From Gemmatimonadota bacterium (GTDB lineage Bacteria > 4572-55 > J002), in NCBI GenBank assembly GCA_003697105.1, contig RFFQ01000016.1, positions 1-38,348 on the forward strand: DNA of 38,348 nucleotides, in the 5' to 3' direction. The notes beneath the pieces were generated by a model. That model was not told the origin of the DNA. It worked only from the letters and a program-made list of their open reading frames with translations, and did not search any database. Each line of letters starts with the position of its first letter. Within the stretch, counting starts at the first letter, position 1. Both the position numbers and the translations under genes were made by a program. Below are positions 1 to 38,348 of the stretch, in pieces.

Positions 1-1992
1 ATTGGCAAAAGGACGGTAACGCCCGTCTAAATCCGTGCCCCAACAATATTGCCCTTCGTACGCGGTAGCGGGACCACCGCTCTCCTGCGGGATGCCCCAC
101 TCCCAAAGACCGGTGCCGCTCCAATTTCCATCATCTTCCTCAAAACTTTGGGCACGTTGCAAGGCAAAATCCTGTTCGACCGTTTCACCAGCGTTGATAA
201 ACACTTCTGCCGTTTGCTCGCCATAACTGGGTGCGACACACTGCACGGTGTACTGATAATCGGCAGGAATCGCCTCAAATTGATAAAATCCGGTTGGACT
301 GGTCATCACGGCGGGAATGGGTACGTCTAGCAACTGGATAGTAGCACCGGTGAGGGGTTCGCCGGTTTGGACGTCGCTAACCATCCCTTGCAGTGTACCG
401 GTCGGTTGGGCTTCCAAGGTCACATCTATGGTAATGGCATCCCCATTTTCAAGGGTAATCATTTCCCCTTCGGAAGGGTAATACCCAAAAAATTCAGCAT
501 AGAGGGTGTATGTGCCGGGGTAGGTTTCCAATAGGTATTCACCATTTTCATTGGCTTCGGTTTCATAGGAGCGATCTCCTTCAACCCAGACCCGCGCCCT
601 TAACGGGTCTCCATCGGTGCTGGTCACAGTGCCGCTGATCGTGGCGGAGAGTGCCGCATCTAAGCCATCCAAAACCGTAATTCCGCTATCTTCAGGGTCC
701 AGCCAATCGACGAGCCGTGTGGAAGGGGTGCTACCATAATCCCATGACACCGAAAATTTACCATAGGCATCATAAGTAAGGCTGGTACAGGAGGCACTAC
801 CACCATGTAATTGCCCAACAATGCGATGATCGGGGTCAAAGAGGGGTGATCCGGACGAACCGCCTTCCGTTGTGCCGTCATCCCAACTACCGATTCGCCA
901 ATGGGAATCCGCCGGAGTACCGGGCCACGCCCACGAGGTCACCGGGTCATCATCGAACGATATTTTTTTGATGTCACCGCTGGGGTGGTGAATCCCGACG
1001 GAATGGGGTGACGGAGTATCCACCGCCGACCAACCGGCGTAGTAAACTTCATATTCTTCGGGGGGGTTTGCACTCAGCAAGAGCAATCCAAAATCGGAGG
1101 CAGAATTTGCTGCCAACCGGCTACAACCGGAAATGCTTTGATCGGTGGGACCATCAACATCCTCGCAACCGGGGCTTTCATAATTGAAGATAAACACCCA
1201 AGAGGTTTCGCCACCTAAGCAGTGGTTTGCCGTCAAAAAATAAGGGGTTTGATCTTGTAAGGCATTGTTGACCAGCGCCCCCGTACAAAGCCGGAATCCT
1301 CCTTGTGTGGTGATCAACGCCACCGAACGCTTTTCATCCTGCCACGGTTCCCCTTCCGGGCAATTAACGTTGTTATTGCACGAACCAGAATCGCCAAAAT
1401 CGCGCAACTGCGCTCGTGCCGCCGGATTGAAGGTCGGTCGATAGGCATGAACTACGGTCATGATGTTGATTTCACCGGCTTGGTCCACATTAGCGGGTTC
1501 AATGTATTCCAGAATTTGCACATCACCGGGGATAGGAGCCGTAGAAAATTGACCGTAGGGCTTATTGTTGCTTGCCGTGAACGCACCCCGTACATCACTC
1601 CGGTCACCATTATACAAAAATAATTGCGCACCTTCCGGCAACCAGTATCGATCAAACACTAAATTGATTGAGTACGCGCCGGGACACTCCAGTTTCAAAC
1701 GCCAAACCCGGTCACCATTCGGAAGCGTTTCCCAGGTACCATCGCGATCCAGTCCTACATCTACCGGAAAGGGATACCCAAATCGTAGGGGAATATCCCC
1801 CTCTTGTTGTTCAAGTTCATCTTCTGCCAATAACGCCGCCGCATCAACCGCGGGCAGGGTGATCGTGTCAATCGTAGGACTCAAACGGTGAGAAAAACTG
1901 ACCGGCTCGCCACCGGCACTGATCTGTGCCATGACAGGGGCAACTATTCCGGTCACAAATAATAACATGAAAGTGGTTAGGGACTTCATCAT
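1..1992 (-). CDS. Secreted lysyl-endopeptidase-like serine protease, 3' end cut by window
   Basis: An open frame runs from ATG at 1992 to the window edge without a stop (at least 664 residues), so the C-terminus is missing. GGAGG lies at 1996-2000; a second ATG at 1989 is better spaced from it, so the start could be either. Residues 1-22 are a signal peptide ending 'PVMA'. A trypsin-fold catalytic triad is visible: His257 in 'TANHC', Asp300 in 'SDFGLL' and Ser380 in 'GGSSGSPL', the pattern of Achromobacter lysyl endopeptidase (S1 family). Two beta-sandwich domains of the carboxypeptidase-regulatory type follow (about 448-525 and 528-612). A further Trp-rich segment begins at ~616 and runs off the window. 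The role is probably extracellular protein digestion. Specificity for lysine is inferred from family resemblance only. A C-terminal sorting domain would be expected beyond the edge. Confidence 0.85.
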   Translation of the reverse strand, partial: MMKSLTTFMLLFVTGIVAPVMAQISAGGEPVSFSHRLSPTIDTITLPAVDAAALLAEDELEQQEGDIPLRFGYPFPVDVGLDRDGTWETLPNGDRVWRLKLECPGAYSINLVFDRYWLPEGAQLFLYNGDRSDVRGAFTASNNKPYGQFSTAPIPGDVQILEYIEPANVDQAGEINIMTVVHAYRPTFNPAARAQLRDFGDSGSCNNNVNCPEGEPWQDEKRSVALITTQGGFRLCTGALVNNALQDQTPYFLTANHCLGGETSWVFIFNYESPGCEDVDGPTDQSISGCSRLAANSASDFGLLLLSANPPEEYEVYYAGWSAVDTPSPHSVGIHHPSGDIKKISFDDDPVTSWAWPGTPADSHWRIGSWDDGTTEGGSSGSPLFDPDHRIVGQLHGGSASCTSLTYDAYGKFSVSWDYGSTPSTRLVDWLDPEDSGITVLDGLDAALSATISGTVTSTDGDPLRARVWVEGDRSYETEANENGEYLLETYPGTYTLYAEFFGYYPSEGEMITLENGDAITIDVTLEAQPTGTLQGMVSDVQTGEPLTGATIQLLDVPIPAVMTSPTGFYQFEAIPADYQYTVQCVAPSYGEQTAEVFINAGETVEQDFALQRAQSFEEDDGNWSGTGLWEWGIPQESGGPATAYEGQYCWGTDLDGRYRPFAN

Positions 1993-2174
1993 AAACCTCC
2001 GAAAAAAATGTAAAAACAGTGGATAAATGAGGGATATAGGGGAAAATGGGGGTTTCATCTTACACCCGGTGCGGTTTCGCCTTGAAACATAAGGCAACGA
2101 TGGTGCCACCCCGGTAAGCATTCTATTATGGGTACACGGTCTTAAATTAACGTTGCCATAAGTCTCAAATTTAT

Positions 2175-2203
2175 TTGCGAAATACTTAGATAGGGATTAT
2201 AAT
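2175..2203 (+). promoter_or_regulatory. Strong sigma70-type promoter for the NHL/BY-kinase operon
   Basis: TTGCGA (2175-2180), a 17-base spacer and a perfect TATAAT (2198-2203) lie 120 bases upstream of the first gene of the plus-strand operon. This is the best promoter in the 330-base divergent region 1993-2322. No comparable promoter was found for the minus-strand protease gene in the same gap. Confidence 0.75.
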
Positions 2204-2271
2204 GTCATTTGCGAGCATAGGAAAGAACTTTTTTACCAAAAAAACCTTGAAAGCCACGCCTGTGACATTAT
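2199..2271. repeat. Spaced inverted repeat (with nearby direct repeat) around the divergent-region promoter
   Basis: ATAATGTCA at 2199-2207 overlaps the -10 box. Its exact reverse complement TGACATTAT lies at 2263-2271, 55 bases away. In addition the octamer ATTTGCGA occurs at 2173-2180 (over the -35 box) and at 2207-2214 (near the transcription start). The placement suggests paired operator half-sites, but 8-9 base repeats can arise by chance in AT-rich DNA. Confidence 0.35.
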
Positions 2272-2322
2272 GACCACCCCCTTCGTTTATCTTTTCATGC
2301 GCTTTGAGGACCAGACCGGTTT

Positions 2323-3213
2323 ATGTTCCGTTATCTGATCGCGTCAATGGCTCTACTTTTTGTGTGTTGCACGATATCCCAGCCCACCCTTTCACCGCCC
2401 CCCGCACCAAATTTATTTGGAAGTTGTGGTACACGGGCAGGCCAGTTCTCCGAACCACAAGGGTTCTGCCTTGGTGTTTTTGATCATATTTTTATCGCGG
2501 ATACGGGTAACCACCGGGTGCAAGTGTTTAAAACGACCGGAGAATTTGTGACAGAATTTGGACACTTTGGTTCTCGTTCAGAAGAGTTCAATTATCCAAC
2601 CGATGTGGCAACCGACGGATTGTTTTTGTACGTGGTGGATTCCCAGAATCAGCGCGTGCAACGGTTTGATGCAAAGCGGTTTACTTTTCAAGATATATTT
2701 TTGACTGCAGACCGGGATCCATCGGTTTTAGAAGGCACACCGTTAGGCAATTTGGAGCACATTGCGGTGTCCCTTTCCGGCAAAGTGGCAGTCACCGATC
2801 CCGATAATCAGCGGGTGATTTTGTTGGATAATACCGGCCGTATCAATCGCGTAATACGCCCCGGCAATATTGGGGGAAAACCCGTTTTTGGAACAGATAA
2901 CCGGCTGTATATTCCGGTGGCACCGTCCCACATTTTTAGTGTCAATCATCAAGGGTTAGACCCCCAACGCCTAATTCTCCACCCCGGCGGGAAGCCCCAC
3001 CCTTTGGAATCACCTTGGGGAATCGCATTCAATCAAGACCAACGCGTTATTTATGATCGATTCAGCCTGCGCACCGAAGGGAAAACCATTATCGAATTTC
3101 CGTTTCCGGTGACCGAAATCCAGATTCGGAACGGAATCGCTTATTTTCTCAGTACGGAATGGTGTGGCTGGACTCAGGCACCATTGCCCCCGGAGGAAAA
3201 AACATCTCTATGA
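2323..3213 (+). CDS. Exported NHL-repeat (six-bladed propeller-like) protein
   Basis: This is a 296-residue protein. It has an N-terminal hydrophobic export signal (residues 1-20) ending in a Cys pair, possibly an unorthodox lipobox, so a lipoprotein is possible but not certain. At least three NHL-type repeats are readable: residues ~40-80 ('IADTGNHRVQVF'), ~87-117 ('VVDSQNQRVQRF') and ~142-175 ('VTDPDNQRVILL'). The remainder is probably degenerate blades. NHL propellers usually bind proteins or carbohydrates, and no catalytic residues are apparent. The ribosome site is weak (GAGGA at 2306-2310, 12 bases from ATG). The stop overlaps the ATG of the following tyrosine-kinase gene (ATGA, 3210-3213), which indicates translational coupling. 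I infer a periplasmic partner of the polysaccharide co-polymerase, but this is not shown by the sequence. Confidence 0.75.
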   Translation: MFRYLIASMALLFVCCTISQPTLSPPPAPNLFGSCGTRAGQFSEPQGFCLGVFDHIFIADTGNHRVQVFKTTGEFVTEFGHFGSRSEEFNYPTDVATDGLFLYVVDSQNQRVQRFDAKRFTFQDIFLTADRDPSVLEGTPLGNLEHIAVSLSGKVAVTDPDNQRVILLDNTGRINRVIRPGNIGGKPVFGTDNRLYIPVAPSHIFSVNHQGLDPQRLILHPGGKPHPLESPWGIAFNQDQRVIYDRFSLRTEGKTIIEFPFPVTEIQIRNGIAYFLSTEWCGWTQAPLPPEEKTSL

Positions 3214-5504
3214 AACCAGAACGAGAACCTCATGCGAATCCGTTGGACGGAAATCTATTCGCCCCCACGCTTTGGTCCTTCTTGGATGAGGGCAACCAAC
3301 CGTCTTCACCCGATTTTCACCAATTGTTGCAACTGATTTATCGTCACCGGTGGTTAGTGGTATTTGTGTTTTTAACCGTGATGATTCTCACGGTAATGTA
3401 CAATTATCTAGCCACACCGATCTACAAAGCAAATGCAAAAGTTGCCATTCGCACCTCTGAGACGGCAATGCCTTTGTTTTCCTCAATGTACTCCGGCTGG
3501 GTCAGCCAACGTGAAATTACCAACCAAATTGAGATATTGAAAAGCCGCACGTTGATGGAAAAAACATTGGCACGCTTACGCGCTTTTGGACCGGATGTGG
3601 ATTTACCGGTTCGGCAAGCACAAGACCCCGTTGGGGCACTACAGCAGGCGTTGGTATTTAATCCTATCCGGGATACTGACTTGATCGAGATCAGCGCAAC
3701 CTCTGCTTCCCCCGAAGCAGCCAAACTTATTGTTAATACCGTGATTGAGGTCTTCGATAAAGAAAGCCTGGACACTAGCCGGGAAAAAGTGCGCGAAGTG
3801 CGCCGCTTTTTGGATGAACAAAAACAGATTGCGGAAGAACGCCTCCGCGCTTCCGAAGAGGAACTCCGGGCGTTCAAAGAATCTTCCGACGTGATCTCAT
3901 TTAGTGGCGTAACAGAAAAAGTGCTAAGTGAACTCACCACCTTCGAAAGTCAATTAAACATCAATCAGACGGAATTGGAATCAAAAGAGAGCCAACTTCG
4001 CCAACTACAAGCCCAATTGCAAGAGATTAAAGGAAAACCGGTCGATCAGAATCAAAGTGAGCTATATCGGGAGTTGACCGCGACAATCGTCCGCAAAGAA
4101 ACACGCTTGATCGAATTACTCTCGCAAGGATACTCAGAAACCCATCCTGAAATTAAAGACCTCCGCACGGAGATCGAGGATGCAAAACTCACAGCAAAAG
4201 AATTGGCAAGAGCAATCATTGACCGGAATGAGGTCGATAATCCGGTGCAACAAGCCCAGCTCCTTCAGGAGCAAATTTTAGCCTTACAAGTGGATATAGA
4301 AACGTTGCGGGCAAAAAAGCAGGCACTGGAACAAGTGGTGAACAATTACCAACAGCGACTGACTACGCTCCCCACCAAAGAATTAGTACTGGCGGAACTC
4401 ACCCGCCAAGTGGAGGTCAACAAAAAAATATACTTGCTGTTAGTGGAAAAATTAGAAGAAGCCCGTATTCAGGAAGCCGGCGAAATTGGCAATGTGGTTG
4501 TAATTGATCCGGCGATTAAACCCCAAAAACCGGTTCGTCCTAACCGGCAGCGCAACATCTTACTTGGGTTTATTCTTGGGTTGGGACTAGGAATCGGAGT
4601 GGTCATGGTAAAGGGATATCTAAACCAAACGATCACCACGATAGAAGATATTGAACAGCATTTCAACTTACCATTACTGGGACTGATTCCAGTGATTCAT
4701 CCTGAATTTATCCATACCAGAAAAAAGCGGCGCGCCCTCAACCGATCTTCCGGTAAAACACCCCCAGACACCATGTTGATTACGCATCATTCGCCCAAAT
4801 CACCGGTGACAGAAGCGTATCGCACAATCCGCACGAGCTTGCAATTTGCCACGGTGGATTCACCCCTCCAATCCATACTGGTAACCAGTTGTGGTCCCCG
4901 GGAAGGAAAATCCACCACCATTGCCAATCTCGCAATTACCCTCAGCCGAATGGGAACCAAAACATTGATTGTGGATACCGATCTCCGCCGTCCAAGTTTA
5001 CACCGGCTCTTCCGGCGCCCCCAACAACCGGGTTTGGTGGACATACTCATGAATCAGGCAGACATATCGGACATCATTCACACCCACATTTTGGAAGAAC
5101 AGGATAACTCCGGGAATGTGATCGAATCCAACGAACTGGCACTGATTACCAGCGGTACCATTCCCCCCAACCCCTCCGAATTAATCGCTTCTAGCCGGAT
5201 GCAGGCGCTGATTAATCGCCTAAAACAACAATACGATGTCATCCTTTTTGATACCCCACCCGTGATTCCGGTAACCGATGCGGTGGTACTTTCCACTCGA
5301 GTAGATGGGGTACTACTGGTCTTTTCGGCGGAGAACACCAGCATTTCAGCGGTGAAACGAACCCTCTCCATTTTAGCAGGAGTTCACGCGCATATTTTAG
5401 GGACGGTCTTAAACAACTTTGAAACCAAACACTACTATGGCAAATATCATTATGGACGCGACTATCACACCTATTACCGCCACCAGCCCGATCACCAGAC
5501 CTAA
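3210..5504 (+). CDS. Wzc-like polysaccharide co-polymerase with C-terminal BY-tyrosine kinase
   Basis: This inner-membrane protein of 764 residues should control chain length and export of a surface polysaccharide. It has an N-terminal membrane segment (~48-70) followed by a Wzz-type periplasmic domain, then long coiled coil (~200-430). A second membrane helix (~449-470, Gly-rich) precedes a cytoplasmic bacterial tyrosine kinase domain. Kinase motifs are complete: Walker A 'GPREGKST' (Lys567), Walker A' 'VDTD' (588-591) and Walker B 'ILFDTPP' (Asp681). The C-terminal tail carries the expected tyrosine cluster (Tyr742, 743, 746, 748, 752, 755, 756), the autophosphorylation substrate. An in-frame ATG exists 51 bases upstream, but ATG 3210 is chosen because it overlaps the previous stop (ATGA) and follows GGAGG at 3192-3196. 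No glycosyltransferases, Wza or phosphatase are in the window, so the polysaccharide locus is elsewhere. Confidence 0.93.
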   Translation: MKPEREPHANPLDGNLFAPTLWSFLDEGNQPSSPDFHQLLQLIYRHRWLVVFVFLTVMILTVMYNYLATPIYKANAKVAIRTSETAMPLFSSMYSGWVSQREITNQIEILKSRTLMEKTLARLRAFGPDVDLPVRQAQDPVGALQQALVFNPIRDTDLIEISATSASPEAAKLIVNTVIEVFDKESLDTSREKVREVRRFLDEQKQIAEERLRASEEELRAFKESSDVISFSGVTEKVLSELTTFESQLNINQTELESKESQLRQLQAQLQEIKGKPVDQNQSELYRELTATIVRKETRLIELLSQGYSETHPEIKDLRTEIEDAKLTAKELARAIIDRNEVDNPVQQAQLLQEQILALQVDIETLRAKKQALEQVVNNYQQRLTTLPTKELVLAELTRQVEVNKKIYLLLVEKLEEARIQEAGEIGNVVVIDPAIKPQKPVRPNRQRNILLGFILGLGLGIGVVMVKGYLNQTITTIEDIEQHFNLPLLGLIPVIHPEFIHTRKKRRALNRSSGKTPPDTMLITHHSPKSPVTEAYRTIRTSLQFATVDSPLQSILVTSCGPREGKSTTIANLAITLSRMGTKTLIVDTDLRRPSLHRLFRRPQQPGLVDILMNQADISDIIHTHILEEQDNSGNVIESNELALITSGTIPPNPSELIASSRMQALINRLKQQYDVILFDTPPVIPVTDAVVLSTRVDGVLLVFSAENTSISAVKRTLSILAGVHAHILGTVLNNFETKHYYGKYHYGRDYHTYYRHQPDHQT

Positions 5505-5515
5505 AGGATGTGAAG

Positions 5516-6559
5516 ATGAAACCAGTGCTAAAATTGGTGTTAAGTCTGCTATTTAGCGGACTCTTTTTATATTTAGCATTCCAGCCCATTAACTTCCAAA
5601 AACTTGGGGTTGCGTTGCAACAGGTCCATTATGGAGGGGTGCTGTTGGCAGTGGTGTTCACCCTGTCCAGTTATATTCCCCGAGCGTTGCGGTGGCGCTA
5701 TCTGCTCCGGTCTATCAAATCGATCCCGCATTTACGGTTATATTCTCCGTTGATGATCGGTTTTATGGGCAATTGCGTCTTGCCGGCGCGAATGGGTGAA
5801 TTTTTACGGGCGTATGTGGTGGGACGGCAAGAATCCATCAGCAAAAGCTCCGCATTTGCCACCATTGTAGTCAGCCGGTTGTTCGATGGGCTAAGTTTGT
5901 TGTTTTTCCTCTGGTTGATTGCCGTTGTGGCAGCGCCAGACTGGGGGGAAATTCCGGTCAGCATCGGTGGCTATCATGCTCAATTACCGGTCAGCACTCT
6001 CAGCATGTTGTTTTTGGGGGGATATATGACAGTTGTGCTGGTGTTGGTTGCCCTTTGCCTGTGGGAAGAGCAGACATTACGTCTGATCCAGTTGTTGCTT
6101 TTTGGAGTACCGCACCGGTTCAAAGCGCGAATTTTAGACCTGTTGCGCGGATTTGTGGCGGGCTTACATATCATCAAAAACCTCAAAGATTTACTTAGCA
6201 TTAGCGGATATTCATTGATCATTTGGGTATTGTTGGGGATTTCGTATATGCCCCTCCTGATGGCGATTGATTTTGGCACGACGTTCCCCTTTTACACCCC
6301 GTTTTTGCTGGTTGCTATTTCGTCCTTTGGCGCCGCCATTCCTGCCGCGCCCGGCTTTATCGGGACGTATCACTACTTTTTGATGTTTGCCCTCAATATG
6401 GTTGCCGTTGGGGTCGATCAACATCATGTTGCCGCCCTCGCCATTATTGCCCACGCGGTGCAAGTCCTACCGGTTATCCTCATTGGACTCATCTTTTTTA
6501 TGAAAGAACATCTTTCTTTCCGCACCATTCGAGCAAAACAGATGGAGGTAAACCCCTGA
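5516..6559 (+). CDS. Flippase-like integral membrane protein (LPG-synthase transmembrane / AglD family)
   Basis: This is a polytopic membrane protein of 347 residues. It matches the family called lysylphosphatidylglycerol synthase TM region or UPF0104. Family hallmarks are 'RALRWRYLL' near residue 57, the loop 'NCVLPARMGEFLRAY' near residue 85, and 'VVSRLFDG' near residue 120. No aminoacyl-transferase domain follows, so this is the membrane-only form, generally linked to lipid or glycolipid handling. ATG 5516 is preferred (AAGGA at 5503-5507, spacing 8); a GTG at 5510 is too close to that site. The gene starts 11 bases after the kinase stop and its TGA overlaps the queG start (TGATG). The upstream neighbour suggests a role in envelope polysaccharide or lipid-linked sugar traffic, which is inference. 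Confidence 0.85.
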   Translation: MKPVLKLVLSLLFSGLFLYLAFQPINFQKLGVALQQVHYGGVLLAVVFTLSSYIPRALRWRYLLRSIKSIPHLRLYSPLMIGFMGNCVLPARMGEFLRAYVVGRQESISKSSAFATIVVSRLFDGLSLLFFLWLIAVVAAPDWGEIPVSIGGYHAQLPVSTLSMLFLGGYMTVVLVLVALCLWEEQTLRLIQLLLFGVPHRFKARILDLLRGFVAGLHIIKNLKDLLSISGYSLIIWVLLGISYMPLLMAIDFGTTFPFYTPFLLVAISSFGAAIPAAPGFIGTYHYFLMFALNMVAVGVDQHHVAALAIIAHAVQVLPVILIGLIFFMKEHLSFRTIRAKQMEVNP

Positions 6560-7497
6560 TGCCCTCTTTATCGAACCAAATCAAAGCTAAAGCTAAAGCT
6601 CTGGGCTTTTGCTTGGTGGGTATTGCTCCGGCAGAACCGCTCCAGTCAGAAGCGGATCAACTGGCAGAATGGTTGGCTCGGGGTTATCACGCAACCATGC
6701 ACTGGATGGAACGGCATCGCGAGAAACGAATCGATCCGGCAAAGCTGGTGCCGGGGGCACAGTCGATCATTGTGGTGGCAATGAATTACAAAACGGATTA
6801 TGAGCCAGTGGATGATCCTCAGGTGGGTAAAATCAGCCGCTATGCCTGCGGGGATGATTATCATGAGGTGCTTCGCCCTCGCCTGAAAGCCTTGTTGCAC
6901 TTCATCCAAACGCTGGTGCCGGCAGCGGAAGGGCGTGTTTTTGTGGATACGGCCCCAATGATGGATAAAGTATGGGCGGTGCGTGCCGGAATCGGTTGGC
7001 AAGGTAAACATACGAATGTAATCCACCGGGAGTGGGGGTCCTGGTTTTTTTTAGGGGAAGTTGTGGTCAACATTGAGTTGGAGTATGATACTCCCATTCT
7101 GGATTACTGCGGTACTTGCACACGCTGTCTGGATGCCTGCCCAACCGGGGCAATTGTAGCACCATACCAACTGAACGCTGAACGCTGTATATCCTACCAA
7201 ACCATCGAACATCGCGGCGATCTGCGGGCTGATTTAGTCCCGGACTTCCAAAATTGGATTTTTGGCTGTGATATCTGTCAGGAGGTCTGTCCCTGGAACC
7301 AAAAATTTGCCCCATCGACGGACGAACCTGCCTTTCAACCCCGACCGGAAAATGAAAATCGCCCTCTGAAGGAATGGATGGGATTAACCGAAGATGATTT
7401 TCGGAAACGGTTCCGAAAGAGTGCCGTAAAACGGACAAAATTTCAGGGATTTATGCGGAATGTAGCGGCAGTTGCCGATCAGGCAAAGGGCGTCTGA
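6559..7497 (+). CDS. queG: Epoxyqueuosine reductase
   Basis: This 312-residue protein should catalyse the last step of queuosine synthesis, reducing epoxyqueuosine at position 34 of tRNA in the cytoplasm. It uses a corrinoid-type cofactor and two [4Fe-4S] clusters. All eight cluster cysteines are seen: 'CGTCTRCLDAC' (184, 187, 190, 194), Cys210, and 'CDICQEVC' (237, 240, 244). Asp130 in 'VDTAPMMDK' matches the proposed proton donor, and 'GWQGKHTN' is a strong family signature. GGAGG at 6544-6548 supports ATG 6559. Its 3' end overlaps the convergent regulator gene by 19 bases (7479-7497). No other queuosine genes are in the window, so its place in this operon is probably incidental. Confidence 0.95.
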   Translation: MPSLSNQIKAKAKALGFCLVGIAPAEPLQSEADQLAEWLARGYHATMHWMERHREKRIDPAKLVPGAQSIIVVAMNYKTDYEPVDDPQVGKISRYACGDDYHEVLRPRLKALLHFIQTLVPAAEGRVFVDTAPMMDKVWAVRAGIGWQGKHTNVIHREWGSWFFLGEVVVNIELEYDTPILDYCGTCTRCLDACPTGAIVAPYQLNAERCISYQTIEHRGDLRADLVPDFQNWIFGCDICQEVCPWNQKFAPSTDEPAFQPRPENENRPLKEWMGLTEDDFRKRFRKSAVKRTKFQGFMRNVAAVADQAKGV

Positions 7498-8837
7498 ATC
7501 TCGGACGAAAGTTCAAACACTTCTTTTAAGGCGTGGGTCAATTCATCAAGCGTCGCTGTGGCGGGAAGGGTTTTCTCAATGTGTTCTGAACGTGAAATAG
7601 ACCCCTCCGGTACACCAACTAACACAATCGGTAAACTCGGGTTCGGTAAATCTGGGTTGTGCCGGATCAGTTTAATGAGTTGCTCTCCCCGAATAATGGG
7701 CATATCGTTAAATAGAAGTAGCCCGTCGGGGTTTTCCGTGACCATCATGGAAAGGACATCCGGTCCGCTTTCCGCAAAGACTAACTGAAAGCGTTGGAGT
7801 CCCAGCTTTTCAGCTAATAAGTTGACCGGCTCTTTATGTCGGATTCCGACCAAAACGCGCCGTACGGGGGTAATTTTGGTTTCCTTCAAATCATCACTAC
7901 GCTTATCAATGACAATATTACTACCGGGCAATTTTTTAGCGTAACCTTTCAATTCCCCTTCAATATCACCGATTTGCCCCGGGTGGGTGATCGTCCGCTT
8001 GACATTGGTGATGACCACAATGGTGATGGTCATAATCGGGAACTGCATTACCTCACCTTGCCGGTTTTCACTAATAAAGTATCCCCGTTCCAAATCCTCT
8101 GGACGAAAAAAGGCTTTAATCTTCTCATCAAATTGGTCCACGATCCGCTGGCAGACCGCATGCATCCGGTCGGGCGTTGTCACGAAGATGAAATCATCCC
8201 CCCCAATATGTCCCACGAAATCATCCGGGTTCCCCAGTTTAGAGACGGCATCACTAATAATCTGCGCCGTTAAAAAAAGCACTTTATCGCCGGCTTGAAA
8301 TCCATATTTATCATTATACGCCTTAAATTGATCCAGATCGGTGTAGCAGACCGCAAATTTCTCGTTGGCGATGATCCGTTTTGCCAATTCGCGTTCCCGT
8401 GAGACGTAACCGGGCAGACGGGTGAGGGGGTTGGCATCCAAATATTGGCGTTGTCGCTTCAGGACGGTATCCACCCGGGCAATAAGTTCTTCATTGATAA
8501 AGGGTTTGGTCACAAAGTCATTCCCGCCGGCGTAGAGTGCCTCCACTTTGTTGCCCACTTCATTCATGGCAGAAAGGAAAATGATGGGAATATGCCGGGT
8601 GAACACGTTCTGTTGCAACCGCCGGCAGACCTCCAGACCGTCCATTTCCGGCATCATGACATCCAGAATCACCAAATCTGGGTTGAACTTTTCCACATTT
8701 TCTAACGCCTGCTTTCCATTGGAATTCATACTAACGGTATATCCATTGAGTTCCAGCACCTTGGAAACCAGTGTGAGGATTAGGTCATCATCATCAACAA
8801 TCATAATGCGTGCTTTGGAAGTTGATTCTGTGGTCAT
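7479..8837 (-). CDS. REC-GGDEF-pseudoREC response regulator
   Basis: This is a 452-residue cytoplasmic regulator. The N-terminal receiver is intact (acidic cluster at 15-18, phospho-Asp59, Lys111). The middle domain is GGDEF-like: metal-binding 'YTDLDQF' (Asp167, Asp169) and a signature 'GGDDF' at 212-216, with Asp in place of the usual Glu. The RxxD inhibitory site is changed to NPDD (203-206), so product inhibition should be absent and cyclase activity is uncertain. The C-terminal third (~322-445) has a receiver-like pattern, but Phe376 replaces the phospho-Asp and the conserved Lys is missing, so it is a pseudo-receiver. AGGAG lies 7 bases before ATG 8837, and that ATG overlaps the stop of the upstream paralogue (ATGA, 8834-8837). 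The two proteins look like a tandem duplication. Confidence 0.88.
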   Translation of the reverse strand: MTTESTSKARIMIVDDDDLILTLVSKVLELNGYTVSMNSNGKQALENVEKFNPDLVILDVMMPEMDGLEVCRRLQQNVFTRHIPIIFLSAMNEVGNKVEALYAGGNDFVTKPFINEELIARVDTVLKRQRQYLDANPLTRLPGYVSRERELAKRIIANEKFAVCYTDLDQFKAYNDKYGFQAGDKVLFLTAQIISDAVSKLGNPDDFVGHIGGDDFIFVTTPDRMHAVCQRIVDQFDEKIKAFFRPEDLERGYFISENRQGEVMQFPIMTITIVVITNVKRTITHPGQIGDIEGELKGYAKKLPGSNIVIDKRSDDLKETKITPVRRVLVGIRHKEPVNLLAEKLGLQRFQLVFAESGPDVLSMMVTENPDGLLLFNDMPIIRGEQLIKLIRHNPDLPNPSLPIVLVGVPEGSISRSEHIEKTLPATATLDELTHALKEVFELSSEIQTPFA

Positions 8838-10180
8838 CCATTCTCTCCTAAGGGTGAAATATTAGCGACATTTTGGGTATAGCGCCGGATCGCTCCGATC
8901 AGGGTCTCAGGATGGATGGGGGTTGTAATGTAATCTTCAGCTTGATTCTGTAACCCCGCTTTTACATCTTCCAACGTCACATTACCGGATAACATCATAA
9001 TGGGAATACTTTTAAATTCAGGATTATTTTTTAGCAAGTTACATACATTATACCCATCAATCAACGGCAAATTGACATCCAACAAAACCATATTCGGTTT
9101 ACGATTGGAGACCATCGCCAGTGCCTCTGCCCCGTTTCGTGCCGTAAAGACATGATACCCCTCTTTACGCAACAATTCCGAGAGGAAATTGGAGAGCTTG
9201 ACATCATTTTCGACAACTAAAATTTTGATATTAGATTGGTACTCCTGCGGCACCTCATCGGTTCGTTTATCAATAACGTAATTGCTCCCATCCAACTTTT
9301 TCACATACGTTTTAAGTTCGGTCGCAATGGCGGCAATCTGTGCTGGGTGTTCTATGGTACGGCGTTCATTGGTGACCACCATCATGGAGATCGTCATGAT
9401 GGGGTATTCCACCATCAAGCCTTGACGGTTTTCCGCCAAAATCCCGCCGCGTTGGAGGTCTTCTGGGGCATAAAAGGTTTTAGCCAATTCATCAAACCGG
9501 AGGATAATGGTCTCGCAAATATCACGCACTTTATCCGGGGTAGTGGTAAAAATAAAATCATCCCCACCGATGTGCCCCACAAAATCATCTTCATTTCCTT
9601 TTTCCACCACCGTACGTTTTATCAGTTCTGCCGTTTGGATGATGATTTGGTCTCCGCTCAGGAAGCCATAATGATCGTTGTACGCCTTAAAATTATCCAG
9701 ATCGGTGTAAACAACGGCGTAGAGTTTGCCGGAGGTGATCAAGTCCAACATTTGCCGTTCGATGGAGACATTACCGGGGAGGCGGGTGGACGGGTTGGCA
9801 TCCAAATAGGATTGTTTCATCCGTAAGATGGCTTCGACACGCGCCCGGAGTTCACTGGTATTGAAGGGCTTTGCCATGTAATCATCCGCGCCCAAATCCA
9901 GCCCGCGCACTTTATCATCCGCTCGCCCTTTGGCCGAAAGCATCAAAATGGGAATATGCCACGTCAAATAGTTACTTTTTAAGCGGCGCACCACCTCATA
10001 ACCATCCATCACGGGCATCATCACATCTAAGATGATTAAATCCGGTTTGAATACTTTAATCACTTCCAGTGCCTCGGCGCCATTGGAGGCGGTGGCAACA
10101 TCGTAATCAGTTTCCAGCGATGTTTCGATCAAACGTTGGACCGGGCGACTATCATCCACCACTAAGATGGCTTTTTTCAT
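8834..10180 (-). CDS. REC-GGDEF-REC response regulator (paralogue of downstream gene)
   Basis: This is a 448-residue regulator from ATG 10180. ATG 10192 and TTG 10198 are in frame, and no ribosome site clearly decides between them; 10180 gives the usual receiver N-terminus 'MKKAILVVDD'. The first receiver is complete (Asp9/Asp10, Asp52, Lys104). The GGDEF-like domain has 'YTDLDNF' (159-165) and 'GGDDF' at 205-209, with no RxxD site. The second receiver keeps phospho-Asp368 ('LLDVNLP'), but its Lys is Thr420 and its acidic pair is Glu-Asn, so phosphorylation there may behave abnormally. The central domains of this protein and its neighbour share 'FVGHIGGDDFIF', evidence of duplication. The gene has its own promoter at 10223-10251. 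No kinase is adjacent; the hybrid kinase at 32740 is a candidate partner only. Confidence 0.88.
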   Translation of the reverse strand: MKKAILVVDDSRPVQRLIETSLETDYDVATASNGAEALEVIKVFKPDLIILDVMMPVMDGYEVVRRLKSNYLTWHIPILMLSAKGRADDKVRGLDLGADDYMAKPFNTSELRARVEAILRMKQSYLDANPSTRLPGNVSIERQMLDLITSGKLYAVVYTDLDNFKAYNDHYGFLSGDQIIIQTAELIKRTVVEKGNEDDFVGHIGGDDFIFTTTPDKVRDICETIILRFDELAKTFYAPEDLQRGGILAENRQGLMVEYPIMTISMMVVTNERRTIEHPAQIAAIATELKTYVKKLDGSNYVIDKRTDEVPQEYQSNIKILVVENDVKLSNFLSELLRKEGYHVFTARNGAEALAMVSNRKPNMVLLDVNLPLIDGYNVCNLLKNNPEFKSIPIMMLSGNVTLEDVKAGLQNQAEDYITTPIHPETLIGAIRRYTQNVANISPLGENG

Positions 10181-10222
10181 GGTATTACCCATTTCCAAAT
10201 GAAAATGTCATGACCAAACCCA

Positions 10223-10251
10223 ATATTAACACATGCTTTTAGCGATTGCAA
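10223..10251 (-). promoter_or_regulatory. Sigma70-type promoter for the paired REC-GGDEF-REC genes
   Basis: On the minus strand, TTGCAA (10251-10246), 17 bases and TAATAT (10228-10223) lie about 43 bases upstream of ATG 10180. A short palindrome, GTCATGAC, follows near the expected transcript start (about 10206-10213). Confidence 0.7.
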
Positions 10252-10300
10252 GCAATATTTCAAGGATATTACAAGAAGCGGGCGGTTATGCTGAAGGCAA

Positions 10301-11047
10301 TTATGGTGCGGATTTCAAGAAGAATTGATCGATTTGGGGAATACCACTTTTCAGCGCGTCTTCAAATGCGCCACTAAAGAGGGCTTTACCCTGATCGAGA
10401 TAGGTGATTTTCTGGGCAATGCGTTTAATACTCTCCAATTCGTGCGTGACCACAACTAATGTCATCCCCAGTTGGCGATTCAATTTGAGAAAAAGTTGGT
10501 CAATCTCTAAACAGGTGACCGGGTCAAGGCCGGCAGACGGTTCATCGCAAAACAAGATTTGGGGGTCTAGGGCGATAGCTCGTGCCAAAGCCGCCCGTTT
10601 CCGCATCCCACCCGAAAGTTCCGGCGGAAAAAGATGGTACGCATGATCCAGTTCGACCAGATGCAACTTGACCCGTACAATCTCCCAGATCAGATCATCG
10701 GGTAAACGGGTATGCATTTGAAGCGGTAATGCCACATTCTCGCTGATCGTCAAAGAGTTAATCAAAGCCCCATTTTGGAAGAGTACCCCCATTTGGCGCT
10801 GGATCGGCTCAAATTCATGTTCCTCCATACGGGTGATGTCCTGCCCAAACAGATGAATCTGCCCGGAATAAGGATGTAACAACCGGATAATATGTTTGAG
10901 CAAGGTACTTTTACCGCAACCACTCCCGCCCAAAATAATCATAATCTCGCCCGAATTCACACTCATATTGACCCCGCGAAGAACGAAGCGGTCGCCATAT
11001 TTCGTGCTTAAATTGGTAACGCGGATAATCGGCTCCGTCATTGGCAT
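10301..11047 (-). CDS. mlaF: Mla-type ABC transporter ATP-binding protein
   Basis: This is a cytoplasmic ATPase of 248 residues (246 if started at the second ATG, 11041). Numbered from the latter, it has Walker A 'GGSGCGKS' (38-45), Q-loop Gln89, signature 'LSGGM' (142-146), Walker B 'ILFCDE' (162-167) and H-loop His200. The 'ELSGGMRKRAALARAI' context is typical of the MlaF/Ttg2A branch that powers phospholipid transport between the membranes. Its first ATG overlaps the stop of the permease gene by one base (TAATG at 11047-11049), so the two are co-translated. No MCE-domain (MlaD) gene follows, as the next gene downstream has its own promoter and is a response regulator. Confidence 0.92.
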   Translation of the reverse strand: MPMTEPIIRVTNLSTKYGDRFVLRGVNMSVNSGEIMIILGGSGCGKSTLLKHIIRLLHPYSGQIHLFGQDITRMEEHEFEPIQRQMGVLFQNGALINSLTISENVALPLQMHTRLPDDLIWEIVRVKLHLVELDHAYHLFPPELSGGMRKRAALARAIALDPQILFCDEPSAGLDPVTCLEIDQLFLKLNRQLGMTLVVVTHELESIKRIAQKITYLDQGKALFSGAFEDALKSGIPQIDQFFLKSAP

Positions 11048-12132
11048 TATCCAAAGTAAAAAAGGATACCCCAAAAACTATCAACCACAATAATCATAAA
11101 AATAGAAGTCACTACGGAAGACGTTGTCGCGATACCGACACCCTCCGCCCCCCCTTTGAAATTGAACCCCCGATAGACTGCCACGATGGTGATCACCCAA
11201 GCAAAAGAAACACTTTTGATTAATCCCGTCAGGACATCCTTTAAGAGCAACGCTTCGAGTACCTGATTGCCAAATGCCGCCGCACTCAGATCGAGATAGG
11301 TGATTCCCACCAGAAAGCCCCCCGCAATGCCCATGATATTCGCAAAAACCGTCAACAGTGGAATACAAAGCGTCATCGCCAAAAATTTGGGCACGACCAC
11401 AAAGCGGATCGGGTTGAGAGCCATCGTTTTGAGGGCATCCAATTCTTCAGTGAATTTCATGGTGGCGATTTCGGCGGCAATGGAGGAACCACTGCGCCCG
11501 GAGACAATGATCGCCGTCATCAACGGTCCCAGTTCGCGAGCAATACCGATGGCAAGCAGATTGGCAACATAAATGGTTGCCCCAAACTGCCGGAGTTGGG
11601 CGGAAGATTGCAGTGCCGTGACAAACCCGATCAAAAAGAGGATCAGGGCAACAATCCCAAATGCCTGAGAGCCGAGTAAAATACATTGCTCCATAAATGC
11701 CCCCCGCCGTGCCCCAGACCGGTTAAATATGCCGATTACCGACCACCACAAAATGTCCACGATCAATACCAGCAATTGCACGACACTTTGATACGCCCGA
11801 TACACCCCGTCGCCCAAGCGTTCCAAAAAAGAGGGCGGTGATGCCGGAGGAACAGGAGCGGCGGCTTCGACCGCAAAATACTCCAAAACCTCCTGAAACG
11901 GCGGGGGGATATTCTGGATCGCCAACATTTTTTGATGACGTTCTGCCAGACGGGGTAACGTCTGAATCAACACAGCGCCGGCACTATCCAGCGCCGTGAT
12001 GCCGGCGGCATCAAGGGTAATGTGCGATTCCGTACACGTTTGGATTTGATGGTGCAACTGGTGATAGAGGTCTCCCACATGGGCGAGGGTGACCTCTCCC
12101 TCCAGAGTCAGCAAAGCGGTTGATTGGGGCAT
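11047..12132 (-). CDS. mlaE: STAS-MlaE fusion permease of lipid ABC transporter
   Basis: This is a 361-residue inner-membrane protein. Residues 1-95 resemble a STAS domain (MlaB-like; 'ITALDSAGAVLI'), and residues ~110-361 are the MlaE permease with five or six hydrophobic segments. The family signature 'ELGPLMTAIIVSGRSGSSIAAEI' region and the following 'EELDALKTM' loop, which contacts the ATPase, are clearly present. In E. coli MlaB is a separate protein; here the regulatory STAS domain is fused to the permease, a known alternative architecture. It starts 9 bases after the barrel-protein stop and overlaps mlaF by one base. It should work with MlaF to move phospholipids. The missing MCE subunit must be encoded elsewhere or be replaced. 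Confidence 0.92.
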   Translation of the reverse strand: MPQSTALLTLEGEVTLAHVGDLYHQLHHQIQTCTESHITLDAAGITALDSAGAVLIQTLPRLAERHQKMLAIQNIPPPFQEVLEYFAVEAAAPVPPASPPSFLERLGDGVYRAYQSVVQLLVLIVDILWWSVIGIFNRSGARRGAFMEQCILLGSQAFGIVALILFLIGFVTALQSSAQLRQFGATIYVANLLAIGIARELGPLMTAIIVSGRSGSSIAAEIATMKFTEELDALKTMALNPIRFVVVPKFLAMTLCIPLLTVFANIMGIAGGFLVGITYLDLSAAAFGNQVLEALLLKDVLTGLIKSVSFAWVITIVAVYRGFNFKGGAEGVGIATTSSVVTSIFMIIVVDSFWGILFYFG

Positions 12133-12141
12133 GAGCAGGCA

Positions 12142-13716
12142 TCACAACACATAAGACAACCGGATGAGTACTTGATGTTCGGATTGCACATCCGGGATGG
12201 CTTCTTCTTTTTTAATCAACAAGTTATAATCTAAACTGATATATTTAGAGAGGGTAACCCGGACCCGATTATCCCAATCGTAAACCCAAGTTTGGGTGTC
12301 GCTTTCCGGTAAGAGTAGGTCAAATTCCGTATTGAATTGCACCCGGCGGGCAATCCGGGAATCACCAATCATCAACATTTCTAATCCGGTTAAGGTTGAT
12401 TTTTGGAGGGGTTTTAGTTGGGTTTGGCTATCGTTTAGCAGGTAGGATTGGTGAACAAATGTTTGTCGTGCCCCGAATCCGCTGCGCAAATTGAGGTTTA
12501 AGCGGGCAGATTTGGCAATAATCCAGTTAAAGCCCACGCCTTCTTTGAGGGTGAGGGGGAAGAATGCCGGCGATAAGCGGACAGATTCCGCCGCGGTGTA
12601 AATATGGGTGGTATCTCCGCCGGTATTAAGCCGGTACACATCCCGAGGGCTGTCAAAATAGGCATTAGTTTCAAAAAATTTGCTATCTAGCGCCAAATTG
12701 AGGTAGGGTCCTACTTTTTCCCAAAAACGGTAGATATAAGTCGCTTTTAGTTCAATTCGATCTACATATTTGCGAATGGACTCTCCTTTTTCAAAGGAGA
12801 GTCCCTCGTCCAGTATGATGCGAACGAACGCATTATGTAAATCCGTAATATACCGTAACTGGTTGAACCATTGTGCCGTTAAGGTGAAATTATACTCTTT
12901 CCGTTGGGATTCCGTATTTTGGAAATAATTGAGAATAAAATTTCCGTTAATTTCGGAGCGAATTTTCCAATCTTCAATATTAATTTGCCGCGTACCTTCA
13001 TCCAAAATACCGAATCCGATGAAATTCTGATTTTCGTCATCCAATACGAGGGTATAACGTACTAACTCGCCGGGTAGTAGGCGCAATGTAGCAAAATTCC
13101 GTGTGGTATTAAAACTTTCCCCCGGTTTCACCACCTTGTACAACCCCGGTTTAAGCAACCAGGTAGTGAGTTCTTCCCCCAGCTCTTCATCTACGCCATA
13201 TCCCAAGCCATAATTTTCCAGATTTGATTGATAAAATAATTCGTATGATTCCTTGATAGGGGTGCGGGTTTCATCGATGACATTGATGACCAGTCCCGCC
13301 CAATCGGGTAAAATCAGGGAGGTATGCCCTTCTTCCACATCGACTGTTCGGGTTATCATCTGTTCAATGGTGCCGGAGCCGACCTTGACCTGATAGCGTC
13401 CCGGTTCAACCAAAACGGAGGTGCCGGTGCGGGCTTCTGCCACTAGGGTTTCATTGGTGTAAACCAGATAAACCGGTTCCGCCAACGAGGTGGTCATCGT
13501 CGGAACAAAAATCGCCCCTTTACCAATAGGTACTAACGTGGGGTCCATTTCGACTTGACGATAGGCGGGCGGGGCATCCCATGTATTTTCCGGTGAGGTT
13601 TGCCCGAGTACCTGTACAGGGAACATCAACAGCACCAAAAAGAGAAAAGCCGGAGATACACCGGCTTTTTGCCCCCCCATCTGCCCACAAGGGATTAAGT
13701 TAACTATGTGTTTCAT
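12142..13716 (-). CDS. Predicted outer-membrane beta-barrel protein, Mla operon partner
   Basis: I cannot place this 524-residue protein in a named family. A signal peptide is clear (hydrophobic core ~23-37, cleavage near 'QVLG|QT'). Residues ~60-220 look like two small beta-rich PEGA-like modules, for example 'VLVEPGRYQVKVGSG'. From ~235 onward alternating polar/hydrophobic strands separated by short turns suggest a barrel, and the chain ends 'RLSYVL', in keeping with outer-membrane barrels. ATG 13716 overlaps the upstream stop by 17 bases. An in-frame ATG at 13680 would give a shorter n-region and cannot be excluded. Position directly before mlaE suggests the outer-membrane end of a lipid pathway. 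That is inference from context. Confidence 0.7.
   Translation of the reverse strand: MKHIVNLIPCGQMGGQKAGVSPAFLFLVLLMFPVQVLGQTSPENTWDAPPAYRQVEMDPTLVPIGKGAIFVPTMTTSLAEPVYLVYTNETLVAEARTGTSVLVEPGRYQVKVGSGTIEQMITRTVDVEEGHTSLILPDWAGLVINVIDETRTPIKESYELFYQSNLENYGLGYGVDEELGEELTTWLLKPGLYKVVKPGESFNTTRNFATLRLLPGELVRYTLVLDDENQNFIGFGILDEGTRQINIEDWKIRSEINGNFILNYFQNTESQRKEYNFTLTAQWFNQLRYITDLHNAFVRIILDEGLSFEKGESIRKYVDRIELKATYIYRFWEKVGPYLNLALDSKFFETNAYFDSPRDVYRLNTGGDTTHIYTAAESVRLSPAFFPLTLKEGVGFNWIIAKSARLNLNLRSGFGARQTFVHQSYLLNDSQTQLKPLQKSTLTGLEMLMIGDSRIARRVQFNTEFDLLLPESDTQTWVYDWDNRVRVTLSKYISLDYNLLIKKEEAIPDVQSEHQVLIRLSYVL
13645..13669 (-). terminator. Terminator-like hairpin inside the barrel gene's signal-peptide codons
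   Basis: A perfect 9-base inverted repeat, AAAAGCCGG / CCGGCTTTT, has a 7-base loop. In the minus-strand transcript the 3' arm runs into TTTTCTCTTTTT, like an intrinsic terminator with an interrupted U-tract. It lies 15-25 codons into the coding sequence and could partly attenuate transcription into the barrel-mlaE-mlaF part of the operon. It could also be chance within signal-peptide codons. Confidence 0.4.
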
Positions 13717-15490
13717 CAGGCGATCCGGTCTCCGGGTTTTCCTTTTCTTCTTCCGCTTGTTTCTTCATCCATTCCAGAAATTGACGGCGTTGTTCAGGGG
13801 ATAGTTTCGCTTTTTTGCCTTGTTTTGCTGCCGCCTGTTTCTGCAGTTCCGCCATTTTACGTTTTTTCTCTTGGATTTTCTGCAAGCGTGCTTGCCGTAC
13901 CTCTTCGGGGATGGGGATCAATTTTTTGGGGGGCGTGAGGCGTTTCGGCGGTTTTTTAGCAGTTTCCGACTTTTTAGATGTCTCTGTTACCGCTTCTGGA
14001 GCAATAGCTTGAATTTCCACCGTTTTGGGTTCGTCACCGGGTGGGGGAGTCTCTTTTTTGCCCCCTTTCATCATCTCGGCGATCTCAGCCAAACGCTGTG
14101 GGTCGGGACCGTCACCAAAAGAGTGACCGCTGAGGTCGATTTCATCCGTGAATTCAAATTCATCATCGTCATACTCATCATACATATCATCATCATCGTA
14201 ATCCAGATAGTCCTCCGCCGGATCAATCTCGCTGGAATCCTCCATCTGGTGTTCCATTTCCGCCTGAGCAATCGATTCGGCAGCCTCAAGGTCAAAATCC
14301 TCATCGACCTCCCCGGTGTCGGGGGCGGAATCATCCCGAATAACCCCGGCGTGCTGGCGCACATGCGGGTCCAGCACCGAATAATCTTCGTCTGGGGAGC
14401 TATCCCCAAACGCGCTCAACCCGGGAATTTCGATCTCGATACTTTCCTCGTCACCGATAATATCGGGTTCATCTTTAAATTCCAACTCACCGGGCGGGGG
14501 AGTAGAGAGGGGAGAAAGCTCTTCTTTGGGTTCAACTTTAGGTGGGGGAGGTGTTACCGGCGCATCGCCATAATCGGGTTCATCTTCACGGAAATAAGAC
14601 ATGCCAGTATCGACTTCGACCTCTGCCGCCGGTTCTGGGGCGGGTGTCGCGGAGGCTGAAGCCGGCGAGGTGTTAAAATTGAGTTCCTGACTCTCTTGGA
14701 GTTCTTCAAAGGCGGTCACCTCTGTAAATTCCACATTTTGCCAAAAATCACGGGGAAAATAGAGATAGATCAGAATCAAACTTTTGGTATAATATTCGGA
14801 TTCCAGCATATCTTCGGGGTCGGTATTATCTACCTGACGGCGTTTCTGCCGCCATTCCGTGACCGACATCTGCTTAGTCTCCAATTTTTGCCGTTTATCT
14901 ACCATCCGCCGGGACTTAATTGTGCGTGGTTTTGAGGTATCCATGATGACGGAGATACCACTCCGTTCTTGAATAGCGGTGCTGATTTCACGGCTAAGTT
15001 GGGTAGGGTTGATCGCCAGTCGTTCCGCCCCACGATAGGTGTTCATGGGGATTTCAATACGCAGTTGAATATAGAGGGAATCAAAATAGGTCGTATCATC
15101 AAAGAGGCGTTCTGTTAGGAGTTTATCTTCTTTGATGGAGACATCTTTTTTCTTATCGAAGGCTAATTCTTTGAACATATTGGCGCTACACACCTCATCG
15201 ATAATATCGATGAGTTTATCGACCACGTTCTGTTCTTCAAAGGGTAGGGTTAAGATTTGGGTGGGGTCTTCGCCTTCCAGTTCTTGCGCTTTTTCTTCTA
15301 TTTTACTCTGACTTTCTTTTAATTTTTCCTGAAATTTTTGAGCATATTCCAATCGCTTGAGTTCGGAGGGTGACATCTTTTTAACTTTGGAATCTTCACC
15401 CTGTTTTTTTGATTTGGAGACCGATTTTGAGCGGTCGTCATCTGCCGACTGGCTCTCACCTTTGAGCAACTTATCCCACAATTTTCGCAT
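13700..15490 (-). CDS. Large acidic cytoplasmic protein of unknown function
   Basis: I do not recognise this 596-residue protein. It has no signal peptide or membrane segment. A charged coiled coil (~41-75) leads into a folded-looking region (~80-260). Then comes a long proline/acidic linker with an extreme Asp/Glu/Tyr stretch at ~417-450, and finally a basic, lysine/glutamine-rich helical tail (~520-590). The charge layout, acidic middle and basic end, suggests self-association or binding of a basic partner, but no catalytic motif is visible. GGGGG precedes ATG 15490 by 6 bases. It is the first gene after the promoter at 15588-15616 and overlaps the barrel gene by 17 bases, so it is expressed with the Mla genes. 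A cytoplasmic adaptor for that transporter is possible. Confidence 0.7.
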   Translation of the reverse strand: MRKLWDKLLKGESQSADDDRSKSVSKSKKQGEDSKVKKMSPSELKRLEYAQKFQEKLKESQSKIEEKAQELEGEDPTQILTLPFEEQNVVDKLIDIIDEVCSANMFKELAFDKKKDVSIKEDKLLTERLFDDTTYFDSLYIQLRIEIPMNTYRGAERLAINPTQLSREISTAIQERSGISVIMDTSKPRTIKSRRMVDKRQKLETKQMSVTEWRQKRRQVDNTDPEDMLESEYYTKSLILIYLYFPRDFWQNVEFTEVTAFEELQESQELNFNTSPASASATPAPEPAAEVEVDTGMSYFREDEPDYGDAPVTPPPPKVEPKEELSPLSTPPPGELEFKDEPDIIGDEESIEIEIPGLSAFGDSSPDEDYSVLDPHVRQHAGVIRDDSAPDTGEVDEDFDLEAAESIAQAEMEHQMEDSSEIDPAEDYLDYDDDDMYDEYDDDEFEFTDEIDLSGHSFGDGPDPQRLAEIAEMMKGGKKETPPPGDEPKTVEIQAIAPEAVTETSKKSETAKKPPKRLTPPKKLIPIPEEVRQARLQKIQEKKRKMAELQKQAAAKQGKKAKLSPEQRRQFLEWMKKQAEEEKENPETGSPDETHS

Positions 15491-15587
15491 CGATGACCCC
15501 CATCCGTATGCTCTTAATTATCAGGAGTAACTTTCCGCATAAAAACTAGGTAAATCCTTTATATTCCAGCAACAAACCATTGATTCA

Positions 15588-15616
15588 AAATAAAGACCAG
15601 ACGTTGTTTTTGTCAA
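15588..15616 (-). promoter_or_regulatory. Promoter of the acidic-protein/barrel/mlaEF operon
   Basis: On the minus strand, a perfect TTGACA (15616-15611), 17 bases and TTATTT (15593-15588) lie about 100 bases before ATG 15490, just past the pyk stop. No strong terminator separates pyk from it, so some read-through from the pyk operon is possible. Confidence 0.65.
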
Positions 15617-15622
15617 GAAGAT

Positions 15623-17053
15623 TTAAATTTCTTCGATTCGCAGAATGTTAGTACCTTTTTTATCCCCAAATGGGAGACCCGCCGTGAGGACAAGCCGGTC
15701 ACCGTGGGAGATGATCTGTTCCGCCTTCAAACGTTCCACAATGTCATCAACGGCATCATCAATGTTGCTTTTAAATTCCGGCACTTGAAACCCCAAAACA
15801 CCCCAATAAAGCGCGGTGCGGAAGTACGCCTGTTCATTGAAGGTCATGGCAATAATGGGTTTCGGTGGACGGAACCGGGAAATTGTGCGTGCCATCGAGC
15901 CGCTTAACGTCAAGCAGACAATCGCTTTAGCATTAACTAAATCGGAAGCGTGACTAGTGGAATAGCCAATAGCGAGAGGTGTCGGATACACCATATCGGG
16001 TTTACGACGTTTTAGGTCCCAGCGGGGATCACTCTGTTTTTCGATAATGGTGATGATCCGATCCATCGTTTCCACCGCTTGAACCGGGAATTTGCCTGCC
16101 GCCGTCTCCCCAGAGAGCATCACGGCATCCGTCCCATCTAAGACCGCATTCGCCACATCGGCGGCTTCTGCTCGGGTGGGGCGTGGCGTGGTCATCATGG
16201 ACTCCAGCATTTGGGTTGCGGTGATCACCGGCTTACCCTTGCGGTTGCAAATGGCGATGATCTCCTTTTGAATGGGCGGTACTTCTTCCACAAACATTTC
16301 AACCCCTAAATCACCGCGGGCAATCATAATTCCATCCGCTAGGTCCGAGATGGCTTCAAATTCTTTAACGGCTTGAGGTTTTTCAATTTTAGCGATTACC
16401 GGCGTATTGTATCCCTGTTCGGCAATCATCCATTTGATGTGGCGGATATCATCCGGTCTTTGCACAAAGGAGAGTGCTACGTAATCCACACCTAACGTTA
16501 ATCCGAATTTCAAATCGATTTTATCTTTCGGGGTTAGCGCCTCAATAGAGACCGAACCGGGCAGATTTACCCCTTTGTTATCCTTGAGGACACCGCCAAA
16601 GACCACCTTACAATGGACATCCTGCCCATCTACATCTTCGACCGTTAGCCGCAATTTGCCATCATCGAGCAGGATCATCGCTCCCGGTTCCACATCTTGA
16701 TGAAGTTTCGGGTATGTCACCGAGACTTCATGGACATTTCCGATAATGTCGCGGGTGGTCAGACAAAAATCCGCGCCATTCTCCAACACAATTTCACCGG
16801 TTTCAAAGTGCTTCACGCGGATTTTTGGACCTTGCAGGTCTTGTAAGACCGCAATAGGGCGTTTGACTTCGGCAGAAACACGGCGCACCAGTTCAAATCG
16901 CCGGGCGTGATCCTCAGGTGTTCCATGCGAAAAATTAAAGCGGGCAACATCCATTCCGGCGTGTGCCAAGGCTAAAATATCCTCGTACGTATCCGTACTA
17001 GGACCTAACGTACAGACAATTTTCGTCCGGCGGCGGGTAAGTAACTGATCCAT
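15623..17053 (-). CDS. pyk: Pyruvate kinase
   Basis: This 476-residue enzyme converts phosphoenolpyruvate and ADP to pyruvate and ATP in glycolysis. Family residues are present: 'ARFNFSHG' (Arg38, Asn40, Ser42), catalytic Lys222 in 'AKIEKPQAV', and 'MIARGDLGVE' (243-252) for metal and substrate binding. Later come 'TATQMLESM' and 'DAVMLSGETAAGKFP', and a C-terminal regulatory domain ends the chain. Length is typical of bacterial type I/II enzymes, and there is no extra C-terminal PEP-utiliser domain. AGGAGG lies 7 bases before ATG 17053, whose A is also the last base of the upstream stop (TAATG). It is the last gene of the operon starting at 21037. Confidence 0.97.
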   Translation of the reverse strand: MDQLLTRRRTKIVCTLGPSTDTYEDILALAHAGMDVARFNFSHGTPEDHARRFELVRRVSAEVKRPIAVLQDLQGPKIRVKHFETGEIVLENGADFCLTTRDIIGNVHEVSVTYPKLHQDVEPGAMILLDDGKLRLTVEDVDGQDVHCKVVFGGVLKDNKGVNLPGSVSIEALTPKDKIDLKFGLTLGVDYVALSFVQRPDDIRHIKWMIAEQGYNTPVIAKIEKPQAVKEFEAISDLADGIMIARGDLGVEMFVEEVPPIQKEIIAICNRKGKPVITATQMLESMMTTPRPTRAEAADVANAVLDGTDAVMLSGETAAGKFPVQAVETMDRIITIIEKQSDPRWDLKRRKPDMVYPTPLAIGYSTSHASDLVNAKAIVCLTLSGSMARTISRFRPPKPIIAMTFNEQAYFRTALYWGVLGFQVPEFKSNIDDAVDDIVERLKAEQIISHGDRLVLTAGLPFGDKKGTNILRIEEI

Positions 17054-18246
17054 TACTGTTCCTCCTCAGCCAAGAATAAAGTAGTAGCCATCTGTTTTAG
17101 ATACCGTAAACCCTGAATGGCACGGCTGCCGTACCACGAAATCATTTCGCCGTCAATAAGAACGGTCGTTTTTTGTTCCACGGGGTAATGTGTCCGAAAT
17201 TCCGTGATGTCGGCGGAGGTAAAGGGATACGGTTCACTGCTAAATAAAATAAGGTCTGTGCTATCCAAAATCGGTTCGATCTCAATTTGGGGGTACCGCA
17301 CATCGGGGTCATGCCCAACCGTTTTCCAATGGATTAACTTCAGGCATTCACTGATGTATGTCTGCCGCGAAACGGTCATCCAAGGGTTTTTCCAAATTAA
17401 GTATAACACCTGTTGCGGGGGATAATTCACCTGCGTTGTGATGAGGTCTTGGTAGGTTTTTTCAAACTGGCGGCACAACGCACCGGCTTCTAGTTCTTTT
17501 CCGAAGATACTCCCGATTAATAGATACAAATCCAGATTATCGAGGGGGGTGTTGGGGTGGGTCACAATCACATTGGGGACAAATTCCGCAATTTGATCGA
17601 CCATCTCCTTCGGATTTTCATCAATGTTGACAATCACATGGGTTGGGTTTGTGATTTTCAGTTTGTGCGGATTGATCTTTTTTGTTCCACCGACACTTGG
17701 CACAGCATTGACTTGGTCTGCCGGATGGATGCAAAAGCTCGTTCGTGCCACGAGTTGGTCACCTAACCCTAGGTCAAACAGGAGTTCCGTGATGCTGGGG
17801 ACAAGGCAGGCAATTCGGGGCGGTTGTTCTGCTCTAGGGTGAACTGTACCGATGGCATCGGTACGATCCAGACCAAAATCAAACCACGATTCCGTGATCA
17901 CTTGTTGTCCGAATGTCGCTAGTGCTGGGAGGGGGTCTATTCCGGCCTCGAGGTCCGCTAACCGGTGTTGCAGTTGCTCTTTTAGAGCGGTCACAAATGG
18001 GCAGGAGGTTTCAGACTCCAATTGGTTGCACCGGTTGAAAGCTTTACGCCACAAGCTGGCACAACCTTTCATATTTTTTCGCTGATAATGGCAAGCACCC
18101 ACGGCCAATTGAATCAGTGCTTGCCAGAATTGGCGGCGGTTGCCGATCATCTGGTGCCACGGCTCTTCCCACTGTTCATGTGCCTCAAAATAGTCCCCTT
18201 GCCGGAAGTGTTTCCATCCGGCAAACAAATAATCTCGTTCCGTCAT
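17053..18246 (-). CDS. DUF309 domain fused to cytosolic metal/cobalamin-receptor-like domain
   Basis: This 397-residue protein has two unrelated parts. Residues 1-110 match DUF309, an all-helical domain with 'EAHEQWEEPW' (21-30) and 'QALIQLAVGACHY' (42-54). Residues ~143-397 resemble BtuF-type helical-backbone substrate receptors: 'IACLVPSITELLFDLGLGD', then 'VPSVGGTKKINPHKL', and a C-terminal lobe. There is no signal peptide, so the receptor domain is cytosolic rather than a transporter subunit and may bind a corrinoid or metal chelate as a sensor. An upstream in-frame start at 18285 is rejected because ATG 18246 overlaps the methyltransferase stop (ATGA). The stop overlaps pyk (TAATG). The fusion and its setting are unusual; function is unknown. 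Confidence 0.8.
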   Translation of the reverse strand: MTERDYLFAGWKHFRQGDYFEAHEQWEEPWHQMIGNRRQFWQALIQLAVGACHYQRKNMKGCASLWRKAFNRCNQLESETSCPFVTALKEQLQHRLADLEAGIDPLPALATFGQQVITESWFDFGLDRTDAIGTVHPRAEQPPRIACLVPSITELLFDLGLGDQLVARTSFCIHPADQVNAVPSVGGTKKINPHKLKITNPTHVIVNIDENPKEMVDQIAEFVPNVIVTHPNTPLDNLDLYLLIGSIFGKELEAGALCRQFEKTYQDLITTQVNYPPQQVLYLIWKNPWMTVSRQTYISECLKLIHWKTVGHDPDVRYPQIEIEPILDSTDLILFSSEPYPFTSADITEFRTHYPVEQKTTVLIDGEMISWYGSRAIQGLRYLKQMATTLFLAEEEQ

Positions 18247-19172
18247 GTGATTTCCAATGGGGTGAAAGGGTTTTGGTGCTGCCAACCGGTCAATCCGGTC
18301 TGGCGGTAGTGTTCTAACCGGCGAATGGTAAGCTCGCTATAAACGGGGTCAATATCGGTGGTAAAACACTGGCGATTCAGTCGTTCACAGGCAATTAGGG
18401 TGGTGCCGGCATGAGCAAAAAAGTCAATTACTCGTTCGTGTTCGCGGGAGCTGGCTAAAATGATTCGCTCCGTGGCTTGAAGTGGTTTTTGGGCATAACA
18501 CCCAGAGACATTCTCCTGCATTCGGTAGAACACCTGCTGAATATCTACCCAAACATTACTTGCTCGCAGGGTGTTTGATTTACTGCGTTCTAGGTTTTCG
18601 GTGCGCCTTCCTTTGATCGTTTTATAATAGCCGCGCAACACTTTCGGGATCGCGGTATATTGGGCGGTAAACGGAGGTTTCCCTTTGGTATAGTACAACA
18701 ATTCTTGCCGGACAGACATCCAATTGTGGGGGGTGCCAAATCCCCGTTGGTTGCGTAAGGTGATTAAGGAACGGCTGGTCAATTCTGGGAATTCGCGCAT
18801 CAGGAGCATAAATTCAGGTAGGGGTTGAAACCCATCCGTTTGATCGGCACCCATCCAGATGTAAAGGGCGGCGGGGTCGCTCAAGTACTTCAGGGTCAAT
18901 TGGACCCATTTTCGGCACCACTCGATAAAGTCAGCGGGGGGGCGTTCTTCAAAGGCGACCAGATTATAGGGTGGATCGTGGATAGCCAGTTGCGCGCGCT
19001 CGTCTCCCATTAACTGGCGGATATGCCCGGCATGGGTTGCATCCCCGCACCCCACACGATGCCCCCGTAACGGATCGACCCACACCTCACCGGGTTGGAG
19101 GCGGCAATATTCCAGCAATGTTTTACGAATTTCCGGGTGGCAGTCTAAACGGGGTAGCGGGGTGTGAATCAT
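18243..19172 (-). CDS. Orphan beta-class N4/N6 DNA methyltransferase
   Basis: This 309-residue enzyme should transfer a methyl group from S-adenosylmethionine to adenine N6 or cytosine N4 in DNA. The catalytic motif 'DPPY' (66-69) precedes a target-recognition region (~130-225). The AdoMet-binding elements come after it: 'QKPLQATERIILASS' (motif X, 228-242) and 'FFAHAGTT' (motif I, 251-258). That order defines the beta class. Residues 36-46 ('RGHRVGCGDAT') are the ordinary lead-in to this fold. No restriction endonuclease is nearby, so this is a solitary methyltransferase that may act in regulation or replication control. It starts 2 bases after the USP-EIIA stop and overlaps the next gene by 4 bases. 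Confidence 0.88.
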   Translation of the reverse strand: MIHTPLPRLDCHPEIRKTLLEYCRLQPGEVWVDPLRGHRVGCGDATHAGHIRQLMGDERAQLAIHDPPYNLVAFEERPPADFIEWCRKWVQLTLKYLSDPAALYIWMGADQTDGFQPLPEFMLLMREFPELTSRSLITLRNQRGFGTPHNWMSVRQELLYYTKGKPPFTAQYTAIPKVLRGYYKTIKGRRTENLERSKSNTLRASNVWVDIQQVFYRMQENVSGCYAQKPLQATERIILASSREHERVIDFFAHAGTTLIACERLNRQCFTTDIDPVYSELTIRRLEHYRQTGLTGWQHQNPFTPLEIT

Positions 19173-19174
19173 TA

Positions 19175-20467
19175 TTATGAAGCCGAGTTTGACTGATCGC
19201 GGAGAAGTGCCATTACTTCAACGGGCGTTTGACAATCCAACAACATTCGGGTCATAAAGGTATCTTGCATTAACCGGCCAATCGCCGCCAAAACGGGCAG
19301 GTACAAACGATAATTATTTTTGGGAGTCAATAATAAGAAGATAAAATAAACCGGGTTGCCATTGGGTGAGTCGAAATCAAGCCCTTCGGGGCAAATTCCC
19401 AAACATCCAATCACACCTTCCAGATTCTCAATGGCGGCATGAGGAATCGCTAAACCCCGATTGGTTGCTGTACTTCTTTCTTGTTCACGTTGCAATGCCG
19501 TGTGGAGGACTTCATCACGTTGGGATACCGGTATTTGTTTTTCCTCAACAAGGGTATCTACCAAGATCGTGATCGCTTCCCATTTATCCTTCGGGTGCAG
19601 GTTCAAGCGGATGGTACGTTCCCAGAAGACTCTTCCTAAATTGATTTTTCCATCATTATGGGCACGCACCATAAGCACCGAACAACTGGCTTGATTGGCA
19701 ATCTGATCGGGGATAGAACCACTTAAATATCGTCCGGTTCGCCAATCGTTGGACGCGCCTAGAATAACAAGATCAACGTGTTCCGTTTCTTCGACAATCG
19801 CTGGAATAAGCTGGTCTGCTTTTTTGATATGAATGGGCATATTGACATTGATCATTTCCAGTTGCATCTGCGTATCTTCATACAATTGTTCTGCAAATAA
19901 GTCCAATTCCGGGTCTTCTGGGAGGGTCTCTGGTACATGGGCAATCCGTAGAATATGGGCTTCCGCACCCCACTGGCGGGCAAAAATATCACCAATTTGA
20001 ATACCCAATAATGAGTGTACCCCTCCGGAGGTTAAGATTAATATTCGACGAATGGATTTATTTCCGCGGGGCTTCAAAATAAGGGTATCGAGTTCTTCAT
20101 TACGGGCAATTTCCCCGCCGGTCGAATTCGAGATTTCGGATTCAGCAATACTACGCCGCCAACCCATTAGCAACGTTTTACAATGGTAGTTCGCCGCTAC
20201 TTCGAGCACCGCTTCCATCAAACTGGTTTTGTAGATCAAATGCGGTGTTGCAGAGGCTCCCCCTAATTTTGCTGTTTCCGCCGCATGAAACAACAACCGC
20301 CCAATCCGCAATGTATCCACCGAGGGTTGTTGAGCCACATGGAGTAAGCGCAAAGAACCACCCTTTTCCGCGGCTAAGGTTGCGGCAAAGTGCACCAGAA
20401 TATCTTCCGTATCGGGATTGGCAACCGGCACAAGAATGTTACAATCGGTATCAAAGTGGTGGGACAT
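19175..20467 (-). CDS. USP-USP-EIIA(PTS) fusion protein
   Basis: This is a 430-residue soluble protein. Two universal-stress-protein domains (about 9-135 and 140-270) are followed by a PTS EIIA domain of the fructose/PtsN type (about 285-430). The second USP domain retains the nucleotide-loop pattern 'GASN...SGSIPDQI...SVLMVR'; the first is more divergent. The EIIA phospho-acceptor is His343 in 'GLAIPHA', and 'LAAIGRLMQD' is the typical C-terminal helix. USP plus EIIA tails occur on some cation or amino-acid transporters; here no membrane part is attached, so it may be a detached sensor tail. EIIA would take phosphate ultimately derived from PEP, the substrate of pyruvate kinase in the same operon. 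No EI or HPr gene is in the window. Confidence 0.88.
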   Translation of the reverse strand: MSHHFDTDCNILVPVANPDTEDILVHFAATLAAEKGGSLRLLHVAQQPSVDTLRIGRLLFHAAETAKLGGASATPHLIYKTSLMEAVLEVAANYHCKTLLMGWRRSIAESEISNSTGGEIARNEELDTLILKPRGNKSIRRILILTSGGVHSLLGIQIGDIFARQWGAEAHILRIAHVPETLPEDPELDLFAEQLYEDTQMQLEMINVNMPIHIKKADQLIPAIVEETEHVDLVILGASNDWRTGRYLSGSIPDQIANQASCSVLMVRAHNDGKINLGRVFWERTIRLNLHPKDKWEAITILVDTLVEEKQIPVSQRDEVLHTALQREQERSTATNRGLAIPHAAIENLEGVIGCLGICPEGLDFDSPNGNPVYFIFLLLTPKNNYRLYLPVLAAIGRLMQDTFMTRMLLDCQTPVEVMALLRDQSNSAS

Positions 20468-20476
20468 GGGTGTGCC

Positions 20477-21037
20477 TCAACTAGAAGACGTAAATAAGTC
20501 ATGCCATTCCAAAAAGTGCTGGTATTGACGGTCTCCATACGTTTTAACCGTTGCTTTCACGTGTTCCACAGACCGTTCATACCATATTTTACGCGGATGT
20601 TTGCCAAAAAAAAGGTCGGCGTAGCAAATAATCTTTTCTTCAAGACTGTGCGGGATCATATCTCGGGCGGGGAGAGGTAGTTGGTTCAAAATAATTTCTT
20701 TCTCGGTCAATCCAACACCGATATGGGTTTCTGCGACAACGGCATGGCGGGCTAACCCTTCGGCTTCCAATATCTTCCGTCCTTCTGAAATATGACAAAT
20801 ATAGGGTAATTCTCCCTGACAACCGATTTCCGGTGCTTTTACTTTAATCACACCAATGTCGTGAAGCATGGCGGCTTCCTCAATAAACTGAAGTTGGTCT
20901 TCGGTTAACTTCAACCGTTTGCCGATGGCCAGGGCTTTTGCTGTTACGAGCGTCACATGGGGAATGTAAACCCCATACAGCCGGGAATCCGGCGGAATGT
21001 AGCGGTGAATGATTTCAAAATAATTGACTTTTTTCAT
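20477..21037 (-). CDS. HD-domain phosphohydrolase (HDIG-like)
   Basis: This 186-residue predicted metal-dependent phosphohydrolase has its likely metal ligands visible: His27 ('IPHV'), His59-Asp60 ('MLHDIG'), His82, His98, His105 ('ETHIGVG') and Asp141 ('YADLFFG'). This is the single-domain HDIG layout seen in small nucleotide phosphohydrolases; the substrate is unknown. A weak GGA site precedes ATG 21037 by 8 bases. That ATG overlaps the TGA of a short upstream frame (ATGA), and an intrinsic terminator sits only 15 bases before it. It is the first conventional gene of the operon that ends with pyk, 9 bases before the USP-EIIA gene. Confidence 0.85.
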   Translation of the reverse strand: MKKVNYFEIIHRYIPPDSRLYGVYIPHVTLVTAKALAIGKRLKLTEDQLQFIEEAAMLHDIGVIKVKAPEIGCQGELPYICHISEGRKILEAEGLARHAVVAETHIGVGLTEKEIILNQLPLPARDMIPHSLEEKIICYADLFFGKHPRKIWYERSVEHVKATVKTYGDRQYQHFLEWHDLFTSSS

Positions 21038-21159
21038 GACAACATTCCAATAAAAAAAGCAACCCCAGCGGATTGCCTCTCGGAAAGAGATATGTCACTG
21101 ATGATGTCAAATGAATGGTTTCCCCCCGTGATAGTTTCATAATTGCGTGTTTGTGCCAT
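21034..21159 (-). CDS. Possible 41-residue leader or small protein overlapping the HD gene
   Basis: An open frame from ATG 21159 gives 41 residues (45 from ATG 21171). GAAGG lies 5 bases before ATG 21159. The stop TGA overlaps the ATG of the HD gene in an ATGA arrangement, the same coupling used elsewhere in this window. The product begins 'MAQTRNYETITGGN' and ends with the hydrophobic 'AGVAFFIGMLS'; I recognise no family. Against a real protein: the intrinsic terminator at 21052-21076 lies inside it, and the frame could be chance. It may instead be a leader peptide whose translation controls the terminator. Confidence 0.4.
   Translation of the reverse strand: MAQTRNYETITGGNHSFDIISDISLSERQSAGVAFFIGMLS
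21052..21076 (-). terminator. Intrinsic terminator in the leader of the HD-to-pyk operon (attenuator-like)
   Basis: Read on the minus strand, GCAATCC (21076-21070), loop GCTG and GGGTTGC (21065-21059) form a 7-pair stem with one G-U pair, followed directly by seven T (21058-21052). It ends 15 bases before ATG 21037 and downstream of the only strong promoter. It would therefore stop transcripts before the operon unless prevented. Confidence 0.65.
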
Positions 21160-21207
21160 GCAAACCTTCATTTTTAGAAAACAAAATGGCAGAATTAATA
21201 TAAGCCG

Positions 21208-21236
21208 ATTTTACCAAAATTCCGGATCCGTGTCAA
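21208..21236 (-). promoter_or_regulatory. Near-consensus promoter of the HD-USP/EIIA-methyltransferase-DUF309-pyk operon
   Basis: On the minus strand, TTGACA (21236-21231), a 17-base spacer and TAAAAT (21213-21208). Transcription should begin near 21201, giving a leader of about 164 bases before the HD gene. I compared the leader by memory with the c-di-GMP-I, c-di-AMP (ydaO), fluoride and cobalamin riboswitch patterns and found no match. Confidence 0.75.
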
Positions 21237-21299
21237 TAGAGAAATCCGGTAACGCCGCGAACCGACGGGACGTCTGTGTGAGGTTCACAGGATTTTACC

Positions 21300-21328
21300 T
21301 TGATTCTAACAAATACTTTGGCTATATT
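21300..21328 (+). promoter_or_regulatory. Promoter of the epimerase gene
   Basis: TTGATT (21300-21305), 17 bases and TATATT (21323-21328) lie 55 bases upstream of ATG 21384. The 346-base gap 21038-21383 therefore holds two divergent promoters, about 64 bases apart at their -35 boxes, and the minus-strand leader. Confidence 0.7.
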
Positions 21329-21383
21329 GAATTTTTGATGGAGAAAACCCTTACTTTTTCACCTTATTGATGATATTCGGAAC

Positions 21384-22364
21384 ATGCGGGCGTTAGTCAC
21401 CGGAGCAAACGGTTTTATCGGCAGCCATCTGTGCGAACGGCTTTTGGAACGAAATTATACGGTTCGCTGTTTGGTGCGTCCAACAAGTGACCTGAAATGG
21501 ATTTACCGGTTACCGGTAGAATATGTCAACGGCAGTGTGGAAGATTTGGATTCACTCCGGCGAGCAATTCAGGATGTGGATTACGTCTTTCATGGGGCGG
21601 CAGTCACCAAGGCAAAAACCCCAGAAACCTATTACCGGGTAAATACCAAAGGAGCAGAACACATCTTTCAGGTCTGTTATGAGACCCGTTCTGCCCTCCG
21701 GAAATGTATTTTTGTGAGCAGTCTGGCGGCGGTGGGTCCAAGCCCTTCCAAAGAACCGATCACCGAAGAAATGCCCTGCCATCCGATTACCGATTATGGG
21801 CGGAGCAAATTAGAAGCAGAACAACTGGCACACCAGTTTATGCCGCATTTTCCGTTGACAATCATCCGACCGCCAGCCGTGTACGGACCGCGGGATAAAG
21901 ATACATTGCTTTTTTTTAAGCTGGCAAAATTAGGGATTACCCCACGATTCCAAAAAACGGAGCAATACCTCAGTTTGGCGTATGTGGAAGATGTCGTCGA
22001 TGGTATGATCCGCGCCGCCGAACATCCCGCCGCCAGTGGTAAAACATACTTCCTAAGCCACGAAGAAATAATTAGTTGGACAGATTTGGCAACAATCATT
22101 CGCCGCGTCATGGGCAAACGAAAAGGAATCTCGGTCAAAATACCGGAAATCCTGCCGAAGTGGGTCGCCCAAACATCAATGGGACTTGCTAAATTTACCG
22201 ATAAGCCGGCACTGTTAAACGAACAAAAAATCAATGAGATAAAACAACCGTACTGGACGGTAAGCCCCCAAAAAGCGATAGCTGATTTCGGTTTTCGTCC
22301 CCGTTCCATTGAAGAAGGCTGCCGATTAACCGTGCAGTGGTATCGAAATGAAAAATGGCTCTGA
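21384..22364 (+). CDS. NAD-dependent epimerase/dehydratase (extended SDR)
   Basis: This is a 326-residue Rossmann-fold oxidoreductase. The NAD(P) site is 'TGANGFIG' (6-13). The catalytic set is Ser112/Ser113 ('VSSLAAVG'), Tyr138 and Lys142 ('YGRSK'), and 'RPPAVYGPRD' follows at about 178. It resembles the NAD-dependent epimerase/dehydratase and dihydroflavonol-reductase-like proteins that act on nucleotide sugars or other ketones; the substrate cannot be told from sequence. The ribosome site is poor (GGA only 2 bases from ATG), so translation may be weak or leaderless-like. It is a single-gene transcript between its own promoter and a strong bidirectional terminator. Confidence 0.9.
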   Translation: MRALVTGANGFIGSHLCERLLERNYTVRCLVRPTSDLKWIYRLPVEYVNGSVEDLDSLRRAIQDVDYVFHGAAVTKAKTPETYYRVNTKGAEHIFQVCYETRSALRKCIFVSSLAAVGPSPSKEPITEEMPCHPITDYGRSKLEAEQLAHQFMPHFPLTIIRPPAVYGPRDKDTLLFFKLAKLGITPRFQKTEQYLSLAYVEDVVDGMIRAAEHPAASGKTYFLSHEEIISWTDLATIIRRVMGKRKGISVKIPEILPKWVAQTSMGLAKFTDKPALLNEQKINEIKQPYWTVSPQKAIADFGFRPRSIEEGCRLTVQWYRNEKWL

Positions 22365-22388
22365 AGTTCAGGGCGGTCACACAAAAAA

Positions 22389-22424
22389 GCCGTGGAATCC
22401 ATAGTAGATTCCACGGCTTTTTTT
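22389..22424. terminator. Bidirectional intrinsic terminator between epimerase and ftsY
   Basis: An 11-base perfect stem GCCGTGGAATC (22389-22399), loop CATAGTA and GATTCCACGGC (22407-22417) is followed by seven T, with six A before the stem. It therefore works on both strands and ends the convergent epimerase and PBP1A-ftsY transcripts. Confidence 0.92.
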
Positions 22425-22427
22425 GAG

Positions 22428-22496
22428 GAGCCATATTTTGCGTCCTATCCGATGCGACGTACTTTGAACGTGCGTCGCACCTGCCACGAATGGCTC
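22428..22496. other. Nested-hairpin element, possible structured RNA or repeat
   Basis: An outer 7-base inverted repeat, GAGCCAT (22428-22434) / ATGGCTC (22490-22496), encloses an inner 10-pair stem, TGCGACGTAC (22453-22462) / GTGCGTCGCA (22470-22479), with a 7-base loop and one G-T pair. No T-run follows either arm, so it is not a simple terminator. It could be part of the ftsY 3' untranslated region, a REP-like repeat or a small RNA. The rest of 22497-22614 shows nothing recognisable. Confidence 0.5.
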
Positions 22497-22614
22497 AGTA
22501 AAAGAAAGCGGGCTGTTATTCAAGTGTTGCCATGTACCGAGGGGTTTTTATATTCCCGTTAATGTTTGCAGTAAAACTTCAAGCCATAGATGGAACTCCC
22601 GTATCATATCCGGC

Positions 22615-23532
22615 TCAAGCAAAAAGAGCTTCTACAAAATCATGCGGGTCAAAATCCTGAATATCTTCAACTTGCTCACCCACACCAATCAATTTAACCG
22701 GAATATTAAGTTCATCTTTGATCGCAATCACAATCCCGCCTTTTGCCGTTCCATCCAATTTGGTCAGGACTAAACCGGAAATATCGACCACTTGATTGAA
22801 TAATTTCGCTTGTTGGATGGCATTTTGTCCGGTGGTCGCATCCAAAACCAATAAAATTTCATGCGGTGCTGCCGGTAACCGTTTTTGAACTACCCGTTTG
22901 ATTTTCTCTAACTCTTTCATCAGATTAACCTTAGTGTGCAAGCGTCCGGCGGTATCGATCAAGACCACATCGGCGTTACGCGCAAGGGCGGCATCGACGG
23001 CGTCAAATGCAACCGCCGCCGGGTCTGCTTCCGGTTGGCTCCGAACAATTTGTGCACCGGCGCGGTCTGCCCAAATTTCTAACTGGTCGATTGCCGCGGC
23101 TCGAAAGGTATCTCCAGCGGCAAGGATCACGTGTTTGCCTTCCTGTTTCAGGCGGGCGGCGATTTTGCCAATCGTTGTGGTTTTACCCACACCGTTGACA
23201 CCCACCACCATAATCACATACGGCTTAACCGCACTAAGATCGAGTTCATAAGACCCTTCGCCCATTAGCGCGGCAATTTCTGCTTTGAGGAGACCTTCTA
23301 CCAAGCTGGGGTCTTTAATTTTATCAATTTTGATACGATTCTGAAGGCGGTCGATAATCGTCATTGTCGCGTGCACACCCACATCTGCGCTAATCAACAG
23401 TTCTTCAATTTCTTCCATCAGGTCATCATCGATGGTGGTATGCCCCCGGATTAAATCACCTAACTTCCCTAAGAAATTTTTACGGGTTTTAGAAAGTCCG
23501 GCTTTCAATTTTTCAAACGCTTTTTTGAACAT
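22615..23532 (-). CDS. ftsY: Signal recognition particle receptor FtsY
   Basis: This 305-residue SRP GTPase docks ribosome-SRP complexes at the inner membrane for co-translational insertion. It has an N-domain helix bundle (~1-95), then the G-domain: P-loop 'GVNGVGKTTT' (111-120), 'DTFRAAA' (141-147), 'DTAGR' (193-197) and 'TKLDGTAKGG' (257-266). The long acidic A-domain of the E. coli protein is absent, giving the short form common in many phyla. Start 23532 is chosen because 'MFKKAFEKLKAGLSKTR' matches the usual N-terminus and GAGGA lies about 10 bases before it. An upstream ATG at 23550 overlaps the PBP1A stop (TGATG) and is the alternative. Confidence 0.96.
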   Translation of the reverse strand: MFKKAFEKLKAGLSKTRKNFLGKLGDLIRGHTTIDDDLMEEIEELLISADVGVHATMTIIDRLQNRIKIDKIKDPSLVEGLLKAEIAALMGEGSYELDLSAVKPYVIMVVGVNGVGKTTTIGKIAARLKQEGKHVILAAGDTFRAAAIDQLEIWADRAGAQIVRSQPEADPAAVAFDAVDAALARNADVVLIDTAGRLHTKVNLMKELEKIKRVVQKRLPAAPHEILLVLDATTGQNAIQQAKLFNQVVDISGLVLTKLDGTAKGGIVIAIKDELNIPVKLIGVGEQVEDIQDFDPHDFVEALFA

Positions 23533-23549
23533 TATTCGATGTATCCTCA

Positions 23550-25739
23550 TCAAAAACTATTAAAGAAATTATGATTCAACGGTTGTTGGTCTTCATTTTC
23601 AAAATTTAAGGGATCGGCGGGTGTCGTTCCCATCGTAGCCGCCGTATGTAAATAGCAACTGTGGGCAGGTTGTGTACCTTCAATAAACACTTCTTCACGA
23701 GTCGCCGGGCAGAACTCAGTATTTAACAACCCGGTCACCGTGCAGATGGTTACAGAGGCGATGCCTTCGGGCATGGTAAAATCGAGTACTTCCATTGAGT
23801 CTGTGGCGGATTTCATAAAGTCTGTCCAGATCGGCACGGCGACTTTGCCCCCACTCATATTTCGCCCCAATGACTTTTTGGTATCAAAACCGACCCACAC
23901 ACCACATACCAATTGGGGGATATACCCGACAAACCAACCATCGGTAAAATCATTGGTGGTACCCGTTTTGCCCCCGACCGGGCGATCATACCCTCGATAC
24001 CGGATACCACGTGCCGTGCCATCATCCACCACACTTTGCATCAAACTGACCATCATATAAGCGGTTTGGGGCGAGATGACTTCTTCCTGATACGTTTCGT
24101 TGGTTTCAATGATGTTGCCATAGCGGTCTTCGATGCGGATGATTGAAATCGGTTCTACCCGCACCCCTAAATTTGGAAATGTCGTATAAGCCGCCACTAA
24201 TTCCATCATGTTGACTTCCGAAGTGCCAAGGGCAATGGAAAAGTACGGTGGAATCTCACTCTGAATCCCAAACCGTTTGGCGTAATCGATCACCGTGTAC
24301 ACGCCCATTTTCCGCAGAAGTTTAATGGCAACAATATTTCGGGATTGTTGAAAGCCGGTGCGAATCGTCACCGGACCTAAAAATTTATTATCATAATTCG
24401 CAGGCGCCCACCTTTCCCCACCTTGATTTTCCATGACAACCGGCGTATCGAGGATGATGTCTGCTGGGGTCATTCCATTGTCGATAGCTGCCGTATAAAC
24501 AAACGGCTTAAAAGCCGAGCCGGGTTGACGTTGAGCCTGTACGGTGCGGTTAAACCGGCTTTCGTAAAAATCCCGCCCCCCAACCATCACTTTGATGTAT
24601 CCGTCGCGGGGATCAATCGCCAGCAAAGCCCCTTGGATGTAATCTGTGCGTAAATTTTTGGTCTCGCCACCTTCCGGCTGGGTCACCCGTCGAACTTTAT
24701 ACCGGCGTTCCTTTTCAATTTTTTGTAGCTGGTCTTCCACAGCTTTTTCGGCGGCAATTTGCATGTTGGCATCTAATGTGGTGTAAACCTGATACCCCGC
24801 TTGATAGAGATTATCACTGCCGTACTTGCGCTCCAGTTGCTTGCGGACATATTCCACAAAATAGGGTGCTTTATTTTTGCGAACATCCAGAGGGTGAACC
24901 ACCAGTGAATCCGCGATATATTGCTGATATTCTTGAGGAGAAATATACCCCACCTCGCGCATGGCATTTAATACCAGATTTCGCCGCCGGAGGGCGTGAT
25001 CGGGATGGTCGTAGGGAGAGTAGAGCGCAGGTCGCTGGGGGATTCCGGCAATCAGGGCGGCTTCCGGAACGGTCATTTCGCGAGCCGGTTTGTTAAAAAA
25101 GAGCCGCGATGCCGCTTCGACACCGTATGCCCCGTGCCCATAGTAAATTTGATTAAAGTAAAATTCCAAAATTTGATCTTTGGAATACCGCTGCTCGATC
25201 TGGAGGGAAAGCAAGGCTTCCCGGATTTTACGAATCCAGCGCCGCTCATGAGTCAAAAATAGATTCCGTGCCAATTGTTGGGTAATGGTACTCGCACCTT
25301 CCATCGACCGGTTATCTTGAATGGTCCAGCGGAGAATATTATGCCATATGGCGCGGGTAATGCCGGTAAAATCCACCCCCCAATGGTCATAAAACCGCCG
25401 GTCTTCGGTGGCAATTACGGCTTTGATCAAATTATCTGGGATGGAATCCAACGAGACCGGAATCCGGCGCTCTTCATAAAATTCATAAAGAACTTCGTTG
25501 TTAATGTCATAAATTTTAGTGATAGTAGGGGGTTCGTAATTTTCCAACTTGGCAACGGAGGGCAAATCTTCATAGAGCATTTTAAGCGCGCCGATCCCGA
25601 TTCCGGCGCCCAAAAAAATCAGGGCAGTTAGTATCCACAGGGTGTATTTGACCACCCTCCCCCAGACACGGTGTTTTTCGGAGCGCGCTTTCCCGGAGGT
25701 GTAGAGCGCCTTGATTGGCTTTTTACTTTGATCTGACAT
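23550..25739 (-). CDS. mrcA: Bifunctional penicillin-binding protein 1A
   Basis: This 729-residue inner-membrane enzyme polymerises glycan strands and cross-links peptidoglycan in the periplasm. It has a short cytoplasmic tail and a membrane anchor at ~31-52. The glycosyltransferase-51 domain has catalytic Glu112 in 'ATEDRRFYDHWGVD' and 'GASTITQQLARN' (148-159). The transpeptidase has 'SAFK' (Ser408, Lys411), 'SRN' (466-468) and 'KTGT' (591-594). All motifs are intact and the length is normal for the family. The C-terminal end has two cysteines ('NTEFCPAT', 'HSCYLH'), a feature of some class A proteins. Its stop overlaps a possible ftsY start. No convincing promoter was found in 25740-25991. 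Confidence 0.95.
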   Translation of the reverse strand: MSDQSKKPIKALYTSGKARSEKHRVWGRVVKYTLWILTALIFLGAGIGIGALKMLYEDLPSVAKLENYEPPTITKIYDINNEVLYEFYEERRIPVSLDSIPDNLIKAVIATEDRRFYDHWGVDFTGITRAIWHNILRWTIQDNRSMEGASTITQQLARNLFLTHERRWIRKIREALLSLQIEQRYSKDQILEFYFNQIYYGHGAYGVEAASRLFFNKPAREMTVPEAALIAGIPQRPALYSPYDHPDHALRRRNLVLNAMREVGYISPQEYQQYIADSLVVHPLDVRKNKAPYFVEYVRKQLERKYGSDNLYQAGYQVYTTLDANMQIAAEKAVEDQLQKIEKERRYKVRRVTQPEGGETKNLRTDYIQGALLAIDPRDGYIKVMVGGRDFYESRFNRTVQAQRQPGSAFKPFVYTAAIDNGMTPADIILDTPVVMENQGGERWAPANYDNKFLGPVTIRTGFQQSRNIVAIKLLRKMGVYTVIDYAKRFGIQSEIPPYFSIALGTSEVNMMELVAAYTTFPNLGVRVEPISIIRIEDRYGNIIETNETYQEEVISPQTAYMMVSLMQSVVDDGTARGIRYRGYDRPVGGKTGTTNDFTDGWFVGYIPQLVCGVWVGFDTKKSLGRNMSGGKVAVPIWTDFMKSATDSMEVLDFTMPEGIASVTICTVTGLLNTEFCPATREEVFIEGTQPAHSCYLHTAATMGTTPADPLNFENEDQQPLNHNFFNSF

Positions 25740-25991
25740 GATGGTGTTCTTTATGGTATCGTATTCAAACGTAAACTAATCGAACGCCTCAAAAAACTTC
25801 TTATCGTCCAGCGGTAGAGAAATTTGTCGGCGATGAATGGTAAAGCTGCAGCCCTAACTGCATAATTTTTAGGCAACAACACACCATAAATCCAGTAATC
25901 TCGTTCAAAAAACAACTATCTGTTGATAAGCTGTTAAAACCTGCTGTCCTTATGTACGAGTTCTATTTTACATCCACATCTCGCTCGCAAG

Positions 25992-27053
25992 CTACACGGT
26001 TTGTTCTATGCGAGTTTCTACGGAAAAATTCCCTTTCACACCTTCCAGACAGTTCTGGCACATGGGGGTGTGATCCCGGCTGTGTAAAATGTTCCGGCGA
26101 AAGGTCTGAAACCGTTTGCCCGTCCAGACCTGCTTAAACGGGGTGTCAAAGGTATTGCCCAGCTCATAATCCACATTTTTATCAAAGCAACAGGGGGCTA
26201 CCCGTCCATCCCAATTGACAACGGTTTTATACCATAACTGGTGACATCCGTGCGGTCGTTTTGTCCGTATGGAAAATTGTGCACCGTCATAATCATACCG
26301 GCGATAAGCGTCGTTTTGTGGCAGATATTCCCGTGCTTGTTCGGAAGTATAAATTTGAGCCGTTTTCAGTGTCAATTTATCAACCCCATATTCGCGGGCA
26401 AGGCGTTTGATTTCATCGATTTCACCCTCGTTGTGCTGAAAAATGATAAACTGCAAATTGATGATCGGGGTTTTGGAATGTTGCCGCTTTTTCTCTGTAC
26501 AGACCGCCTGAACCCCATCTAACACCCGCTGAAAATCGCCACCCACCCGATATTTACGATAACTTTCCGGGTTTGTGCCGTCCAAAGAGACGATCATCTC
26601 ATCCAGACCGCAAGCGATCACCTCCCGAACAGCTTCCGTGCTGTGGAAAAAGTGCCCATTGGTGCTGGTCAATGTGGGAATTTTCTTGGCTTTAGCGATC
26701 CGTACCATCTCCGTAAACTGTTTATGGATAAAGGGTTCTCCCTGATTCCAAAAGGAGACCAACATCAAATAATCGCCAATTTCATCGATCAAGACCCGAA
26801 ATGCGTCCACATCCATCCGCCCGAGGGGACGTGTCATTTCACCGTTGCCGGAAGGGCACATCGGACATTTGAGATTACAAATATTGGTCGGCTCGACCAT
26901 TAACCACGGAGGATAGCCCCAAATAATAGGCTTCCGCAGAGCATGTGCCAACCCCATGGAGGTGGCATTGAGCAAGAGATTGGAGATACGTTTAGGAGTG
27001 ACCGCATAACGATACGTTCGAGCGGCTAACCAGAGCGCATTGAGTGATGGCAT
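25992..27053 (-). CDS. Radical SAM/SPASM domain protein
   Basis: This 353-residue enzyme uses an [4Fe-4S] cluster to cleave S-adenosylmethionine. The cluster motif is 'CNLKCPMC' (Cys59, 63, 66), and 'NQGEPF' (103-108) matches the GGE-type AdoMet contact. The C-terminal SPASM region has Cys270, Cys288-Cys289 and 'CQNC' (332-335), likely holding one auxiliary cluster. SPASM proteins often mature peptides or act on cofactors and heme; no small precursor peptide is seen beside it, so the substrate is unknown. ATG 27053 is preferred over TTG 27059, but no good ribosome site precedes either one. Confidence 0.88.
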   Translation of the reverse strand: MPSLNALWLAARTYRYAVTPKRISNLLLNATSMGLAHALRKPIIWGYPPWLMVEPTNICNLKCPMCPSGNGEMTRPLGRMDVDAFRVLIDEIGDYLMLVSFWNQGEPFIHKQFTEMVRIAKAKKIPTLTSTNGHFFHSTEAVREVIACGLDEMIVSLDGTNPESYRKYRVGGDFQRVLDGVQAVCTEKKRQHSKTPIINLQFIIFQHNEGEIDEIKRLAREYGVDKLTLKTAQIYTSEQAREYLPQNDAYRRYDYDGAQFSIRTKRPHGCHQLWYKTVVNWDGRVAPCCFDKNVDYELGNTFDTPFKQVWTGKRFQTFRRNILHSRDHTPMCQNCLEGVKGNFSVETRIEQTV

Positions 27054-27095
27054 GAGCAATGAGGTAAAAACGGTGTTTCACAGAAATGTTCGGTG

Positions 27096-27127
27096 CAGAC
27101 CCTTAGTGGACGATCCGTAAAGGTCTG
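27096..27127. repeat. Intergenic hairpin, copy 1 of a shared arm sequence
   Basis: CAGACC / GGTCTG arms with broken inner pairing (TTA/TAA and GGA/TCC) form a hairpin between the SirB1-like gene and the radical SAM gene. Its left arm begins with the 11-mer CAGACCCTTAG, which recurs at 35794-35804 in another intergenic hairpin. TCACAG at 27078-27083 offers an alternative pairing with CTGTGA at 27125-27130. Confidence 0.45.
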
Positions 27128-27143
27128 TGACAACAGTTATCAT

Positions 27144-28058
27144 TCAAAATTCGATACCATCATCCTCCGCAAAAAAATCATCATTATCCATCCATTTGTC
27201 TGTTGGCACGGCGATCTGGTAAAAACGATGGAGAATGTTCAACTTGCGGTAGTGCTGGTGATGCTGGTAGATGTGGATCAGATTGTTCATCATACGGACG
27301 ATAATCCCGCGGGGTGATGCAATCCGAAAATACTCCGGGCGATAAGTGAAACCGTTTCGTAACAAGTAGGTAATGCACTCTTTTTTGGTGAGTATCCGTC
27401 CTTTATTGAACACATCAATAAAGACCTCCTGCCCGGATAATTTTTTGTATTTGCACAAAAAGTGGGTTGGCAAACTAATCCCGTAAACCGGCAAACTTAG
27501 ACGTTTCGCAATCAGCATATACAGCACCGATAGGCTGATCGGAATCCCCACCCGCCGTTCCAACAGGGTATGGATAAAACTGTTCTGGGGATCGTAGTAA
27601 TCACCGGTGTTGCCGCGAAAATGTTCCTGTTGGAACAGAACGGTATTTAGCGCTTCCAAAACCCGGCTGAGTGATGTTTCCTCCGCCGCGTGACGTTTGA
27701 CTTGAAGTGCCAGTTCGTCCAATTGATGTGTTAAGCCATTGACATTAACGGTGGGAGATTCAATTCTGCTCAGCAAAAACACACCCTGTTCCAGATCAAA
27801 ATAATCGCCTTCTTCGTAAAGTAAGCGTTTGAGTTCTTGTTCCAAACGGGTAAAGCGGGTTTCATCCAACAGGCGGCGCAACCGGATGCGCACGTTCGGA
27901 TCATCGTCTCCGTATGCGGCGGTTTCCAGCATGGCACGATGGTCTGCTTCAAGCTCCTGCAATTTACGAAACGCAACGGTGCTAATTTTGGGGTCGTCGT
28001 CGCCCAACAATTGAATCAAGGCGGGGAGTTGACGTTTTTCTTCGATGATTGTAGGCAT
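27144..28058 (-). CDS. SirB1/transglutaminase-like family protein
   Basis: From ATG 28058 this is a 304-residue protein; ATG 28073 would add five residues and overlaps the cyclophilin stop (TAATG). The later ATG is chosen because AGAGG lies just before it. The N-terminal part (~1-70) is helical and HEAT-like. The central region has SirB1-family features: 'FRGNTGDYYDPQNSFI', 'RRVGIPISLSVLYM' and 'LPTHFLCKY'. The fold is transglutaminase-like, but the position of the usual catalytic Cys is occupied by Ser in 'PISLS', so it is probably not a protease. Family members are cytoplasmic, of poorly known function. The chain ends in an acidic tail. Confidence 0.8.
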   Translation of the reverse strand: MPTIIEEKRQLPALIQLLGDDDPKISTVAFRKLQELEADHRAMLETAAYGDDDPNVRIRLRRLLDETRFTRLEQELKRLLYEEGDYFDLEQGVFLLSRIESPTVNVNGLTHQLDELALQVKRHAAEETSLSRVLEALNTVLFQQEHFRGNTGDYYDPQNSFIHTLLERRVGIPISLSVLYMLIAKRLSLPVYGISLPTHFLCKYKKLSGQEVFIDVFNKGRILTKKECITYLLRNGFTYRPEYFRIASPRGIIVRMMNNLIHIYQHHQHYRKLNILHRFYQIAVPTDKWMDNDDFFAEDDGIEF

Positions 28059-28072
28059 GAAACCTCTGTCCA

Positions 28073-28531
28073 TTACAGGGTTTGTGGTACATACTCGTGG
28101 TCTCGTTTTTTCAAAACCACAATCTCATTAATTTTATCATGTTGTTGGATGCTATCAACCACATCCATCCCATCTAAAACGCGGCCAAAAACGGTGTGTT
28201 TGCCATCCAACCAGGGGCAAGGCACATGAGTGATAAAAAACTGGCTGCCATTTGTATTCGGTCCTGCGTTTGCCATGGAAATCACCCCGCGATCATGCGC
28301 TTTGGCACTGATCTCATCCGCAAAGCGATACCCCGGACCGCCGGTTCCGGTACCTTGCGGGCAACCTCCTTGAATCATAAAATCCGCAATCACACGGTGA
28401 AAGGTTAAACCGTCGTAAAAGCCTTTTTCAATCAAATGGATAAAATTCGCGACCGTATTTGGAGCATCATCTTCAAATAACTCCAAATGAATTGTGCCGC
28501 GCGATGTCCGAATTTCGATTTCGGGTAACAT
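28073..28531 (-). CDS. Peptidyl-prolyl cis-trans isomerase, cyclophilin type
   Basis: This 152-residue enzyme isomerises X-Pro bonds. It has no signal peptide and so is cytoplasmic (PpiB-like). Active-site motifs are '[13 protein letters not shown]', 'GSQFFIT' and '[14 protein letters not shown]', with the Trp contact for cyclosporin present. Several upstream non-ATG starts exist; ATG 28531 is chosen because AAGGA precedes it by 9 bases. It lies 18 bases after the LOG-family stop and is probably co-transcribed with it. Confidence 0.94.
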
Positions 28532-28549
28532 GTTCACCAATCCTTTCGT

Positions 28550-29401
28550 TTAAGCGGGATCCGCCTCCAGATGATGTCGAGTCAATTCGGTTTTGAGATA
28601 ATCAAACGCCTCCTCGACATCATCACAAAATTTAAATAAATTTAAGTCTTGTGGGCTGATCGTCCCCCACTTGACCATTGCTTCCAGATTCATCACTTCA
28701 TTCCAATATTCCGTACCGTAGATCACAATGCTCATCGGTTTTTTGGTTTTTTCGGTCTGGACAAGGGTCAACAGTTCAAACAGCTCGTCCATCGTGCCAA
28801 ATCCACCAGGGAAGACCACCAGTGCCTTTGCCAGATAAAAAAACCAAAATTTACGAATGAAAAAATAATGGAATTCAAAAGATAACTCGTGTGAAATGTA
28901 CGGGTTGGGGTGCTGTTCAAAAGGTAAACTGATGTTCAAGCCGATGGACATCCCTTTGGCATTACTGGCACCACGATTGGCGGCTTCCATAATGCCGGGA
29001 CCGCCTCCAGAACAGATGATAAAGCGTTTTTTACCATTGTTCGCTAGCTCCTTTGACCAGAGCGTTAGTTTTTCCGCCAACAGCATTGCATCTTCATAGT
29101 AGCGTGACATATGCAGATTCGCTTTGGCGCGATCATATGCCTGTTGCAATGCTTCGGAGGGGGCTTCAGCCTGATCGAGGTTCTGTTGGGCAATGTTCAA
29201 CTGGGTTTGTGCCTCTTCAAGCGGCAAGGTGCGCGCGGACCCAAAGAAAACAATCGTATCGTGAACATTGTAATGGAGAAAGCGGCTGCGCGGTTCGTTG
29301 TATTCACACAACATACGGATAGTGCGTGCCGCTGGGCTGGTTAAAAATTCCAGATTTTTGTAGGCTTTGATCGGCCATTCGGGGGTCTGTTTTTTACTCA
29401 C
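28550..29401 (-). CDS. LOG-family nucleotide phosphoribohydrolase-like protein
   Basis: This is a 283-residue Rossmann-fold protein with GTG start. The LOG-family motifs '[15 protein letters not shown]' (131-145) and 'PGGFGTMDE' (198-206) are complete; these bind the nucleotide phosphate and carry the catalytic Glu. Members hydrolyse nucleoside 5'-monophosphates to base plus ribose phosphate. This is the longer bacterial form (~280 residues), with a helical insertion at ~62-105. It appears after a possible promoter at 29455-29483. Which nucleotide it uses cannot be read from the sequence. Confidence 0.88.
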
Positions 29402-29454
29402 GTAATTACCAATTCTGAAGGGGGTGAGAAGTTCAAAATGATTCCGATGGAACC

Positions 29455-29483
29455 ATCCTAATACGAAACCAGATAAATAGCAA
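29455..29483 (-). promoter_or_regulatory. Possible promoter for the LOG-family/cyclophilin genes
   Basis: On the minus strand, TTGCTA (29483-29478), 17 bases and TAGGAT (29460-29455) lie in the 117-base gap after the M42 gene. Both boxes are moderate matches. Confidence 0.4.
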
Positions 29484-29518
29484 CAAAAAAGGCATCTCTG
29501 CGGTGTATAAACCGGTGC

Positions 29519-30598
29519 TTAAAATGCCGTAAAACGCGCCACCGTAGAAGCATCTAACCGTTTAATGACTTCAACCAAAAGTTCCAAGCCGCGGAGATAA
29601 TCGTTAATGTCAATGATACTGTTGTGCGTATGGATATACCGCGAGGGCACGCCCAGCACTACCACCGGAACGCCCACATGATGGCGTTGGAGGGCACGCG
29701 CATCAGTGCCGCCACTACGTCGTACCGCTACTTGATGGTTGATGTTACATTGTTCAGCCACATCAATCACAAAATGTGCCAGTTCCCGATTCATAATCGC
29801 CGTGGGATCGAACATACGGATTTGAATCCCCTGACCCAGAACCGCTTGTTGTTCATCTTTCCCAAAACCGGGGGTATCATCTGCCGGCGTACCTTCCAAC
29901 ACAATCCCCACATCCGGGTTAATCAGCGCGGCGGCAGTCTCTGCGCCACGCACCCCGACTTCTTCCTGAACATTTGCCCCGCTATAAACCCGGTTGGGAT
30001 GATCCACATGTTTCAATTCCTGCAAAACATGAATCGCCAAGCCCGTACCATTGCGGTTATCAAATGCTTTACAAAGGAGTAAATCCGGATTATGAAGTTG
30101 GGTAAACTCGGAGAAGGGCACAATGGGGTCACCTAACCGAATACCGAAATTATGCTTGAGGTCGTCAATATCTTTTGCCCCCACATCGATATACATTTTA
30201 TCAATATTCATCACTTTTTCGCGTTCGGATTTCGCCAAAAAGTGCGGTGGTTTGGAGGTAATCACACCAATGATTTCGGTCTGATTTCGGGTGAGGATGC
30301 GCACCCGCTGTGCCAACAGAGTATGCCCCCACCACCCCCCTAACGGGGCAAACCGGATAAAGCCATCACTGGTAAAGGATTGCACAATAAACCCGACTTC
30401 ATCCATATGACCGGCTAACATAATCCGGGGGGAATCTGCCGAGCCGGGTTTGACACCATAAATACTGCCGAGACGGTCGGTGATGATTTCGCCGTCCACT
30501 TCATCCCGAAAAATCTGCCGGACGGCGTCTTCCGAACCCGGTGCGCCGTGTGCTTCCGTTAATCTTTTGAGTAGATCGATTGCCCTTTGCTTCTCCAT
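29519..30598 (-). CDS. M42-family metallo-aminopeptidase
   Basis: This 359-residue cytoplasmic enzyme belongs to the glutamyl aminopeptidase/TET family, whose members form large self-compartmentalised complexes that trim peptides. Metal and catalytic residues in order are His64 and Asp66 ('AGHMDEVGF'), bridging Asp180 ('KAFDNRNG'), Glu212-Glu213 ('QEEVGVRG'), Glu235 and His323 ('RYIHTHNS'). AGGAG precedes ATG 30598 by 6 bases. It follows guaB by 39 bases in the same direction and is likely co-transcribed. It would complete the digestion of peptides imported after secreted protease action, but that link is inference. Confidence 0.93.
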   Translation of the reverse strand: MEKQRAIDLLKRLTEAHGAPGSEDAVRQIFRDEVDGEIITDRLGSIYGVKPGSADSPRIMLAGHMDEVGFIVQSFTSDGFIRFAPLGGWWGHTLLAQRVRILTRNQTEIIGVITSKPPHFLAKSEREKVMNIDKMYIDVGAKDIDDLKHNFGIRLGDPIVPFSEFTQLHNPDLLLCKAFDNRNGTGLAIHVLQELKHVDHPNRVYSGANVQEEVGVRGAETAAALINPDVGIVLEGTPADDTPGFGKDEQQAVLGQGIQIRMFDPTAIMNRELAHFVIDVAEQCNINHQVAVRRSGGTDARALQRHHVGVPVVVLGVPSRYIHTHNSIIDINDYLRGLELLVEVIKRLDASTVARFTAF

Positions 30599-30637
30599 AT
30601 ATGCTCCTTTATTGGTTCTATAAAGTCCATCAATACG

Positions 30638-32068
30638 TTATAACAGTTCCACATCATGGGGCTTGCTTTCCTGCAAGCCGGCGCCGGTAATCGGCATAAA
30701 TTCCGCGTTTTCTTGTAATTCCGGGATGGTTTGAGCACCAGCATAACTCATTCCACTGCGCAACCCACCCACTAATTGTTGGATGATTTCGCTCACATTG
30801 CCCCGGTAGGGCACCATCGCTTCCACCCCCTCGGGAACAATTTGATTCCAATCCAGATCACTATTATCCTGCCGGCTCATTGTGGCACCGAGAGATGCCA
30901 TCCCGCGCGAGATTTTATAACGGCGACCTTTCCGTTGAACAATCCGCCCGGGACTTTCTTGGGTACCGGCAAACAAACTGCCGATCATTACCGTCTGTGC
31001 TCCGGCGGCAAGTGCTTTTGTTAAATCACCCGAGGTGCGAATACCCCCATCAGCGATAATCGGGATATTATACTGCCGGGCGGCTTCGGCACACTCACTG
31101 ATGGCAGTCAATTGGGGCACGCCAAAACCGGTCACCAAGCGGGTAATGCAAATAGACCCCGGTCCCACACCTACTTTTACCGCATCGGCGCCGACTTCTA
31201 CCAGATCACGGACTCCTGCCGCAGAGGCGACGTTACCGGCAATCATTTTGACGGTGTCCCCAAATTCCCGCCGAATGGTTTGAATAATATCTAAGGCATG
31301 ATCGCTGTGCCCGTGAGCAATATCGAGGACGATCACATCCACATCAGCTTCAATCAGGGCACGGATGCGTTCCAACTCACCGATTTTTACCCCGACAGCC
31401 GCTCCTACCCGCAAGCGACCCTTTTCATCTTTGGTTGCCTGCGGATGTTTTTGTCGCTTGACAATATCAGTGGCGGTAATCAGACCGACCACGCGGTTAT
31501 CCGTCGTTACCAACGGTAATTTTTCCACCCGGGCTTCATGTAAAATTTGCCGGGCATCTTCCATGGTGGTTCCGGGTGACCCGGTGACAACCCGTTCTCG
31601 GGGGGTCATCAATTCATGAATGGGGCGTTCTGGATTATCTTCAAACAAAATATCACGCGGTGTCAGTACCCCCAATAAATGATGTTCTGCATCGGTAACC
31701 AATAACCCGCCGCTACCCCATTCGACCATCTTTTGTTGGGCTTCAGCCACGGTGACATCTGGGGGAATGGTATAAGGCTCTTCCACGATCAAATTTTCTG
31801 CCCGTTTGACGCGCCGTACCTCACTCACTTGGCGTTCAATGGGCATAAAGCGGTGGATCACCCCCATGCCGCCCAAACGCGCCATGGCAATGGCCATCTC
31901 AGATTCCGTGACCGTATCCATATTGGCACTGAGGATCGGAATTGCCAGATTAATGCCGGGCAATAGAGTGGTGGAGGTATTGGCATCCTGCCGGGAGCGC
32001 AGTGGGGAACGCTTGGGCACTAGCAGGACATCATCAAAGGTCAAGCCGGGTTCTTTACGGATATTCAT
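30638..32068 (-). CDS. guaB: Inosine-5'-monophosphate dehydrogenase
   Basis: This 476-residue enzyme oxidises IMP to XMP with NAD, the committed step of GTP synthesis. The catalytic loop is 'GPGSICITR' with Cys307. The two CBS domains occupy ~95-205 and usually give allosteric control by purine nucleotides. '[10 protein letters not shown]' (339-348) binds the IMP phosphate, and '[11 protein letters not shown]' (413-423) lies in the flap region. ATG 32068 is preferred to GTG 32071, although AGGGA at 32079-32083 suits both. It starts 18 bases after the response-regulator stop, so it is probably read with the kinase/regulator pair upstream. Confidence 0.97.
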
Positions 32069-32086
32069 CACAAAAATTTCCCTAAG

Positions 32087-32716
32087 TTAGTCGCGCTGGC
32101 TCCAGCGTTCGAGCAGTTGTAGGTGGGTTTCGTTGGGCAGGGTTTGGATCAGCTCTTCTGCTTGTTGGCGGCTTTTTTTGAGGATACTGACCGTCTGGCG
32201 AATGGCTTTCATGGCTTGCCGGTTATCCCGGCGCTTGTTCCAACTGGTGACAAGATGAAGCGCCGCTTGCTTGAGTTCGCCTTGTGTAAATGGTTTGTTG
32301 AAGTAAATCCACTCGTCTTGGGAGACAAAATAACTCCCGATCTGTTCGACCGTGCGATCGGTATAAGCGGTGACCACAGCGACCAACATCGCCGGCTGGA
32401 GTTTTTTGACAATTTGAATAGTCTCCAAGCCATCCATGCCCCCGGGCATCTTCATATCAAAAAAACCGGCGGCAATGTAATTGCCTTGCGAAACCTGATC
32501 TTTAACGATTTGTACGGCTTCTTCGCCACTCTTTGCCAAGAGCACTTCGTATTGCAGGGTATTTACATGACCACCTGCACCGGATTGACGAGCACGCCGC
32601 CGTGCCATGATAGAATCTGCCGCAGACTCACCCACCCCTAATACATCCCGATAGACTTGTAAAATGGCATCCTCATCATCGACGGCTAAAATTCGTGTAT
32701 TCATTTGTGGAGTCAT
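32087..32716 (-). CDS. Response regulator with insertion inside the receiver domain
   Basis: This 209-residue protein has a receiver domain (~6-155) with Asp13-Asp14, phospho-Asp87 ('FFDMKMPGGMDG') and Lys141 ('FNKPF'). Between the first helix and second strand is an extra ~28-residue basic segment (about 28-55, 'MARRRARQSG'). The C-terminal ~50 residues are helical with no DNA-binding or enzyme motif. GAGGGA sits 4-5 bases before ATG 32716. It follows the hybrid kinase by 23 bases, so the two should form one phosphorelay. The output is unknown; the basic insertion might contact nucleic acid or the kinase. Confidence 0.85.
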   Translation of the reverse strand: MTPQMNTRILAVDDEDAILQVYRDVLGVGESAADSIMARRRARQSGAGGHVNTLQYEVLLAKSGEEAVQIVKDQVSQGNYIAAGFFDMKMPGGMDGLETIQIVKKLQPAMLVAVVTAYTDRTVEQIGSYFVSQDEWIYFNKPFTQGELKQAALHLVTSWNKRRDNRQAMKAIRQTVSILKKSRQQAEELIQTLPNETHLQLLERWSQRD

Positions 32717-32739
32717 ATTATCCCTCTGTGGTTCAAACG

Positions 32740-34014
32740 TTACTGGACTGCCGGAATACGGATTAAAAAGGTTGTTCCTTCACCGACCACACTATCTTCA
32801 ACCATGATGTCTCCCCCCCAGTTTCGCACAAACCGGCGGGAAATACCTAGCCCTAAGCCGGTACCCTTACTGCTATCTTTGGTGGTATAATCGGACTCAA
32901 AAATCGTATCCCATTTGTCTTTAGGGATACCAATACCTAAATCTGATATTCGGATGTGGACATGTCCCTCTTCAAAAGAGGTGTGGTAGTAGATATTTTT
33001 CTCGCGGGGCGGCGCATCCGGTGGAAGCATTTCAATCGCATCGGCGCCATTTTTGGTGATGTTAGAGAAGACTTGTAGCAACTCATTCGCATCGGCTAGC
33101 ACTTTCGGGATGGTCTCATCATAGGATTCCACTACTTGTATCCCTCGTTTCCAGAGAGTATCGTACATGAGTTCCCGGGTATCTTTTAAGACTTTATTGA
33201 CATCGATTTCCTCGATAGTCGCTTTTTGGCGTGCCATTCCCCGCATACTATCTACAATTTTGATGATTCGGAGCAGATGTTTTTGTAAGAACTGTAATTC
33301 TTCCAACCGTTTTTGTTCTATCGCCATTTGTTCGTTCAGGAGCGTATCCAAATCATGAAAATCTTCTTGCGCATGGGTGACAGTTTCCCCGGGAACCGTG
33401 GCGTTGAGATATTCCAGCAAAGTACCATTGACATACTCTTTTTTCCAATCTTGTAAAATATCCTGAATCACAGAAAGGCGTGAATCCGTGGATTTGGCGG
33501 CTTCATTGATCAGTTTTTCCAGCCGGGCTGAAATCGCCGTTGCCGGATTTAAAACTTCATGGGCGACCCGCCCGGAAATTTCACCCAGTGCAGCTAAGCG
33601 CGACATTTGCTCCATTTTTTCTTGCATTTCGGAAGCGGCGAGCTGTTGCAAAACTTCGGCAATCAGGTTATCCAACTCCTTAAAATTGACCGGCTTTTGG
33701 ATGTAGCCGATGGCACCCCCGTTAAGAGCTTCTTTGAGGTGTTCTTTAGCGGTACTGGCAGAAACCATCGCAATGGGTACTTTGGGAGCGATCCGCTTAA
33801 TGCGCTGTAATGCCTCCAAACCACTCATATCCGGCATCATAATATCTAGCAGAACCAAATCTGGTTTGAAGGTTGAAGCTTTATCAACCGCCTCTCGTCC
33901 ATTGACGGCGGTCTCCACCTGATGGCCGGTCATTTTCAAGCGCATATCGATCATTTTTAAGATCGTTGGGGTGTCATCCGCGACCAAAATTTTCAGCTTT
34001 CGTTTATCAGACAT
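32740..34014 (-). CDS. Hybrid REC-histidine kinase
   Basis: This is a 424-residue cytoplasmic kinase with no membrane segment. The N-terminal receiver (~7-120) has Asp57 and Lys107. The H-box is 'HEVLNP' with His152. The dimerisation region is unusually long: about 90 residues, part coiled coil, separate the H-box helix from the second helix near 'FLQKHLLRIIKIVDSMRG'. The ATP-binding domain has N-box 'NITKNGADAIE', G1 'DLGIG' (358-362) and G2 'GTGLGLG' (384-390). GGAG precedes ATG 34014 by 8 bases. With a receiver in place of a sensor domain it is probably itself controlled by another kinase, passing phosphate to the adjacent regulator. Confidence 0.92.
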   Translation of the reverse strand: MSDKRKLKILVADDTPTILKMIDMRLKMTGHQVETAVNGREAVDKASTFKPDLVLLDIMMPDMSGLEALQRIKRIAPKVPIAMVSASTAKEHLKEALNGGAIGYIQKPVNFKELDNLIAEVLQQLAASEMQEKMEQMSRLAALGEISGRVAHEVLNPATAISARLEKLINEAAKSTDSRLSVIQDILQDWKKEYVNGTLLEYLNATVPGETVTHAQEDFHDLDTLLNEQMAIEQKRLEELQFLQKHLLRIIKIVDSMRGMARQKATIEEIDVNKVLKDTRELMYDTLWKRGIQVVESYDETIPKVLADANELLQVFSNITKNGADAIEMLPPDAPPREKNIYYHTSFEEGHVHIRISDLGIGIPKDKWDTIFESDYTTKDSSKGTGLGLGISRRFVRNWGGDIMVEDSVVGEGTTFLIRIPAVQ

Positions 34015-34097
34015 AAAAGTCACTCCGCTCCCGCATCAAAAACGGCAGAAAGTCCTACTGGGTGAGGTTCAGATTCTTTACTGGTGGTAATATACGA

Positions 34098-35771
34098 TCA
34101 TTTCAACAAAATTGCACGACCTGTTTTTGTAAAATTTCTACTGGTGAGGGTATAAAAATACGTTCCGCTGGGTACAGGCTGGTGTTGCTGGTCTGTTCCA
34201 TCCCACATAACGGCATAGATGCCCGCCGCTTGCGAGGCATCCATTAAATAGCGGATAAGTTTACCGTGAACATCATAAATCGTTAACTGGACGTGCCCCG
34301 GCTGTGCCAAGCCATAGCGAATGGTTGTATTGGGATTAAACGGATTCGGGAAATTGGCATCGAGGAAGTAACCTTGAGGCACACTGGGGCTGATTACTTC
34401 AGGAGTGACGGAGGTGTACAAATTCACATCCAATTCCACGACTGGATTCTCATCGGTAAGTTCAATATCCTCGATCAAGACCGTTTCAAAACCCGGATAG
34501 GAAATTTCCAGCGTATATGTATTACTATTGCTGGGGCGCAAAATCCGGCGATACCGCCCGTGGTTATCCGTGATGCGAGGGGTTAGTAAAGTGTCATTAT
34601 CCACACCGACCACCTCTACAAACGCGCCGGGTAGCGGGTTGCCCGCTTGGTCATAAACAATACCCGTAATCACGCCATTATCCCGACAGCGATCCAGTAA
34701 GTAATGAATACCCTGAATATTACGTTCACAGACATTATCCACGTAGTTTTCGTTGCGAGATTGAATGTTACAACAAATACCAACTTCGATGGTAAAGGCA
34801 AACGTACCCAATTCCGCATACATCCAGTTTTGGACATACCCTTTATCGCCTTTACCATACGTGGCGAGATACGTGCCGATTTCGTTATCAGTTGGAATTT
34901 CACGTCCCATTTCCTGCGCCACACGCCGGATGTGGAAATAATCCGGGGAATCTCCGAACAGGGTATCCCGCCAAGGGAACACAATGCGCTCATTCAAATT
35001 ACCGGAACGGGAACTATGGTAAATAATCCCGAATGTGGGGCGAACTCGCCGCGCTAACTCCGCAATGGCAAGGGCTTCCGGTTCCGAAAACGGGGCAGTG
35101 CCGACGTAATATTCACTACATTGGTTGGTATCCGCCGCCGCAGCCCATGCCCAATCAAAATTTCGATTTAAGTCCACCCCATCACAATCGGAATCATTGA
35201 TCAGGGTACATTCCGGATGCGCACCGTTGTTTTCATCACAAGGCACATCGGGGAACACGCCGGGACATTCGGCAATGCTGTAATCGAAAACCCCGTTATG
35301 GTTGTTATCGCGTTTATTTTTGCGGTAACAAATGTCTGTGTTATCAAACACCACCTGATGCCCATCGGGATTGCCAATGGGTACCACCCAAATTTCCGTT
35401 TCATCCACCCAAAAGGTCACTTGATCATCATTACCGTAACCCGTTAGCAATTGATCGATCAGCATCATCGAAATTTCCACACCCAAGATTTCTTCTGCGT
35501 GGATGTGCCCATCGATGAGAATTACCGGCTCGTCTTCATCCATCTGTGGATTATCGGAAATCTTGATCGCCCACATCGTGCGACCTTCCAACGTTGTGCC
35601 GATGCTATCGATGCGGCACAACGCCTCATAATTGGCGGCATAATCCTCAAGTTCTTGTACCACCTCATCATATGTATGATAGCGTTCAATAGGCGGCAGA
35701 TAGTCTTGAGCCGCGCTCACCCCACTCAACAAAAATAAAATCAGCAAGATATGAGTCCATTTCATTTTCAT
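34098..35771 (-). CDS. Secreted M14 zinc carboxypeptidase with C-terminal sorting domain
   Basis: This 557-residue protein has a signal peptide at ~1-21 ('SGVSAA|QD'). The M14 domain (~30-355) has zinc ligands His91 and Glu94 ('HIHAEE') and His252 ('IIYHSS'), substrate-binding 'DLNRNF' (200-205) and catalytic Glu329 ('FTIEVG'). Between ~140 and 200 is an Asp/Asn/Cys-rich insertion that looks like a calcium-binding or disulfide-bonded loop. A carboxypeptidase-regulatory beta domain follows (~365-450). The last ~85 residues carry 'NFPNPFNPNTTIRY' and end 'SGTYFYTLTSR...ILLK', the FlgD-like/Por-secretion-like tail. AGAGG precedes ATG 35771 by 7 bases. It should trim C-terminal residues of peptides outside the cell. 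Confidence 0.93.
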   Translation of the reverse strand: MKMKWTHILLILFLLSGVSAAQDYLPPIERYHTYDEVVQELEDYAANYEALCRIDSIGTTLEGRTMWAIKISDNPQMDEDEPVILIDGHIHAEEILGVEISMMLIDQLLTGYGNDDQVTFWVDETEIWVVPIGNPDGHQVVFDNTDICYRKNKRDNNHNGVFDYSIAECPGVFPDVPCDENNGAHPECTLINDSDCDGVDLNRNFDWAWAAAADTNQCSEYYVGTAPFSEPEALAIAELARRVRPTFGIIYHSSRSGNLNERIVFPWRDTLFGDSPDYFHIRRVAQEMGREIPTDNEIGTYLATYGKGDKGYVQNWMYAELGTFAFTIEVGICCNIQSRNENYVDNVCERNIQGIHYLLDRCRDNGVITGIVYDQAGNPLPGAFVEVVGVDNDTLLTPRITDNHGRYRRILRPSNSNTYTLEISYPGFETVLIEDIELTDENPVVELDVNLYTSVTPEVISPSVPQGYFLDANFPNPFNPNTTIRYGLAQPGHVQLTIYDVHGKLIRYLMDASQAAGIYAVMWDGTDQQHQPVPSGTYFYTLTSRNFTKTGRAILLK

Positions 35772-35794
35772 GATTTACCTCTGATCTCAATTAC

Positions 35795-35827
35795 AGACCC
35801 TTAGAGTGTTTGCCACCCTAAGGGTCT
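35795..35827. repeat. Intergenic hairpin, copy 2 of a shared arm sequence
   Basis: A perfect 10-base stem, AGACCCTTAG (35795-35804) / CTAAGGGTCT (35818-35827), has a 13-base loop; GTG/CAC inside can add three pairs. It lies between the propeller gene and the carboxypeptidase gene, at the predicted 5' end of the latter's transcript. No T-run follows on either strand. It shares the 11-mer CAGACCCTTAG with the hairpin at 27096. Confidence 0.6.
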
Positions 35828-35829
35828 AA

Positions 35830-35857
35830 ATTATTGGGCTTAGTCAAGCTCGTTCAA
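35830..35857 (-). promoter_or_regulatory. Possible promoter of the M14 carboxypeptidase gene
   Basis: On the minus strand, TTGAAC (35857-35852), 16 bases and AATAAT (35835-35830) lie directly after the propeller-gene stop. Transcription would begin within or just before the hairpin at 35795-35827. Confidence 0.4.
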
Positions 35858-38200
35858 CTATTTCAACAGCGTTATTTGGTGCGACACTGATTGGCCGGCG
35901 GCGTTGTAGCGAACAAAGTACGTTCCACTCGGCACGGTGGTTCCATTTTCGGTTCGTCCATCCCACGGTACAGCATAAGCGCCGGGTTCCCGCGGGCCGG
36001 TTGCCAGTGTTTTTACCAACTGCCCGGTGGTATTGTACACTTTCACGGAAACCTCACTGGCGACGGGCACCACAAACCGGATGGTCGTTTTTGGATTAAA
36101 CGGGTTAGGGTAACTTTGCAAGTTGATTTCGGCTTTCGGGATGTTCACACCCAGCAATTCTAGCGGCACACTCACAACGCCATCGCGCACCCATGTACGC
36201 CCTCCATCCGTGGTACGCCAGATACCCATAAAACCGGTGCCATCGTCTCCCGGCGCTTCATGCCAACCGGTGACAATCCCGTTATTTTCATCCACAAAAT
36301 CCACATTAAAAAAGGTTGTATCGGGGAAGTCTGCTGGGACCTCGCAATGGGGGTCTTCGCAGAAATTTTCTTGACGATGCCAACTGGCGCCGCCATCGGT
36401 GGTATTCATGATGGTGGCATTCGTGCCGACAGCCCAACCGTGCGTGGCACTCACAAAATCAACGGCTCGAAACGCTTTAACAAAGCCCGGATAGCTCTGT
36501 TCTTCCCATGTTTCACCGCCATTTTCCGTATGCCAGATCACGCCATCCACGTAAGTGTAGGGAGAGGATTCTGCCCCACCAACCACCCAACCTTCATCCT
36601 CGGAGACAAAGGAGCAATCAAGCAGGTCGTTGTCGTCATCATAGAACATCGTTTCCCAGGTCCAATCGCCATCACCCCCGTTTGTGGTTTTCAGGATATA
36701 ACCGGATTTTTCCACATCTCCCACATAACCGGTACAGGCGTAACCCACTTCATCCGTTAAAAACGAGATACCGTAAAAGTCAGAGGTTTCCTGATTATCT
36801 TCATCTTCCCACGGGAAGGGCTTGATCCAGATGTGACGCCCGCTATTTTCCGTGACATGTACTTGACCGCCATCACCACAAATCCAACCATCATTATTAC
36901 CGGAAAAACCAATGCTGTGCAGATCTTCGCCGGTACGGACACTCAGCGGTTGCCAGCTTTCACCGCCATTGGTGGTTCGCAGATAGAGCCCCCCATCGCC
37001 GGCAAGCCAACCGCGATACGTACCCCTAAATTGAACTTCATTCAAATTCCGGTTGAAGCCGGTGCCGAAAAAGATCGGTAGCCAAAATTCACCCAGCCCC
37101 AAGGCTTCATTGTACAGATAGCCAACACCGTTATCCCCGCAAATCCAGCCGTTACCCCAACCAAAGTCATCGGTGTATTCAAACCAAAGGGTCGTAAAAT
37201 TTGCGCCACTCTGTATTGTTTGGGATGACCAGTTCTCACCGCCATCATCGGAATGGTATAGCATACCGTCACTTGTACAAAACCAAATATGCTGGTCTCC
37301 AACAAACACATCGTTCACATTCCCGGAGATGGAAAGCCCTGCCGGCGTGTTCCAAGTGATGCCATCATTGGAGATTAAGACGGTGCCATTTTCACCGGTA
37401 GCGCAAAATAGATCAAGGCTTGTGTTGCCAAACACCGCGTGCAACGTTTCCGAAGTGTTACTTGTACGAGGTGTCCACGTTGTACCATCTGTACTGTGTA
37501 CGATTTGTCCATTTTCCCCGACGGCAATGCCCATAACGCCACTCACATCCGTTACCCAGAGGTCTGTGAATCCATCATTACTACTAAATTGTTCGGTCCA
37601 GGACTCACCCCGATCATCGGTGTACAAAATCTGGCCGGCATCTGTCACCGTCCAAGCATTATTGGCTTCTAGGCTACGGATACTCTGAAATGACGCCTCG
37701 CTGTTCGTTTCCACCCCGTACCAGCCACTACCGCCGTTATCGCTCAGAGCATAGGCACCATCACCACCGCCCACATGAAACAGGTCGCCATTTTCATCAA
37801 CGGATAGACATGCCCACCACTTGGTTGCGCCTTGTTCCTGTAACACCCAATTAAGCCCACCATCATTGGTGTACAAGATTTCACCGACCTCGCCGACAAT
37901 CCACCCTTCCTGCGGATTGTTAAAAAAGACATCCCGAAAACTACGGTACGGCGCCGGAACAGTGCGCCGAGTCCAACTGAGACCGGCATCATCGGAAATA
38001 TTGATACCCCGGCAAAAATCAACTGCCGCCATATGATCGGCATCGATATAGTGTACCGCATCCAGACGGATCGGGCAATACGAAGCACAGATACTATCCG
38101 GCGGATCGGGGTTTGAACACTGAGCCATGACATCTTGAGCCAAAAACAACATGACGAACGCAAGCGCAACTACAAATAGATAACCGTTTTTCCACATCAT
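35858..38200 (-). CDS. Secreted YCF48/BNR-like repeat protein with C-terminal sorting domain
   Basis: This 780-residue protein has a signal peptide (~1-26, 'QDVMA|QC'). About twelve tandem repeats of the form 'GWxVGxxGxIxxTxDGGxxW' run through ~60-690, the YCF48/BNR-like beta-propeller signature seen in sialidase-like and photosystem assembly proteins. The C-terminal ~85 residues are the FlgD-like tail, 'SYPNPFNPKTTIRF' to 'SGTYFVRYN...ITLLK', shared with the adjacent carboxypeptidase. No catalytic residues of sialidases were identified, so binding, adhesion or surface display is more likely than enzyme activity. AGGAGG at 38210-38215 is 9 bases before ATG 38200. A strong promoter lies at 38294-38322. 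Confidence 0.88.
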   Translation of the reverse strand: MMWKNGYLFVVALAFVMLFLAQDVMAQCSNPDPPDSICASYCPIRLDAVHYIDADHMAAVDFCRGINISDDAGLSWTRRTVPAPYRSFRDVFFNNPQEGWIVGEVGEILYTNDGGLNWVLQEQGATKWWACLSVDENGDLFHVGGGDGAYALSDNGGSGWYGVETNSEASFQSIRSLEANNAWTVTDAGQILYTDDRGESWTEQFSSNDGFTDLWVTDVSGVMGIAVGENGQIVHSTDGTTWTPRTSNTSETLHAVFGNTSLDLFCATGENGTVLISNDGITWNTPAGLSISGNVNDVFVGDQHIWFCTSDGMLYHSDDGGENWSSQTIQSGANFTTLWFEYTDDFGWGNGWICGDNGVGYLYNEALGLGEFWLPIFFGTGFNRNLNEVQFRGTYRGWLAGDGGLYLRTTNGGESWQPLSVRTGEDLHSIGFSGNNDGWICGDGGQVHVTENSGRHIWIKPFPWEDEDNQETSDFYGISFLTDEVGYACTGYVGDVEKSGYILKTTNGGDGDWTWETMFYDDDNDLLDCSFVSEDEGWVVGGAESSPYTYVDGVIWHTENGGETWEEQSYPGFVKAFRAVDFVSATHGWAVGTNATIMNTTDGGASWHRQENFCEDPHCEVPADFPDTTFFNVDFVDENNGIVTGWHEAPGDDGTGFMGIWRTTDGGRTWVRDGVVSVPLELLGVNIPKAEINLQSYPNPFNPKTTIRFVVPVASEVSVKVYNTTGQLVKTLATGPREPGAYAVPWDGRTENGTTVPSGTYFVRYNAAGQSVSHQITLLK

Positions 38201-38239
38201 TTACGGAAACCTCCTATAAGGGGTAAAGGGTCGTTAATT

Positions 38240-38252
38240 CTGATAATATCAG
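38240..38252. promoter_or_regulatory. Palindrome in the leader of the propeller gene
   Basis: CTGATAATATCAG is a perfect dyad of two six-base arms around one base, flanked by AATT on the left and AATT slightly offset on the right. It sits between the promoter and the gene, where a repressor could bind. Confidence 0.3.
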
Positions 38253-38293
38253 GGAATTTAACGGGGATAAATGCAGTGGACGTGGGGTTTGCT

Positions 38294-38322
38294 AATATGG
38301 TGAAATTTAAGGAGTCTGTCAA
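38294..38322 (-). promoter_or_regulatory. Promoter of the YCF48/BNR-like gene
   Basis: On the minus strand, a perfect TTGACA (38322-38317), 17 bases and CATATT (38299-38294) lie about 94 bases before ATG 38200. Confidence 0.65.
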
Positions 38323-38348
38323 CCCAAAGATGAAAAAAGCACCAAATG

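Follow-up and report, generated by a model that had tools for sequence, protein, structure and literature searches.

The locus raises the question of whether an intrinsic terminator placed just before the first gene of an operon is a switch for that operon or has some other role. The window (the whole stretch of DNA analyzed, 38,348 nucleotides [nt] of contig RFFQ01000016.1 from a Gemmatimonadota bacterium) contains a five-gene operon on the minus strand. A first-pass annotation of the sequence had proposed that the operon is preceded by an attenuator-like leader, with a strong promoter, a terminator close to the first start codon, and an embedded small open frame. We examined each of these elements, the frequency of such arrangements in the same genome, and the ways in which the terminator might be controlled.

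The first gene of the operon (20477 to 21037) encodes a 186-amino-acid (aa) HD-domain hydrolase, recognized by a domain match and by its homologues. The alignments with these homologues (identities of up to 57%) begin at residue 1, which supports the start codon of the HD gene. The second gene (19175 to 20467) encodes a 430-aa protein with Usp-type and PTS EIIA-type (EIIA_2) domains, assigned by domain match and an IPHA active-site-like motif; the third (18243 to 19172) encodes an N6_N4-type DNA methyltransferase, assigned by domain match and a DPPY motif. Domain matches also identified the products of the last two genes, a DUF309 domain fused to a TroA/BtuF-like helical-backbone metal receptor domain (17053 to 18246) and a pyruvate kinase (15623 to 17053). 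The junctions between the five genes are, in order, +9, +2, −4, and −1 nt, a tight spacing that bears out the proposed operon, and a 132-nt gap separates the pyruvate kinase gene from the next gene. Pyruvate kinase gave a single match, with no second copy found in the genome, which is 96.9% complete. The operon looks lineage-specific because none of the four companion genes was found beside the HD gene in 81 related loci. Two further observations concern the gene content. The DUF309 and TroA/BtuF-like metal receptor fusion is an unusual pairing within a pyruvate kinase operon, and the two large minus-strand genes directly downstream of the operon (596 and 524 aa; window 12142 to 15490) have no Pfam or NCBIfam match.

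The predicted sigma-70-type promoter (21208 to 21236, minus strand), recognized by its sequence pattern, consists of a −35 hexamer TTGACA (21236 to 21231), a 17-nt spacer, and a −10 hexamer TAAAAT (21213 to 21208) that carries a TGn extension. In a promoter scan it matched the consensus at 11 of 12 positions and was the joint best site within the 7.5 kb scanned. Base rates for the genome were computed on 2.0 Mb (48% of the genome), sampled as stretches, and the counts given here and below are approximate because they rely on genes predicted with a simple script based on codon usage. The pattern TTGACA-N17-TANNNT had 134 matches in 1.99 Mb (48%) of the genome. Coding sequence makes up 88% of this sample, yet just 8 of the matches were within genes and 120 were directly before a same-strand gene. 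The pattern thus represents a genuine class of promoter in this genome, to which the site at 21236 belongs. From the position of the −10 hexamer, transcription is predicted to start at A21201, which would give a leader of 164 nt (21038 to 21201, minus strand) ending at the ATG of the HD gene at 21037. The strong promoter and 164-nt leader of the first-pass annotation are thereby upheld.

An inverted repeat, CCGGAT-N16-ATCCGG (window 21222 to 21249), flanks the −35 hexamer, and a palindrome, CGGATCCG, lies in the promoter spacer. There were nine CCGGAT/ATCCGG pairs with spacings of 14 to 18 in the 2.0-Mb sample, and the one at the promoter was the sole intergenic site. We do not claim the repeat as an operator, since about one pair per spacing is expected by chance in the sample.

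Downstream of the promoter lies an intrinsic terminator (21052 to 21081, minus strand) with a 12-bp stem. Its sequence, GAGAGGCAATCC-GCTG-GGGTTGCTTTTT (21081 to 21054), comprises a 5′ arm (21081 to 21070), a loop (21069 to 21066), and a 3′ arm (21065 to 21054), and the seven T's occupy 21058 to 21052. As had been stated, the T-tract ends 15 nt before the ATG of the HD gene (14 nt lie between the two). The hairpin has a folding energy of −15.4 kcal/mol and a z-score of −3.84, and none of 200 shuffled sequences was equally stable. Thus, the promoter and the terminator are both beyond chance, and the small frame, discussed below, is not. There is no T-tract on the plus strand at the hairpin, and therefore the terminator would act in one direction only. 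Nor is the hairpin the terminator of an upstream gene, because the neighboring gene is divergent (it begins at 21384 on the plus strand); no protein gene on the minus strand that the hairpin could terminate lies within 1.5 kb. A scanner based on a loose terminator consensus missed the hairpin, apparently because the maximal stem pairs GAGAG with the U-tract and leaves too few T's behind. The terminator sequence was absent from the viral contigs searched.

Terminators in leaders are rare in this organism. Among 163 promoter-defined leaders of up to 500 nt (median, 61 nt), three had a terminator: the HD leader and those in the sampled stretches L175 and L215. Divergent regions in the 2.0-Mb sample gave a similar picture, with 3 of 124 carrying a terminator no more than 60 nt from the start of a gene; one of these is the HD leader, another is a thiamine pyrophosphate (TPP) riboswitch, and the third is apparently a gene-calling error inside a CRP-like gene. 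Gene 3′ ends accounted for 140 of the 185 intergenic terminators in the sample. The leader in L175 (G000 contig 60) is the TPP riboswitch (RF00059, 73.8 bits; L175:18815-18911), and its terminator lies about 30 nt before a gene resembling that of a TonB-dependent receptor (a CarboxypepD_reg-like N terminus plus a plug), a layout that suggests a thiamine-regulated outer-membrane importer. This leader serves as a positive control for the promoter-leader-terminator-gene architecture. It resembles the HD leader in having a promoter, a leader, and a terminator shortly before the start codon, but it has a recognized aptamer, whereas the HD leader matches no family. The leader in L215 (L215:15782-15920, G000 contig 97) is a candidate attenuator, with a TTGACA-N17-TACTTT promoter followed by a TAAGGAATT...AATTCCTTA hairpin and a T-tract. 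It precedes a small lipoprotein-like gene, and its hairpin is weaker than that of the HD leader.

An unrelated feature was seen on the minus strand at L102:8040-8135 (G000 contig 4), where an odd tRNA-like gene of about 110 nt with a CCA end lies just before an apparent tRNA-Trp gene. It was missed by ARAGORN, and its Rfam match to tRNA-Sec is weak (24.8 bits, E = 0.011, below the gathering score). A divergent tRNA-Sec is one possible identity, and some other unusual tRNA is another.

We consider it rather probable that the HD leader is a default-off conditional transcription attenuator, with a gate that would be either a ribosome or a ligand or protein. RNA polymerase would start near 21201 and, after some 150 nt of leader, would stop by default at the U-tract (21058 to 21052). 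If the hairpin were prevented from forming, polymerase would go on into the genes for the HD hydrolase, the Usp-EIIA protein, the methyltransferase, the DUF309-metal receptor protein, and pyruvate kinase. The arrangement of promoter, leader, and terminator is itself of a known kind and is a common regulatory layout.

Folding calculations are consistent with a default-off state. In the finished leader, the 5′ arm of the terminator pairs with the 3′ arm at a mean of 0.89 (89%), and the terminator is thus the predicted default fold of the leader in the absence of any partner. Before the 3′ arm emerges, about half of the 5′ arm is predicted to be held by upstream bases, mainly 21191 to 21183. These bases form a candidate antiterminator strand, UGCC-A-UUUU (21183 to 21191, minus strand), complementary to GAGAGGCA in the 5′ arm of the terminator (21081 to 21074); at −6.9 kcal/mol the pairing is weak, and we regard it as speculative. 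When the leader is folded only as far as 21074, its minimum-energy structure is multibranched and contains this helix. However, the best antiterminator fold (an 8-bp helix to 21191 to 21183, with the UGCC/GGCA part forced) was 7.7 kcal/mol worse than the terminator fold, and the antiterminator helix would therefore persist only with the help of an external factor.

The gate could be a ribosome. The 41-codon frame from ATG 21159 (21034 to 21159, minus strand) runs through the whole terminator, and its TGA stop sits in the ATGA at 21037 to 21034, overlapping the HD start; an alternative start at ATG 21171 would give 45 aa (126 to 138 bp for the two starts). The frame of 41 to 45 codons ending in an ATGA overlap therefore exists as originally described. 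If attenuation were gated by ribosomes, as in pyrBI or bmrB, formation of the hairpin would depend on translation of the frame, and the ATGA would pass ribosomes to the HD gene. Consistent with this, an AAGG ribosome site lies 5 nt before ATG 21159; at −3.9 kcal/mol it is of ordinary strength (34% of first genes have weaker sites). The length of the frame also resembles that of the 135-bp pyrBI leader gene (PMC4824070) and of bmrB, at 162 nt (PMC4191407). But the codon usage of the frame argues against translation: its log-odds score, −5.3, equals the mean for noncoding open frames (−5.3) and falls at the 1.6th percentile of real genes (4.9 ± 4.2 for the comparison set of real gene pieces). 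Its length is also within chance: dinucleotide shuffling produced ATG frames of 41 codons or longer in 5.9% of cases for the same register and in 18% for any register. A different register also has a 41-codon frame that spans this hairpin. The translation, MAQTRNYETITGGNHSFDIISDISLSERQSAGVAFFIGMLS, has no regulatory codon run and matched no family in Pfam. In addition, the ribosome site of the HD gene itself is unremarkable, and so translational coupling is not needed for HD translation. A ribosome on the 41-codon frame is thus a possible gate by analogy, but a doubtful one. Of the first-pass proposal, the attenuator-like leader has gained support from the rarity of leader terminators in this genome and from the TPP riboswitch among them, and translation of the small frame as a leader peptide is not supported.

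Alternatively, a ligand or protein could hold the 5′ strand (21191 to 21183) against the 5′ arm of the terminator. The leader would then be an undescribed riboswitch or a protein-binding leader in which the helix between UGCC-A-UUUU and GAGAGGCA closes a multibranched 5′ domain and, when bound, blocks the terminator. The fold predicted before the 3′ arm emerges is of this multibranched form, and the TPP riboswitch with its terminator in the same layout provides a precedent in this genome. Against it, the switch helix is short, there is no second copy in the genome, and the upstream 121 to 128 nt of the leader are no stabler than shuffled sequences (z-scores of −0.22 to −0.34). The known TPP leader of the same genome reaches a z-score of only −1.52, and therefore the z-score of the fold does not exclude an aptamer in the HD leader. 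On this evidence from modeling, we hold a ligand or protein gate to be tentative, no stronger a candidate than a ribosome.

Searches for families and relatives bear on the attenuator as a whole. Against the Rfam 15 covariance models, the leader had no match at the gathering score and no plausible family at E values up to 10; the best weak match, to an Aggregatibacter small RNA (E = 3.1), is at chance level. Because no Rfam family was found, the leader falls outside the described riboswitch classes, in agreement with the earlier failure to match it to one. The leader has no second copy in the genome, where the remaining matches were short (14 to 32 bases) and attributable to chance. In 59 other genomes no homologue was found; the matches there were short as well, at about 27 to 33 bases. 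No leader homologue was found before the HD gene in 79 usable relative loci. A terminator-like hairpin was present within 200 nt of the HD gene in 3 of these 79. The hairpin in one of the relatives (L012, 57% identical) ends about 27 nt before the HD start, but it comes after the stop codon of an upstream gene. The only other genome of the phylum compared, that of the same-class relative G001, is without HD and pyruvate kinase genes. The comparison with relatives thus gave nothing positive, but the genomes compared included no close relative, so a function is not refuted by this outcome. It is improbable, although conceivable, that the leader represents an undescribed riboswitch or antitermination class confined to this little-sampled phylum and controlling the HD/Usp-EIIA/methyltransferase/pyruvate kinase operon, which would tie glycolytic end-flux to a signal read by RNA.

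The main rival to an attenuator is that the promoter and terminator bound an independent small RNA gene of about 150 nt. The operon would then be expressed by steady read-through of a leaky terminator or from a different promoter, and nothing would be switched. The promoter-terminator unit is complete and of small-RNA size, and such an RNA need not fold into an aptamer. However, no Rfam small RNA matched at the gathering level (the Aggregatibacter match being chance), the terminator is very close to the HD start codon, and the promoter scan picked up no candidate site between the terminator and the HD gene. We regard a separate small RNA with leaky termination as unlikely. It is far less likely still that the real start of the operon is inside or below the hairpin, so that the hairpin is not in the mRNA: the start at 21201 is a predicted one, but the few nucleotides between the U-tract and the ATG contain no site picked up by the promoter scan, and the 21236 promoter is not surpassed in the region scanned.

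We therefore return to the attenuator as the preferred reading. If the terminator is conditional, an RNA switch would set the expression of the only pyruvate kinase detected in the genome, along with that of a PTS-like sensor and an HD hydrolase. The phylum has hardly any genomes, and the HD leader is for now a single well-placed example of a common layout.

Apart from the TPP riboswitch leader of the same genome, the closest known systems are two attenuators in which the terminator lies within a leader gene. In the pyrBI operon of Escherichia coli, the terminator lies in the pyrL leader gene; it is not repressed at normal UTP, since the ribosome does not repress terminators located within the first 100 bp (PMC4824070). 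In the HD leader the U-tract ends 107 nt into the small frame. The HD leader is like the pyrBI attenuator in that its terminator is inside a frame of similar length (126 to 138 bp versus 135 bp) just before the first gene, but the HD operon has no pyrimidine genes and its frame lacks a coding signature. The second system is the ribosome-mediated attenuator bmrB-bmrCD of Bacillus subtilis, in which the terminator is within the coding region of bmrB; bmrB was shown to be translated, and a terminator, an antiterminator, and an anti-antiterminator were predicted (PMC4191407). Although the HD operon does not encode a drug pump and its leader has only a weak predicted antiterminator, both systems have a small frame containing an intrinsic terminator upstream of the genes that are, or in the HD operon would be, controlled.
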